Positions 1 to 64,000 of a stretch of 64,000 nucleotides of DNA are shown here, piece by piece. Source of the stretch: Coriobacteriia bacterium (GTDB lineage: Bacteria; Actinomycetota; Coriobacteriia; Coriobacteriales; UBA8131); the NCBI GenBank assembly GCA_009783085.1, contig WRHU01000001.1, positions 192,196 to 256,195 of the forward strand. The letters run 5' to 3'. The stretch's first letter is position 1. Each line of letters begins with the position of its first letter. Made by a program: the position numbers and the translations under genes. The notes under the pieces are model-generated. The model saw only the letters and a list, made by a program, of their open reading frames with translations. It made no database searches and was not told where the DNA came from.

Positions 1-1806
1 AGCGCTGCCATAGGCCCCAACGCTCGTTAAAAGTGAGGACTGGAACCACCCACGGTGCTGGTCTGAGCCTTCGAGATATAAGTCGGCGGGACGCTGGAGT
101 TGCGGGCGCTTATCAAGCACGCTGGTGTGCGACACGCCGCTTTCCCACCACACGTCTAAAATATCTTTTTCGGGGAGCAGCTCTGTTGAGCCGCAAACCT
201 CACAGGCAATGCCCTTGGGTAAATACTCACTGGGATTGCGCGTAAACCAGGCATCCGCACCCTCGGTATTAAAAAGTTCAATAACCGCATCAAAGGTTTC
301 TGCATTTGCCACGGTTGCCGAGCATTTTTCACATTTGAACACGGGAATAGGCACGCCCCACGAACGCTGGCGAGAGATGCACCAGTCGGGACGACCCTCA
401 AGCATCGACTGCATACGGTTGACTGCCCAACTTGGATACCAGGTAATTACACCCGTTTGATTGAGCGCATTATCACGCAGGTTTGTGTTTTCCATAGAAA
501 CAAACCATTGGTCGGTCGCTCTAAAAATAACGGGGTTTTGACAACGCCAACAATGCGGGTACGAATGTTCAATTTTTTGCTGAGCCAAAAGCGTTTTGCG
601 CTCACCAAGCCAGTCGATAATAACGGGATTTGCTGCCTCGACGTTAAGCCCCTCGAAGGGCCCGCCACCCGTATCAAAAACGCCGTTGTCATCAACGGGC
701 ATAAGCAGCGGAAGCTCATACTTTACGCCCATCAAGTAGTCCTCTTGACCATGCCCCGGTGCCGTGTGAACCGCACCAGTACCCGTAGAGAGCTCAACAT
801 GCTCGCCCGTTACTATTCTGCCCGTCATGTTCTCATGTATGGGGTGCTGATAGCTTGCATCAAAAAGCTCGCTGCCGTTTATGGTTATTGGTCTGCCTGT
901 GGCGTCCGAAAGTAGTTCGGGCTTTTCAAGACCTAGAGCTTCTGCCACAGTTTCTGCGAGTTCCCGTGCAATAAGGCAGGCCTTGCCGTTGACGATGAGT
1001 GCCGCATACTTGGCGTCGGGAGCAACCGTTACGCCCGTGTTGGCAGGCAGCGTCCACGGCGTAGTAGTCCAGATAAGAATATTGAGTGGCAAGCCAGCTT
1101 GCTCGGCTGCTTTATAAAAAGGAAGCTTCTGTGCCGCCTCGGCCTCAAGCGCAAAGGCAACATAAATGGACGGTGAGCTTTCCTCGCCGTATTCAATCTC
1201 AGCCTCTGCAAGGGCAGTATGACAGTGATGACACCAGTGGATTGGCTTACGCCCCCGATAGATAGCACCCGTGTCATACAGCGCTTTGAAAATCTCGACA
1301 TTGCCCGCCTCATAGGTGGGTGTGTAGGTGAGATAGGGATCGTCCCAGTCGCCCAAAACACCAAGGCGCTTAAAGCCGTCTGCCTGAATAGCAACGTACT
1401 TCTCCGCCCATTCTCTGCACAAACGGCGCAAGGTAGGCTGGTCAATTTTTGCCATTTTTTCTGGGCCTAGCGTTGTTTCAACCATGTGCTCAATGGGCTG
1501 ACCGTGACAATCCCAGCCAGGCACATACGGAGCATAAAAGCCGCGCTGCGTTTTATATTTGACAATGATGTCTTTGAGAACCTTGTTAAATGCATGCCCC
1601 ATGTGGATAGGTCCGTTTGCATAGGGAGGGCCGTCATGGAGAATGTAGGGCTCCTTGCCCTCGTTATGCTTGAGCATAAGCTGGTACAGCTCCATCTCAT
1701 TCCATTTTTTGAGGCGCAGCGGCTCATTGGTAGGCAAATTGCCCCGCATGGGAAACTCCGTTTGCGGCAGGTTCATAGTATTTTTGTAGTCCTGTGACAC
1801 GCTCAT
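1..1806 (-). CDS. ileS: isoleucyl-tRNA synthetase, N-terminal part (runs off window start)
   Basis: Reverse-strand reading from ATG at 1806 gives MSVSQDYKNTMNLPQTEFPMRGNLPTNEPLRLKKWNEMELYQLMLKHNEGKEPYILHDGPPYANGPIHMGHAFNKVLKDIIVKY..., a class I aaRS HIGH-type motif (GPIHMGHA) and IleRS N-terminus. Not in the ORF track because it has no stop inside the window. Confidence 0.95.
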   Translation of the reverse strand, partial: MSVSQDYKNTMNLPQTEFPMRGNLPTNEPLRLKKWNEMELYQLMLKHNEGKEPYILHDGPPYANGPIHMGHAFNKVLKDIIVKYKTQRGFYAPYVPGWDCHGQPIEHMVETTLGPEKMAKIDQPTLRRLCREWAEKYVAIQADGFKRLGVLGDWDDPYLTYTPTYEAGNVEIFKALYDTGAIYRGRKPIHWCHHCHTALAEAEIEYGEESSPSIYVAFALEAEAAQKLPFYKAAEQAGLPLNILIWTTTPWTLPANTGVTVAPDAKYAALIVNGKACLIARELAETVAEALGLEKPELLSDATGRPITINGSELFDASYQHPIHENMTGRIVTGEHVELSTGTGAVHTAPGHGQEDYLMGVKYELPLLMPVDDNGVFDTGGGPFEGLNVEAANPVIIDWLGERKTLLAQQKIEHSYPHCWRCQNPVIFRATDQWFVSMENTNLRDNALNQTGVITWYPSWAVNRMQSMLEGRPDWCISRQRSWGVPIPVFKCEKCSATVANAETFDAVIELFNTEGADAWFTRNPSEYLPKGIACEVCGSTELLPEKDILDVWWESGVSHTSVLDKRPQLQRPADLYLEGSDQHRGWFQSSLLTSVGAYGSA

Positions 1807-1819
1807 GTCCTTTCGGTAA

Positions 1820-1860
1820 ACATCTTTTAGCATACACCTTTTGGCACGCACAAAAGATGT
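1820..1860 (-). promoter_or_regulatory. hairpin in ileS 5' leader; TATAAT -10-like element upstream at about 1883-1888
   Basis: ACATCTTTT / AAAAGATGT 9-bp arms immediately upstream of the ileS start on the minus strand. Confidence 0.35.
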
Positions 1861-1917
1861 CTAAATGTTAGTAACCTTGACATTATAGACTAAGAGCAAA
1901 ATAAGCTGCGTGTTGTT

Positions 1918-1957
1918 TGCGAAAATGCGAAAAGGAATGCGAAAAGGAATGCGAAAA
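1918..1957. repeat. short tandem repeat (aatgcgaaaagg-type unit, about 3 copies)
   Basis: gcgaaaatgcgaaaaggaatgcgaaaaggaatgcgaaaaggg read directly. Confidence 0.75.
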
Positions 1958-2013
1958 GGGACGGTACGATTTGTCACATATTAAAATAGTGTGTGACAAA
2001 ATCGAACCGTCCC
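1958..2013. repeat. REP-like palindromic repeat, copy 1 (imperfect arms)
   Basis: GGGACGGTACGATTTGTCACA...TGTGACAAAATCGAACCGTCCC; same sequence family as 49133-49191. Confidence 0.85.
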
Positions 2014-2068
2014 CTATTGACCCACTATTGACCCACTAGAACAAATACTTTTGAGAGCGGTATCGTAC

Positions 2069-2332
2069 TCATTGCGCTAGCACCTCAAAAACATCGCGGT
2101 ACTCCTCTACAAACTCGTTTGTTGCAGAAAGCAGGGTTTTCTCTTCTAAGGTCAATTTGCGCGCTGCGTCTAAATCAACAGAAATTTCTTTTTCTTGCTT
2201 ATCTTGCGCAGGTGCTATTACCAGCCACGGTTTGCTGTTTTTGAACACCGTGATAGGTTGCTTGGTGCGAGAGACTTCCTCGCCAAGTTTTGAAAAATTG
2301 GCACGTGCCTCTGATGCGCTTACCGTTAACAT
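2069..2332 (-). CDS. Phd/YefM-family antitoxin (orphan)
   Basis: MLTVSASEARANFSKLGEEVSRTKQPITVFKNSKPWLVIAP matches the Phd/YefM N-terminal DNA-binding fold pattern. Confidence 0.75.
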   Translation of the reverse strand: MLTVSASEARANFSKLGEEVSRTKQPITVFKNSKPWLVIAPAQDKQEKEISVDLDAARKLTLEEKTLLSATNEFVEEYRDVFEVLAQ

Positions 2333-2534
2333 GGTTTGCTCCTTTTCTTTTTCTCGACAGCAATTCTACGTTTGCTCTAATTTTAGCGCCTCTATTATAG
2401 CATAAATTTAAGCGTAAATTATAACAAAGAAAACTCTTAGGTTGAGAGCTAGGGTAAGGCAAATGCACTTGGTTCTTTTGGTCATTTCGTTGATGTAAAG
2501 CGTGCCATCGCCTTTTGAAAGTGCGATAGAAAAG

Positions 2535-2556
2535 AGATGGTACGATTTTGTCACAG
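2535..2556. repeat. half-copy of the REP-like repeat
   Basis: gagatggtacgattttgtcaca matches one arm of the 49133-49191 palindrome. Confidence 0.55.
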
Positions 2557-2644
2557 ATAAGGCTTAAGGTTTGAGGGAAGTGTGGAAAATCGCGCCCCCT
2601 TTATTCATATTTAGCACCCCAAACCCCTCCCTCCAAATTGGCCC

Positions 2645-2669
2645 TTGACCCCCCCCCCCCCCGTACAAT
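2645..2669 (+). promoter_or_regulatory. putative promoter with homopolymeric C14 spacer
   Basis: TTGACC (2645-2650), C14 tract at 2649-2662, TACAAT (2664-2669), about 34 bp upstream of the ATG at 2703. Confidence 0.6.
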
Positions 2670-2702
2670 GTACTTTTTGCAGGCCTTAACGGTGGATGGT
2701 GT

Positions 2703-3071
2703 ATGCACAGGTCAGTCGATGTTAAAAGGTTTTTGCTAATACACGTGATAGTGCTTTTAGCAGCACTCCTACTGTTGTATGTCTACAGATGCCCTCTCAA
2801 CTATTTTTTTCATATACCTTGTTTGGGTTGTGGCGTAACACGTGCTCACCTCTCAGTGCTATCCCTTGATTTAGGAACAGCCTTTAAGTATCACCCTCTG
2901 TTTTTTACCGTACTGCCAACGTTGCTCTACGTTTCTCACAAGAATCTTTTAACAAAGCAGCTCAGCAACAAAGTAGAAACGGTCTACTTTTTTGTTTTGG
3001 TTTCACTTTTTTTTGTTGTGTACGTTGTCAGATTGCTGTCGAACAATCTGGCTTTTTTACAGATAAACTAG
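2703..3071 (+). CDS. DUF2752-family small membrane protein
   Basis: CPLNYFFHIPCLGCGVTRAHLSVLSLDLGTAFKYHPLFF has the CP...CGxTRA motif typical of DUF2752, plus hydrophobic helices. Confidence 0.75.
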   Translation: MHRSVDVKRFLLIHVIVLLAALLLLYVYRCPLNYFFHIPCLGCGVTRAHLSVLSLDLGTAFKYHPLFFTVLPTLLYVSHKNLLTKQLSNKVETVYFFVLVSLFFVVYVVRLLSNNLAFLQIN

Positions 3072-3089
3072 ATGGAAAGGAAGTTGAAA

Positions 3090-3674
3090 ATGGCAGAAAC
3101 GAGAATGTTTACGGTTGCACCAGATTTTGACATGAACGAGTTGGTTGGAAAAATAGCCCAAATGTATCAAGCTAAAGGATTTACTGTAGCGGCTATGCCC
3201 ATGGGCGCAGGAACCTCAATTAGTTTCAAGAAGGGAGAGGGCGGTATCCAGCAGTACATTGGCTTAGGCCTTGGGGTGCGAGCCAATATAATGCCACAAG
3301 GTGGAAACATGAGTGTCAACTTTTCTGATGCGGACTGGACGTGGAAAATTGTGGCTTTAGTAGCAGGCTGGTTTTTATGTCTTATTCCAGTTGTTACAGG
3401 TGCCATTGGTGCGATACAGCAAGCGCAGCTTCCAAAAGAAATAGGTAATGATATTCAAATGCTTGCCGGTGGCGGAAGTATGCTTGGTGGATTTGCACCT
3501 GTTGCTCCCCAACCCTATGCAGCTTATCCAGCGCCTGCGGCAGCTAACGCTGAGGCTACAAACGCTACGCAAAAGGCAGCCAAATCGGCAAAAAATGTTC
3601 CTTGTAAGGGCTGTGGTAACGACTTAAAGGCAGGATCAAAGTTTTGTCCTGACTGCGGCGCATCGCAAGACTAA
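3090..3674 (+). CDS. membrane-associated protein with C-terminal zinc ribbon
   Basis: Central TM segment and C-terminal CKGCGNDLKAGSKFCPDCG zinc ribbon. Internal ATG (MAETRM...) at 3090 is favoured over 3072. Confidence 0.65.
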   Translation: MAETRMFTVAPDFDMNELVGKIAQMYQAKGFTVAAMPMGAGTSISFKKGEGGIQQYIGLGLGVRANIMPQGGNMSVNFSDADWTWKIVALVAGWFLCLIPVVTGAIGAIQQAQLPKEIGNDIQMLAGGGSMLGGFAPVAPQPYAAYPAPAAANAEATNATQKAAKSAKNVPCKGCGNDLKAGSKFCPDCGASQD

Positions 3675-3690
3675 CTGAGTAAGGCATTCG

Positions 3691-3722
3691 CAACAGGCAA
3701 GCTGTGTACGGCTTGCCTGTTG
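3691..3722. terminator. hairpin between convergent genes
   Basis: CAACAGGCAAGC / GCTTGCCTGTTG, 12-bp perfect arms between convergent genes; no clear T-run. Confidence 0.5.
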
Positions 3723-3764
3723 TGAGGTACCAAAAAGAGCCGGTTCGATTTTAACTGGCGTCTT

Positions 3765-4400
3765 TCACCTCTCTAGCTTTTCTTGAGGCTGTAAGGCCAA
3801 GTCTTCTGTTTTGAAAGCGTATAAATCCTCGTATCGGTAGCTTGCGTCGATGCCTTTCATATACATTTCTCTATCATCGATTTTGTTAGTCAGGGCGTCT
3901 TTGAGTAAGACTTTTATTTCTATATCTCTTACCGGACTACGTTGCATTGCGAGCAAGTAATCTTCTTTATCAACCTGGCTCCAGTCAACAACTTGCCCTA
4001 GCTCATTTTTCAAAATTAAATCGAGCCATATTCTTGTACTGCGACCATTGCCCTCACAAAAGGGGTGCGCCACATTCATATTTACATATTTTTCAATAAT
4101 TTCATCAAAACTTGACTGCGGCATTTTAGAAACATACTCAAGGGAAGCGTCAAGATACATGAGCGGCGCAAACTGAAAGTTGTCTTTTGCAATGTTTTTA
4201 TTACGCTCTTTGCCGGCAAATGAATAAACTTCGTCAAACAGGTATCTATGAATACTTGCAAGTCCTTCAAAAGTTCCTATTTCAAACGTATCAAGTAGCC
4301 CTGATTCAAATAATTCAAGCGCTTTAGTTTTGCTCATTTTTTCTTCTGCACGGGCAAGCTCAGCTGAATCAGTTATGCCTAATTTGTTCTCTAAAACCAT
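3765..4400 (-). CDS. Fic-domain protein, class III-like (probable AMP-transferase)
   Basis: HPFCEGNGRSTR matches the Fic motif HPFxxGNGR; C-terminal ASYRYED resembles the NmFic inhibitory helix (SxxxE). Confidence 0.85.
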   Translation of the reverse strand: MVLENKLGITDSAELARAEEKMSKTKALELFESGLLDTFEIGTFEGLASIHRYLFDEVYSFAGKERNKNIAKDNFQFAPLMYLDASLEYVSKMPQSSFDEIIEKYVNMNVAHPFCEGNGRSTRIWLDLILKNELGQVVDWSQVDKEDYLLAMQRSPVRDIEIKVLLKDALTNKIDDREMYMKGIDASYRYEDLYAFKTEDLALQPQEKLER

Positions 4401-4713
4401 AAAACCTCACTCATTTTTTTACAGCGATATTACCTAATTATACCTCATTTACCTGCAAAAGTATTGTCTGCAGGTTCAGGAACAGGAGTTTTTCAACACT
4501 TCTTTTTGAAGTGGAAAGACAGAGAATAGGCGGGCTCGCTCTCATCATAAAGTCTGTCCTCAGACAAAAAAACCGGTTCGTACGAATACCAAAACGAGGC
4601 TTCTTTGCAGCGACTTTTTTGTTATAGTTGTTTTCTTATATATTCGCCAGCATTATGTGTTGTACGCAAGGACGTTCCAAGAACGCACGCAAGAACATAA
4701 GGTGGGCACAAAA

Positions 4714-4757
4714 TGCTGGCTTGCAAGGCAACAATGCTGGTTCGCAAGGCAACAACT
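4714..4757. repeat. about 21-bp direct repeat, 2 copies, upstream of EF-G2
   Basis: atgctggcttgcaaggcaaca / atgctggttcgcaaggcaaca. Confidence 0.7.
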
Positions 4758-4777
4758 AGGTTAAGGAGAGTGACAAC

Positions 4778-6847
4778 GTGGCAGCTCCGAGTACAGAACA
4801 GGTTCGTAACATCGTCTTAGTTGGGCAAGACGGCGCAGGTAAAACCTCATTTGCTGAGGCAATGCTGCACCTCACCGGAAAAACAACTCGTCTGGGCACA
4901 ACGCATGACGGAAAGTCAAACCTCGACTACGACCCCGACGAAATCAAACGTGGCTTTACTATCTCAGCGGCGTTAGCGCCCATTCACTATAAGGATTTTA
5001 AGATAAATCTGCTGGATACCTCGGGTGCAGACGACTTCATGGGCGACACCATTGCTGCCATGGAGGCTGCCGAGATGGCGCTGTTTATTGTTGATGCCGT
5101 TGCTGGCCCGCAGGTAAACACCGTAAAGTTTTGGGAGGAGGCAGACCGCGAGCATCTGTGCCGTGCCTTCTTTATCAACCACATCGACCGTGAGCACGCC
5201 AATTATGATGCTGCCATGAACACGCTGGTTGAGCAGTTTGGACATCGTGTTGGCGCCGTTACCATTCCCATTGGCGTTGATAAAGACTTCAAGGGTGTTA
5301 TCGACATCATTCGCATGAAGGCGCACTATCACGCCGACGGCAAAGAAACCGTTGAGGATATTCCCGCTGAATACCTTGAGGCTGCCCAGGCAGCGCGCGA
5401 CAAACTCTGCGATTTGGTCGCAGAGGCAGACGATGAGCTCATGCTCAAATACCTTGATGGCGAGGAGCAGCTAACCCAAGAGGAGCTGGAAAGCTTGCTG
5501 GGCAAGGCTATCGCACAAGAGATTTTTATCCCCGTATTTGTAGGTTCGACGCTGGTTGAGCAAGGTGTTGAAGGTATTTTAGATGACATTATCACCTACT
5601 TCCCTGAACCAACGGCACACGGCCCCATTTTTGCGCTTGACGGCGAGAAACTTACCATTGACGAAAGTGGCGAACCTGCCTTCTTTGTATTTAAGACGCT
5701 TTCTGATGCCTTTGTTGGTCGCCTGAGTTTCATTAAGGTCTTGAGTGGCGTTATCGAACCCGGGCAAGAGCTTATCAACGGAACCACGGGCAAAAAAGAC
5801 CGCATTGCTCATATCTATGTTATGTGCGGAAAAGAAACCGAGGACGTTAAGTGCGCTCGAGCTGGCGACATTGTGGTTATCCCCAAACTTACCGAGGCAC
5901 ACACGGGCGACACGCTTTCGGTTTCGGGCAATGTCAAAATTGCTCCGCTCCCCTTCCCCAAACCGTTGTATCCCGTTGCCATCGAAGCTGCCAATAAAAA
6001 AGATGACGATAAGCTCGGCGATTTTCTTGCAAAGACTGCCGAGATTGATCCGTGCATTACCCTGCACCGTGACCCTCAAACCCATCAAACGCTGCTTACC
6101 ACGCTGGGTGAAGGCGCCGTTGATTTGATTTTGTCGAGGCTAAAAGAGCGCACGGGTATTGAAGCTAAGTTGCTAGAGGTCAAAGTTCCCTATCGTGAAA
6201 CCATTCGCAAGAAATCTGAAGCGCAGGGTCGTCACAAGAAGCAAACCGGTGGTGCCGGACAGTTTGGCGACTGCTGGGTGCGCCTTGAGCCTAATCCGGG
6301 TGGCGGCTATGAGTTCTTGGACGAGGTAGTAGGCGGACGTATCCCCCGTGGCCTTATCCCGGCGGTAGACAAGGGCATAAAAGAAGCCATGGTTGAGGGC
6401 TATTTGACCGATGACCCCTTTGTTGACTTGAAAGCTGCGGTCTATGACGGCTCATACCACTCAGTTGATTCTAACGAAATGGCGTTTAAGCAAGCAGGTC
6501 GCCTAGCGTTTAGAAATGCCTGCGATAAGGCTGATGTCTACCTGCTTGAGCCCATGGCAAATGTTGAGGTTACGGTAACTGAGGAATACGCCGGTACCAT
6601 CATGGGTGATTTTTCTACTCGACGTGGCAGAGTTGCTGGCATGTCAACCAATGACACGGGGCGCACGGTTGTTAAGGCACGTGTTCCCTACAAAGAAGTT
6701 GTTACCTACGCACGTGACCTCCGCTCGATGACGCGTGGCATTGGCACCTACACGCTTGAGCTTGAAGGCTACGAGGAAGTCCCAGGCGACGTGTCTAAGA
6801 AACTCATTGCTGAGTATCAGGCACGACGTGAAGAGGGCAATAAGTAG
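4778..6847 (+). CDS. elongation factor G-like protein (EF-G2 type) with degenerate G3/G4 motifs
   Basis: GTG start with AAGGAG SD; EF-G-like over full length; G1 GQDGAGKT, G3 DTSGADDF, G4 NHID. Confidence 0.9.
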   Translation: MAAPSTEQVRNIVLVGQDGAGKTSFAEAMLHLTGKTTRLGTTHDGKSNLDYDPDEIKRGFTISAALAPIHYKDFKINLLDTSGADDFMGDTIAAMEAAEMALFIVDAVAGPQVNTVKFWEEADREHLCRAFFINHIDREHANYDAAMNTLVEQFGHRVGAVTIPIGVDKDFKGVIDIIRMKAHYHADGKETVEDIPAEYLEAAQAARDKLCDLVAEADDELMLKYLDGEEQLTQEELESLLGKAIAQEIFIPVFVGSTLVEQGVEGILDDIITYFPEPTAHGPIFALDGEKLTIDESGEPAFFVFKTLSDAFVGRLSFIKVLSGVIEPGQELINGTTGKKDRIAHIYVMCGKETEDVKCARAGDIVVIPKLTEAHTGDTLSVSGNVKIAPLPFPKPLYPVAIEAANKKDDDKLGDFLAKTAEIDPCITLHRDPQTHQTLLTTLGEGAVDLILSRLKERTGIEAKLLEVKVPYRETIRKKSEAQGRHKKQTGGAGQFGDCWVRLEPNPGGGYEFLDEVVGGRIPRGLIPAVDKGIKEAMVEGYLTDDPFVDLKAAVYDGSYHSVDSNEMAFKQAGRLAFRNACDKADVYLLEPMANVEVTVTEEYAGTIMGDFSTRRGRVAGMSTNDTGRTVVKARVPYKEVVTYARDLRSMTRGIGTYTLELEGYEEVPGDVSKKLIAEYQARREEGNK

Positions 6848-6868
6848 CCGCTTTATTTCTGTTCTTGA

Positions 6869-6907
6869 CAGCTACACGTAGCTTGCAAGTTGCGTGTAGC
6901 TGTTTTT
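6869..6907 (+). terminator. rho-independent terminator
   Basis: CAGCTACACG...CGTGTAGCTG 10-bp perfect stem followed by TTTTT. Confidence 0.85.
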
Positions 6908-6974
6908 GCGAATTGTTTTGGTAAGCTACAACAAGATATTTTCGATTTTGTAGGGCGTTTTTGGTGAGGTTCCT

Positions 6975-8246
6975 GTGAGTGTTGTCCAAGTTGCATCAAT
7001 AGTAATTTTTGCTGGTGTTATGGTTCTCATTGTTTCTGAGGTCGTACACCGCACACTTGCTGCGTTGTTTGGTGCCGTGATTGTCTTGGCATCGGGCATC
7101 TTGCCTTTTGAGGCGAGCTTGCATCACATTGACTTCAACACCATTGGCGTACTCGTGGGCATGATGCTCTTTGTGGCGGTGGCAAAGCGTAGTGGGCTAT
7201 TTGAATACATTGCGATAAAAGCCGCTAAGCTGGCAAAAGGCGACCCGTGGCGCATTATGGTGTCTTTGAGCATAATCACCGCCGTGCTTTCGGCATTTCT
7301 TGATAACGTCACCACTGTATTGCTCATTGGACCCATGATTTTTATGATATGCCGAGAGCTCCATCTCAACCCCGTGCCTTTTATCATTACGCAGATTATC
7401 GCCTCAAACATTGGTGGCACGGCAACGCTCATTGGCGATCCTCCTAATATAATGATTGGCTCGCAGGCGGGATTGAGTTTCCTTGACTTCATCTTGGTTG
7501 ACGGCCCCATCGCCGTAGCTATTCTTCTTGTTACTTTGGTGTGCTTTCGTTTTATCTTTAAGAAAACGCTGGTTGCTTCCCCCGAGAATATGGCTGCGAT
7601 TATGGAGCTCGATGAGAGCGAAGCCATCATTTCAAAGAGCCTCTTTATAAAAAGTATCGTGATGATTGTGCTTGTTGCTGTTGCCTTTATGCTGCACGGC
7701 TTTTTGCATCTTGAAAGTGCGGTAATTGCGCTTGCGGCAGCGACCGTAATGATATTTATTGGCAGACAAGATATTGAAGAAACGCTGCTGGATGTCGAGT
7801 GGACAACCATTGGTTTTTTTGTTGGTCTTTTTGTAGTTGTGGGCGCCATGGCCGAAACAGGCGTTATTATGATGCTCGCAAACTTCCTCGTTGAAGCTAC
7901 CGCAGGAAAACTCATTGTTGCCATGCTCGTTATTCTTGTGGCTTCGGCGGTTATCTCGGCAATACTTGATAATATCCCCTTTACCGCAACCATGATTCCT
8001 GTTTTGATTGCCATGCAGGGTAGTGGCATGGACGTAACACCGCTGTGGTGGGCGTTGTCTTTGGGAGCCTGTCTGGGTGGCAACGGTACGCTTATTGGCG
8101 CCTCTGCCAACGTGGTGCTAAGTGGCATTGCTGGACGAGAAGGCTATCCCATCACCTTTATTAACTACCTCAAATATGGCGCACCTTTGATGGCACTTTC
8201 TATTGTTATTGCGGGGATTTATCTCGTTTTCCGATTTGGAATGTAG
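6975..8246 (+). CDS. ArsB/NhaD-type (ion transporter superfamily) permease
   Basis: Many TM helices; IASNIGGTATLIGDPPNIMIGS motif typical of ArsB/NhaD. Confidence 0.85.
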   Translation: MSVVQVASIVIFAGVMVLIVSEVVHRTLAALFGAVIVLASGILPFEASLHHIDFNTIGVLVGMMLFVAVAKRSGLFEYIAIKAAKLAKGDPWRIMVSLSIITAVLSAFLDNVTTVLLIGPMIFMICRELHLNPVPFIITQIIASNIGGTATLIGDPPNIMIGSQAGLSFLDFILVDGPIAVAILLVTLVCFRFIFKKTLVASPENMAAIMELDESEAIISKSLFIKSIVMIVLVAVAFMLHGFLHLESAVIALAAATVMIFIGRQDIEETLLDVEWTTIGFFVGLFVVVGAMAETGVIMMLANFLVEATAGKLIVAMLVILVASAVISAILDNIPFTATMIPVLIAMQGSGMDVTPLWWALSLGACLGGNGTLIGASANVVLSGIAGREGYPITFINYLKYGAPLMALSIVIAGIYLVFRFGM

Positions 8247-9527
8247 TTACTTAGACGGTGGTTTCCTTTTAGGTGCACGTTTGGTAGGCTTGGCAGTTGG
8301 GGCAGCCTTAGTTTTAGATGTAGCGGTTGGAGCATCCGGAGTCTTAGGTGCGGCGGCTGGGGCAGCGTCACCAAGCTCATCGTCGAGCTTATCTCCCGAT
8401 CCTGCCCTTATCTTAAAAAGCGCACCCGTATACGACGTGAGAGTTCTCCCCGTTTTTCGTTCAAAATAGTAGACGAATATCGCCTTGGCAGCAGCCGTAA
8501 GTGGTACGGCGCACAGCAAACCAAATATTCCTCCCAGCGCCGCACCGGCAAACAAAACCACCAGTATCATACTGGGATGCAAGTCAACCGCTCCCGACAT
8601 AACTCGAGGCGAAATAAAGTTGTCCGTAATTTGCTGAGCAACAATGGTAAGCGCAATAGCAAGTATTGCCGTAACGGGAGATATAAACAAACCGAGCAAG
8701 GCAGCGATAGTTCCGGCTATCCAGGGCCCCAGGAACGGAATAAAGTTCATAAGACCAGTAAGCAAGCCCAACACCACTGGATACGGCAGCCCAATAACGT
8801 AGTAGAAAATGCCCGCCATCGTACCCGTGCAACAGCTGGCAACCACCATGCCACGCAGATATCCACCTAATGCCCGCGAAAAAGCATTTGAAATTACGTG
8901 AGCGTCCTGTGCATGGCGTGGTCCCACAATCGCAAGTATCTCACGGCTAATCGTGGGCAAATCTTTAAGCACCCAAAAGCCAACAATAATCGAAACGCCG
9001 GTAACTATCAAAGCGTTGATAACCTGCGTGCTTGCACCAACGAGTATGGTCGGAGATTGCGAGGCGGCAGCAGCAGCCCAGCGAGAGAGCTCAGAACCAA
9101 CGTCTTTTCCAAACTGTTGAAAAAAGGAATCCTGAAAAAGGTCTTGGTGCTTTGCGTAAAAGGCGTCCCATGCCGCCTGTGCGTTTTCGGCATAACCCGG
9201 AAGCGAGTTAATAAAACTTGTAAGCTGCGTTATAAGAATAGGGAGAAAAATGAGCAGTATGCCGGCGATAATAATGATGGCACCGAGGTACGAAAGAGCC
9301 GCACCTGCTGCACGAGGAATGCCTTTTTTATTGAGCCATGCAACAGGAACACGAAGCACAAACACGAGGAATGCAGAAAACAATATAATGGAAATTGAAG
9401 TCCACACCTGTCCAAATACGTAACCGCAACCTATCAAGATGAGCGCAATGCCAATGGCTGCCCATACCTGAAAAAAGAGGCGTTGGGCGCGATCGGGGTG
9501 AGCTGTTTGATTATTGTTGTTGCTCAT
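8247..9527 (-). CDS. AI-2E family (PerM-like) transporter
   Basis: Multi-TM protein with PYPVVLGLLTGLMNFIPFLGPWIAG and basic C-terminal tail. Confidence 0.85.
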   Translation of the reverse strand: MSNNNNQTAHPDRAQRLFFQVWAAIGIALILIGCGYVFGQVWTSISIILFSAFLVFVLRVPVAWLNKKGIPRAAGAALSYLGAIIIIAGILLIFLPILITQLTSFINSLPGYAENAQAAWDAFYAKHQDLFQDSFFQQFGKDVGSELSRWAAAAASQSPTILVGASTQVINALIVTGVSIIVGFWVLKDLPTISREILAIVGPRHAQDAHVISNAFSRALGGYLRGMVVASCCTGTMAGIFYYVIGLPYPVVLGLLTGLMNFIPFLGPWIAGTIAALLGLFISPVTAILAIALTIVAQQITDNFISPRVMSGAVDLHPSMILVVLFAGAALGGIFGLLCAVPLTAAAKAIFVYYFERKTGRTLTSYTGALFKIRAGSGDKLDDELGDAAPAAAPKTPDAPTATSKTKAAPTAKPTKRAPKRKPPSK

Positions 9528-9573
9528 TCAAAACTCTCATAAACGTTGCGGAAAGGCTCGTCGCAGCTGCAGC

Positions 9574-10434
9574 CTAGCCTTTCATTCCTTCGCCATCGGG
9601 CATCTCGTCTGCACCAACTATTTTATCGTCGGAAGTATAGTAGAGATAGTAGCCGTCGTCGGGGTTTGCGGTGATTCTTGTTGGCGTGCTTGTGGTAGTA
9701 GTGGTAGTGGATTCGTCGGGGTCTTCCTCGTCGGGGTCGTCCTCGTCGGGGTCGTCCTCGTCGAGGTCAACGTCGGCAGGTTCCGCTTCGCCAAGTTCTT
9801 CTGGCTCGTCGGCTTGCTCTTCCTCAAGCTCCTCGGAGTTCTCAAGAAAGGCAATCTCCTCCTCGTCGGCAGCAAAGCCAAGAACTTCCTCAAAAACGTC
9901 TTTCTCAGGTGCAGATGCCTCAGCGGTTTTATCACGAGGCTCAGATTTGGCATCAGAAGCCATATCGTTCATAAGCGATTTTAATTCTTTGGTTACCTTG
10001 TCAGATGCACTTTTGCCCGACGGCTTATCGTCGCCCTTAACACCAAAAACTGAGCGCAGCTTTTCGCCCGCAGAAGAAAGCAGACTGAGAGGCGCATCGG
10101 TAATGTCGGCAACTTTGCCTACGGCACCACTTGCCACCTCAGTAACCTCGCTGATATCGGCAAGTATTTGATCGGCCCGCATAATCTCAAGATTTACCGC
10201 ATCTACCGTGAGCGAAACACGCTCAAGCAAGGGGTCAACCCGCTGGATAGCAGGCTGAATGGAGTCAATGGTATCATTGACCTTTTTGATGGTCGGCGCA
10301 ATATCGTCAATAGTGCGATTGACTTTTCGCACCGTAACAATGAAGTGAATCGCAAGAATAATAAGTACAAATATAAGAACTGCCGAAACCCCAAGGACAA
10401 TTTGGAGTAGCAACTCGCTGGTCAACGTAGGCAT
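9574..10434 (-). CDS. DUF948-like membrane-anchored protein with acidic repeat region
   Basis: Single N-terminal TM followed by coiled region (VNRTIDDIAPTIKKVNDTIDSIQPAIQRVDPLLERV), then DEDDPDEDDPDEEDPDE repeats. Confidence 0.65.
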   Translation of the reverse strand: MPTLTSELLLQIVLGVSAVLIFVLIILAIHFIVTVRKVNRTIDDIAPTIKKVNDTIDSIQPAIQRVDPLLERVSLTVDAVNLEIMRADQILADISEVTEVASGAVGKVADITDAPLSLLSSAGEKLRSVFGVKGDDKPSGKSASDKVTKELKSLMNDMASDAKSEPRDKTAEASAPEKDVFEEVLGFAADEEEIAFLENSEELEEEQADEPEELGEAEPADVDLDEDDPDEDDPDEEDPDESTTTTTTSTPTRITANPDDGYYLYYTSDDKIVGADEMPDGEGMKG

Positions 10435-10515
10435 ATACGCCCCTCTCAACAAAGGTCTTACGTGTTATAGGGTTATGATAGCAGATTTTACGCTTCGTTC
10501 AGTAACATCAAGATG

Positions 10516-11949
10516 TCAGCATGAGGATTCATCGAGGCGATCCCGCTCGGCTGCCTCGCTGCGGTAAGCCTCCCAGCCCCGTAAGCCCGGCGTATAGAAC
10601 GCACCTTTTGACAAGCCGTCGGGTAGATACTGTTGGTTAGTCCAGCCGCTTTTCTCACTATGAGGATAGTGGTATTTTCCGTAGTCCTCTGCACCCGGCC
10701 GATGCCGATCACGCAAATGATTGGGAACAGGCCGCAGACCACCCTTCTTAACCTCTGAGCGTGCAGAGAAAATAGCGGTAAGCGCACTGTTAGATTTTGG
10801 TGCAAGTGCCATATAGATGGCCGCCTGGCTTAAGTTAAGCTGACACTCGGGAAGCCCAATAACCTCGGTGGCCTTAAAAGCAGCCTGCGCCACCAGCAAA
10901 GCCTGAGGGTCGGCATTTCCAATATCCTCACTCGCAAAAATATAAATACGACGAGCAATGAACTTGGGGTCTTCTCCCCCTTCGAGCATGCGTGCCAGCC
11001 AGTACACCGCTGCATCTGCATCGGAGCCACGCATGGACTTGATAAAGGCGCTTATCACGTCATAGTGCGTGTCGCCTTTTTTGTCATAGGGCAAAACGGT
11101 ATGGGGCGATGCCTCATGTACAACAAAACTGGTTATGTAGCGTGGTTGCTCCTTTTGAGCATCATGCCCGTTTTGAGCGTCGTGCTCTTTTGGCGTTTTG
11201 CTCTTGTTGTCTGTGGCGGACAACAATGCGTCGCCCACTTCCTCTTTTTCATCATCAGTAAGTTCATCTGCGGTGTGTGCAATTTGAGCGGCAAGTTCAA
11301 GCGTGGTGAGGGCAGCACGGGCATCTCCAGCAGCCATAATCGTGATAGCGCCAGCGGCTGCCTCGCTCAGTATATAATTGCCAGCCAGACCTCGTTCATC
11401 TGCGCACGCTCGCACTATGAGTTCTCGCACATCGTCGTTGGTAAGTGCTTTGAACTCTATAACACGAGAGCGAGAAATAAGCGCACTGTTAACTTCAAAG
11501 AACGGATTTTCTGTGGTGGCTCCGATAAGAATGACCACACGATCCTCGACCGCATGGAGCAGAGCATCTTGCTGTGAACGAGAGAAACGATGTATCTCGT
11601 CAATGAATAAAATGGTGCGCATATTTTGAAGCGTTAGGCGCTTGGTGGCCTCGTCAATGACCCGACGCAAATCGCTTACTCCCCCACTGATGGCAGAAAC
11701 TTCGGTAAAGTGAGCCTTAGTTTGCGTGGCAATAATGCGTGCCAGCGTGGTTTTTCCCGTACCGGCAGGGCCGTAAAAAATTATCGAAGAGAGATTGTCA
11801 TCTGTTATTGCGGAGCGCAGCCACGTGCCATCGCCTATGATTTCTTGTTGGCCAACAAGTTCATCGAGCACATCGGGGCGCATGCGTACCGCAAGAGGCG
11901 CAACGCCGAGGCGAGCTTCATAACCAACCTGTTCAAAAAGATCTTTCAT
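10516..11949 (-). CDS. rarA: replication-associated recombination protein A (AAA+ ATPase)
   Basis: RPDVLDELVGQQEIIGDGTWLRSAI...GPAGTGKTTLARIIA...[18 protein letters not shown]; internal start at 11949. Confidence 0.93.
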   Translation of the reverse strand: MKDLFEQVGYEARLGVAPLAVRMRPDVLDELVGQQEIIGDGTWLRSAITDDNLSSIIFYGPAGTGKTTLARIIATQTKAHFTEVSAISGGVSDLRRVIDEATKRLTLQNMRTILFIDEIHRFSRSQQDALLHAVEDRVVILIGATTENPFFEVNSALISRSRVIEFKALTNDDVRELIVRACADERGLAGNYILSEAAAGAITIMAAGDARAALTTLELAAQIAHTADELTDDEKEEVGDALLSATDNKSKTPKEHDAQNGHDAQKEQPRYITSFVVHEASPHTVLPYDKKGDTHYDVISAFIKSMRGSDADAAVYWLARMLEGGEDPKFIARRIYIFASEDIGNADPQALLVAQAAFKATEVIGLPECQLNLSQAAIYMALAPKSNSALTAIFSARSEVKKGGLRPVPNHLRDRHRPGAEDYGKYHYPHSEKSGWTNQQYLPDGLSKGAFYTPGLRGWEAYRSEAAERDRLDESSC

Positions 11950-11999
11950 GTTTCCATCATAGCGCAAAGGGGCGCATCGAGGAGGCGAAACAGAAAAGC

Positions 12000-12200
12000 C
12001 CCCCAAAGCCTTTTAGCCTCAGGGGACTCAATATGCAACCCTCATCCTTGAGCCGAGAGATGAACCCACCTATCAAAAGGTGGGTACCCGCACCGCAGCT
12101 TCCAGCTTCCTCAACAAGAAGGATTCCTGTCCACTACGCGACTTGGGCTCCCTATTCATTCATGTCGGTCCATCGAAATAGACGGTCAAGAATGAGGTTG
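12000..12200 (-). ncRNA. 6S-like RNA (putative ssrS/bsrA)
   Basis: Minus-strand promoter TTGCAA-17-TACACT (12234-12206); ends pair as CAACC(bulge)UCAUUCUUGA / UCAAGGAUGAGGUUG; internal ACCCACC/GGUGGGU hairpin; 3' hairpin plus U-rich tail; adjacent to rarA as for bsrA in Bacillus. Confidence 0.6.
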
Positions 12201-12282
12201 TATTAAGTGTAGCGCGATGCCGTTGATTTTGCAATATGCAGAGTGGCAGTTTTTCAAGTTTTGGCGTGAGAAGCGCCGGGAT

Positions 12283-12366
12283 AAAAGGGAACGCCCACGT
12301 AAGTAGGCGTTCCTAATTAACCGGCGAACCCGTCAGGCCGACAAGCCCAACTGGCGGGCATCGCAT
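12283..12366 (-). ncRNA. putative small structured RNA of unknown family
   Basis: Minus-strand promoter with TATACT at 12372-12377 and TTGCAG upstream; CCCGCCAG/CUGACGGG stem; terminator GGAACGCC...GGGCGUUCC + CUUUUAU. Confidence 0.5.
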
Positions 12367-12479
12367 GCTACAGTATAGCACGATTTTCAAGCTCTGCAAA
12401 CGCCCATTTGGTCAAAAAATCTCACTAAGTCCTTATTAAATCTCGCTAAAAACCATAACTTTAGCTGGCCTATGAGCCC

Positions 12480-12528
12480 TTGACAACCCGATTAAGTTTA
12501 CGGTATTATCAGTTGAACAGTTATTCAA
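12480..12528 (+). promoter_or_regulatory. promoter (TTGACA-18-TATTAT) and candidate ArsR/CadC operator
   Basis: -35 at 12480-12485, -10 at 12504-12509, inverted repeat TTGAA-CAGTTA-TTCAA at 12513-12528 over the expected start site. Confidence 0.6.
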
Positions 12529-12621
12529 TTGTTAGAAATAAAGGGCTGGCTAGGCAATCCAGAGCAAAACAACGCAGAACCAGTACCAAACAGCCCTTGT
12601 TTACTACCGAAAGGATTGCAG

Positions 12622-12996
12622 ATGAAAGAAACAACTTCCTATTCCTGCGACTGCGACGTTATCCATTCCGATGTTGTTGCTCGCGTGCAAACCGCCCTGC
12701 TCCCCCAGGAGCAATTCTACGGGCTGGCAAATCTCTACAAGCTTTTTGCCGACACCACACGCCTGCGCATTCTCTGGGCGCTCTCTTGCGAGCAAATGTG
12801 CGTGTGTGACCTTGCCGTTTTGCTCGACATGACAAAATCTGCCATCTCTCATCAACTCAAATCTTTGCGGCTTGCCAACCTTGTCAAATACGAACGACAA
12901 GGCAAAATTGTCTATTACTCTTTGGCCGATTGTCACGTAAGGGATATTTTCGAACAGGGGCTCACGCACAGCCTTGAGCAAGCAGAACGTTTTTAG
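12622..12996 (+). CDS. ArsR/SmtB family metal-sensing repressor (CadC-like)
   Basis: wHTH; MCVCDL (alpha3) plus N-terminal CDC thiolates; DCHVRDIFEQGLTHSLE fits DxHx10HxxE alpha5 zinc site. Confidence 0.85.
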   Translation: MKETTSYSCDCDVIHSDVVARVQTALLPQEQFYGLANLYKLFADTTRLRILWALSCEQMCVCDLAVLLDMTKSAISHQLKSLRLANLVKYERQGKIVYYSLADCHVRDIFEQGLTHSLEQAERF

Positions 12997-13053
12997 ATAC
13001 GCACAAGCTGCTGCCCTCAAGATGGCGGCAGATAATTTTACGGAGGAAAATCA

Positions 13054-15138
13054 GTGTCAGATGAAGGTTGCTGCAGTTGCAGCGGTGATGTTTGTAAGGA
13101 TTTTGAGCTTAATCGGCAGGCCCAACTTGACCGACTTGCTCAACTTGATCAGCACGATGGACGTGAACAAAACGCGCTCGACTCAGATAAAAAGAACCGC
13201 CCAAGCAAGCAACAAACCAAAGAGAAACAGGCGCTTGGCAGAAAACTTCTTTGGCTCATAGGCGGAGGACTTCTGTTGGTAGCCGGCATAGTGCTAGAGG
13301 TTTTTGCCTCGTCTGGCACACCAAAACACCTCCCCACTGCTCTTTTTGTTGCAGGATATATCCTTCTTGGTGCACCCGTGCTCAAAAAGACCGTCGTAAA
13401 TCTTAAACGTGGCAAGATTTTTGACGAGAACTTTCTTATGTCTATCGCCACTATCGGAGCGCTGTGCCTTGGTGAAGCAGCCGAGGCGTTGGCAGTTATG
13501 CTGTTTTATCAGACAGGCGAGTTTTTGCAAAGCCTCGCAGTTCAGCGCTCAAAACGCTCTATTGCGAGCCTCGTTGACATTCGCCCCGACCGTGCGCACG
13601 TAAAGCAAGGCGAAGAGCTTGTTACCATTGCGCCCGAGTACGTAAGCGTAGGGGATGTTATCGTTGTCAAGCCCGGAGAAAAAATACCATTGGACGGCAC
13701 CGTAGTTGCAGGCACGGGTTTCTTAGACACCGTAGCACTCACGGGAGAAGCAAAACCCAAGCGCGTGGCTCCGGCAGACGCTGTATTGTCTGGCTGTGTT
13801 AACCAAGACGGCCTTTTGACCATTGAGGTCACAAAACCCTTTAGCGAATCAACCGCAAGCAAAATCCTCGAACTTGTTGAAACCGCAACCACCAAAAAAG
13901 CCCCCGCCGAGCGATTTATCACCAAATTCGCACGCATTTACACGCCAATAGTTGTTGCCTTAGCGCTCCTGATAGCGATAGTCCCCTCTCTGGCAACAGA
14001 TATTGCTTTGACAGAATGGCTCCACCGTGCCCTCATTTTCCTGGTAATTTCTTGCCCCTGCGCTCTGGTCATATCCATACCGCTCGGATTTTTTGCTGGC
14101 CTAGGCAAAGCGTCGCGCGAGGGCATTCTCATAAAAGGCGGAAACTATCTTGAAGCATTAACCAAGCTTGACACCGTTGTTTTTGACAAAACGGGAACAC
14201 TCACGCACGGGGTTTTTAAGGTGACGGAAATTGTACCCACCAAAGGCTCTTTAGAAGCAGACGTCCTAAAAACAGCAGCGCTCGCAGAAAGTTTTTCTAG
14301 TCACCCTATTGCCCTGTCTATCAAGCAGGCGTATTGCGAGCGAGGCGGAACTGCTCTAGCTGAGCAAGCTGGTGAAGCTATCTCAGATTATCAAGAAGTT
14401 GCTGGGCAAGGGGTAAGAGCCACCGTAAACGGCAAGAAATTATTGGTAGGAAATGCGAAGTTTTTGGTAAACGAAGGTATTTCTTTTGACGGCGTACCGA
14501 GCACCTCTCTCGGCACCCCTTCTGGCACCAACGTGCAGGTTTCAAGCGACGGAAACTACCTTGGCGCTATCATCATCTCTGACGAACTCAAAAACGACAG
14601 CAAAACTGCGGTTGAGAACTTAAGAAAGGCAGGGGTTCATATGCTTGCGCTGCTCACGGGCGATGAACCCCAGCGTGCGACTGCAATGAGTAAGGAACTT
14701 GGCCTCGACGAAGCCTATGGCGGGCTCTTGCCGCATCAAAAAGTCGAAAAGTTGGAAGAATTGGAAGAACTAAAAAGACCTGCAACCACGCTTGCTTTTG
14801 TGGGCGATGGAATAAATGATGCTCCCGTGCTTGCCCGCGCCGACATAGGAGTTGCCATGGGAGCCATAGGCTCTGACGCAGCGTTAGAGGCTGCCGACGT
14901 TGTACTGATGGACGACAAGCCCTCAAAACTCGTTCATGCTCTTAACATTGCTCGTTTTACCAAACGTATAGTCGTGCAAAACATCATTTTTGTGTTGGGC
15001 GTAAAAGTCCTTTTTCTCGCACTCGGAGCTGCTGGTTTTATCACCATGTGGGAGGCGGTCTTTGCCGATGTAGGCGTAGCGCTCCTCGCCATCTTAAACG
15101 CCATGCGGATACTCAAAACACGAAAAATACCCCGCTGA
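13054..15138 (+). CDS. heavy-metal translocating P1B-type ATPase (Cd/Zn/Pb class)
   Basis: ISCPCALVIS, DKTGTLT, GDGINDAP motifs; short Cys-rich N-terminus CCSCSGDVC instead of an HMA domain. Confidence 0.92.
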   Translation: MSDEGCCSCSGDVCKDFELNRQAQLDRLAQLDQHDGREQNALDSDKKNRPSKQQTKEKQALGRKLLWLIGGGLLLVAGIVLEVFASSGTPKHLPTALFVAGYILLGAPVLKKTVVNLKRGKIFDENFLMSIATIGALCLGEAAEALAVMLFYQTGEFLQSLAVQRSKRSIASLVDIRPDRAHVKQGEELVTIAPEYVSVGDVIVVKPGEKIPLDGTVVAGTGFLDTVALTGEAKPKRVAPADAVLSGCVNQDGLLTIEVTKPFSESTASKILELVETATTKKAPAERFITKFARIYTPIVVALALLIAIVPSLATDIALTEWLHRALIFLVISCPCALVISIPLGFFAGLGKASREGILIKGGNYLEALTKLDTVVFDKTGTLTHGVFKVTEIVPTKGSLEADVLKTAALAESFSSHPIALSIKQAYCERGGTALAEQAGEAISDYQEVAGQGVRATVNGKKLLVGNAKFLVNEGISFDGVPSTSLGTPSGTNVQVSSDGNYLGAIIISDELKNDSKTAVENLRKAGVHMLALLTGDEPQRATAMSKELGLDEAYGGLLPHQKVEKLEELEELKRPATTLAFVGDGINDAPVLARADIGVAMGAIGSDAALEAADVVLMDDKPSKLVHALNIARFTKRIVVQNIIFVLGVKVLFLALGAAGFITMWEAVFADVGVALLAILNAMRILKTRKIPR

Positions 15139-15289
15139 CGTAGCTTGACGTAAGGCACAAGGTGTTTTACCATGTAATTTGGCATTTTGATCACGACGCT
15201 TGTGCGTGTTTGTATAGGTTTCGCATGGCAGCTTTGCAGCCCACGGGGCGCAGCTGCTTGTTACGTGCGAGATGAGAACGGATCATAAT

Positions 15290-15313
15290 GTCGGATGTTG
15301 CATCCGACTTTTT
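15290..15313 (+). terminator. rho-independent terminator
   Basis: GTCGGATG-TTG-CATCCGAC followed by TTTTT. Confidence 0.85.
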
Positions 15314-15376
15314 CTTTTGGTGTAGCATCCTCTAAAAAATTACTAATGAACTTCTAACGTTATGAGGTGTTTTACC

Positions 15377-16906
15377 ATGGAATTATTGTTCGGAATTATT
15401 GGGCTTGTGCTGGGCATAGCTATAGGCTTTGTTGCAGTTCGATTTATTATCAGCAGCTCTGCCAAAAACGCTGCCGATAACGCTGCTCGTCTAGTGAGCG
15501 ACGCAGAAAAACAGGCAGAAAGCCTTAAGCGTGAGGCCCTTATTGAGGCAAAAGACGCTACCTATCAGCTCAAGCAAACAGCTGACCGTGAGGCAAACGA
15601 GTGGCGTAAAGAGGCAAAAGTGCTTGAAAATCGCCTCATGCAGCGTGAGGAAAGCCTTGATAAGCGCGCCGACTCTCTTGACTCACGCGAGCATCAAATC
15701 TCCTCTCTCAGTGGACAAATTGAGAAAAAAGACCGTGACTTAAGCGATGCCCTCACGCAAGCCAATATTACTTTGGAACGTGTTGCTGGCATGACGAGCG
15801 ATGAGGCACGCAAAGAGCTGCTCAACAGCCTGCGAAGCGACGTTTCTCGTGAAGCTGCCGCTATTATCCGTGAGAGCGAGCAGCAGGTGAAAAACGAGGC
15901 GGATAAAAAGTCACGTGAGATTTTGAGCCTTGCCATTCAGCGTGTTGCCGCTGAGCACACCGCAGAACACACGGTTTCAAGCGTACCTATCCCCTCCGAT
16001 GACCTCAAAGGTCGCATTATCGGACGTGAGGGGCGCAATATCCGCACCTTTGAGCAGATAACGGGCATTAGCCTCATTATTGACGATACGCCCGAAACCG
16101 TTATTGTTTCAAGTTTTGACCCCGTGCGCCGCGAGATTGGGCGCATCACGCTTGAAAATCTTATTACCGACGGCCGCATTCACCCTGCACGCATTGAGGA
16201 AATGTTTAACAAGGCAAGCGATTTGGTCAACCAGCAGGTGCAAGAAGCTGGCGATCAGGCTGCCTTTGACGCCGGTATTCACGACTTGCACACCGAGCTT
16301 ATCAAAACGCTTGGTCGTCTCAAGTTCCGTACGTCATACGGGCAAAACGTCCTCAAGCATTCTTTAGAGGTCGCCTATCTTGCTGGCGTTATGGCATCTG
16401 AGCTAGGCTTAGATCCTCTGCCTGCCAAGCGTGCTGGCTTGCTTCACGACCTCGGCAAAGCCGTCGATCACGAGATTGAAGGCTCACACGCTCTTATCGG
16501 TGCCGACCTTGCCCGTCGTTTTGGAGAAAACCCTGAGATTGTACACGCTATTGAAGCTCACCACGCAGATGTTGAGCCCTCTACCGTGCTTGCCGTGCTT
16601 ATTCAGGCCGCTGATGCCATCTCTGCCGCTCGCCCAGGCGCCCGCCGTGAAACCCTTGAAAGTTACATCAAGCGCCTCGAAAAACTCGAAGAGATTGCTA
16701 ACGCCTACGAGGGTGTCGAAAAAACCTACGCCATGCAGGCAGGACGCGAGGTGCGTGTTATGGTGAAGCCCGAGAAAATTAGCGACTCAGATGCGGTTGT
16801 GCTTGCGCATGACATTGCTCACCAAATTGAAGAAGAAATGGAATATCCGGGCCAGATAAAGGTGCTTGTTATTCGTGAAAGTCGTGCTCAGGATATAGCA
16901 AAATAG
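15377..16906 (+). CDS. rny: ribonuclease Y
   Basis: N-terminal TM, coiled coil, KH ([20 protein letters not shown]) and HD ([17 protein letters not shown]) domains. Confidence 0.95.
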
Positions 16907-16930
16907 CTTCGATGATTGTGGACGAAAACT

Positions 16931-18022
16931 ATGGATGATTCTTCTCTCATAGACTTTATTGAGGAGGTCAGCGGCGAGGTACACCTCCGTGTTGAGGAAA
17001 GCCTTGGTGACGGCTTTGTTCGCTTGCGCAGTGCTGAGGCAGAACGCAGGCAGGCAAAGCATGACATTCGTCAAGTTGAGGATATTATCATCGAGCTTTT
17101 GCGCAATTCTCGTGATGCAGCTGCCTCAACCATTTTTGTTGCAACTACCAAAGAAGGCAGCGAACGACGCTTAACCCTTATTGACGATGGCAGCGGTATC
17201 CCTGAAGGTATGCAAGCGCTGGTATTTGAGCCACGGGTTACTTCAAAGCTGGATAGCATGGTCATGGACGACTGGGGTGTTCATGGTCGTGGCATGGCCT
17301 TGTATTCCATAAAATCAAACACGCTTGAGGCTGATATCTGTGCCTCAGATCTTGGTTTGGGAACAGCCCTGAGCGTATTGGTAGATACCGCCGAGTTGCC
17401 CGAAAGAAGCGACCAGTCTACCCTACCAACGCTTGAGCGCGATGAAGATGGCACGCTTGCTGTTACGCGCGGCCCTCACAATATCGCACGCAATTCAATC
17501 GAGTTTGCCTTGGCACATCGCCCTCGCTCTAAGCAAGGCGGAATAACCGTTTATCTGGGCTCCCCTTCTGAAATTGCTGCAACTCTGATTGAGTACGGAC
17601 AACAAAATCTTGACCGAGAAGACTTGCTCTTTTGTTCCGATTTTTCTACCGTAGCACTCTGCAAGCGTCTTGCCCTTTGTAGCGATGCCGCTGATTTGGT
17701 TAAGACGGGCAGGGAGCTCGGACTTGAAATCTCGGAGAGAACGGCGCATCGCATTTTGGGCGGACAGATAGAACCCGTCAAACCGCTGCTTGATAGCGTA
17801 CTGCCACGCCGCGGCAATCAAAATGCGGGCGGCATAGACCTTGCCAAAGACGCACGAGGTCTTAAGCTTGCGCGCGAGGACATCGAGAGTTTCTCACGCG
17901 ACATGGAGCGTGCCTTTGAGCCTTTGGCAAAGCAGTATTATCTTTCGCTTTCAGAGATGCCAAAAATCACCGTAAAGGGCGACTGTGTTACCGTGCGCTT
18001 TCCCATCGAAAAGGAATTGTAA
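16931..18022 (+). CDS. GHKL-family ATP-binding protein of unknown function
   Basis: N-box IIIELLRNSRDAA, G1 LIDDGSGIP, G2 GVHGRGMALYSI; MutL-like FEPRVTSKLDSM stretch. Confidence 0.75.
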   Translation: MDDSSLIDFIEEVSGEVHLRVEESLGDGFVRLRSAEAERRQAKHDIRQVEDIIIELLRNSRDAAASTIFVATTKEGSERRLTLIDDGSGIPEGMQALVFEPRVTSKLDSMVMDDWGVHGRGMALYSIKSNTLEADICASDLGLGTALSVLVDTAELPERSDQSTLPTLERDEDGTLAVTRGPHNIARNSIEFALAHRPRSKQGGITVYLGSPSEIAATLIEYGQQNLDREDLLFCSDFSTVALCKRLALCSDAADLVKTGRELGLEISERTAHRILGGQIEPVKPLLDSVLPRRGNQNAGGIDLAKDARGLKLAREDIESFSRDMERAFEPLAKQYYLSLSEMPKITVKGDCVTVRFPIEKEL

Positions 18023-18024
18023 TT

Positions 18025-18168
18025 ATGGTGGCGGCGCAAGACGAGCTGCAGGCACGTGGCGAGCTGAAGTCGCATGCCACACTCCAGGCGCATAATAAAT
18101 CACAGGCGCACGGCGAGCTACCCTCACAAGACGAGCTACCCTCACAAGGCGAGCTACCCTCACAAGGC
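18025..18168 (+). repeat. 18-bp minisatellite in ruvC 5' coding region (8 units, last 3 near-identical)
   Basis: GAGCTACCCTCACAAGAC / GAGCTACCCTCACAAGGC / GAGCTACCCTCACAAGGC plus degenerate upstream units in the same 18-bp register. Confidence 0.9.
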
Positions 18169-18654
18169 GAGCTGCGCATTCTTGGCATCGACCCCGGTCT
18201 TGCCAATTGTGGCTGGGGTGTCATATCCCTTGTTGGGCAGCGCCTCTGCGCACTTGCTTACGGGAGCATTCACACCAAAGCAGAGGACTCCACTCCCACA
18301 CGGCTCGGCCACATTTTTAGCGAGATTCAAAATGTCATACAACGCTACGCACCCGCTGAGCTTGGCATCGAAACCGTCTATCAAAAAGGCAACGCCAAAA
18401 GTGCGATGGCTACCTCTGAGGCACGGGGTGCGGCACTTGCAGCTGCCTCCTCATGCAAGGTAACGGTGGGCGAATATGCGCCAAGCCTTATAAAGAAAAA
18501 TGTAGTGGGACAAGGCTCGGCAACCAAAGAGCAGGTACAATACATGGTACGTGCGATTTTGGAACTTGACCACACGCCGCAGCCCGATCATGCGGCTGAT
18601 GCCCTCGCGGCTGCTATTTGTCATGCTCACTCGCGTGTTGCCTATAAGGTCTAA
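18025..18654 (+). CDS. ruvC: Holliday junction endonuclease RuvC with N-terminal 48-aa repeat extension
   Basis: RILGIDPGLANCGWGVI, GIETVYQKGNAKSAMATSEARGA, DHAADALAAAICHAH; preceded by eight hexads MVAAQD ELQARG ELKSHA TLQAHN KSQAHG ELPSQD ELPSQG ELPSQG. Confidence 0.93.
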   Translation: MVAAQDELQARGELKSHATLQAHNKSQAHGELPSQDELPSQGELPSQGELRILGIDPGLANCGWGVISLVGQRLCALAYGSIHTKAEDSTPTRLGHIFSEIQNVIQRYAPAELGIETVYQKGNAKSAMATSEARGAALAAASSCKVTVGEYAPSLIKKNVVGQGSATKEQVQYMVRAILELDHTPQPDHAADALAAAICHAHSRVAYKV

Positions 18655-18666
18655 AGGACGGCTTTG

Positions 18667-19266
18667 ATGATTGCTTATTTGCGAGGACGAATTGTTAAGC
18701 GAGATGCCACCTGTGCAACGCTTGAGGTTGGTGGCATTGGCTATTCTCTTACCATGTCCACTCAGGCGCTGGCAGGGCTTGGTGAGGTTGGCGCTGAGGC
18801 CACCGTCTACACGCTGCTTCAAATCCGTGACGATGCTCCGGTGCTTTTTGGGTTTTCTGACCTTGAGGAAAAATCGCTTTTCGAAAAACTTATCACCATT
18901 TCGAGCATAGGGCCTAAGGTTGCCCTGTCTGCCCTTTCTTCTTTTGCTCCCGCCGACCTTGCCCTTTGTATTTCTGACGGAGATGTAGCGCGCCTTGCAA
19001 GCGTGCCGGGCATTGGCAAAAAAACTGCCCAGCGCATTGTGCTTGAGCTTAAAGGTTCTCTCGAGCTGGAAGCAGCAAATGAAGCCGCAGACAAAAAAGG
19101 AAGCCCAGCCTCTGAGCGCAATGAGGCAAACGAGGCTTTACTCAACATGGGATTTACTACCTCTGAGATACAGGCAGCCCTCAAAGGCTTTGATGCCAGC
19201 AAAGAGGGCAATGCAAGCGCAGCTGCTTTGGTGCGCTACGCCCTCAAGCGTTTGGGAGGTCGATAA
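18667..19266 (+). CDS. ruvA: Holliday junction branch migration protein RuvA
   Basis: MIAYLRGRIVKRDATCATLEVGGIGYSL; HhH regions (ISSIGPKVALSALS, VPGIGKKTAQRIVLEL). Confidence 0.95.
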   Translation: MIAYLRGRIVKRDATCATLEVGGIGYSLTMSTQALAGLGEVGAEATVYTLLQIRDDAPVLFGFSDLEEKSLFEKLITISSIGPKVALSALSSFAPADLALCISDGDVARLASVPGIGKKTAQRIVLELKGSLELEAANEAADKKGSPASERNEANEALLNMGFTTSEIQAALKGFDASKEGNASAAALVRYALKRLGGR

Positions 19267-19269
19267 CAT

Positions 19270-20394
19270 ATGGCCATGTGGGAATCAGACACGCTGAGCA
19301 CACCGGCTTTGACAAACGAGGCCACTGGAGCAAATAACTTAGGCGATCACCCAGCTAGCGAGCCCTCAGAAACCTCAGAAGCCGCCCGCATTCTCACTCC
19401 TGAATATACTGAGGACGACCTTGGGCTTGACCGCTCACTTCGCCCTCAATCGCTTGAGGAATACCTCGGACAAACACGTGTCAAGGAAAATCTTGACGTA
19501 CTCATAGCTGCCGCACGCAAGCGAGGAGAAGTGCTTGACCATATCTTGTTCTCAGGCCCTCCAGGGCTGGGCAAAACGACGCTTGCCAGCGTTGTGGCTC
19601 ATGAGCTGGGAAGCTCGCTAAAAGCAACCAGTGGTCCTGCCATTGAGCGTGCCGGCGATCTTGCTGCTATTCTCAGTAACCTTGAAAAAGGTGACGTTTT
19701 ATTCATTGACGAAATACATCGCCTCAATCGCAGTGTCGAGGAAGTTTTGTACCCCGCCATGGAGGACTTTGTTCTCGACATCATCATTGGCAAAGGCCCT
19801 GCAGCCCGTTCGCTGCGCCTTGAAATCCCGCCCTTTACGCTTATAGGCGCCACCACACGCACCGGACTTTTAACCGGTCCTTTGCGCGATCGTTTTGGTA
19901 TGGCGTTTCGACTTGACTACTACTCCCCAACTGAGCTGCACGATATTGTTGTGCGCTCGGCAAACCTCCTTGACGTTGAGATTGACGCACAGGGTGCTGG
20001 TGAGATAGCCCGGAGAAGCCGAGGGACGCCACGCTTGGCAAATCGCTTGCTCAAACGTGTTCGTGATTTTGCCGAGGTGCGCGGCTGTGGCTCTATAAAT
20101 GAGGATACTGCCGCCGAGGCTCTGAGCTTTTTTGAGGTAGATAATCTTGGGCTTGATGCCATGGACAACAAAATCCTCGAGCTCTTGACTTCAAGTTTTT
20201 GCGGACGACCCGTTGGCCTTACCACACTTGCAAGTGCGCTTGGTGAGGACGCTGATACCGTCGAGGACGTTTATGAGCCTTATCTCTTGCAGCAAGGGCT
20301 TTTGCAGCGCACACCTAAAGGACGGGTGGCTACCGAGCGTGCCTTTGAACATTGTGGCATTCCCTACCCAAAAACAAACGACACCAAGGAGTAA
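19270..20394 (+). CDS. ruvB: Holliday junction DNA helicase RuvB
   Basis: [53 protein letters not shown]. Confidence 0.96.
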
Positions 20395-20397
20395 GCC

Positions 20398-20838
20398 GTG
20401 TTTGAAAATGACTATATTATGCGCATGATTATGCAGCTAACCGATGCCATCACACGTTCGCTACAGCGTGGTTATGCCGACCCTCAAAAGGAGATTGAGG
20501 ATCTTGAAAACGCCATGGCAGACCTCGTTGACATGGACGCAAAAACGCTCTTTACCCTCGCGCCCGAATCCATGGTTTCCATGCTTCAGCTCGGCTCGTT
20601 TGATGCCGAACTCGGAGGCTATCTTGTGCGAGCCTTATACTACGAAGCCGACCTACTCGAGGAGCAAGGGCTTTTGGGAACAGCCGACCTCAGACGTGCG
20701 CAAGCAAACGCCATTGCCGATACCTACAGCATTGACAAAGACATCGCCAACGCAGGTCCTGAGGCTTTAGAGGAATATTTTGCTCAGCAAGATGACGAGC
20801 AGCAGACCAACAGCCCGCTTGACACATTTGAGCTTTAG
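20398..20838 (+). CDS. DUF6483-like protein of unknown function
   Basis: MFENDYIMRMIMQLTDAITRSL N-terminus typical of this family; directly follows ruvB. Confidence 0.6.
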   Translation: MFENDYIMRMIMQLTDAITRSLQRGYADPQKEIEDLENAMADLVDMDAKTLFTLAPESMVSMLQLGSFDAELGGYLVRALYYEADLLEEQGLLGTADLRRAQANAIADTYSIDKDIANAGPEALEEYFAQQDDEQQTNSPLDTFEL

Positions 20839-21167
20839 GCAGTAGCTTGCCAAATGCCGTGCAGGTTACAGCTGGCACGCACCACAATCTCACCCTCGGC
20901 AGCAACTTCACACTCTGCAACAGGTTCATCGTCGGCGGTAAACGCAAGCTCGGCAACCATATCGCCATCAACAAGTACACAAATGGCGTCAATAAGATGA
21001 TCCTCGGTCTGAGGGTGCTCAATGCCGTTAAGACCAATCGATACCTTAACCAAACGTCCGGCCTCAACGTCTGAAACCTCAACGTACGGTGTGTGCTTAA
21101 GCTCAAAATCAGTTGCGGCTTCCATGTCCTCAATAACATTAATCTCTTCACTCATAAGTTCACTCAT
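20835..21167 (-). CDS. desulfoferrodoxin/neelaredoxin-type superoxide reductase
   Basis: KHTPYVEV, EHPQTEDHLIDAI and CNLHGIW match SOR iron-site ligands; SD AGGAGG before ATG 21167. Confidence 0.8.
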   Translation of the reverse strand: MSELMSEEINVIEDMEAATDFELKHTPYVEVSDVEAGRLVKVSIGLNGIEHPQTEDHLIDAICVLVDGDMVAELAFTADDEPVAECEVAAEGEIVVRASCNLHGIWQATA

Positions 21168-21219
21168 AACAAAACCTCCTTTGTTTGGCGTGCGCTTGGC
21201 AACAAGCGTACAGCGGATT

Positions 21220-21262
21220 CCTTTTGTAATTCCCTTTGTAGTTCCTTTTGTAGTTCCTTTGT
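21220..21262. repeat. 12-bp tandem repeat (ccttttgtagtt-type)
   Basis: ccttttgtaattccctttgtagttccttttgtagttcctttgtc. Confidence 0.75.
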
Positions 21263-21264
21263 CT

Positions 21265-22170
21265 TTACCGTCCGTTGGCAGTACGCTCTTTTCCAAGAAA
21301 ATACACGCCTACCGTTCCAGGCCCACCGTGCGAGCCCAAAACAGGCCCAAGGTAATTTGTAATAATGGTCTTGGTGTTAAACAACTTTTTAAGCATTCCC
21401 TTAAGCTCATCAGCAGCATCAGGAGCATCTGCGTGAGTTATGCAAATGGGGTCGTTGATGGGGTCATCGGCCTTGGTGGCAACCTCGTTTATGAGCGCTG
21501 CCATGGCCTTTTTTTGTCCCCGCACTACCTTTCCAATAACAATTTTCCCTAAACGATCAACGGTAATGATAGGCTTGATATTAAGCATGCCACCCACCAG
21601 AGCCACGGGGGCATTCAAGCGCCCGCCTCGTTTGAGGAACTGAAGATCGTCAACGGTAATCCAACCTTGCATTTTCATGCGGATAGACATCATGTATGAA
21701 ACAAGATCGTCATACAGCATGCCAGCCTTGCGTTTTTGGGCAGCAAGATACAAGAACAAGCCCCCGCTCATCGTTGCCGTCAAAGAATCAACCACGGTAA
21801 TACGTCGTTGAGGATATTTTTCAAGCAGCGATTTTGCAGCAAGCTTTGCCTGCTCATACGTGCCGCTCAGACTGCTTGAAAAGGCAAGAAATACAATATC
21901 TCTCCCCTTTTCTAAATAGGGAGCAAAAAACTCCAAGAAGCGATGCTCATTGACCTGCGATGAGGTAACAACCGTGCCCGCTCGCATAAGGTCATAGAAC
22001 TCTTTTGGTCCGTACGAAACCGTACCGTCGCTCAGCGGTGCCTCCCACACATCATCATAGCTTACGCCGTCGATGATGTAGCTCAGTGGCACAATAGAAA
22101 CGTCCAGTTCCTTCGCCAGTTCTGGCGGCAAATCGGTGGTTGAATCCGATAGCAAAACATACTCAGACAT
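21265..22170 (-). CDS. DegV family fatty-acid-binding protein
   Basis: LLSDSTTDLPPELAKELDVSIVPL; GTVVTSSQVNEHRFLEFF; LSSSLSGTYEQAKLAA. Confidence 0.92.
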   Translation of the reverse strand: MSEYVLLSDSTTDLPPELAKELDVSIVPLSYIIDGVSYDDVWEAPLSDGTVSYGPKEFYDLMRAGTVVTSSQVNEHRFLEFFAPYLEKGRDIVFLAFSSSLSGTYEQAKLAAKSLLEKYPQRRITVVDSLTATMSGGLFLYLAAQKRKAGMLYDDLVSYMMSIRMKMQGWITVDDLQFLKRGGRLNAPVALVGGMLNIKPIITVDRLGKIVIGKVVRGQKKAMAALINEVATKADDPINDPICITHADAPDAADELKGMLKKLFNTKTIITNYLGPVLGSHGGPGTVGVYFLGKERTANGR

Positions 22171-22308
22171 AACTCTCCTCACAATCCCTAATGCTCCCCC
22201 ACACAGAGCCTTGCCCGCCTTTTTGCTCTCCTACAAAAAGTACGGCTTCCCTCTCCTCCAACGAGCCTACCATAGTTCTCTTGCAAAAACTCTCTTGCGA
22301 AGGCTCAC

Positions 22309-23850
22309 CTACAACAAGCTCGGCATATCTTTCTTAAACGCCTCTACCAGCTTGCCGTGCCAATCGCCTACCGTATCAAGACGTCCAAAGAAAAAGCGCA
22401 TTTGCTCTGGTTCCTCAATAAAGGTCAAGCCGCCCACCAGCTCACGGTGGTCATAGAGCCAGCCAATGCGGTCGGCAACAAACTCAAGTTGCGAGAGGGT
22501 AAAGGCACGCTTGGGCAAGGCCAAACGCAAAAGCTCCATGCTCGCAATATGGTCACTGCCGTCTGCGTTGCGTTCCTCAGATAACGTACCACGCTCCATG
22601 CCACGAATACCACCCACAATATAGGCAGCCGCAGCCAAAGCACCAGCTCGATATTGTTCTTTGGGAACATGCTCCAAAAAGCGCATGGCGTCGATATGAC
22701 AGCCCAGACCGCCTGCGGGCTTAACGCACGGCACACCACGTGCCTCAAGCAAGTCAACAAGTCGCTCAACAAAAATTGCACACTGAGATATAACGTGGAA
22801 ATCGCAGGTTTCCAGCAGACCAATGGCAATAGCTTCCATCTCGCGAACGCTCATGCCGCCGTAAGTCAAAAAGCCCTCATACAGCGGTACGCACGGCTTC
22901 ATAATTTCGTAGAGTTCCGAGTTGTTCGTAACAATACCGCCACCACGAGCACAACCAAGCTTGCGTGCGGAAAAATAAATAACGTCCATCAACTCTGAGA
23001 TTTCCAAAGCAATCTCGCGTACCGTTTTGTGCTGCTCGGCTTCCTCACGTGTTTTGATGAAATAGAGATTGTCGGCAAGCAGCGAGGCATCGTAGACCAA
23101 CATGAGGTCTTTCTCACGGCAAAACTTTGAAACCGCTCGCATATTTTCAAGCGAAACCGGTTGACCACCAATAAGATTTGTGCCAGCCTCAATACGCACA
23201 AAGGCAATGTTTTCTGCGCCTACACGCTCAGTTTCAGAAGCGAGCAAATCAAGATCCATATCGCCCTTAAACGGTGCAAGAAAATCAGGATCAAGTGAGG
23301 TTTGCGGCACTACCTCAATAACCTCACCGCCGTGGTTCATGATATGCGCTTTGGTGGTGGTAAAGTGATAGTTGGTAATAACCGAGTTCCCCGGCTTGAC
23401 AAAACATTTGGCAATAATATGCTCACACGCCCTCCCTTGGTGGGCAGGCAAAAAGTATTCTTTTCCAAAGACGTAATCAAGAGCGTCATAAAGGCGATAA
23501 TAGGTGGCAGAACCGGCATAGGAATCATCAGCCGTTTGCATAGCAGCCTGCTGAAAAATACTCATGGAGTTAACGCCACTATCGGTAAGCATGTCCAAAA
23601 AGACATCGCGGTTATCTAACAAGAAAGTATTGTTCCCCGCTGCTTTTATGGCAGCCGTGCGCTCGTCAACATCTTTGAGATACAAGCGCTTGACCGTGGT
23701 TACACGGTGCATTTCCAGAGGCACGGTTTCTCCAGAGAAAAACTTAACTGCTTGCTCGGCATCAGGGGCAAGCGCCGCCGTGTGAACAAGCGAAAAATCA
23801 TTGTTAATTTCGCCCAAGCTAATGGGTGTGTGTCCCTTTTCTTTGGTCAT
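22309..23850 (-). CDS. PLP-dependent beta-eliminating lyase, tryptophanase/tyrosine phenol-lyase family
   Basis: YAGSATYYRLYDAL, NYHFTTTKAHIMNHGG, FSARKLGCARGGG, DAMRFLEHV, LRLALPKRAFT...MRFFFGRL. Confidence 0.88.
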   Translation of the reverse strand: MTKEKGHTPISLGEINNDFSLVHTAALAPDAEQAVKFFSGETVPLEMHRVTTVKRLYLKDVDERTAAIKAAGNNTFLLDNRDVFLDMLTDSGVNSMSIFQQAAMQTADDSYAGSATYYRLYDALDYVFGKEYFLPAHQGRACEHIIAKCFVKPGNSVITNYHFTTTKAHIMNHGGEVIEVVPQTSLDPDFLAPFKGDMDLDLLASETERVGAENIAFVRIEAGTNLIGGQPVSLENMRAVSKFCREKDLMLVYDASLLADNLYFIKTREEAEQHKTVREIALEISELMDVIYFSARKLGCARGGGIVTNNSELYEIMKPCVPLYEGFLTYGGMSVREMEAIAIGLLETCDFHVISQCAIFVERLVDLLEARGVPCVKPAGGLGCHIDAMRFLEHVPKEQYRAGALAAAAYIVGGIRGMERGTLSEERNADGSDHIASMELLRLALPKRAFTLSQLEFVADRIGWLYDHRELVGGLTFIEEPEQMRFFFGRLDTVGDWHGKLVEAFKKDMPSLL

Positions 23851-24140
23851 GTTTTTGTCCTCTCGTATGTAACTTTTGTGATGTAAAAACATCGCCTTAG
23901 CAGCGTATCCTTTAGCCCCCTATTCGTCAAGCCCAGAGGCCACAATAGACTCCTTATTTCTGGTTTTGAACAGGCAGATATGCGGATAAAAAAAGCACGC
24001 TGGAAACCTAATAGTCAATTTTGCTGTGACAAACTAATACACAGATACTTTTGTATAATAAAAGCACAGAGTTTACAGATGCCGTTTGTGGCATTGAAAA
24101 GTTGTTGCAGTAAGTTATTGCAGTATTCGGAGGTAGCATC

Positions 24141-24476
24141 GTGCAGGTTGACCCCATTTTGATTGTACTTGTTGCTCTTGTCGCTCTCTTGGCGATTATT
24201 CTTGCCCTGAGTGCCTATCACTATACCCACAGGGCAGCATTTAAGCCTACCTTTGTTGATTCGGAGGCAGGCAAACCATGCATGGAGTTTTACGACTTTT
24301 CAAAAAATAGCTCATCGCCTCGAACCAAGCGTTTTTACGAGGAATATACCGTGGGTAAAAAGATAAGCCACGAGGACAAAGATTACGAAATCACCAACAT
24401 CGAGGAAAACAGCGAACCCACACTTCTGGGTGGTAGTGCCATGAAAATTGTTGTACACCTCAAAGAGCTGAAGTAA
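24141..24476 (+). CDS. small single-TM hypothetical protein
   Basis: N-terminal TM (VDPILIVLVALVALLAIILAL), GTG start with upstream GGAGG; directly upstream of the response regulator. Confidence 0.55.
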   Translation: MQVDPILIVLVALVALLAIILALSAYHYTHRAAFKPTFVDSEAGKPCMEFYDFSKNSSSPRTKRFYEEYTVGKKISHEDKDYEITNIEENSEPTLLGGSAMKIVVHLKELK

Positions 24477-24486
24477 GGATAGTTTT

Positions 24487-25158
24487 ATGAGCCGTGTCCT
24501 ACTGGTTGAGGACGACGAGTCCATCGCAAAAAACCTTTGTGAGCTACTTGCTGCTGAGGGCTACCAGATACGCTCAGTGGCGCGTCAAGCGCAGGCACTT
24601 GAAGCACTTGCCACAGAAACCTTCGATTTGCTTTTGATTGACATCTCTTTGCCCGACGGTAACGGCTTTGCTGTTTGTACGGCGGCAAAAAAATCCGCAG
24701 ATACTGCCGTTATGTTTCTCACAGCCTCCGAAGACGAAGCAAGCGTAGTTACCGGTCTTGACTTGGGCGCCGACGACTACATCACCAAACCCTTTAGGCC
24801 CATGGAACTGCTATCGCGTATAAAAAGTGTGCTGAGGCGCAGCGGCAAAACACAGTCGGTCTTTGAAGTGGGTACGGTAAAAATCGATACCGTGCGCGGC
24901 ACCGTGCACAAAGATGAAACTGAGCTGTTTTTATCGGCTCTTGAGTATAAGATTTTGCTGGTGTTTTTGAACAATCGTGGCATCGTGCTTACACGCCAAA
25001 AGCTGCTTGAAGAGATCTGGGATATTGCTGGGGAGTTTGTGAGCGACAACACACTTACCGTTTATATCAAACGTATCCGTGAAAAAATCGAGGAGAACCC
25101 TCAAGAGCCACAGGTGATTAAAACGGTGCGTGGATTCGGCTACAAGATGGACGCCTGA
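24487..25158 (+). CDS. OmpR-family response regulator
   Basis: VLLVEDDESIAKNL, LLIDISLPDGNGF, GADDYITKPF, C-terminal winged helix (VIKTVRGFGYKM). Confidence 0.93.
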   Translation: MSRVLLVEDDESIAKNLCELLAAEGYQIRSVARQAQALEALATETFDLLLIDISLPDGNGFAVCTAAKKSADTAVMFLTASEDEASVVTGLDLGADDYITKPFRPMELLSRIKSVLRRSGKTQSVFEVGTVKIDTVRGTVHKDETELFLSALEYKILLVFLNNRGIVLTRQKLLEEIWDIAGEFVSDNTLTVYIKRIREKIEENPQEPQVIKTVRGFGYKMDA

Positions 25159-25213
25159 TGCAGAGCCTACCAAGAAAGACGCTGAGAGAGATGCCAAGAA
25201 AGAAAAACGCCTC

Positions 25214-26221
25214 ATGTTGAGCCTGTTTCGCAATACCGAGATACGGCTCTTTTTGCTGCTGGCGCTCGTCGTAACGGCACTCGGTTCAGCCCTCGCATTT
25301 TTACTCAATGAGCAAGCCGCCGTTTACGTTCTTGCTACTAGCTTTATTCTTATCTTCCTATTCTTACTCTTTACCAAACAACGCTATCGCAAGATTACAG
25401 AACTCTCCCATCAAGTTGACCGCATCGTACACGGCGACGACAGCCTCTCCATTACCAGCTTTAAGGAAGGCGAACTTTCGCTGCTGCAAACAGAGGTTCA
25501 AAAAATGACGGTACGCCTGCGTGAGCAAGCAGGCAATCTCGGCAAAGACAAGCGCTATCTCTCGGAATCCATTGCCGATGTTGCCCACCAAATACGCACT
25601 CCCCTTACCTCCATTAACCTTCTTATCACCTTGCTCGCAAAAGAGGATCTTGCGCCTGAGCGTCGCCTCGAGGCTGTCCGGGAGCTTGAAGTGCTGCTCG
25701 CACGCATTGACTGGCTTGTTACCGCATTGCTCAAAATAGCAAAGCTTGATGCGGGAACAGCTGTTTTTACTCGAAATACTATTGAGCTTGCCGCGCTTGT
25801 CGCTACTACCCTTGAGCCTTTTGTTATTCCGCTTGACTTACGCAACATTACGGTCAGATCTACGGTTGCAGGCACGCTTGACTGCGATTTGTCGTGGACC
25901 GCAGAGGCTCTTGGCAACATCATCAAAAACTGCATTGAACATCTTGATGATGGCGGTTTGATACAGATAAGTTCTGAACAAACGCCTATCTACACTCAAA
26001 TTGTTATCCGCGACAACGGAAGTGGTTTTGACGACGAGGACTTGCCACATATTTTTGAGCGTTTTTATAAGGGCGAGCAAGCACGCGAGGGCAATTACGG
26101 CATAGGACTTGCCCTCACTAAAATGATTATCAGCGAACAAAATGGTACGATAAAAGCACAGCCCAATGAGCCACAGGGCGCCTGTTTTGATATCAAGTTT
26201 TATCACCACAGCACGCGATAG
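25214..26221 (+). CDS. sensor histidine kinase with two TMs and a very short external loop
   Basis: VAHQIRTPLTS H-box, IRDNGSGF, ERFYKGEQAREGNYGIGLALTK; TM hairpin with loop of a few residues (NEQAA). Confidence 0.92.
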   Translation: MLSLFRNTEIRLFLLLALVVTALGSALAFLLNEQAAVYVLATSFILIFLFLLFTKQRYRKITELSHQVDRIVHGDDSLSITSFKEGELSLLQTEVQKMTVRLREQAGNLGKDKRYLSESIADVAHQIRTPLTSINLLITLLAKEDLAPERRLEAVRELEVLLARIDWLVTALLKIAKLDAGTAVFTRNTIELAALVATTLEPFVIPLDLRNITVRSTVAGTLDCDLSWTAEALGNIIKNCIEHLDDGGLIQISSEQTPIYTQIVIRDNGSGFDDEDLPHIFERFYKGEQAREGNYGIGLALTKMIISEQNGTIKAQPNEPQGACFDIKFYHHSTR

Positions 26222-26276
26222 TATGGCGCAGAAAGCTGCCGAAAAGCCCGTCTGTCCCTCAATGCAAAAACCTAAA

Positions 26277-26341
26277 GTGACAGTTCTCTTATTTTGTTGT
26301 CACGTCAACGTCACCCAACTTCTCTACTCTGAACGTATACT
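26277..26341 (+). promoter_or_regulatory. candidate activator site and promoter of the ABC operon
   Basis: GTGACA-N15-TGTCAC (26277-26303), GTCACGTCAACGTCAC direct repeats, TATACT -10 at 26336-26341 without a good -35. Confidence 0.4.
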
Positions 26342-26421
26342 GTTGATAGGTGTTCTGACCCGTTCTAGCGAGAACGCACCATTCAAAGCAGAGCACAAAA
26401 CTTACGTTAAGGAGTGAGGTT

Positions 26422-27186
26422 ATGGAAATCCTACGGGTAGAAAATCTCTGCAAGACCTATGGCAAAGACGCGAGCGAGGTCAAGGCGCTTGACAACGTGT
26501 CGTTTTCGGTTGAGCAAGGTGAGTTTGTTGCCGTCATTGGACCAAGTGGTTCGGGCAAATCAACCCTGCTTCATATTGTTGGCGGTGTTGACACTCCCTC
26601 GTCTGGCAAGGTGTTTGTTAATGACGTAGATGTATACGCACAAAATCCTGAGCAGCTTGCCATTTTTAGGCGTCGTCAAGTAGGACTTATCTACCAATTC
26701 TACAATCTTATACCCGTACTTTCAGTACGAGAAAACATTACGCTCCCCGCCCTCATGGACCATAAGGAAGTTAACGAGGAACACCTTGAAGACTTGCTGC
26801 AAACTCTTGATCTTAAAGATCGTATTGACCACTTGCCCAACCAGCTCTCAGGCGGGCAACAACAACGCGTTTCTATTGGCAGGGCGTTGATGAATGCACC
26901 CGCTCTCATGCTCGCCGATGAGCCCACCGGCAACCTTGACAGCAAAACAGGCCAAAACATCTTGGAAGTCTTAAAGCTTTCAAACCAAAAGTACCATCAG
27001 ACCCTTGTTGTTATTACTCATGACGAGAATATCGCATCGCAGGCAAGTCGTATTATCCAAATTGAAGACGGGCGTATTGCCAGCGACACTTCTTTGCGAG
27101 CGCGCGCCGAGCAAGCGGCACCTCAAATAGCAACAGCTCCTATCCAAGCCTCCGTGCAGAAACCTGAGCAAGAGCAGGGGTGGTAG
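26422..27186 (+). CDS. ABC transporter ATP-binding protein (MacB/Bce type)
   Basis: [34 protein letters not shown]. Confidence 0.95.
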
Positions 27187-27188
27187 GC

Positions 27189-29903
27189 ATGAACATTTTT
27201 AGCAAGGTTACGCTGCAAAGCCTCTATCGCAATCGCACGCGCACCATTGTTACGATTGTTGGGGTTATCTTGTCGGTCGCCTTGGTTACAGCCGTTGCCT
27301 CATTTGTGTCATCGCTACAAAGCTATGGACTCAAAAACAGCATCGCGAATAACGGGGACTGGCATATTGCCTTTCATAATGCTGACGAAGCTCTTTACAA
27401 TGAACTAAAAGCAAACGACGAAGTTGAATCTATTGCTCTTACGCAAGAAATTGCCTATGCCAAATACTATGGTGAGTCTGCGCCCGATGATGCAGCCTTT
27501 ATAACCATCATGGGTTTTGAGAAGGAACTTTATAGCGACCAAGTCCTTTGGGATAAAGCAATGGGAAAAAACACTCCTTTTTGGGACATCGCAGAGGGCA
27601 GATGGCCACAAACTACCACTGAGCTCGTTGTTCCAGTAGGTTTTATCTACGCAGATGATATCGAGTATCACACAGGAGATACCATAGTTTTAGATGCAAG
27701 CACCGCCTGGACCGACTTTGTTGACCCTACACTTTTTGGATACCAGCCAGACGATATACCTCAAGACGACCTACCTCAAGACGACCTTGTTGAAACTAAC
27801 CATGACTACGCAAGTATAGAAGGAACCGATGATGAGTACGTAGAGGAGGAAGAATACGATAAGCCCTTCCGTGGCACCCGCACCTACACCATCGTTGGTA
27901 CGTATACTTGGGCTTGGGATTATGACAGCGAAATATACCTGCCGCTCTCTATCTATACTGTTGCTGACCCCACTGAGCTTGACATCAAAACGCTGGGCTA
28001 CTCAATTATTCAGGTAACCCTCAAAAAGCCCGCTGATGTCTACAATTTCGAAAGTCATCATTCAGGATATGCCTCTGTGTATAACAGCGACCAACTCAGG
28101 TGGCTGGGCTTGTCAGACAGTGATAGCTTTAACGCTGTTTTATACTCTCTCACCGCCATACTCATAGGTTTAATAGTGTTTGGTTCAGTGCTTACTATTT
28201 ACAATGCTTTTTCTATCTCAGTTAGTGAGCGCAGGCGTCAATTTGGCATTCTTTCGTCTGTGGGCGCTACTAAAAAGCAACTGCGAAGCTCGGTGCTTTT
28301 TGAAGGGCTTTGCGTCGCGGTTGTAGGCATTCCCCTTGGTCTTCTTTTGGGATTTGCGGGAATTGGCATAGCGCTTAAGTATGTAGGGGATCTCTTACAG
28401 GTTATTTCATTTGGCTACGATATTCCACTTTCGCTCTCTGTTTCAGTTGGTGCCGTGCTTACCTCTATAGCGATAGGCATACTAACCATTCTTATCTCTG
28501 CCTACATTCCCGCTCGACGTGCTTCCAAAACCTCTGCCATTGACAGCATCCGTCAAACCGATGACATCAAGCTCGATGGCAAAAAACTCAAAAGCTCGAA
28601 ACTTATTGAACGCTTCTTTGGGCTTGAGGGCTCTCTCGCACACAAAAACTTCAAGCGCAACAAAAAGCGCTATCGCTCTACCATTCTTTCGCTCTTTGTG
28701 AGTGTTGTGCTGTTTATTTCCGCCGGCGCCTTTGGAATGTTTTTGTCAAGCGGAATTACCCGCGTTATAGACGACAGTGCGGATTTGCTCGTGAGTTCTT
28801 ATGATCAAGTGAACAAGGACGGTATTCCTGAGCTTTTTGATAAACTCAAAAACACAAAGGGAGTAACAAAGGGAAGCTATTGGTCGTCTGTAGGAGTGGG
28901 AAGCGATGTTCCTAATGAGTTGCTTACTGAGCAATTCTTAAACGAGTATTCGAATCCTCACGAATTCTACACAACTTTTTTGTACTTTCGTATTATGTTT
29001 TTGGATGACGAAAGCTACCTTGAATACCTTAAAGATTTAGGCTTGCCAGAAGCAAAATATACTGGACAAGATGCTGTTTTGGTAGGTCTAGGAAACGAAC
29101 GTTTTTATAGTCCTCCAGCTGGGCGCTTCGTAATCAGAGATGTATTTAAGAAAAAGGGAGACATCTCGCTCGCTGTTTCTTTTCAACTCGACCCTGAGGA
29201 TTTTGAGAACTACGAACTAAAGGAGCTTACAATCACCCTGGCAGATGCGCTGCCCCAGATGATATCAAAGAACACAGCTTCTTCATTTACCGTCTTTGCT
29301 CCTCATTCTTTGCGGGCAGAGCTTGACCCAACCTTTGACGTCGAAACTACCTATAACTATGATGAGTTTACTCTTGCTTTCTTGTCTGACAATCCTCAAG
29401 AATCAGAAAGAGCCATGCAGGAGCTCTTTGATGAAAACGAAACTTATTATTATGTCCACAATATTGCTCAAGAGCAGGAAGAAAATCGTGCGCTGTTGGC
29501 CATCGTTAACATCTTTATCTACGGTTTTACCATCATGATTACGCTCATCGCAGTAGCCAATGTGTTCAATACGATTTCTACCAGTATCAACTTGCGCAGG
29601 CGTGAGCTTGCCATGCTGCGCTCAGTGGGCATGACCAATGCCAGCGTCAACAAAATGATGAGCTTTGAGTGTGTGTTTTATGGAATAAAGGCCTTGTTCT
29701 ACGGTATCCTTGTGGGAATTTTGGTAAGTATTTTGGTTTATGCCAGCGTTATGAGTGGTGTTGATGTTCCCTTTACGCTTCCTTGGCTGAGTATTGGATT
29801 GAGTATTGTTGGCGTGTTTGTGGTGGTGTTTATCAGCATGATGTATGCAGTTCACACGGTTAACAAAGAAAATACCATTGAGGCTTTGCGCTTTGATGGA
29901 TAG
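27189..29903 (+). CDS. ABC transporter permease with two FtsX modules and large extracytoplasmic regions
   Basis: FtsX-like segments around RRRQFGILSSVGATKKQ and RRRELAMLRSVGMTNAS; small PQDDL repeat at about 27747-27790. Confidence 0.92.
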   Translation: MNIFSKVTLQSLYRNRTRTIVTIVGVILSVALVTAVASFVSSLQSYGLKNSIANNGDWHIAFHNADEALYNELKANDEVESIALTQEIAYAKYYGESAPDDAAFITIMGFEKELYSDQVLWDKAMGKNTPFWDIAEGRWPQTTTELVVPVGFIYADDIEYHTGDTIVLDASTAWTDFVDPTLFGYQPDDIPQDDLPQDDLVETNHDYASIEGTDDEYVEEEEYDKPFRGTRTYTIVGTYTWAWDYDSEIYLPLSIYTVADPTELDIKTLGYSIIQVTLKKPADVYNFESHHSGYASVYNSDQLRWLGLSDSDSFNAVLYSLTAILIGLIVFGSVLTIYNAFSISVSERRRQFGILSSVGATKKQLRSSVLFEGLCVAVVGIPLGLLLGFAGIGIALKYVGDLLQVISFGYDIPLSLSVSVGAVLTSIAIGILTILISAYIPARRASKTSAIDSIRQTDDIKLDGKKLKSSKLIERFFGLEGSLAHKNFKRNKKRYRSTILSLFVSVVLFISAGAFGMFLSSGITRVIDDSADLLVSSYDQVNKDGIPELFDKLKNTKGVTKGSYWSSVGVGSDVPNELLTEQFLNEYSNPHEFYTTFLYFRIMFLDDESYLEYLKDLGLPEAKYTGQDAVLVGLGNERFYSPPAGRFVIRDVFKKKGDISLAVSFQLDPEDFENYELKELTITLADALPQMISKNTASSFTVFAPHSLRAELDPTFDVETTYNYDEFTLAFLSDNPQESERAMQELFDENETYYYVHNIAQEQEENRALLAIVNIFIYGFTIMITLIAVANVFNTISTSINLRRRELAMLRSVGMTNASVNKMMSFECVFYGIKALFYGILVGILVSILVYASVMSGVDVPFTLPWLSIGLSIVGVFVVVFISMMYAVHTVNKENTIEALRFDG

Positions 29904-29940
29904 TGTTTAGTTGGTCTTCGGGAGTTTCTCTGCGCTCCCT

Positions 29941-29961
29941 GCGGCGCGCTTCGCGCGCCGC
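29941..29961. repeat. GC-rich hairpin
   Basis: GCGGCGCG-CTTCG-CGCGCCGC. Confidence 0.6.
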
Positions 29962-29982
29962 ACTCCTTTGTTTTTGCTGCCG

Positions 29983-30021
29983 AGCAACGCTGTGCTGCTT
30001 GCGTAGTAGCACAGCGTTGCT
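29983..30021 (+). terminator. strong hairpin, probable terminator of the ABC operon
   Basis: AGCAACGCTGTGCT / AGCACAGCGTTGCT, 14-bp perfect arms. Confidence 0.6.
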
Positions 30022-30088
30022 GTTTGCATATTAGGAAACTTTGCTTTTGTATGGCATAATCATACTAAGCACGCGAGAGGAGATTCCC

Positions 30089-31183
30089 ATGCCTGACGCA
30101 CTAAAGGATTATTACAATCGTGATACTCTGCAAGCAATTGCCACAGATATTCAAAAGGCCTACTCTCCCTTTAAGACCGATGAGTTTGTGTCATCGGTCA
30201 TAGATGAAACCTGGGAGAGCCTCGAGCTCAAAGACCGAATCTACAAAATAGCTTCCACCTTGGGAGAGTTTTTGCCCGCTGACTATCCAGAAGCTCTTGG
30301 CGTTATCAACAAGGTAATAGAAGGATATGGAACCTGGCTTGAGGGTATGGGCATGTTCTTTCTCATTTTTGTTGAACTTTTTGGGCAAGACGAGGAGCAC
30401 TGGGATTTGTCCATGAGTGCTTTTGAGCGCTATACTTCTCATGCGTCGGCAGAGCTGGCAGTGCGCCCTTTCATTATCAAACACCAAGAGCGCATGATGG
30501 AGCAAATGTATGCGTGGTCAAAGCATGAAAGCGCAGATGTGCGCAGGTTGTCCAGCGAGGGTTGTCGTCCTCAGCTGCCCTGGGCGCCCTCCCTGCCAAG
30601 TTTCAAAAAGAATCCTACGCCGCTATTGCCCATTTTGGAGCAGCTCAAGTGTGACCCGTCAGAGTATGTGCGAAAAAGTGTTGCCAATAATCTCAACGAC
30701 ATTTCTAAAACGCACCCTGAGCTCGTGGCTAAAATTGCCCAAGAGTGGTACGGCAACAATAAAGACACCGACTGGATTGTAAAGCATGGCTGCAGAACCT
30801 TACTCAAGCAAGGAAACCCCGAAGTGCTGGCAATCTTTGGTTATCACGATGCCGCCGCTCTCAAAGTAGAGGATTTTGCCTTGGGAGCAACTTCTTTGTC
30901 TATTGGCGAGGAGCTGAGCTTTTCCTTTACGTTGCTCGCCCAAAGGGCAACCAAGGTGCGGCTTGAGTATGGCATAGATTATGTAAAATCAAACGGAAAG
31001 AGAAACCGAAAAATCTTTCAGCTTTCTGAGTTGTCTCTCAAACAAAACGAGCGCAAGCCCTATGTAAGAAAACACAGCTTTGCAGATTTAAGTACGAGAA
31101 AACACTACCCCGGCACCCATTCAATAGCACTCATCGTAAACGGCGTTGAGCGCGGCACCCTGGACTTTGGGCTAGAGGCCTAG
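30089..31183 (+). CDS. DNA alkylation repair protein, AlkC-like (HEAT-like repeats plus C-terminal domain)
   Basis: SLELKDRIYKIASTLGEFLPADYPEALGVI, SEYVRKSVANNLNDISKTHPELV, HGCRTLLKQGNPEVLAIFG, LEYGIDYVKSNGKRNRKIFQL. Confidence 0.85.
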   Translation: MPDALKDYYNRDTLQAIATDIQKAYSPFKTDEFVSSVIDETWESLELKDRIYKIASTLGEFLPADYPEALGVINKVIEGYGTWLEGMGMFFLIFVELFGQDEEHWDLSMSAFERYTSHASAELAVRPFIIKHQERMMEQMYAWSKHESADVRRLSSEGCRPQLPWAPSLPSFKKNPTPLLPILEQLKCDPSEYVRKSVANNLNDISKTHPELVAKIAQEWYGNNKDTDWIVKHGCRTLLKQGNPEVLAIFGYHDAAALKVEDFALGATSLSIGEELSFSFTLLAQRATKVRLEYGIDYVKSNGKRNRKIFQLSELSLKQNERKPYVRKHSFADLSTRKHYPGTHSIALIVNGVERGTLDFGLEA

Positions 31184-31185
31184 CC

Positions 31186-31788
31186 TTAGTTAGTATGCTC
31201 GCCCTCATCCTCGTCCTCGTTCCACGCCTTTTCAAACCTTTGCAAAACTGCTGAGGCTCTTTTACGGTCTTTGGCAAACTGCCCGCTGAACATATCAACC
31301 GCAATAAGGAGCAGTATGCTGTACTCGTTTGCGGTAATGAAGTTTGCGAGGATATCGGGCATGAAGTTTGGATATGCTGCCACAACGTGCGAAAGGACTA
31401 GTATCAAAACATAGAACAAATATAATGCCGCTTTGAAGGAAATAAACCCTTCCAAGGTGAAACGAAAAGCACGACTTTCCTTAAGCTCAGCAAGAGCTTC
31501 CTTAGATTGCATTACCCTGTCATACATTTTGAAATTACCCTCGTCCCACAAAAGAGCAAGAATTATGAGAACAAGGTTTCCAAAATATGCCAGCAGCAGC
31601 GAGTAGCCAGACAGCCAGGTGTAGACAAGAAACATTGCAAGTCCATACAGCCCCGTTGAGATTACGAGAAATGCCGCATATTTGAGTATACGCACAAGCT
31701 TTCCTTTTGTAGTGAGCCTCCGTTTGTCAAGCTCCTCGGTTGGTGCGTCCTTAGGAATACTATGTGTCTGTAAAAGTTCATTTTTCAT
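31186..31788 (-). CDS. hypothetical integral membrane protein
   Basis: Several hydrophobic helices; intact ORF in apparent operon with the upstream gene. Confidence 0.55.
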   Translation of the reverse strand: MKNELLQTHSIPKDAPTEELDKRRLTTKGKLVRILKYAAFLVISTGLYGLAMFLVYTWLSGYSLLLAYFGNLVLIILALLWDEGNFKMYDRVMQSKEALAELKESRAFRFTLEGFISFKAALYLFYVLILVLSHVVAAYPNFMPDILANFITANEYSILLLIAVDMFSGQFAKDRKRASAVLQRFEKAWNEDEDEGEHTN

Positions 31789-31804
31789 GAGGATTCTCCT
31801 GTCC

Positions 31805-33283
31805 CTAATTCCGCAACCTATCTGTGCGCAAGCTTCTATGCGCTTTTATGGAGGAAACAAGATACCTGCCTCCTCCTATGAGCATGACAATCGCAACGGC
31901 TAGGGTAATAGCTGGGCGAACGTCGAACCCCTTTACCTTGAGCAGCTCGCCCGTCATCAGCCCGTTAATGCTCAGGCCTCCAAATATCAGCGCGGCAAAC
32001 ATCAGTAAGAGCGGGTTTGCAATACTCGGTTTCTTTTTTGGAGGGTCGTCGTACAGCTCCTCTTTTAGGTCTATAAAACCCGTAAGCAACGAGCAAACCC
32101 TGCCATCCTCGTCAAAACCAAACCAAACAGGATAAGCACCATCGCCGTAACCTGCATAAAAAATAGGAGCCTGATAGTCAGTCTTTGGTATGCTCCAGTT
32201 AAGACAAAATATGTCATCAGCGTATTCACGGGGAACTTCCAATCCATTTTGATCAAAAAGATCCTTTGAGGCATTCGTTGCTATCAAGTTTTCAAAATAG
32301 TTATAGGCATAGGCATGCTCCTCATCTGTTGTTTTTTCATACTCATCAAGCGCATGCGCTGCGGCCTCCTTTGCTTTTTGATCGCAGATGCAAGCAAGGC
32401 CGCTGTCTAGATAGAGAAACAAAGAAAGATTTGTTTCTACATCTGTTTTGCCCTTGGCATTTACAGGAGTTTTGTGTGTGAAAATCTCGTTTGCTTGTGC
32501 GGGATCATAGCGCACAGCAGGAGCATCAGTAAAGCAAATGCGCACCGCAGCGATAAGGGGGCAGTCTCCATTTGGAGTAACTACTGCCGCGTCTACCTCA
32601 TACTCGCCAGGTTTCACACGATGGGCAAGCGGCTGAGAGCCATAGGCTTCTTCAAGAGTAATAAGAGCATCGCAGACACTAATCTCACCAGTGGGCAGTG
32701 AAACTTTGCCAAGCGACATTTGTGTGAATTTTTGACCCAAAACCTCATCAGCATCAAAATAATTATTAAACTCCTCAGGCGTACTCTCGCTATACTGCTC
32801 ATTTACGCCCTCGAGATTATAAACCAGCTCGTTTGAACCATTTCGAATGTCGAGGTTTGTAAGACGCACCAAACCATCTGCTTCTCGGGCGGCGGCGAGC
32901 AACAGGCTGTCTATGCCCTTTTGAAACTCCTGTAATGCTGCCTCGCTCAGAGTATTATTCGAGGTACATTCACATTCGATAACGCCGGTGCTTTTTTCAA
33001 TCCGATACATGATGCGTTCGTAAAGATATTCGTTGTTAAAGGAGGCAGGTTTATACATACTTCTCATTGTGCGCGCCTGAGATGCTGCTTTCTTTTCGCC
33101 GAAAACACGGACTACGAAATCAAAGCCGCCTTTTAGACGCATCTGGTAGGTTTCGTCGCCTTTTTTGTTGATTGTGGGTTCGCTTATTCGTTCTGCGATA
33201 GTAGAAAGATGGTTGAGTACCGCCTGCTTTACTGCGGCGCGCTCGGGTGCAAAAAGAATTGCAAGATACGTAGCTTTTGCCAT
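31805..33283 (-). CDS. large protein with DUF4241-like domain and C-terminal TM helices
   Basis: PIFYAGYGDGAYPVWFGFDEDGRVCSLLTGFIDL resembles DUF4241; two C-terminal TMs. Confidence 0.55.
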   Translation of the reverse strand: MAKATYLAILFAPERAAVKQAVLNHLSTIAERISEPTINKKGDETYQMRLKGGFDFVVRVFGEKKAASQARTMRSMYKPASFNNEYLYERIMYRIEKSTGVIECECTSNNTLSEAALQEFQKGIDSLLLAAAREADGLVRLTNLDIRNGSNELVYNLEGVNEQYSESTPEEFNNYFDADEVLGQKFTQMSLGKVSLPTGEISVCDALITLEEAYGSQPLAHRVKPGEYEVDAAVVTPNGDCPLIAAVRICFTDAPAVRYDPAQANEIFTHKTPVNAKGKTDVETNLSLFLYLDSGLACICDQKAKEAAAHALDEYEKTTDEEHAYAYNYFENLIATNASKDLFDQNGLEVPREYADDIFCLNWSIPKTDYQAPIFYAGYGDGAYPVWFGFDEDGRVCSLLTGFIDLKEELYDDPPKKKPSIANPLLLMFAALIFGGLSINGLMTGELLKVKGFDVRPAITLAVAIVMLIGGGRYLVSSIKAHRSLRTDRLRN

Positions 33284-33381
33284 ACTAACTCCTTTGGAAG
33301 GATACATGCTTTAGTATATGCCATTTGCTCAAGACATGGTGAGCCGCGCCCTCTCGGGTTCAAGTCCTCTCACAATGCACA

Positions 33382-33414
33382 TACGCCAGGCAGCTTGCAG
33401 CTGCCTGGCGTATG
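33382..33414 (-). terminator. perfect hairpin 3' of tRNA-Leu
   Basis: ATACGCCAGGCAGC-TTGCA-GCTGCCTGGCGTAT. Confidence 0.55.
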
Positions 33415-33501
33415 TGGTGCGGGTGAAGGGACTTGAACCCCCATGAGTATACACTCACATGGACCTGAACCATGCGCGTCTGCCAGTTCCGCCACACCCG
33501 C
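33415..33501 (-). tRNA. tRNA-Leu (CAG), CCA encoded
   Basis: GCGGGTGTGGCGGAACTGGCAGACGCGCATGGTTCAGGTCCATG...GGGGGTTCAAGTCCCTTCACCCGCACCA; 7-nt loop TTCAGGT, long variable arm. Confidence 0.95.
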
Positions 33502-33599
33502 ACGTGCGACAGAGGAGTATGCTACCATAATTTATTCTCTTTACCAAGAGCAGAGTTTGTAAAGTTCGTATTTCTGGGCACTATGAGGAGAGCGCAGCT

Positions 33600-34400
33600 A
33601 TGAAAAATCGTAAGGTTGTTGACATACACTGCCACATCTATCCCGATAAAATCGCAGCAAAGGCTGTTGAGAGCGTTGGGCGTTTTTACAATATTGAGAT
33701 GTCTGGCGAGGGCTCAGTAAAAAACCTTCTTAAAATCCAAGACGAAGCGCACATAAACTATTCGCTCGTTCATTCAGTTGCGCTCAAGGCAGAAAACGTC
33801 ACTGGAATCAACAATTTCATCGCCGAGCAAGCAGCTTTGCACCCCTCGCTCATAGGATTTGCAACCATGCACCACGACTTTCCTACTATGGAGCAAGAAA
33901 TCGAGCGTGCCATTTCCCTTGACCTTAAAGGCTTCAAGCTCCACCCCGACTCTCAAGGCGTTTATGTTGACGACGAACGGCTTATGCGCTTCTATGAGAT
34001 GCTTGAGGGTCGCCTGCCGCTCATGTTGCATTGTGGCGACTACCGCTGGGACTATTCACACCCCCGTCGCATACAGCAGGTTTTGCAAGCCTTTCCTAAG
34101 CTCACGGTTAATGCTGCGCATTTTGGGGGTTGGTCGTTGTTTGATTTGGCGGTCGAGTATCTTGAAAGTGAGAATTGTTTTTTGGACGTTTCAAGTGCTT
34201 CTGTCTACTTGGGCGCACGACGTACCACCGAGCTTATCCGCATCTATGGTGTCAAACGTATTTTGTTTGGCTCGGATTATCCCATGTGGAATCCACGTGA
34301 GGAGCTTGAGCGCTTCATGCTCAATGATTTGACCGAGCAAGAGCGTGAGCTTGTTTTGTGGCGTAACGCCGAGAGTTATCTGGGCTGCGAGTTGCCATAG
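33600..34400 (+). CDS. amidohydrolase-family TIM-barrel protein
   Basis: VDIHCHIYPDKIA, GFKLHPDSQGVYVDD, LHCGDYRWDYSHP, ILFGSDYPMWNPREEL. Confidence 0.85.
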   Translation: MKNRKVVDIHCHIYPDKIAAKAVESVGRFYNIEMSGEGSVKNLLKIQDEAHINYSLVHSVALKAENVTGINNFIAEQAALHPSLIGFATMHHDFPTMEQEIERAISLDLKGFKLHPDSQGVYVDDERLMRFYEMLEGRLPLMLHCGDYRWDYSHPRRIQQVLQAFPKLTVNAAHFGGWSLFDLAVEYLESENCFLDVSSASVYLGARRTTELIRIYGVKRILFGSDYPMWNPREELERFMLNDLTEQERELVLWRNAESYLGCELP

Positions 34401-34465
34401 CTGCAGGCTGCCATAGCTGCGAGTTGCCGTAGCTGCAGGCCGCAGCAAGCCGTAACTGCAGGCTA
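34383..34465. repeat. 16-bp tandem repeat starting at the 3' end of the amidohydrolase gene
   Basis: ctgcgagttgccatag / ctgcaggctgccatag / ctgcgagttgccgtag / ctgcaggccgcag.. / ctgcaggctacc. Confidence 0.8.
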
Positions 34466-34495
34466 CCAGAAAAGCCGTCTTCCTCGGCAGTGTTT

Positions 34496-35263
34496 TTAGG
34501 CTGCGTTTTTGGTTGCGTCTTTAGGCGGTATCTTACTAGAGCGCCGCTTGAGCAGAACCCCAAGGCCAATGCTCGCCAAACAAAAAGCGATAAGAGCAAG
34601 AGCCCACACCAAACCACAACCCATCCAAAAGTTTGTAGGCAGAGCACGGATAAGTAAAGAATCATAAGAAAACGTCCATGTTCCAGCAGAAAAAAAGATG
34701 TTGTGCATCCATGTAAAAAGCACGTTAAAGGCCAGAGCACCTACGCACGCCAAAACCACGCACAGCACGAGGGGAACAAGCCCGCCCACCATCAGTTCAA
34801 AACCAAGGCGAGAAGGGCGCAGGCCTTGTTGAGAGCTGTGCGCTTGCTCGCCGCACTGCTTAGGTTTGCACAAAGCAAACACCACATATAAAACAAGCAT
34901 CAACGAAACACCGGCAAAAAAGACGATGGCCCCTATAAATACCGTGCGCACATCAAGCAGATGGCTTATAACCTTAGGGGTAAAAGAAGTGCGTTCATCG
35001 TCGCCCACTGGAATGGAAGCTTTATCATTGCCAAGCGAAAACGAGCGGGTGGCATCGGCAATAGAAACAAGATAGTCATGACTATGAATTGAACCTTCAC
35101 TTTGTACTGTTGCCTCGGCAAGAAAATGAGTAACAGGTGGGCTCAACACCACCATAAAGGAGGCAGCAATAAGCCAACAGGCAATAAGCACAACGGCAAA
35201 AGCTGAACGCAGGGCAAGCTGGAACCTCTGGGGCAAAAACTTCACAAAAAAACCAGTACCCAT
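34496..35263 (-). CDS. DUF1461/TIGR01906-like integral membrane protein
   Basis: Several TMs with HNIFFSAGTWTFSYDSLLIRALPTNFW near the C-terminus. Confidence 0.7.
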   Translation of the reverse strand: MGTGFFVKFLPQRFQLALRSAFAVVLIACWLIAASFMVVLSPPVTHFLAEATVQSEGSIHSHDYLVSIADATRSFSLGNDKASIPVGDDERTSFTPKVISHLLDVRTVFIGAIVFFAGVSLMLVLYVVFALCKPKQCGEQAHSSQQGLRPSRLGFELMVGGLVPLVLCVVLACVGALAFNVLFTWMHNIFFSAGTWTFSYDSLLIRALPTNFWMGCGLVWALALIAFCLASIGLGVLLKRRSSKIPPKDATKNAA

Positions 35264-36102
35264 TAGTAGCACACGTCCCAAAGAGTAAGCCCATGGGCAG
35301 GAGCCGTCTGGGCAGCAGAACGCCGGTCGCACGCAAGCAAAATCTCCCCTATCCACTCAGGAGGCTGTTTGCCAAGCCCTACCTCCACCAAACAACCAAT
35401 CATAATACGTATCATTGAGTGCAAGAAGGCGTTGCCACATATTTCAATAACGAGTGCGCTTTCTCCAAAATGTTCAATGCCAAACATGAAAATGCTGTCA
35501 ATGCGCCGCATCGTTTTTTGACCCTCGGAAGACTTTGCTACACAAAAGGTTTTAAAATCGTGCTCCCCCTCCAAATATAAGGCAGCCTTTTTCATGGCGT
35601 TAATATCAAGCGGTTTTTCAGTTGGAACCCACCAGGCATAGCGCTCAAGAAACACCGGTGGCACTGCGCCCGTAACAATGCGATAGCGATACTGCCGCTG
35701 CACAGCCGAAAACCGTGCCGAAAAGTCGCTCGGCTTCTCAGCGATAGCTTTAACAACTATGCCGTCCAGGGTCAAGGCGTTAAGTGAAGCACGGAGTTTT
35801 TCCAGCGAGCGCCCCTCCAAATCTGCGGCGGCAATCTCGAAGGAAACTACCTGGGCGCGCGCATGTACACCGGCATCGGTGCGACCCGCTCCAACCGTAA
35901 CAATCTTTTTTGCAAACAGCATAGTGAGAACACGCTCAAGCTCTCCTTGGATAGTTCTTTGCCCTTGCTGACGGGCAAAACCAGCAAAGCCAGCCCCGTC
36001 ATAAGAAACCGTGAGCGCAAGCGTGCGCACATCATCGGCAGCGGCAGGCCCCGCCTCGCTCATTTGTGTGTCGCTGTCAACGTTTGGTTGTTTTTCTGTC
36101 AT
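35263..36102 (-). CDS. truA: tRNA pseudouridine synthase A
   Basis: VSYDGAGFAGFARQQGQRTIQGELE, GRTDAGVHARAQVVSF. Confidence 0.93.
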   Translation of the reverse strand: MTEKQPNVDSDTQMSEAGPAAADDVRTLALTVSYDGAGFAGFARQQGQRTIQGELERVLTMLFAKKIVTVGAGRTDAGVHARAQVVSFEIAAADLEGRSLEKLRASLNALTLDGIVVKAIAEKPSDFSARFSAVQRQYRYRIVTGAVPPVFLERYAWWVPTEKPLDINAMKKAALYLEGEHDFKTFCVAKSSEGQKTMRRIDSIFMFGIEHFGESALVIEICGNAFLHSMIRIMIGCLVEVGLGKQPPEWIGEILLACDRRSAAQTAPAHGLTLWDVCY

Positions 36103-36300
36103 ATTCCCATCACTTGTTCGTTATGCCTTGGCGAACATAGAGGTTCATACTATAAAAAGACTTAGAAAAGTTCTCCCTAGGTCACCTACGGACACTCCAT
36201 GCTGTTGGCGCTCAAGAAGCGTCCGTCCCCTCCTTGTAGAGCGACTCGGAACCTCCAATCCGGGTCGCTCGCCGCATATAAGGGTCACACTTAAGCAGCC

Positions 36301-36699
36301 TCATGCTTTGTCGTTCGAACCGTACAAAGAGTCGAGATGCTCTGTCCATCGCTTGAGCGTATCGTCGCTCATGGCGTGTTCCATATTGCAGGCTTCCACC
36401 TCAGCGCAGCGGGGCTCCACCCCCAAAACATCTACCAAAAAACGATACAACACACGATGCCGCTTAAGAACTCCGCTCGCATACGCACAGCCTTTGCTCG
36501 TAAGCGTAATATCGCCATAGTGAGGCTGCTCAACCAGCTCGACCTTTTTGAGCTTGGTCAAAGCCTTGTTTACGCTTGCTTTGGAAACAGCAAGCTTCGC
36601 CGCCAAATCAACCGAACGCACCGGCTCTAAACCGTTTTTGCTCAGCTGATAAATTGCCTCAAGGTAATCCTCGTGCGCAGGCGTGAGCTTATCAGTCAT
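36301..36699 (-). CDS. DtxR/MntR-family metal-dependent regulator
   Basis: TPAHEDYLEAIYQLSKNG...VRSVDLAAKLAVSKASVNKALTKL...LKRHRVLYRFLVDVLGV...EACNMEHAMSDD. Confidence 0.9.
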   Translation of the reverse strand: MTDKLTPAHEDYLEAIYQLSKNGLEPVRSVDLAAKLAVSKASVNKALTKLKKVELVEQPHYGDITLTSKGCAYASGVLKRHRVLYRFLVDVLGVEPRCAEVEACNMEHAMSDDTLKRWTEHLDSLYGSNDKA

Positions 36700-36787
36700 G
36701 CGTGTTTTGTCCTCTCGCAAAGCTTAACCTGTGAGTATGATACACCAAGAGCGCTCTCACGCTCACCCGAGGCCAGAGCGAGCGAGC

Positions 36788-38275
36788 TTATATGCCTAGA
36801 TTGGCTCGGATATTAAGCCAGATTATGATAAAAATGTTGCGGATAGGCTCAGATAAGGCAATAACCGTGATGATGACCAAGAGAGCCGCCAGAAGCACCA
36901 CAAACATCTGCCACATAGGAGGTGCTGCTCGATAGAGCTTGCTTACGCCTTTGGCATCGACGAGCTTGGTGCCCACCTTAAGCCGCACTAAAAATGACGA
37001 GGCCATACCACTGCGCCCCTTGTCAAGATACTCAACCAGATTAGAATGGGTGCCGAGCGCAACAATCAAATCGGCTTTTTTCTCCCACGCTAAAAGGAGG
37101 CCCAAATCCTCACTGGTACCTGCAAGCGGCCACACCTTTGCCTCAATCCCTAGCTCGTCAAGCCTTTTTTTAGAAGGACAAGTTTCGTCCTCGTAGGCAT
37201 GAGCAATAATTTCTGCCCCACAGCGCAGAGCCTTGTCGGTAACAGAGTCCATATCGCCGAGAATAATGTCGGGCTTAAAGCCGTTTTCTAAAAGCGCATC
37301 AGCACCGCCGTCAACGGCAATAAGCACGGGCTTGGCATCTCGAATATAGGGAACGAGTATCTGTATATCCCTTTGATAGTCGTAACCGCGCGCAACAACG
37401 AGCGCATGACGGCCTTTTATTGGCGTGTCAATCGTTGGTATCCACGGGTCATAAATGAGCGAAACGGATTGCTTTTCGAGATACTGTGCCGTGTTTTTTA
37501 CAAACTGCTCAAGCTCGGTATTAACACGTTCCTCGGCGGCGGCAAAAGAAGCGGTAATTGACTCGGTGTCAAGCACAACGCCCGAGGCGAGTGCCTCGTC
37601 TTTTGTATCGCTGGCATCATCATACTTTTCATCGTTTTGCTCGCTGCGCACACGGTATACCTTGTTGCCTTCAATGCGGATACTATCGCCGTCGTCGATA
37701 ACGTCAAAGAGTTCTGGCCCAACGGCATCAAGCAAAACAATGCCTGCATCAACAATGATTTGCGGCCCAACATTTGGGTAGCGCCCCGAAGTTGACTTGT
37801 CGGCGTTTATAACAGCACGCACGCCCGTTGCGACGAGCCCGTCTGCGGAAACACGATCAATGTCAACATGATTTATAACAGCGATGTCATCGGGCGCAAG
37901 ACGTTTAATGAGGTCTTTGGTTTTAAGCCCTTTTTGTGCCGTTCCTTGTATGGTTATGTTTGCTGTCGGAGCCTTTGAAGCCACGGTCTTGGTAGCCGCA
38001 GCTTTGCTAGCCGCAGCCTTACTAGCCGCAGCTTTACTGGTCGTAGTCTTGCTAGTCGTTGTCTTGCTAGTCGTTGCCTTGTTAGTCGTTGCCTTGGGAG
38101 CCGCAGCCTTGGTAGCTACTTTGGCAGCAGGCTTGGCAACAGCCTTTGTCACCACTTTGGAAGCAGCGTTAGCACCTGCTTTGGCGGTTGCCTTGGTGGC
38201 CTCGCGTGCCGTTTCGGTTGCATCGCTCACGGCGCTGCGGACAGTATCATAGGCTCGTTTTCCCGGCAGCTTCAT
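36788..38275 (-). CDS. steA: SteA-like putative cytokinetic ring protein with Lys/Ala/Thr repeat N-terminus
   Basis: ALVVARGYDYQRDIQILVPYIRDAKPVLIAVDGGADALLENGFKPDIILGDMDSV; C-terminal TM; next to recN as in other actinobacteria. Confidence 0.82.
   Translation of the reverse strand: MKLPGKRAYDTVRSAVSDATETAREATKATAKAGANAASKVVTKAVAKPAAKVATKAAAPKATTNKATTSKTTTSKTTTSKAAASKAAASKAAATKTVASKAPTANITIQGTAQKGLKTKDLIKRLAPDDIAVINHVDIDRVSADGLVATGVRAVINADKSTSGRYPNVGPQIIVDAGIVLLDAVGPELFDVIDDGDSIRIEGNKVYRVRSEQNDEKYDDASDTKDEALASGVVLDTESITASFAAAEERVNTELEQFVKNTAQYLEKQSVSLIYDPWIPTIDTPIKGRHALVVARGYDYQRDIQILVPYIRDAKPVLIAVDGGADALLENGFKPDIILGDMDSVTDKALRCGAEIIAHAYEDETCPSKKRLDELGIEAKVWPLAGTSEDLGLLLAWEKKADLIVALGTHSNLVEYLDKGRSGMASSFLVRLKVGTKLVDAKGVSKLYRAAPPMWQMFVVLLAALLVIITVIALSEPIRNIFIIIWLNIRANLGI
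37978..38110. repeat. 15-bp minisatellite in the steA-like gene
   Basis: KATTN KATTS KTTTS KTTTS KAAAS KAAAS KAAAT KTVAS pentads; DNA units visible as (gccgcagctttgcta)-type 15-mers. Confidence 0.85.
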
Positions 38276-40020
38276 GCGCGCTCTCCTAGCAGTTGACGGG
38301 CATGGTCGCGGGCAAGTTCATCTTGCTCGCCAGCAAGCATACGGGCAATCTCATCAACACGAGCTTCGCCCTCGATACGGGTAATGCTGGTGTTCACTTG
38401 GCCTTCGTCGCTGTGCTTTTCCACCACCCAATGAGCGTTAGCAGCTGCTGCAATTTGAGCAAGATGAGTCACCACAATAACCTGATGGGTTTGCGCCAAA
38501 TCGGCAAGACGCTGGGCGATTGCCATTGCAGTCGCACCACCAATGCCTGCGTCTATTTCGTCAAATACCAAGGTCAAAGGCGAGTTGACCTCATGAATAA
38601 CTGTTTTATAGGCAAGCATGATGCGCGAAAGCTCTCCGCCACTTGCAATTTTTGTGAGCGAACGAGGAGCAGACGAGGGAGCTGGCTGATATTTGAGCTC
38701 ATACCTATTTGAACCAGATGCAGTCCAAGCCTCAAGTTCAAGAGGCTGAACATCGAGCGTAAATAGTGCGTCACTCATGGCAAGTCCTGCTACAGCCTCG
38801 GTGAGTTCTTTGACAAAATCAGCACCCGCTGCAGCACGTTGCTCAGCAAGCTTAGTAGCAGCAGCTTCCAAGACTGCCCGTAAGCGCTCAAGCTCAGCCG
38901 TTGCAACTTTACGTTGTTCGTCGATATCCTCAGTGGCATTCAATAATTTTTCTGAGCGCGCCTGTGCCGCAAACACGTCTTCCATGCGCGGGCCAAAGCG
39001 CTTGCAAAGTCCCTCGAGGCTTCCCAAACGCTCAAGTGCAAGCTCCAAGGCTTCCGCATCAAACTCAATGCCATCACGATACACACGCAGTTGCGCAGAA
39101 AGCTCATCGGCAAGAATGAGAACTTCATCTAACTGCGCAGAGAGCGCATCGAGTTCGGGGTCGATATTTTTGCTGTGCCCAAGCTCATTTTGTGCCTGAG
39201 CAAGCGCATTGAGCGCCCCCGTTTCGTCACGCAGTGCATCATAAGCGCCGCCCGAGGCCTGAGCAAGCTCCTCGCCGTTGCGCAGGCGCGGCAACTGTGC
39301 CTCAAGCTCCTCGTACTCCCCTTCTACCGGAGCAACTGCCTGTATTTCACGCAGGATAAACTCAGCTTGTTCGAGCTCAAAGGCAGAGGTACGGGCAGCA
39401 TCTTCAAGGCGCTTAAGTGCCTCGAGCGCCGTGTGGTATTCAGCAAAAGCCTGTTGGTAGCTTAAAAGTGCCTCGGCGACAGGCGTGCCGCCAAACGTGT
39501 CAAGCGCCACACGATGCTCTCCCGCACGCAACAAACTCTGGTGTTCATGCTGGCCGCATAAATCAACAAAAGGCCCGAGCTTCTCGTTAAGTGTTCCAAC
39601 AGTTACAAGAGCGTCGTCAAGCGTGCAACGTGAGCGCCCATCGGCACTCACCTTACGAGTTACGAGATATTCAACAATTTCTCTTGTGGGTTCGTCTGTA
39701 GCTTGAGCGCTCGTAGCTTGACCGCCCGTAGCTTGAGCACCCGCTGCTTGACCGCTTGAACCTTGCTCGCCCAAATCCTGACTGCCTAAAACCTGGCTGT
39801 CTAAAACTTGCTCGCTAAAAACTGCCTCAACACGCAAGCCCGACGCACCATCGCGCACAAACGAAGCATCGGCACGCTCACCAATTAAGAGTTTGAGCGC
39901 ATTAAGAAGCGCCGTTTTGCCCGCACCAGTTTCGCCCGTAAGCACACTGAGGCCTGCACCAAAGCTCAAAGTTGCTTCTTCAATCAGGGCAACATTATGC
40001 ACCCGTAGCTCATCAAGCAT
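38272..40020 (-). CDS. recN: DNA repair protein RecN
   Basis: LDELRVHNVALIEEATLSFGAGLSVLTGETGAGKTALLNAL; LVFDEIDAGIGGATAMAIAQRL. Confidence 0.95.
   Translation of the reverse strand: MLDELRVHNVALIEEATLSFGAGLSVLTGETGAGKTALLNALKLLIGERADASFVRDGASGLRVEAVFSEQVLDSQVLGSQDLGEQGSSGQAAGAQATGGQATSAQATDEPTREIVEYLVTRKVSADGRSRCTLDDALVTVGTLNEKLGPFVDLCGQHEHQSLLRAGEHRVALDTFGGTPVAEALLSYQQAFAEYHTALEALKRLEDAARTSAFELEQAEFILREIQAVAPVEGEYEELEAQLPRLRNGEELAQASGGAYDALRDETGALNALAQAQNELGHSKNIDPELDALSAQLDEVLILADELSAQLRVYRDGIEFDAEALELALERLGSLEGLCKRFGPRMEDVFAAQARSEKLLNATEDIDEQRKVATAELERLRAVLEAAATKLAEQRAAAGADFVKELTEAVAGLAMSDALFTLDVQPLELEAWTASGSNRYELKYQPAPSSAPRSLTKIASGGELSRIMLAYKTVIHEVNSPLTLVFDEIDAGIGGATAMAIAQRLADLAQTHQVIVVTHLAQIAAAANAHWVVEKHSDEGQVNTSITRIEGEARVDEIARMLAGEQDELARDHARQLLGERA
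39698..39820. repeat. 15-bp minisatellite inside recN
   Basis: gtagcttgagcgctc / gtagcttgaccgccc / gtagcttgagcaccc / gctgcttgaccgctt / gaaccttgctcgccc / ... encoding SEQVL DSQVL GSQDL GEQGS SGQAA GAQAT GGQAT SAQAT. Confidence 0.9.
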
Positions 40021-40873
40021 GATGCGCCCCATCAAACAAAGCGGCAAGACGGGCATAAAAATCAGGAGTGTTATAACGCACTAAGGTAAGTCCTTCATCT
40101 GCCCGCTTAACCGCCAAAGAAGCAATGGCAGACTCACCAGAATTAAACTGCTGTCCGTCAACATAGGCAATCGCCGTTTGATCAGACTGCGGGCAAATAA
40201 CGAGCTCCGTAACATCGTTAGGGGCAGTAACTATTGAGGGCGTGGCAAACGGATGCGGAGAAAGAGGAACCACACACAGGCCCCGATGCCCCGGCGTAAG
40301 CAACGGCCCACCAGCAGCAAGCGCATAGGCCGTCGAGCCCGTCGCCGTGGCCACAATAGCGCCATCGCCCCGCAGCTCAAAAAGATGGTCATTGTTGATG
40401 CTCAGGTCAATGATGATGTTGCAACCAAGATTGCTACGTCCCACAAAAACCTCGTTGAGTGCTGAGCACGTAGCCTGAGAACCGTCCTCATACGTAATAG
40501 TCGCCTCAAGCATAACACGCTGCTCTAAAACAACTTCGCCCGCAAGTACCGCCGTGAGAGCCTCAGCAAGCACGCCAGAAGTCGCACCAGCCAAAAAACC
40601 GACGTTACCATAGTTAAAACCAAGGAGCGGAACTTTGGTTCCCGCAACAACACGGGCGGCGCGCAGCAGCGTTCCGTCGCCACCAAAGGCACACACCAGC
40701 TCAAACGAGTGTATGCGTGCGACCAAATCGTCGTAGACCACAGAGCCTAATACCAAGTCATCGCTTGAGGCGGTTTCAGTTTCAAGGCCTCGCTCCTCAA
40801 GCCAGAGTTTGGCTTCGAGCAATGCTTCAAGAGCGGCTTCATTCGGACTGTTTGCAACAAGTAAAACTTTCAT
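40013..40873 (-). CDS. nadK: NAD kinase
   Basis: CAFGGDGTLLRAARV; LRGDGAIVATATGSTAYALAAGGP. Confidence 0.95.
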   Translation of the reverse strand: MKVLLVANSPNEAALEALLEAKLWLEERGLETETASSDDLVLGSVVYDDLVARIHSFELVCAFGGDGTLLRAARVVAGTKVPLLGFNYGNVGFLAGATSGVLAEALTAVLAGEVVLEQRVMLEATITYEDGSQATCSALNEVFVGRSNLGCNIIIDLSINNDHLFELRGDGAIVATATGSTAYALAAGGPLLTPGHRGLCVVPLSPHPFATPSIVTAPNDVTELVICPQSDQTAIAYVDGQQFNSGESAIASLAVKRADEGLTLVRYNTPDFYARLAALFDGAHHA

Positions 40874-40900
40874 ACTAACCTCAATCAAAGAGCTTCATTT

Positions 40901-41725
40901 TTACGTAAGCTGCGCGTGGGCAGCTTCGACAACTTCTTTAGTACTGATGGTAGCATCATTGGCATCTTTTTGAATCAACAATATGTATTCGATATTGCCC
41001 TTTTGACCTTTTATCGGAGAAAAAATAAGCCCGCGCGCTGCCAGCGTGGACGGCGCAAGGGCTGCAAGTACCATTTCGATTGCCTGTGCGTGGTGGGCCT
41101 TTTCTCGCACCACTCCGCCTATAACGAGTGATTTGGGAAGCTCAAACTGGGGTTTTATCAAAGCGATGCAATAAGCCTTTTGTCCGAGAAGAGCCTCCAG
41201 CGTTTCGATAAGCCGAGAAAGTCGGGTAAAGCTCACATCTATAACTGCGAGATCAAAAGGTGCTCCCAATTCTGCGGGCATAACTTTCTTGATGTTGGTA
41301 CGCTCAAAAAGGCGTACCCGATTGTTTTCTCGTAACTCCCAAGCAAACTGTCCGTATCCTACATCAACAGCACAAACCTTTGCAGCGCCGTGTTGGAGCA
41401 GGCAGTCGGTAAAACCACCTGTTGAAGCACCAATGTCGATACAACGCAAACCCTCTGCAGAAAGCTCGAAGGCCCCAAGCGCAGCTGCAAGCTTCTCCCC
41501 TCCTCTTGAAACAAAACGCTTTTTTGGCTCTATGGTAAGGGGCACATCAACAGCTACAAGGAGGCGTGGCTGAACAAGCGCCGTGCCATCAGAAAATACC
41601 ACGCCAGCTAAAATGGCTCGCTCGGCTTGGGCCTCATCGGCAAAATGCCCCTGTTTTACCAGCAGCTCGTTTAGGGGTACTTTGTCTGGTGTGGGCTTTT
41701 TGCTCATTGAGAAGCGCTCGCTCAT
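40901..41725 (-). CDS. tlyA: TlyA-family rRNA 2'-O-methyltransferase
   Basis: S4-like N-terminus, FVSRGGEKLAAALGAF, CIDIGASTGGFTDCLLQHGAAKVCAVDVGYGQ. Confidence 0.93.
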   Translation of the reverse strand: MSERFSMSKKPTPDKVPLNELLVKQGHFADEAQAERAILAGVVFSDGTALVQPRLLVAVDVPLTIEPKKRFVSRGGEKLAAALGAFELSAEGLRCIDIGASTGGFTDCLLQHGAAKVCAVDVGYGQFAWELRENNRVRLFERTNIKKVMPAELGAPFDLAVIDVSFTRLSRLIETLEALLGQKAYCIALIKPQFELPKSLVIGGVVREKAHHAQAIEMVLAALAPSTLAARGLIFSPIKGQKGNIEYILLIQKDANDATISTKEVVEAAHAQLT

Positions 41726-41744
41726 GCGTCCTAAAAATGCTCGC

Positions 41745-43634
41745 CTACAAAGCTTGCAGTTTCTTTAAGATGGTTGCAGTTATTTGCGGAGCGGTAAGTC
41801 CCAAGGATTCAAAGAGGCAGGCAACAGAGCCGTGGGTTATAAACTCATCAGGCAAGCCCAGCGTCAAAACTGGTGTTTGAGAGGGCTTATCTAAGCGAGC
41901 CAAAGACTCAAGCACAGCACTACCAAAGCCTCCCGTTGTGGTGCCGTCCTCAAGCGTAACGATAAGCTTAGTCTTGGCAGCCGCAGATACCGCCTGCTCG
42001 TCAAGCGGCTTTACCCAAAGCATATTTTCAACCCGAGCTTTGATGCCTTGTTCGGCAAGTAAGTCGGCAACCGCAAGGGCCAATCCCACAAAGCGTCCAA
42101 CCGCCAAAAGGGCAACGTCATCTCCTGAGCGCAGTCTGCGTGCTTGGGCAACGGGCAAAACCTCGGGTGCCTTGTCCTTTGCGCACACCTCGCCAAGAGC
42201 ACGGGGGTAGCGCAGGGCAACCGGTCCGTCGGTGAGCGCCAAGGCAGTATGCAAGGCATCTCTAAAATCACTCTCGTTGGTAGGTGCGAGAATCCTCATA
42301 TTAGGAATTGCACGCAAGTACGCCAAATCAAACGCACCATGGTGCGTAGGGCCGTCTTCTCCTACCAAGCCAGCGCGGTCAACACAAAACACAACGTGCT
42401 GGTCTTGCAGGGCAACGTTGATAGCCATTTGGTCAAAGGCACGCTGCAAGAACGTCGAATAAATAGCAACAACGGGAAGTTTTTTGCCGAGCGCCAATCC
42501 TGCCGCCAAGGCAACGGCGTGTTCCTCGGCAATGCCTACGTCAAAAAAGCGCTTTCCAAACTTCTTTTTGAACCCTGCCAACCCTGTGCCGTCCTCCATT
42601 GCTGCCGTAATGGCAACAATGTCTGGGTTATGCTCAGCCTCTGCGATAAGTGCATCAGAAAAAATCGACGTAAAGCTTTTTGCATCTTTGCTCGGCTTGG
42701 ATAAAACTTCGCCTGTCTTTTGATCAAACGGCCCAATGCCGTGAAAAAGGTCAGGGCGCTTCTCGGCAGGTTCGTAGCCAAGACCCTTTTTTGTAACCGC
42801 ATGAATAAGCGTAGGGCCGTCGGTTGTTTTTGCACGCTCAATAACATCATTGAGCGTGGCACTTGAGTGACCGTCAATAGGACCAATATATTTGATGCCC
42901 ATGTCCTCAAAAAACATTCCCGGAACAAAGAGTTTTTTGACGGAGCTTTTTACCCGCTCGCCGGCGCGCACCAAAAGACGTCCAGGTCTGCCAAAGCGGC
43001 TCAAGCCACCTTCAACCGTATCGCGCGTAAGCGTGTAGGGCTTACTCATGCGAGCCTTGCCCAGATATAAAGAAAGCGCACCAACGTTGCGGGCGATGCT
43101 CATTTCGTTGTCGTTTAAGATGATGGTGATGTTGCGCTGATCATGACCAATCTGGTTTAAGGCCTCAAACGCCATGCCACCAGAAAGTGCGGCATCGCCG
43201 ATAAGCACCACAATCTGCTCGTTGCTACCACGTAAATCACGTGCCGCCGCCAAGCCACAGGCGATTGAGAGCGAATCTGAGGCGTGTCCTGACTCATGGG
43301 CATCATAAGGGCTCTCATCACGCCGAGGAAAGCCGCAAATGCCCTCAAAGGTACGCAGAGTGTCAAAGCGTCCATTGCGGCCCGTAATAAGCTTATGCGC
43401 ATAGGATTGGTGCCCCACGTCAAAGACAAGACGGTCGATTGAAAAATCATAGGCACGATGCAACGCCAACGTAAGCTCTACCGTACCCAGAGAAGGAGCG
43501 AGATGGCCTCCCGTTTGCGCCGTTACCTCAATCAGACGCTCCCGAATCTCTGCGGCAAGCTTTTCGCTTTCCTCAGTGCTGAGCGCCTGTAAATCACTGG
43601 GACGCTCAATGCGTTGTAAAATGCATTCCTCCAT
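41745..43634 (-). CDS. dxs: 1-deoxy-D-xylulose-5-phosphate synthase
   Basis: GHQSYAHKLITGR, GDAALSGGMAFEALN, DRAGLVGEDGPTHHGAFDL. Confidence 0.96.
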   Translation of the reverse strand: MEECILQRIERPSDLQALSTEESEKLAAEIRERLIEVTAQTGGHLAPSLGTVELTLALHRAYDFSIDRLVFDVGHQSYAHKLITGRNGRFDTLRTFEGICGFPRRDESPYDAHESGHASDSLSIACGLAAARDLRGSNEQIVVLIGDAALSGGMAFEALNQIGHDQRNITIILNDNEMSIARNVGALSLYLGKARMSKPYTLTRDTVEGGLSRFGRPGRLLVRAGERVKSSVKKLFVPGMFFEDMGIKYIGPIDGHSSATLNDVIERAKTTDGPTLIHAVTKKGLGYEPAEKRPDLFHGIGPFDQKTGEVLSKPSKDAKSFTSIFSDALIAEAEHNPDIVAITAAMEDGTGLAGFKKKFGKRFFDVGIAEEHAVALAAGLALGKKLPVVAIYSTFLQRAFDQMAINVALQDQHVVFCVDRAGLVGEDGPTHHGAFDLAYLRAIPNMRILAPTNESDFRDALHTALALTDGPVALRYPRALGEVCAKDKAPEVLPVAQARRLRSGDDVALLAVGRFVGLALAVADLLAEQGIKARVENMLWVKPLDEQAVSAAAKTKLIVTLEDGTTTGGFGSAVLESLARLDKPSQTPVLTLGLPDEFITHGSVACLFESLGLTAPQITATILKKLQAL

Positions 43635-43682
43635 GTAAAGTTGACCTACCCTGTCTGTCCTGCACTATGCCCACAGCAGGTG

Positions 43683-44204
43683 TTAGTTTTCGTCGCTGTC
43701 GCTTTCCGTTTTTTTCTCGGCTTCCTTTTCTGCGTCGCTGTCCGTTTCATTCGCTTCGCTGTTTTCTCCCCCAGAAACAACCCCGGCTTTCTCGGCAGCC
43801 TCAAGCGCTGCTTCGATAGCTTCTGCGACCTCGGCAGCGTCTGTTGCGTCAGCAACGGAGGTGCCTCGAGCGTCCTCTTTTGTGCCCTCTTGGGCATCGT
43901 CTGGAGCATCGTTCTCAGAGCCACTCTCAGCGCTGTCTTCGGCGCGTTCTTTATCGTCGGCAGCCTTACCAGCAGCCTTGTCAGCAGCCTTACCAGCCTT
44001 CGGCTTTTTATCCCCATCAAGTGCCTCAAGCTCATCAAACGAAAAATCCACTCTATCTATCAAGTCAACACACTGGCTTCCGAGCTGCAGCGCCTCATCA
44101 AACAAATCAAGACACTTCTCCAGCGGAACGTCCTTTGAGCGCACCTGTACAACAATGTCCTCAAGGTCTTTGCGTAAGCCAACGTAGTTGTTTTGTTCGT
44201 CCAT
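43683..44204 (-). CDS. xseB: exodeoxyribonuclease VII small subunit with about 100-aa acidic/Ala-rich C-terminal extension
   Basis: GLRKDLEDIVVQVRSKDVPLEKCLDLFDEALQLGSQCVDLIDR core; low-complexity tail. Confidence 0.8.
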   Translation of the reverse strand: MDEQNNYVGLRKDLEDIVVQVRSKDVPLEKCLDLFDEALQLGSQCVDLIDRVDFSFDELEALDGDKKPKAGKAADKAAGKAADDKERAEDSAESGSENDAPDDAQEGTKEDARGTSVADATDAAEVAEAIEAALEAAEKAGVVSGGENSEANETDSDAEKEAEKKTESDSDEN

Positions 44205-44218
44205 AGTTTTCACCTCTA

Positions 44219-44773
44219 TCAAACAGGCACTTCAGATGCCGTAGGGTTTTCTTGCAGCTCGGGCCGTTCTTGCAATTCAGACGTTTCTTGCAACTCGGGC
44301 GTTTCTTGCAGCTCAGGCCTTTCTTGCAGCTCGGGCCGTTCTTGCAACTCAGGCGCATCTAGGCTCGCTGCTATTTTACCAAGTACCCCGTTTACAAAGC
44401 TTGAGGAATCGTCCTCACCGCCGTATTGTTTTGCCAACTCAACCGCCTCATTAATTGAAACACTTTGAGGCACCTCGTCAACATACATCATTTCAAAAAT
44501 CGCCATGCGCAAAACGCTCAAGTCCACCAGCGGCATACGCTCGATGCTCCAATTCTCAGACGTTTGGGCGATAAGAGAGTCAATCTCTGTTCTATGCTCT
44601 GTAGTACCCTCAAGCAAAAGCTTGGAAAACTCGCACGGTATGCCAATCTCATCAACGTAGAGTTCTTGGGCAAGAATATCGGCAACTGGTATGCCGGTAA
44701 TTCCCGATTGGTACAAAATCTGTACCACTTTGCGACGAGCGGCAGTTCGGTTTTGATGTCTAAGATGAGTCAT
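44219..44773 (-). CDS. nusB: transcription antitermination factor NusB with C-terminal hexad repeat tail
   Basis: RTAARRKVVQILYQSGITG...MPLVDLSVLRMAIFEMMYVDEVPQSVSINEAVELAKQYGGEDDSSSFVNGVLGKIA then ELQERP ELQERP ELQETP ELQETS ELQERP ELQENP. Confidence 0.92.
   Translation of the reverse strand: MTHLRHQNRTAARRKVVQILYQSGITGIPVADILAQELYVDEIGIPCEFSKLLLEGTTEHRTEIDSLIAQTSENWSIERMPLVDLSVLRMAIFEMMYVDEVPQSVSINEAVELAKQYGGEDDSSSFVNGVLGKIAASLDAPELQERPELQERPELQETPELQETSELQERPELQENPTASEVPV
44240..44357. repeat. 18-bp minisatellite in the nusB 3' coding region
   Basis: Six 18-bp units of the form (antisense) ttcttgcagctcgggccg. Confidence 0.92.
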
Positions 44774-44785
44774 TTCTCTTAAACG

Positions 44786-45136
44786 TCAGCCTGCAAATTG
44801 AATGCCGTCGACCGTTACATTGACCTCAGAAACGTCGATACTCACTTGGCTTTCAAGCGCATCTGCTACGGCCTCACGAATATCAGCGGCAATGCTCACC
44901 AACCGATAGCCGTACAACACCTGAACGTGAACATCAACAATAACCTGGTCATTCTCACCATAGATGAAAATGCCTGGAGTTGGATGACGCTTGCTCAGGC
45001 TGGCAATAAGGTTACCCGGCGTTTGGGGTGAGCCCACCTGCGCAACGCCCTCAACCTCAGAGGCGGCAAGACCTACGATAGTTTCGATGACGCCAGGAGC
45101 GATAGTAAACCCGCTCAATTCTGCATACTGTTCCAT
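44786..45136 (-). CDS. Asp23/Gls24 family protein
   Basis: GFTIAPGVIETIVGLAASEVEGVAQVG; VDVHVQVLYGYRLVSIAADIREAVADALES. Confidence 0.9.
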   Translation of the reverse strand: MEQYAELSGFTIAPGVIETIVGLAASEVEGVAQVGSPQTPGNLIASLSKRHPTPGIFIYGENDQVIVDVHVQVLYGYRLVSIAADIREAVADALESQVSIDVSEVNVTVDGIQFAG

Positions 45137-45144
45137 ACAACACC

Positions 45145-46488
45145 TCAGCTTACATGTTTTTCGATAAAGTCGGTCTGAACGTCGCCTGCAACAAAGGCAG
45201 GAATATCAAGAAGGGCACGATGAAAGCTTGTGGTTGTCTTGATGCCCTCGATAACGAGCTCCTCAAGCGCACGTTTTCCGCGTGCAATAGCTTCCTCACG
45301 TGTAGCCCCTGTTACGATAAGTTTTGCAATAAGCGAATCGTAGGTGGGTGGCACGGTATAACCCTCAAAAACGTGTGAATCAACGCGAACGCCTGGACCC
45401 CCGGGAAACCGCAGGCGTGTAATCATACCGGGAGAAGGCCAAAAATTGTTGTCGGGATCCTCTGCGTTAATGCGAAACTCTATTGAATGACCACGGGGGG
45501 TAAAGGGTGTGCGCTCAGCAAAACTAATAGGCTCACCGGCGGCAATACGCAGTTGCTCTTTAATGATGTCGGTACTGGTAATTTGCTCGGTTACGGGGTG
45601 CTCAACCTGCACGCGCGTGTTCATTTCCATGAAATAGAAATCGCCATTTTTGTCGAGCAAAAACTCGATGGTGCCCGCATTTTGATAGCCCACCTCGCGT
45701 ACTGCCAGCAAAGCCGCCGCGCCCATTTTCTCTCTGAGTTCAGGAGTAAGCGCTGGAGAAGGAGCCTCCTCGAGCAGTTTTTGATGGCGTCTTTGAATGG
45801 AGCAATCGCGCTCGCACAGATGCAGGGCATTACCGTGCGAATCGGCAAGTATTTGTATTTCGATGTGGCGTGGCTGGCTTACCAGCTTTTCAAGATAGAC
45901 TTCGTCATTACCAAAAGCAGCGCCCGCCTCAGTTTTTGCCTGAGTAAAAGCAGATTCAAGTTCGTCTGCATTTTCAACGGCACGCATACCTTTGCCGCCA
46001 CCGCCAGCACTCGCTTTTATGAGTACAGGATAGCCAACTTCATCGGCAAAACGAGCGGCATCGGCAACCGTTTCTATAGCGCCATCTGAGCCCGGAACCG
46101 TTGGCACGCCAATACGCTTCATGGTGTCGCGCGCCGTTGACTTGTCGCCCATCAACTCTATTGCCTCTGCCGAAGGCCCAATCCACACGAGGTCATTATC
46201 CTTTACGGCGCGCACAAAATCGGCGCGCTCAGCCATAAAGCCGTAGCCGGGGTGGATAGCCTGAGCACCGCGCGAAACCGCAGCACCAATAACCGCAGAA
46301 AAATTGAGATAGGACTGCGCAGATGGTGCAGGCCCAATGCAGACCGTTTCGTCGGCAAGCTTTACCGCAAGCGTATCGCGGTCAGCCTCTGAGTACACAG
46401 CAACCGTTTTAACACCGAGCTCACGGGCAGCCCGAATGATACGAACGGCAATCTCGCCGCGGTTAGCAATCAGAATCTTATCAAACAT
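45145..46488 (-). CDS. accC: biotin carboxylase
   Basis: [71 protein letters not shown]. Confidence 0.95.
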
Positions 46489-47022
46489 CTATACCACCGT
46501 CGTAGCGATAGGCTCGTCAATAATGGGCTCAATATAGAATAAAACGGTGCCATACTCAACAGGCTGAGCATTTTCAACGCAAATCTCGCGCACCGTTCCC
46601 ATTTGCTCGGCGTTAATCTCATTCATAAGTTTCATGGCCTCGACAATGCACAGAGCCTGACCAGCACTTACCTTGTCGCCCTCTTTTACGTAGGCAGGCT
46701 TATCGGGCGCAGGAGCAGCGTAGAACGTACCCACCATCGGAGCAACAACAGCAACCCAGTGAGCAGGGCGAGATTGGTCATCGGCAGCTGCGTCGGCTCC
46801 TCCAGCAGGCACAGGAGCTCCTGCTTGCGCAACATCAACGGTGGGCGCACCACTTGCAGCACCACCAGCCGCAGCCGCGCCAGCAACACCAGCAAGCGCC
46901 TCCAAGGGCAACTGTCCGGGCGCACGCACGGTAATTTTCGAGCCTGCCTCCTCAACCGTTACCTCACCAATACCGCTGTCTTCAACAACGCGGATAAGTT
47001 CGCGAATCTGGTTCATATCCAC
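46489..47022 (-). other. predicted nested internal-start product: stand-alone AccB-like BCCP (177 aa)
   Basis: AAGGAGG (revcomp of 47031-47037), 8-nt spacer, in-frame GTG at 47022 giving (M)DMNQIRELIRVVEDSGI, which aligns with a canonical AccB N-terminus. Confidence 0.5.
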
Positions 47023-48417
47023 GATTTGTTCCTCCTTTGTTCCAACTGATTCTTCCTCAAGTAAAAACGGTGTTTTCTCTGACGTACGATGCTTTGAAAG
47101 ATAGGTACGAGCCTCATTGGGGAACAAGGCCCACATCAACACGTCCTCCTCGCTTTGCGCAAGTTCTCCGGCCTCGGCGGCAACCTCGTCATACGTTGTG
47201 GTTACCAGCGAGCTGGGAGGCGTGTTTTCATCAAGCGGCTCGGTAGCGCCAAGCACCTTTTTGACAATTTCTTTGTCCAAGCGTCCGGGAGATTTGCCGT
47301 AATATCCCGCAACGTAGTCTTTCATCTCGGTTGAAATAACGCTCCAACGCTTGCCCGTAAGCACGTTAAAGACCGCCTGCGTGCCAACAATTTGACTCAT
47401 GGGCGTTACCAGCGGCGGATAGCCAACCTCGGCACGAACACGAGGAATCTCCTCCATAACGTCTGCAAGCCGGTCAGATGCTTTTTGAATCTCAAGCTGG
47501 CTGATAAGATTGCTCATCATACCGCCGGGAACCTGATGGCTGTACACTTGCATATGGAGCAAGGAGGAAACACCGCGCGAATAATTGCCGCGCTTGCGAA
47601 CCTCTTCCCAGTATTCGCTTATCTCAAAAAGCAAATCGAGGTCAAGGCCGGTGTCGTAACCGCTTTCTTTAAGCGCAGCAACCACCATCTCAACGGCAGG
47701 TTGCGAGTTGCCAAATGCCAGCGGTGCGCTTGCAGTATCAACAATGGCAGCTCCTGCCTCAGCAGCTTTAAGATAATTTGCTGGCGCCATGCCACCTACG
47801 TAGTGACAATGCACGTGAATGGGCAAATCGACCTGCTCGCGCAGTGCCTTTACCAAGCGCTCCGTGCGATACGGCGTAAGCATGCCAGCCATGTCTTTGA
47901 TGCAAATGGAATCTGCGCCAAGTTCTTTGAGTTTGAGAGAATAATCTATAAAGCTATCGAGGGTGTGTACGGGGCTCATCGTATACGAAAGCGCACCTTC
48001 AAGGTGAGCGCCCGCCTCTTTAACCGCCGCCGCACAATCCTTGACGTTGCGAATGTCATTGAGAGCGTCAAAGACCCTAAAAACGTCAATGCCGTTTCTG
48101 TGCGATGCCTTGATAAAACGATCAACAATCTCTTGCGAATAGTGGCGATAGCCCACAAGGTTTTGCCCGCGAACCAGCATAGATAAGGGGGTATTAGGGC
48201 AACACTTCTTTATTGCACGCAGACGCTCCCACGGGTTTTCGTCCAAAAACCTCAGGCAGGTGTCAAAAGTTGCGCCTCCCCACGCCTCAATAGCCCAGTA
48301 TCCAACATCGTCCAATTTGGGCAGAATGGGCAGCATCTCGCCAATACTCATGCGCGTTGCCCACAGCGACTGATGCGCGTCGCGAATAGTCGTGTCCATA
48401 ATATAAAGGGTTCTCAT
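46489..48417 (-). CDS. carboxyltransferase (OadA/PycB type) fused to AccB-type biotin carboxyl carrier domain
   Basis: MDTTIRDAHQSLWATRM, RVFDALND, HVHCHYVGGMAPANYLKA; C-terminal MNQIRELIRVVEDSGIGEVTVEEAGSKITVRAP...APMVGTFY...EAMKLMNEI. Confidence 0.92.
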   Translation of the reverse strand: MRTLYIMDTTIRDAHQSLWATRMSIGEMLPILPKLDDVGYWAIEAWGGATFDTCLRFLDENPWERLRAIKKCCPNTPLSMLVRGQNLVGYRHYSQEIVDRFIKASHRNGIDVFRVFDALNDIRNVKDCAAAVKEAGAHLEGALSYTMSPVHTLDSFIDYSLKLKELGADSICIKDMAGMLTPYRTERLVKALREQVDLPIHVHCHYVGGMAPANYLKAAEAGAAIVDTASAPLAFGNSQPAVEMVVAALKESGYDTGLDLDLLFEISEYWEEVRKRGNYSRGVSSLLHMQVYSHQVPGGMMSNLISQLEIQKASDRLADVMEEIPRVRAEVGYPPLVTPMSQIVGTQAVFNVLTGKRWSVISTEMKDYVAGYYGKSPGRLDKEIVKKVLGATEPLDENTPPSSLVTTTYDEVAAEAGELAQSEEDVLMWALFPNEARTYLSKHRTSEKTPFLLEEESVGTKEEQIVDMNQIRELIRVVEDSGIGEVTVEEAGSKITVRAPGQLPLEALAGVAGAAAAGGAASGAPTVDVAQAGAPVPAGGADAAADDQSRPAHWVAVVAPMVGTFYAAPAPDKPAYVKEGDKVSAGQALCIVEAMKLMNEINAEQMGTVREICVENAQPVEYGTVLFYIEPIIDEPIATTVV

Positions 48418-48501
48418 CTGCACCTCCCTTGAGTCATAAAGCTTTTGCACTCCTCAAGCCTTGTGTCAGGCTTGGTTTTCTCGATACTATTTACGTTCTT
48501 C

Positions 48502-49068
48502 CTACATACGGGTGATGTAACGACCGTCCCGTGTGTCAATTTTAAGTACGTCGCCCGTGTTAACGAACATCGGCACTTGCACCACTGCACCCGTTTCCAT
48601 GGTTGCCGGCTTAGTGCCGCCTTGCACCGTGTCGCCCTTAAAGCCTGGCTCGGTGTCGGTAACTTCAAGCTCAACAAACATGGGGGGCTCAACGCCAATA
48701 AGCTCATCACCAGCGTACTGCAAAGAGGCAATGTCGTTTTCCTTGAGCCACTGAGCAGCCCCGCCAACGGTATCTGCGGGCAGGCTCATCTGGCTGTAAT
48801 CCTCGTTGTCCATGAAGTTAAAATCATCGCCGTCTTTGTAGAGAAACTGCATCTCTTTGGTTTCAAGACGAATGTCATCAAACTTCTCGCCCGAGCGAAA
48901 CGTGAGGTCATTAACACGTCCGGTGCGTATGTCACGAATCTTGGTGCGCACAAAAGCGCCACCCTTGCCCGGCTTCACGTGTTGAAACTCGATGATAACG
49001 CAGGGCTTGCCGTCGATAAGCAGCGCCTTGCCATTTTTGAAATCTGCGGTAGAAATCGCCACAATCAT
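48502..49068 (-). CDS. efp: translation elongation factor P
   Basis: MIVAISTADFKNGKALLIDGKPCVIIEFQHVKPGKGGAFVRTKIRDIRTG. Confidence 0.95.
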   Translation of the reverse strand: MIVAISTADFKNGKALLIDGKPCVIIEFQHVKPGKGGAFVRTKIRDIRTGRVNDLTFRSGEKFDDIRLETKEMQFLYKDGDDFNFMDNEDYSQMSLPADTVGGAAQWLKENDIASLQYAGDELIGVEPPMFVELEVTDTEPGFKGDTVQGGTKPATMETGAVVQVPMFVNTGDVLKIDTRDGRYITRM

Positions 49069-49132
49069 TCCTTTCTTCCAAATTGTGAACTTAAAAGTAT
49101 AGCGGAAATGCCCGCAACATGGGGTGACAAAG

Positions 49133-49191
49133 GGGGACGGTACGATTTTGTCACACCCTCTTTTAATATGTGACAAAATCGTACCGTCCCC
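49133..49191. repeat. REP-like palindromic repeat, copy 2 (perfect 23-bp arms)
   Basis: GGGGACGGTACGATTTTGTCACA-N13-TGTGACAAAATCGTACCGTCCCC. Confidence 0.93.
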
Positions 49192-49198
49192 TATTTAC

Positions 49199-49678
49199 CT
49201 ATTTATGATACGGCTCGTTGCGAACGATTTTGAAACCACGATAGAGCTGTTCAAGCAAAACAACACGAGCGAGGTTGTGGGGCAAAGTGATAGCCCCTAA
49301 AGAGAGGCGCAGCTTTGCCTGTTTGAGAAGTTCTGGCGCAAGACCGTGTGAGCCACCGATAACAAAACTAAGGTGATGCTCAGAGCCGTCAAGCTGGTTT
49401 TCGAGCAACGCAGCGATGTCCTCGCTGGAAAACGTCTTGCCTTCTCGGTCAAGAACAACAAGCCTCGTACTACTCGCCAACAGCTTGCAAATGCTCGCCG
49501 CCTCAAGCTCACAAACACGCTCGGGCGATGAAGCTCGCTGCAAGCTCACATCATCGACCTCTTTTACCTGCACATTTGCATACGAGCTCATACGCTTAAG
49601 GTACTCGGCACAGGCTGCAACCCAAAAAGGCTCCTTGAGCTTGCCCACTGCAATAATGTCAATTTTGAGGCTCGACAT
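49199..49678 (-). CDS. rlmH: 23S rRNA (pseudouridine1915-N3)-methyltransferase RlmH
   Basis: IDIIAVGKLKEPFWVAACAEYLKRMSSYANV; LSFVIGGSHGL; LPHNLARVVLLEQLYRGFKIVRNEPYHK. Confidence 0.95.
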   Translation of the reverse strand: MSSLKIDIIAVGKLKEPFWVAACAEYLKRMSSYANVQVKEVDDVSLQRASSPERVCELEAASICKLLASSTRLVVLDREGKTFSSEDIAALLENQLDGSEHHLSFVIGGSHGLAPELLKQAKLRLSLGAITLPHNLARVVLLEQLYRGFKIVRNEPYHK

Positions 49679-49687
49679 AACGCTTTC

Positions 49688-50488
49688 CTACACCTCTGCT
49701 TCCTCGGCAAGCAAAATACGGGTAATTTCTACGAGGCGCGGAGGCCCTGCCTCTTCATTCCAATCTTTTGCCAGCGCACCAAAGAGGGCTTCTGGCCTCA
49801 GCGAACCACTCTCGTTAGAGCGCAAAACTAAGTTCATACCAAGCAGTACGCCACCTGCCTCAAGCCCCACTTCAGGCCCTACTTCAGGCTCTGCCTCAGC
49901 ACCTACCTGCACTCCTCCCTCAGACGCATTGCGCTCTGCTTGCTCCCCTGCCCCTTCGCTTACCATCGAGAGCTCATCAACCTCAAAATACTCGGGCGCT
50001 TGCGCAACACGTAAAGTAAGGTCTATTTCTTTTGGTTTGTTCTTTTTAATGATGGTAATACTGCCGTAAGCAAGCAAGGCAGCAAACTTCTGCTTAAACG
50101 CTTCTGCGGCTTTCGTATCAGGTAACGCAAAAATAAGCCGATAGTGAGCAAGCACGTGCGAGATTTGCAGCGAGGGCGCATCGGCACGGCAATAGCTCAC
50201 CTCATTTATTACCAGCTCTGGCACCGTAGCTGCCCGGAGTCGCTCACAAACCTCACTCGGAGCTAAATAGGAACTCAACCACACGTCTAAATACTCACAA
50301 AGTCCTGCCGTACCCACGGGCAAGGCGGGGCCAAAAGCGTGCTTCATGTGGACGTTAAAGCCCTGCGAAAGCACAAAAGGCAATTGAGCACGTCGAATAA
50401 GACGCTCCATAGCGCGCACCAGCTCAAGGTGCGATAAATAACGGAGGCGGCCTGTTTTACCATAACAAATGCGGAGGCGAAAACTCAT
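49688..50488 (-). CDS. TIGR03936 family radical SAM-associated protein (DUF2344)
   Basis: RICYGKTGRLRYLSHLELVRAMERLIRRAQLPFVLSQGFNVHMKHAFGPALPVG; paired with a TIGR03960-like gene. Confidence 0.85.
   Translation of the reverse strand: MSFRLRICYGKTGRLRYLSHLELVRAMERLIRRAQLPFVLSQGFNVHMKHAFGPALPVGTAGLCEYLDVWLSSYLAPSEVCERLRAATVPELVINEVSYCRADAPSLQISHVLAHYRLIFALPDTKAAEAFKQKFAALLAYGSITIIKKNKPKEIDLTLRVAQAPEYFEVDELSMVSEGAGEQAERNASEGGVQVGAEAEPEVGPEVGLEAGGVLLGMNLVLRSNESGSLRPEALFGALAKDWNEEAGPPRLVEITRILLAEEAEV
49845..49915. repeat. short in-frame repeat in the TIGR03936 gene (EVGP EVGL EAGG)
   Basis: cctcaagccccacttcaggccctacttcaggctctgcctcagcacc. Confidence 0.65.
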
Positions 50489-50489
50489 A

Positions 50490-52376
50490 TCAGGCACGGC
50501 TTGCACCTCCTAAGCGTATGTCAACATCACAGGCAGAACACACGCCACATGAGGTGCAGTATTCAAAGGAGCAATCGGGAGTAACCTCGCCTGCACGTGC
50601 TTGCTCATATTCTTGCCAAAGATAGCTTTTATCCACACCGGTTGAGATATGATCCCACGGCAGCGGGTCGTTAGCGTGGAGGCTTTGCTGAGCAATGGCC
50701 TCAAGGCTCACACTACCTTCATCGGCTGCAGTTTTCCATGCGTTCAGGTCAAACTGCTCGCTCCACGCATCAAAACGGGCACCATTGCGCCATGCCCCCT
50801 CTATGACCGAAGCAAGCGTGCGCCCGCCCCGTGCCATGGCTGCCTCAATAAGGCCTGACGACGGGTCATGCCACTGCAAATCGATACCTCGATGCAAGCC
50901 AGAGGATCGCAAAAGCTCAATACGCCGCTCTATCTCCGCAGGCTCCAGATAACCGCACCATTGAAACGGCGTGTGCGGTTTGGGGATAAACACCGCAACG
51001 CTTATGCTCATGCGACAGTTGCCTCGCTGAGTATCATCAACCGCATCTTTGGCAGCCTGATACGCTTTATTGGCAAGCGCGGTTATGCCACGCACGTCAT
51101 CGTCATTTTCGCCGGGCAGGCCAATCATAAAATAAAGCTTGCAGCGCCGCCAGCCAGCGGCATACGCACTCGAAATTGCTTCGATGAGGTCTTCTTCCGT
51201 AACATTTTTGTTAATTACGTCACGGAGCCGCTGCGTACCCGCCTCGGGCGCAAAGGTAAGGCCTGATTTTCTCTCTCCCCCGGCAACAAGCTGCGCCATC
51301 TTGACGCCAAAACCATCAACACGCTGCGAGGGCAAGCCAAGGCGCACCCCTTGCTTATCAAGACAATGGTTAAGGCGCGTAAGTATCTCGGCAATTTGTG
51401 AATGGTCAGTGCTTGACAGAGAGGTGAGCGAAACCTCACTGTAGCCCGTTTGGGCAAGCCCCTCTACTACCGCACGCACCACGGTATCGGCACTCCGCTC
51501 GCGCACCGGGCGGTACAACATACCTGCCTGACAAAACCGACAGCCACGGGTGCAGCCACGCAAAATCTCTATTGCAAGACGGTCGTGCGCAATCTCGGCA
51601 AAGGGAACAAGGGGCAAGGCCACTACGGGTAAGGCATCAAAGTTGGCAACCACCCGCTTTGTGATAGGGGCATTTGCCTGCTCCTCGGCACAGGGCTTAT
51701 GGAAAGCGGGAACGTACATGCCCTCAAGAACTGCAAGACGCTTAAGCGTTTCTGTGCGATTGAGCCCAGCAGCCTTCGCCTGTTGATAGACCTCGGTAAA
51801 CTCAACAATAAACTCCTCTCCCTCGCCGATGCAAAAGGCATCAAAAAAGGGAGCTATGGGCTCAGGATTATAGGCGCAGGGCCCGCCGCCAAAAATAATC
51901 GGATCGTTCTGCGTGCGCTTGGCGGCATACAGCGGAATATTTGCAAGGTCAAGCACCTCAAGGATATTGGTATAGGAAAGCTCATGCGGAAGCGTAATCC
52001 CAACGATGTCAAAGGAGCGCAAGCCACGACAACTCTCGAGGCTAAACAGCGGAATATCTTGTTCGCGCAGCTTGGAAATCATATCAAGCCAGGGCAAATA
52101 CGCACGCTCGACAGTAACGCCCGGCAACCTGCGCATGACATCATAAAGAATGGCAATCGCTTGGTTGGACTGCCCTATCTCATAGGTGTCGGGGTACACC
52201 CAAACAAAATCTACTGCGTTTTCTTTTGTATCTTGACAAGGCGAAGCGGCAAAAAGCTCATGATTTATGTACCGCGCAGGACGCTCAACTTCATTGAGAA
52301 GGGGCTCAATGCGGTGCCAGAGAGAAGCATTTGGAGCCGTATGGGTGGGCGTAGTGGGCACAGAAGACAGAGCCAT
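50490..52376 (-). CDS. TIGR03960 family B12-binding/radical SAM protein
   Basis: RGCTRGCRFCQAGMLYRPVRERS radical-SAM motif; VWVYPDTYEIGQSNQAIAILYDVMRR; YKLYFMIGLPGE-type stretch. Confidence 0.92.
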   Translation of the reverse strand: MALSSVPTTPTHTAPNASLWHRIEPLLNEVERPARYINHELFAASPCQDTKENAVDFVWVYPDTYEIGQSNQAIAILYDVMRRLPGVTVERAYLPWLDMISKLREQDIPLFSLESCRGLRSFDIVGITLPHELSYTNILEVLDLANIPLYAAKRTQNDPIIFGGGPCAYNPEPIAPFFDAFCIGEGEEFIVEFTEVYQQAKAAGLNRTETLKRLAVLEGMYVPAFHKPCAEEQANAPITKRVVANFDALPVVALPLVPFAEIAHDRLAIEILRGCTRGCRFCQAGMLYRPVRERSADTVVRAVVEGLAQTGYSEVSLTSLSSTDHSQIAEILTRLNHCLDKQGVRLGLPSQRVDGFGVKMAQLVAGGERKSGLTFAPEAGTQRLRDVINKNVTEEDLIEAISSAYAAGWRRCKLYFMIGLPGENDDDVRGITALANKAYQAAKDAVDDTQRGNCRMSISVAVFIPKPHTPFQWCGYLEPAEIERRIELLRSSGLHRGIDLQWHDPSSGLIEAAMARGGRTLASVIEGAWRNGARFDAWSEQFDLNAWKTAADEGSVSLEAIAQQSLHANDPLPWDHISTGVDKSYLWQEYEQARAGEVTPDCSFEYCTSCGVCSACDVDIRLGGASRA

Positions 52377-52378
52377 GC

Positions 52379-53503
52379 TTACTGCTCGCTTGGTGCTTGG
52401 GTAGGTGTTACCGTAGGCGATGCAGCAGATGGTGAAGTAGGCGATGCAGCAGATGGTGAGGCAGCAGATGGTGAGGCAGGCGATAGCGTAGGTGATAAAG
52501 AGTCGTTTTGCTCGGACGGCACAGGGGGCAAAGAGCCCTTGGAGGCTTTTTGCTTATCATCTGCGGCAGGTAAGGCAATAATCTGCCCGCCCTGTTGCCT
52601 GCTGTACAACTCTAAAGCAGCGTGGCCTATGCCAAGCGTCGCAGAATAAGCAACGCCCATACGAACAGCAAAACCAGCGACGTTAACCCTGCTCACTACT
52701 GCTCTTACCAAGGCTCGTGCTCCAAAAGAACCAGCGACAATAGCCCCCATTTCTTTGAAGCGAGCAACGCCAACAGGCAGACCGTACAAAGACGCAATCT
52801 GAGAAACGAGCCTCATTTGATTGAGCGTTAAGACGGGCATGTCGGCACCAGGAACAAAAGCTATTGCAGAAACTAATCCGTTTTCGAGCGAAGCTTTTTG
52901 GGTCAAGGCAAGTGCAACGGCACGACGCATAAAGGGGTAGGCTTGCGCAAGCGCAATCCGACTTTTTTCAAGCTTTTTTGCAACCGTGCTTGCAAGCTCA
53001 TCAAAAACGGTTTCAAAGTCGCCCTCAGAAAGACGGACTTTCTTATCTACTCCCTTGCCCGCCGACACCAAAACAGTGGGCACCGGAATAACCGTAGGAA
53101 GCTGATCTGCCTCATTTGACAAACGTATTTGCGACGGAAGCGCTGCAGGATTGGTGGTAAAAACTACCACTGCAGAAGCGAGTGTGTGCGCACGCGTAAT
53201 AAGCTCGCCCGTGCGAAAGCTTTCACCCGCAACAATAAGAGCCAGATCAGCGGCGGGCAAATCGGCAAGAGCAAGGCTTAAGGCTTCAGCATCTCCGTAA
53301 GAACGCACGTGTACTACCACATGGTCAGTTTGAGGACGCAGTTTTTCTCGCACCGCCAAAATAAAACTTTTGGGCACCGTTTTGTCCACAAAAACCAGTA
53401 CGCTCGCCGTTTTGTTGCCACCTGCATAGATGTCTTCCCCAGCAGATTTTATCGTCTTAATACTGGCTAAAGCAGTAGAAAGTATATCTTGTTTTTTAGC
53501 CAT
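52379..53503 (-). CDS. DUF697-like protein with Ser/Pro/Ala repeat C-terminus
   Basis: ADMPVLTLNQMRLVSQIASLYGLPVGVARFKEMGAIVAGSFGARALVRAV; tail SPASPSAASPSAASPTSPSAASPT. Confidence 0.7.
   Translation of the reverse strand: MAKKQDILSTALASIKTIKSAGEDIYAGGNKTASVLVFVDKTVPKSFILAVREKLRPQTDHVVVHVRSYGDAEALSLALADLPAADLALIVAGESFRTGELITRAHTLASAVVVFTTNPAALPSQIRLSNEADQLPTVIPVPTVLVSAGKGVDKKVRLSEGDFETVFDELASTVAKKLEKSRIALAQAYPFMRRAVALALTQKASLENGLVSAIAFVPGADMPVLTLNQMRLVSQIASLYGLPVGVARFKEMGAIVAGSFGARALVRAVVSRVNVAGFAVRMGVAYSATLGIGHAALELYSRQQGGQIIALPAADDKQKASKGSLPPVPSEQNDSLSPTLSPASPSAASPSAASPTSPSAASPTVTPTQAPSEQ
52395..52490. repeat. tandem repeat in 3' end of DUF697 gene
   Basis: ggcgatgcagcagatggtgaagtaggcgatgcagcagatggtgaggcagcagatggtgag. 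Confidence 0.85.
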
Positions 53504-53517
53504 TGCAGAACACCTCG

Positions 53518-54723
53518 CTAGACTTTCTTTCGCGTTTTATTATCGCGGTGCGCCCACACCGAGCACAAGAGCCCAAGGCACACAAAGTTGACTAACATAA
53601 ACGACGAACCATAACTCACAAAGGGCAGAGGAATGCCCGTAATGGGCATCATGCCCATCGTCATTCCTATGTTTTGAAATACGTGAAATACCCACATGCC
53701 CGTAACGCCAGCTGCGATAAGCGTGCCAAAGGAATCTCTGGCGGCAAAGGCAATGGTGAGCGAAACAAAAAACAAAAGAATATACAAGGCGATAAGCGCC
53801 ACACTGCCCACAAAACCGAATTGTTGCGCAAGGACACAGAAAATGAAATCAGTGGCATATTCGGGCAAAAAGTTGAGCTCTGCTTGGGAGGCGTTGCCAA
53901 AGCCCTCACCAAAAAGACCGCCCGAACCTATAGCGATTTTTGATTGCCGCAGATTGTAGCTAATGCCTGTGGGGTCAATGTCATTATTAAGAAAAACCAG
54001 AATACGATTTTTTTGATACTCCTTAATAAGCGTATCAACTCCCAGCACGTTATCAAGAAAACCGTCGAGCGCAATAATAAATATCAGCGCAGCTATCATG
54101 CCTACTATGGTGAGAATGAGCCACTTACGGTTCGCTCCGCCTGCAAAAAGTACCACCATTGCTACTACTAAAAAGACCAGGGCAGTACCCATATCAGGTT
54201 GCAGCATAACGCCGATAACAGGAAGCATGAGCAAGCCAAGCGCAAGAAAATACTCACGTCCGTCATTGATGTGCCCTCGGTATTTTCCTACCAGCGCAGC
54301 TCCAAATAAAATCATGAGGGGCTTGGCAAACTCGCTTGGCTGAAGCCGTAAGCCAAAAAGGCTTATCCAGTTGGTCGCTCCGTTGATATTAACGCCCAGG
54401 CCCGGAACAAGGGGCAAAAGGACGAGGAACATAGAAACAATAAGAAGCGGAAAGGCAAAGGTCGAAAGTTTTTGATAATCAAACGCCCATAGCGCCCCCA
54501 TAATCACGAGTCCTATTCCCACACCAGTAAGTTGACGTGAAAAGGCATAATCAGGGTTATCCAAAATGGCAGAATAGACAATCAGCAACCCATACGCAAG
54601 CAGCGCAGCCGTAACAAAGAGCAGCGGAAAGTTGATGCTCGCCAAAACGCGACGACCAAGTGAGGCGGCGTTAATTTCACGCGAGCCTGCATTTTGTTGC
54701 TTAAGAAGTGGTGATATAGGCAT
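53518..54723 (-). CDS. rodA: RodA (FtsW/RodA/SpoVE family)
   Basis: 10-TM SEDS protein; LRLQPSEFAKPLMILFGA; GIPLPFVSYGSSFMLVNFVCLGLL. Confidence 0.92.
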   Translation of the reverse strand: MPISPLLKQQNAGSREINAASLGRRVLASINFPLLFVTAALLAYGLLIVYSAILDNPDYAFSRQLTGVGIGLVIMGALWAFDYQKLSTFAFPLLIVSMFLVLLPLVPGLGVNINGATNWISLFGLRLQPSEFAKPLMILFGAALVGKYRGHINDGREYFLALGLLMLPVIGVMLQPDMGTALVFLVVAMVVLFAGGANRKWLILTIVGMIAALIFIIALDGFLDNVLGVDTLIKEYQKNRILVFLNNDIDPTGISYNLRQSKIAIGSGGLFGEGFGNASQAELNFLPEYATDFIFCVLAQQFGFVGSVALIALYILLFFVSLTIAFAARDSFGTLIAAGVTGMWVFHVFQNIGMTMGMMPITGIPLPFVSYGSSFMLVNFVCLGLLCSVWAHRDNKTRKKV

Positions 54724-54727
54724 CTGT

Positions 54728-56812
54728 CTATCGCTCACCGTCCGATTCCGATTTACGCGCAACAATCGCTCCGAGTTTTTTATTATAGATTGCTGCAAAG
54801 GTATGCAATACTCCCATGATAGCAGTAGACGAGCCTTGTCCGCCTTCCTCAATAAGACAAGCAACACAATATTCAGGGTCATAGACGGGGCCGTAAGCAA
54901 CAAACCACGCATACGGGTCTTTTCCGGCTACCTCCGCCGTGCCTGATTTACCTGCAATATCTACGGGTATGGGGCTAAAGATTTTCTCACGGTTTACAAC
55001 ACGCATGAGCCCGTCGATAACACGGTTGAGTGCGGCATCGCTAAACTCAGGCTGCGTTTCGTCGGGCTCGAGTTTATGGGAAACAACATCGTTGCCGTCC
55101 TTGTCGATAACTTTATGGAAAATATGCGGTTTGACCGCCTCGCGGCGAGCAATTGTTGCATAGCCATTTGCGATTTGCAGCGGAGTTACCAAGATATCGC
55201 CCTGGCCAATGCACATATTGGTCATATCACCGGGCTGCCATTGGGATTCCTCTGGCGTATCTGGAAAGGCGTCGTGCTTCCATGCTGCCGTTGGCACGCG
55301 TCCTCGTCCTTCTCCGGGCAAATCTATACCCGTGCGTTGGCCAAAGCCCCACGTTCTTATGTAGTCTTGAAACACGTCTTCCTTTTCATCATCGGGCAAG
55401 GCGTACCAGCGCTTATGAAACTCGGCACCCACGTTGTAAAAAAAGATGTCGCACGAATGATTGATAGCCTCTTCAAGGCCAACCCAACCATGTCCGCCCG
55501 GATAAATCCAGCAGCGCTGTCCCCATTCCTTGCCATATTTATCCCAGAAGCCTTTGCACTCATGGTGTATGTCGCCTTGGATAACACCAAAATTCAAGCC
55601 CGCCATGCTCGAAAAGGCCTTAAAGGTTGAGGCAGCTGGATATAGGCCAGAAATGACCCGGTTATTGAGCGGATAATTCGAAGTCTTTTTGGTAAGCTGC
55701 TCCCACAAGTCGCTTGAGATGCCACCGATGAGATCGGCAGGGTTAAAGGTAGGATAACTTGATGCGGCAAGCACGCCACCCTCTTTAACATCAAGGCAAA
55801 TAAGAGCACCGGCTCGCGCATTGTCATTGTCGCTGCTGCGCGCCGCAATAATGGTTTCCATCAAAATGCGATCGGTTTCTTTTTGGAGCTTTGAGTCAAT
55901 GGTGAGGCATACGTCGTTGCCACTTGTGGGCTCAATTTCGTTAATGAGCTCAATGGGGAGCCCTGAGGAATCAACCTTGTAGGTGCGAGTGCCCGGAACG
56001 CCGCGCAAAATACGATCAAAGGCATATTCCGCTCCGTCTTTTCCTACCACATCTCCTCGCTCAAATTGAACAACATCCCACGTTATCTGACTTTTGAGCT
56101 GGTCTTCGGTAACGGGGCCGGTATAGCCTAAGATATGCGCTGCAGTATTACCGAGCGGATAATGGCGCATGGTGCGCTTTTCGATATTAACCCCTTCAAA
56201 CAACGTAGGGTGTTCTTTGATAAAGGCAACGGTACGCATGGGAACATCGTGGGCTATAATGCGGTCTGCCTGCACACCTGCTGCATCGTTGCGTATGTTA
56301 CGGCGCAACACGCCTTTGGGGATTCCCAAAATGAGAGAAAGCCGATGCACAAGGCCACGGGTTTCAAGTATGCTTTTTTTACAGGTAAGCACAATGGAGG
56401 CACGATTGGTAATAAGCTCAACACCATTGCGGTCAAGGATGCGTCCTCGAAACGCCGGTGTCGAAACATCTCTTGTCATGTTATCGGTGGCCTCTGCAGA
56501 GTATTTATCAGAAGAGATTACCTGCATGGTCCAAAGCTTAACCGTTAGCGTGCCAAAGAGTACGGCAACCAAAGCACCAAAAGCATAAAAGCGACCTCTG
56601 CGGTCAGGCCCACCCTTGAGGGGCGCCATATTGCCCGCACGTCCCAAACGATTGACATCTTGCATGTCGTAGGTGCCGGTGCGCTCAAAGCTCATGCCAG
56701 AAACAGGGTCGGTTTTGTATTTGCCATAAATAAACCATGCCACTATAGCGACAACCATGACAACAACAAAGACAGAAATGCCTATGATAGCAGCGATAAG
56801 ATACACGTTCAT
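54728..56812 (-). CDS. mrdA: penicillin-binding protein 2
   Basis: GRILDRNGVELITN, YPAASTFKAFSSMAGL (SxxK), KSGTAEVAG (KTG-type). Confidence 0.92.
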   Translation of the reverse strand: MNVYLIAAIIGISVFVVVMVVAIVAWFIYGKYKTDPVSGMSFERTGTYDMQDVNRLGRAGNMAPLKGGPDRRGRFYAFGALVAVLFGTLTVKLWTMQVISSDKYSAEATDNMTRDVSTPAFRGRILDRNGVELITNRASIVLTCKKSILETRGLVHRLSLILGIPKGVLRRNIRNDAAGVQADRIIAHDVPMRTVAFIKEHPTLFEGVNIEKRTMRHYPLGNTAAHILGYTGPVTEDQLKSQITWDVVQFERGDVVGKDGAEYAFDRILRGVPGTRTYKVDSSGLPIELINEIEPTSGNDVCLTIDSKLQKETDRILMETIIAARSSDNDNARAGALICLDVKEGGVLAASSYPTFNPADLIGGISSDLWEQLTKKTSNYPLNNRVISGLYPAASTFKAFSSMAGLNFGVIQGDIHHECKGFWDKYGKEWGQRCWIYPGGHGWVGLEEAINHSCDIFFYNVGAEFHKRWYALPDDEKEDVFQDYIRTWGFGQRTGIDLPGEGRGRVPTAAWKHDAFPDTPEESQWQPGDMTNMCIGQGDILVTPLQIANGYATIARREAVKPHIFHKVIDKDGNDVVSHKLEPDETQPEFSDAALNRVIDGLMRVVNREKIFSPIPVDIAGKSGTAEVAGKDPYAWFVAYGPVYDPEYCVACLIEEGGQGSSTAIMGVLHTFAAIYNKKLGAIVARKSESDGER

Positions 56813-56813
56813 G

Positions 56814-57455
56814 CTAACGAATCTTTCGCTCGGAAGTCCACTTCTTGGCAAAGGGCGACTTGTTCTTGGCAGCTTTTTTTGCTTTTTGAGCCTGCTTTGA
56901 ATCAAGCCCTGCAAGTGCAGTTCTTTTCTTCGCCTCAGGCTTGCGCGGCACGAGCTTGGCTACAGACAAAACAATCAATACTAAAATGGTTTCAAAAAGA
57001 GCACCCGGCAGGGCTCTAAAGAGGAGTGAATGCACTATATTGGCATCGTAGCCAATAATCGCAAGCGCAACAGCGTGTAAGACCTCCGCTAAGAAAATAG
57101 CGACCGCTGCCACAAAGAGCTCAATAAGCCAGTTGCTCTCAAACGAACCTCGGTTAAGCGTGCTTAGAGTGTAGCCCATAACCGTGAGGATAAGAGCCAT
57201 AATTCCCAGTGGTCCTTGCGAGAAGAGGTCAAAGGCAAAACCGAGAACAAAGCCATACACACTTGAGCGCGTGGGGGTATTAGTAAGAGCAACAACACAC
57301 ACCGCAACCATAATGAAGTTGGGAACAACGCCTGCAATCGAAATGTGTGGCGCTACCGCTATCTGCAAAATGAAGGCAAGAATACCAAGAACGATCACCG
57401 TAATGAGATGCTGTCGTCTTGAGGAGGCCGCGAGTTCAACAGGGGCATTTATCAT
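56814..57455 (-). CDS. mreD: rod shape-determining protein MreD
   Basis: Multi-TM protein between mreC and mrdA; APHISIAGVVPNFIMVAVCVVAL...GFVLGFAFDLFSQGPLGIMAL. Confidence 0.85.
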   Translation of the reverse strand: MINAPVELAASSRRQHLITVIVLGILAFILQIAVAPHISIAGVVPNFIMVAVCVVALTNTPTRSSVYGFVLGFAFDLFSQGPLGIMALILTVMGYTLSTLNRGSFESNWLIELFVAAVAIFLAEVLHAVALAIIGYDANIVHSLLFRALPGALFETILVLIVLSVAKLVPRKPEAKKRTALAGLDSKQAQKAKKAAKNKSPFAKKWTSERKIR

Positions 57456-58516
57456 TAGTTCCCCCTCGCAGAGCGTGCGCTCGAGTTGGCAGATGTGTCT
57501 GACGATTGCGACCCACCACTGTTTTGAGTGTCGTCGTTTTGCGCCTGCTGTGCTGGTTGTCCACCCTGTACGCTCAGCACGTCTTGTGTGTTTTGGTTTG
57601 TGTCTGGCGATTGTGCGTCATCTGGGTTTTCCTCGCCGTCTTTTTTGGACTCGGCGAGGGCATCAGGGTTCCAACTCACCTCAGACTGCCTGCCCGTCAT
57701 AACAAATACTTCTTCATAGGTGTCAACTCGTTTGACGGGTGTAATGACAATCGTTTGATACACATCGGAGGAATCATGGGATACGCTGGCAACAACGCCA
57801 ATAATAAGGCCTTTTGGATAGACACCGCCAGCACCCGAGGTAATAACCGCATCGCCTTGCTTTACAGGAGCGGCGAGCGGTATGAGATCGAGATACAAAA
57901 GTCCTTCCGATGAGCCAGAAACAACACCCTCGGTACGACTCGATTGCAAAAAGACAGCAACACCACTGCGCTGATCCATAAGCAGGCGCACCGTTGAGCT
58001 AAACAAGCCCACCGTTTCGACCTGCCCCAGCAATCCATCTGCATTCATAACGGGCATACCAATACTGAGGCCATCAGAAGTACCTTTGTTGATGGTTATA
58101 GTGCGGTTCCAAGAATCGGTGGTACGAGAAATAACCCGCGCCGTGGTACCCGAAAGCGAATAAGCATCAACAACATCAAGCAACCGAGCAAGACGCTCAT
58201 TTTCAATACGATATTCCTCAAGGCGCAAGGTAAGCGCAAGCAGCTCCTCATTGCGAGCACGCAGCTCAGCAATATCTTCTTCGGAAGTTGTTATCTCATC
58301 GACTGTTTTTCGGACCTCGTCGGCTGGAACGCCAACAAAGGTGCCTGCCTGCTGCAGCGGAGCGGCAAGAGTAAGCGAGGCGGCGCGCACGCTGTGAAGC
58401 GGGCCGGTAGGCTCTTCAAGTATCCAAACGGTCATCATTACAACCGAAAGCAGGCTGAGGATAATCGTGACGATCCCCGCCGAAACACGTTTCGGTCTTT
58501 TAGGGGCAAGCGCCAT
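57455..58516 (-). CDS. mreC: rod shape-determining protein MreC
   Basis: Single TM, coiled coil, SDGLSIGMPVMNADGLLGQVETVG; VITSGAGGVYPKGLIIGVV. Confidence 0.92.
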   Translation of the reverse strand: MALAPKRPKRVSAGIVTIILSLLSVVMMTVWILEEPTGPLHSVRAASLTLAAPLQQAGTFVGVPADEVRKTVDEITTSEEDIAELRARNEELLALTLRLEEYRIENERLARLLDVVDAYSLSGTTARVISRTTDSWNRTITINKGTSDGLSIGMPVMNADGLLGQVETVGLFSSTVRLLMDQRSGVAVFLQSSRTEGVVSGSSEGLLYLDLIPLAAPVKQGDAVITSGAGGVYPKGLIIGVVASVSHDSSDVYQTIVITPVKRVDTYEEVFVMTGRQSEVSWNPDALAESKKDGEENPDDAQSPDTNQNTQDVLSVQGGQPAQQAQNDDTQNSGGSQSSDTSANSSARSARGN

Positions 58517-58533
58517 AGAAAAGGCGACCTTTC

Positions 58534-59574
58534 TTATCGCTGGGTATACGAACGTTGCAGGGCATCTGGATTCTCCAGAGCCATTAGGCAGCCCATAACA
58601 ACGTTGATAAATGCGGTATCAGAAATATAAACCGGTACTTCAAGCTCACGCGTCAAGAAGCCATCAAACATCTTGAGCAAACCGCCACCGCCCGTAAGCA
58701 AAATACCATTGGTGATAATATCGGCCGCAAGGTCGGGGTCGGTTTCAAGGAAGGTTTCTTTGATGGCGATAAGCACGTCATGCAAAGGACCTCGCAAACC
58801 GTCGCGCACGTCCTCTGATTGAATAAGCTCGCTACGCGGGAGATTGGTAGCCAAATCACGGCCAGAGATTTCCATATCAAGCTCGCCTGAGGCGATAGGC
58901 ATGGCCGAGCCGATGCCGATTTTGATGTCCTCTGCCGTGCGAACGCCAACATTAAGACCATACACATCGCGAATATGACGCGCAATTGCCTCATCAAACT
59001 CGTTGCCTGCAATGCGCAAAGAACGCGAAGCTACAATGCCACCAAGTGAGATAACGGCAATTTCTGTTGTACCGCCACCCACGTCGATAACCATAGAGCC
59101 GGTGGGCTCTTCAACAGGCAAGCCAGCACCGATGGCAGCAGCCATAGGCTCCTCAAGCAAAAACGCCTGACGCGCTCCCGCCTGAATAGTTGCCTCAAAA
59201 ACGGCACGTTTCTCAACGGAGGTAACGCCACAGGGAATACAAATAACAATGCGAGGCTTTGGTTGCCACACGCGGGTTTTGGGATTTGCCTTGTTAATGA
59301 AATACGAGAGCATCGCCTCGGTAACGTCATAATCAGCGATAACGCCGTCTGACAAAGGGCGCTCAACCGAAATATTGCCCGGATTACGTCCAATCATCTC
59401 GCGCGCTTCGCTGCCAACCGAGATAACACGATTGACCTCGGTGTCAACGGCAACAACTGACGGCTCGTTAAGAACAACGCCCTCGCCTGCTACGGCAACA
59501 AGCGTGTTGGCCGTGCCCAGGTCGATGGCCATGTCGCAGCTCCACTGGCTAAATACATTATCAAGAAACGACAT
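58534..59574 (-). CDS. mreB: rod shape-determining protein MreB
   Basis: MAIDLGTANTLVAVAGEGVVLNEPSVVAVD; VIDVGGGTTEIAVISLGGIV; ILLTGGGGLLKMFDGF. Confidence 0.96.
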   Translation of the reverse strand: MSFLDNVFSQWSCDMAIDLGTANTLVAVAGEGVVLNEPSVVAVDTEVNRVISVGSEAREMIGRNPGNISVERPLSDGVIADYDVTEAMLSYFINKANPKTRVWQPKPRIVICIPCGVTSVEKRAVFEATIQAGARQAFLLEEPMAAAIGAGLPVEEPTGSMVIDVGGGTTEIAVISLGGIVASRSLRIAGNEFDEAIARHIRDVYGLNVGVRTAEDIKIGIGSAMPIASGELDMEISGRDLATNLPRSELIQSEDVRDGLRGPLHDVLIAIKETFLETDPDLAADIITNGILLTGGGGLLKMFDGFLTRELEVPVYISDTAFINVVMGCLMALENPDALQRSYTQR

Positions 59575-59771
59575 AGTCGCCCAAAACTCCTAACTTAAGC
59601 TGCTTTTTGCAGCCAGAATAATATCTCGACACTTTTATCGAGAGTAAGAAACGATTTATTTTACCACATAAGCCCCGCTATCGTTTGGGGTTTTATAAAA
59701 ACCCCCGTAGAATTCGGCATTGAGGCGCCGGCAAAAGTGTCAAATCGACACGGTGCGCTCAAGCCTCTTTC

Positions 59772-60182
59772 TTAGGAAAAATCTGGAAAAAAGATACCAA
59801 TTTCGCGCTGGGCAGATTCCGGTGAGTCGGAGCCGTGGATTACATTTGCATCCATAACGAGCCCAAAATCGCCGCGAATAGTGCCCGGAGCAGCATCTTT
59901 AGGATTGGTAGCCCCCATGAGCTTACGGCAAATAACTACAGCGTCCTCGCCAGAAAGCACCATTTTTACTACTGCACCCGAGGTAATGTACTTTACCAGA
60001 CCCTCGTAAAACGGCTTGCCCTCGTGCTCGGCATAATTTGCCGCTGCCTGCTCGGGCGTAACGTTTGCAAGCTCAAGGCGCTCAAGGTTAAGACCCACAC
60101 GCTCAAAACGGGCAATAATCTCGCCAATATGACGGTTGGAAACCGCATCAGGCTTTAACATGACATACGTTTTTTCTTGCAT
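59772..60182 (-). CDS. ndk: nucleoside diphosphate kinase
   Basis: KTYVMLKPDAVSNRHIGEIIARFE; MGATNPKDAAPGTIRGDFGL; NVIHGSDSPESAQREI. Confidence 0.96.
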   Translation of the reverse strand: MQEKTYVMLKPDAVSNRHIGEIIARFERVGLNLERLELANVTPEQAAANYAEHEGKPFYEGLVKYITSGAVVKMVLSGEDAVVICRKLMGATNPKDAAPGTIRGDFGLVMDANVIHGSDSPESAQREIGIFFPDFS

Positions 60183-60203
60183 AATCTACCCTTCTGTAAG
60201 AAT

Positions 60204-61712
60204 CTATGAACTTTGTTGTGAAGCAAAGTTCAAATTGAGATCGGCTATTTTCCAACCAATGAATGAGCGCTCAAGCTTGACGGAGTAGCGAAGTTCTCCT
60301 GGTTTTTCAACCAAATATGCAACCACAATGGCCTCAGATTCGCTCATTGAAACACTTTCTATGCTCACCTCAACGCGCTCAGTGGGAGCAACTTGGTTCA
60401 TTTTGCGAGCGATAATCTCCTCGCTGTCCTCCCCTGCTGCCCAGTATTGCAAAACGTCGTTTCCTTCTCGGTGAGCTGCAAACATATCAGAAATGACCAT
60501 TTTTTGTGAGGGGAAGCCAAGACCTTGCCAATAGGCAAAAACGCCGCCGCCCAAAACAAGAACCATAACTATAAGGACGGTTAGCAGGATTTTGAGCCCC
60601 GCGTTGCGACCTCTGCGCTCTTTGCGCATCTGACTCTTGCCCATGGCGATAAGATCGTCATCAGTTGCGGTAAAGAAATCAGTATCGTTAAGAGAAGGAA
60701 TGGTGCCCGTTGAGGTGTCGCCAAAGACCTCGGGCGCAGACAGACCGTAAGAGCCGTCGGGCATCAGCCCTATATCGCTACCATATCCACCTTGATACGA
60801 AGCAGAAGCCATGCCTGGTGCGATGGGAGCAGCATAGTTGCCCGACATCATGTCAGCACCAGCAACTGAGGCGGCTTCGCCAAAACCATAGTTGTCGTAC
60901 GCAGCATTCGGCATTTCTGCAGTAGCTCCAACAGCATACGGATCTTGCCCTGCGAAACCAGCGCGATTTGCTGGAGCAGATGGAGCTGGTGCAACGGATT
61001 TTTGAAGTGCCTCTTGAGCCTTTTGGAAATCGAGTGCGGCTTCTGCAGAAAGAGCGTAGCGTCCGCCAGCGCCAGCAAAAGTAAAGGATTCGACTGCTTC
61101 CTTATAGCGGCCAGCTGCCGTATAAGCCTGCCCCAGTGACTCATTTACTTTTGAGCGCACCGAGTCGCTTGGCTCAAACTCAAACACCGTCTTATAAGAC
61201 TCAATCGCATCTTGCGGTCTGTTGAGGGAGGCAAAGGTATTGCCGAGCTGCACTAAAGCCTTAACTGGATTGGGATTGCGCTCATCTAAAGCGGCGTTAC
61301 GATACGACGTTCCTGCGTCAACCAACATACCCAGACGGGTAAATGCGGTTCCCAGACCCATGTGAGCCTGATAAGATTTCTGAAAAGTAGGATCTGCAAG
61401 TGCAGCGTTGAAGCTTGTAATAGCGCCTTCATAATCGCCCATACCAATTTGTGACTTACCGAGGTTTACGCGCACCGTAGCTTTGTCTGCATAGGCCTCG
61501 TCCTCAAGAGCTTTTCCGTAGGTTATGCTCGCCTCTTGGAAACTCCGCATCTTAAGAAGGCAATTGCCAAGGCGATAGCAAATAAGACCAACATCGCCTG
61601 GGCCAAAACTGGCGTTATCCTCCTTGAGGCAGGCGTAGTATTCTTTAAGTGCGTCTACGTACTCGCCTTTTCCGTATGCGGAGCGCGCGCGCTCAAAATG
61701 TAAACTGTTCAA
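60204..61712 (-). CDS. TPR-repeat protein with internal TM helix
   Basis: Successive TPR units (YGKGEYVDALKEYYACLKED..., GRYKEAVESFTFAGAGG), low-complexity linker, TM LKILLTVLIVMVLVLGGGVFAYW. Confidence 0.8.
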   Translation of the reverse strand: MNSLHFERARSAYGKGEYVDALKEYYACLKEDNASFGPGDVGLICYRLGNCLLKMRSFQEASITYGKALEDEAYADKATVRVNLGKSQIGMGDYEGAITSFNAALADPTFQKSYQAHMGLGTAFTRLGMLVDAGTSYRNAALDERNPNPVKALVQLGNTFASLNRPQDAIESYKTVFEFEPSDSVRSKVNESLGQAYTAAGRYKEAVESFTFAGAGGRYALSAEAALDFQKAQEALQKSVAPAPSAPANRAGFAGQDPYAVGATAEMPNAAYDNYGFGEAASVAGADMMSGNYAAPIAPGMASASYQGGYGSDIGLMPDGSYGLSAPEVFGDTSTGTIPSLNDTDFFTATDDDLIAMGKSQMRKERRGRNAGLKILLTVLIVMVLVLGGGVFAYWQGLGFPSQKMVISDMFAAHREGNDVLQYWAAGEDSEEIIARKMNQVAPTERVEVSIESVSMSESEAIVVAYLVEKPGELRYSVKLERSFIGWKIADLNLNFASQQSS

Positions 61713-61806
61713 AACCGTACCTTTCTTAAAACATCAAAAAGCGTCACCATCATGCCACATCGCTACCAAACAGCATGCGGGCAATCCGCCACCCACCTTA
61801 ACCAAG

Positions 61807-62331
61807 CTAGCTGACGTTAAGAATCTCAACAGACGTAATCTCGTCACCTTTTTCAAGGGAATGAATAACTTTGAGGCTTTCCTCATCAACAGGATTGCCA
61901 AAAACGGTGTAGTTCGCATCGAGGAAAGCTTGCGGCCCGAGGCAAAAATAGAACTGTGAGCCTGCGCTGTCGGGTGCTGCTGAGCGAGCCATGGCAAGTG
62001 TCCCATCTTTATGAAAATTATTGGGATTGCTTGTCCACTCGCCTTTTATGGTGTAGCCAGGGCCACCGGTGCCTAACAGAGGGCTTCCCATACGAACCTG
62101 CTCGCGGGTGAGCTCGCGCGTATTGGGGCAACCGCCCTGAACAACAAAACCTGGTTCAAGACGATGGAACTTGAGGCCGTTGTAAAAATCCTTGAGCGCA
62201 AGTTCAATAAAATTGCTCACGTGTATGGGGGTGTCTGCGCCCGTTAGCTGGACTGCAATGCTCCCTTTGTTTGTGTTGATAACAGCAATCTCTGTGCCGT
62301 TTACTGGATACTCAGGGTTATAGATGGCCAT
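61807..62331 (-). CDS. cyclophilin-type peptidyl-prolyl cis-trans isomerase
   Basis: FYNGLKFHRLEPGFVVQGGCP; LAMARSAAPDSAGSQFYFCLGPQAFLDANYTVFG. Confidence 0.93.
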   Translation of the reverse strand: MAIYNPEYPVNGTEIAVINTNKGSIAVQLTGADTPIHVSNFIELALKDFYNGLKFHRLEPGFVVQGGCPNTRELTREQVRMGSPLLGTGGPGYTIKGEWTSNPNNFHKDGTLAMARSAAPDSAGSQFYFCLGPQAFLDANYTVFGNPVDEESLKVIHSLEKGDEITSVEILNVS

Positions 62332-62413
62332 AAATCCTCCTCAACGTGCTTCCATTCAAAAAGTTCAACGTATCAGTGTAACAGAACTTGCAAAATAACT
62401 CACGGCTCGATGG

Positions 62414-62489
62414 TGGTGCCCCCTGCAGGATTCGAACCTGCGGCCTTCTGCTCCGGAGGCAGACGCTCTATCCCCTGAGCTAAGGGGGC
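62414..62489 (-). tRNA. tRNA-Arg (CCG), CCA encoded
   Basis: GCCCCCTTAGCTCAGGGGATAGAGCGTCTGCCTCCGGAGCAGAAGGCCGCAGGTTCGAATCCTGCAGGGGGCACCA; anticodon loop CTCCGGA. Confidence 0.96.
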
Positions 62490-62684
62490 CTACAAACATT
62501 GTACCTGAAGCCTTCAATCTTGCGCCCGACAAACACACTCGTCTAAGCGCCACAAAAACTCTTTTTTGCGAGGCCAAGCCTTACTACAAGTTTTGTAACA
62601 TTTTTTGTAACATTTACACGTATAGCCCTTGGTAAACCTGCTAAAATGTTAAAAACTCGTAATCACTTTGAAGGGGTTGGTTAC

Positions 62685-64000
62685 GTGGCTGGGACAGTTC
62701 CTATACTTATTGAGTCGCTCGCTTATCACGGCGCAGGTGTTGGACGCCTGCCAGACGGGCGTGTGGCATTTGTTGAAGACGGCGTTGTGGGGGATACCGT
62801 CCTTGTTGAGTGCGTCGAAAATCATGAACGCTATGTGCGGGGGCGCATCGGGAGAATTGTTACCCCCTCCCCCCATCGAGTCGAGCCAAAATGCACCTAT
62901 CATGCCAGCTGTGGCGGCTGTCCGTGGCAGCACATAAGCTACGATGAGCAGTGCGTTTGGAAACACAATAGCGTTGTTGAGGCTTTGCGAAGAATTGGTG
63001 GCATAGCGGAAGCAGAAAGCCTTGTTAAAGCGGTGGCAAAGTCAACAAAAACATGGGGCTATCGCAATAAAATTGAGTTGAGCATTCAAACGATTGACAA
63101 AAAATGTTCGCTCGGGTTTCGCGCAAGAGGCTCAGCAGAGTTTGTTCCCGTTGACGGCTGTCTGCAGCTGGCTCATAACTTATCTGACGCACCGCAGCGT
63201 ATTGCGGGGGCTTTGACCTATACCTGCCGAGAAATACTGCCCGATTTACACCGTGTCAACATTCGAGCCTCCGAGTTTACTAAAGACGTTGAGCTGTCGC
63301 TATGGGCAAAGCCTTCTCCCCTTTCTCGCCAGTTGGTGGCGCGCGTGCTCAATGAAGCTGTGCGTACTACGAGCATGACGCGCGTTATCATTGATGGGGA
63401 ACTCAAAGAGCGCAACGTAAAGCAGGTTGAGGTTTTAGCAGGTAGAGGTTATTGGCGCGAAATGCTTGACGGACGCTATCTCAAGTTGAGTTCGCCCTCG
63501 TTTTATCAGGTCAATTCTCCGGGTGCGCAAACGCTGGTGGAAACCGTTTTGGCGTTTCTTGAGCAGGCTGAGATTGGCGAGAATGATCATGTTGCCGACT
63601 TATATGCAGGAGCAGGAACGTTTACGATACCTCTTGCAGCACGCTATAATCGCGTAAGTGCCGTTGAATCCTATGGGTCAAGCGTTCGTGATTTGCGACG
63701 TAACCTTGAGGATAATGCACTTGATGCGCGGGTGATTGGCGGCGATGCGGCACGTGAGCTTTCGGGCCTAGGGTCGCTTGCCGCGGCAATCATCGACCCT
63801 CCTCGTTCGGGACTTTCTCCGCAGGCAACCGCAGCTCTCGTTTCTGCTGCTCCTCGCTGTGTTGTTTATGTTTCTTGCGACCCTTCTACTTTAGCGCGCG
63901 ATGCCAGAAACTTTATTGATAACGGCTATGAGCTTGTCTGTGTGCAGCCCATTGACTTGTTCCCTCAAACCTATCATATAGAAAGTGTTGCTCTGTTTGT
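62685..64000 (+). CDS. class I SAM-dependent RNA (uracil-C5) methyltransferase, RlmD/TrmA family (partial)
   Basis: GTG start; HGAGVGRLPDGRVAFVEDGVVGDTV (TRAM), CTYHASCGGCPWQH (Fe-S), YAGAGTFTIPLA, DPPRSGLSPQA, VYVSCDPSTLARDA. Confidence 0.92.
   Translation, partial: MAGTVPILIESLAYHGAGVGRLPDGRVAFVEDGVVGDTVLVECVENHERYVRGRIGRIVTPSPHRVEPKCTYHASCGGCPWQHISYDEQCVWKHNSVVEALRRIGGIAEAESLVKAVAKSTKTWGYRNKIELSIQTIDKKCSLGFRARGSAEFVPVDGCLQLAHNLSDAPQRIAGALTYTCREILPDLHRVNIRASEFTKDVELSLWAKPSPLSRQLVARVLNEAVRTTSMTRVIIDGELKERNVKQVEVLAGRGYWREMLDGRYLKLSSPSFYQVNSPGAQTLVETVLAFLEQAEIGENDHVADLYAGAGTFTIPLAARYNRVSAVESYGSSVRDLRRNLEDNALDARVIGGDAARELSGLGSLAAAIIDPPRSGLSPQATAALVSAAPRCVVYVSCDPSTLARDARNFIDNGYELVCVQPIDLFPQTYHIESVALF

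Follow-up and report, generated by a model that had tools for sequence, protein, structure and literature searches.

A C14 tract in the spacer of a candidate phase-variable promoter upstream of a DUF2752 operon in a Coriobacteriales genome

A run of 14 C residues lies between the two boxes of a putative promoter upstream of a DUF2752 gene in a Coriobacteriales genome, and the best explanation of this arrangement is probably a phase-variable promoter of the porA/opc kind, in which spacer length would set expression. We infer switching from the anatomy of the site and its recurrence, both seen in one assembly, and from precedent. In the window (the whole 64-kb stretch of DNA that was analysed), a -35-like hexamer, TTGACC (2645..2650, plus strand; 5/6 match to TTGACA), shares its final two bases with the C14 homopolymer (2649..2662, plus strand), so that the remaining C residues and G2663 form a net spacer of 13 nt (2651-2663) before a -10-like hexamer, TACAAT (2664..2669, plus strand; 5/6 match to TATAAT). 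The ATG of the DUF2752 gene, at 2703, is 33 nt 3' of the -10. A preliminary description of this DNA had given both hexamers, the tract, the start codon and the 13-nt spacer, and all are exact in the sequence.

The homopolymer is long enough for instability and longer than chance would be expected to leave: it is the sole C/G run of at least 9 in the window, the C/G run count there is six overlapping matches against a shuffle mean of 0.17 (no shuffle reached 6), and composition predicts about 0.003-0.014 runs of at least 14 per whole genome. No start-codon ORF of at least 50 aa spans the run, and a plain coding frameshift switch at C14 was therefore rejected. A promoter scan at the locus returned no match with 16-18 nt spacing.

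Replication slippage would gain or lose C residues in the tract, each change moving the boxes by one base; the spacer is one nt shorter than the tract. The assembled C14 state (13 nt) is predicted to be nearly off and C17-C19 (16-18 nt) to be on, so that a population would be a mix of cells differing in their levels of the DUF2752 and zinc-ribbon membrane proteins. Low basal expression at C14 could be allowed by a weak alternative -10, TGTACT (2669..2674, plus strand; 4/6 match), which is 18 nt from TTGACC at the assembled length. All analysed Coriobacteriia are reported to be without both NucS and MutS-MutL (Castaneda-Garcia et al. 2017, PMC5290159), and on this class-level statement slippage should be frequent and uncorrected.

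The arrangement recurs elsewhere in the host genome, a Coriobacteriales draft of 1.58 Mb in 19 contigs. The pattern TTGAC-C8+-TANAAT has two sites there, the C14 locus and a companion promoter, TTGACC-C11-TACAAT, at contig C1:48328-48358. The companion has a spacer of 19 nt and would work in the opposite direction, the loss of two C residues bringing it to 17. It precedes an inserted cassette for a secreted-looking protein (139 aa) and a VanZ-like protein (526 aa), which separates pyrE from an mIHF-like gene. The latter two genes adjoin in most family genomes having both on one contig, and 107 bp of the pyrE 3' end are duplicated exactly at the flanks of the insertion. The two promoters are alike in the core only and share nothing else, and are therefore not copies of each other. 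The genome's native mIHF promoter reads TTGTCA-17 nt-TACAAT and so speaks for TACAAT at a 17-nt distance being the normal pattern in this organism.

The present 13-nt spacer also fits a less probable account, in which the promoter is ordinary or dead and the poly-C grew neutrally by slippage in a recently acquired promoter, with no selected switching. By the usual rule the assembled spacer is inactive, and the boxes may be fortuitous; both promoters lie within inserted DNA that may be weakly constrained, and the reported absence of both repair systems would favor tract growth. Neutral expansion, however, should reach C-runs everywhere, and only four C/G runs of at least 9 are internal to contigs in the 1.58 Mb, two of them placed between TTGAC and TACAAT; both boxes of the C14 promoter, moreover, still match consensus at 5/6. 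We consider neutral growth unlikely on this balance. Poly-G/poly-C low-complexity ends of contigs C3, C5, C6, C9 and C19 were dropped as probable assembly junk, and the runs at C2:106 and C18:9122, also at contig ends, were omitted from the internal count. One of the remaining two internal tracts is a C9 in the intergenic stretch of a divergent murE-like/murC-like gene pair (named from sequence, not from a profile search). The other is a G10 on the coding strand within an MBOAT O-acyltransferase gene (C5:54841-54850), in frame in the assembly and a candidate translational phase switch.

With local TTGA and TANAAT frequencies, the chance of at least two spacer-placed tracts is ~3e-8 if 4 tracts are considered and ~4e-7 if 13 are. 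This test was framed after the first promoter had been seen, and the independent support is therefore the second promoter, whose shared design makes a chance origin unlikely. A looser form of the pattern occurs in 6 of the order's 399 genomes (7 sites in total; 2 matches for a reversed control), and the host genome is the only one of the 399 with two matches. Across 85,488 species genomes the strict pattern was found in 40 stretches, whose spacers are enriched at 16-20 nt (23/40, versus 12.5 expected; P 5e-4), and many of these stretches, as read by eye, precede lipoprotein- or signal-peptide-like starts. The TTGAC-Cn-TANAAT arrangement thus appears to be rare and, when present, looks like real promoters. 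Among all exact TTGAC-TANAAT pairs of the host genome there was no general or clear spacer peak, and these pairs were therefore not counted among the main evidence; only the TTGACA subset leans to spacers of 17-18 nt (5/13, P 0.05).

Synteny places the C14 promoter in an inserted region (1804..4777) between ileS and an EF-G-like gene. In most of the family genomes examined, including that of a member of the same genus, these two genes stand side by side in divergent orientation; the distance between them is 131-275 nt in the five genomes measured (the same-genus genome and four of the family). In the window they are parted by 2.97 kb carrying a Phd/YefM antitoxin gene (2069-2332, minus strand), the DUF2752 and zinc-ribbon genes, and a Fic protein adenylyltransferase gene (3765-4400, minus strand; NCBIfam NF046029 above cut-off, PADLOC candidate PDC-S04). 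DUF2752 is present in 35/301 genomes of the order, and the window genome is the only one of its family among them. Because ileS and the EF-G-like gene adjoin in relatives and this genome is alone in its family in having DUF2752, the cassette was most likely acquired, and the synteny bears out the earlier suggestion of an accessory island. A dispersed palindromic repeat, GGGACGGTACGATTTTGTCACA...TGTGACAAAATCGTACCGTCCC, is found at window positions 1958-2018, 2534-2555 and 49134-49190, with one full and one half copy ahead of the DUF2752 promoter within the island. Folding of the 1945-2040 copy gives -37 kcal/mol (z -8), and the repeat resembles a REP- or MITE-like element.

The operon downstream begins with DUF2752, a small membrane protein of 122 aa (2703..3071, plus strand; Pfam PF10825, E 2.4e-15). 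The second gene (3072..3674, plus strand; 200 aa as listed) encodes a membrane-segment protein with a C-terminal zinc ribbon, a name that draws on weak Pfam matches below cut-off. The two genes match those of the preliminary description; they are directly adjacent and probably constitute an operon. The start of the zinc-ribbon gene is more likely ATG 3090 than the listed 3072, given a ribosome-site-like stretch, AAGGAAG. Distant relatives of its product (32-34% identity) occur in two genomes (G036 and G040). In a Defluviitaleaceae MAG (L047 6719-7107, minus strand), the gene of a membrane protein with a zinc ribbon follows a TTGAC-C10 promoter with a spacer of 16, which echoes the window operon in a different phylum.

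Homologous loci were sought by DNA in 40 relatives' genomes and none was found; likewise, no DNA relatives of the region were found in plasmids and no strain variants of the locus in viral contigs. None of the 29 other DUF2752 loci of the order carries a C/G run of at least 8, and the switch, if it is one, therefore belongs to the cassette and not to the DUF2752 family. The earlier proposal of a spacer-switched promoter is strengthened by the second, non-homologous promoter, the rarity of the pattern, the position at the head of a cassette and the reported repair lack; its tie to DUF2752 as such is not supported.

The tract could instead act by means other than spacing, as a G-quadruplex on the template strand, through a repressor or, at C numbers divisible by 3, through a translational fusion that starts at TTG 2638. 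The minus strand at C14 holds the window's only G3+N1-7 motif, so the G-quadruplex potential proposed earlier is formally right, and nothing suggests a need for it; a G-quadruplex would not account for the placement of both tracts between the same pair of boxes. A perfect 11-bp palindrome, GTACAATGTAC (2663-2673), contains the TACAAT -10 and could bind a repressor, but none is present at the companion promoter. Between 2649 and 2703 the frame stays open, as part of a 140-aa open frame, and would permit the fusion; TTG 2638, however, has no ribosome-binding site, and the bases that precede it are C-rich. Taken as a group, these non-spacing mechanisms seem improbable.

It is very improbable, finally, that the draft is simply wrong about the length of the tract or about its existence. 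Homopolymer length is misjudged in short-read assemblies, and the junk at several contig ends suggests that the assembler struggled with such sequence. Both C14 and C11, however, lie in the interior of a 257-kb contig and have normal sequence on either side. The existence of the long C-run is secure; the exact number of C residues is not.

The best-known homopolymer-switched promoters are those of Neisseria and other Gram-negative pathogens, and the porA tract is G on the coding strand, versus C at the window promoter. In Neisseria meningitidis opc (opcA), the number of C residues sets transcription, which in one strain was low with C11 and high with C12 (PMC3447861). The window locus resembles opc in having a C-run in the promoter region, but differs in the recognisable -35 TTGACC that flanks the run, in phylum, in its target (a small membrane-protein operon) and in that its switching is a prediction. 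According to the account of van der Ende (1995) cited in PMC5084427, a repeat tract between the -35 and -10 of N. meningitidis porA sets the box distance. On that account the two share a repeat tract that serves as promoter spacer; host and target differ, and for the window promoter the effect on expression is a prediction. An actinobacterial parallel in position is HPT_37 of Propionibacterium (Cutibacterium) acnes, where C5 or C7 lies between -10 and -35 in different strains and expression differs (PMC4746626). That run, however, is short (5 or 7 C), its variation is slow and clade-linked rather than high-frequency switching, and the gene is another one.

Promoter targets are a DUF2752 membrane protein at the window locus and secreted-looking and VanZ-like proteins at the companion. 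More tentatively than for the C14 promoter itself, we suggest that repair-deficient Coriobacteriales could use a small poly-C/poly-G contingency set, made up of two independently acquired envelope cassettes with TTGAC-Cn-TACAAT switch promoters and the G10 MBOAT switch, and possibly the first described phasome of the class. The literature library that was searched contains no paper on DUF2752 membrane proteins, and a spacer-switched promoter here, if real, would be a first regulatory clue for these proteins. As a case in a Coriobacteriales genome it would also extend contingency regulation to a class reported to be without both mismatch-repair pathways, and would offer a natural setting in which to ask how cells keep switch tracts when slippage goes unrepaired.
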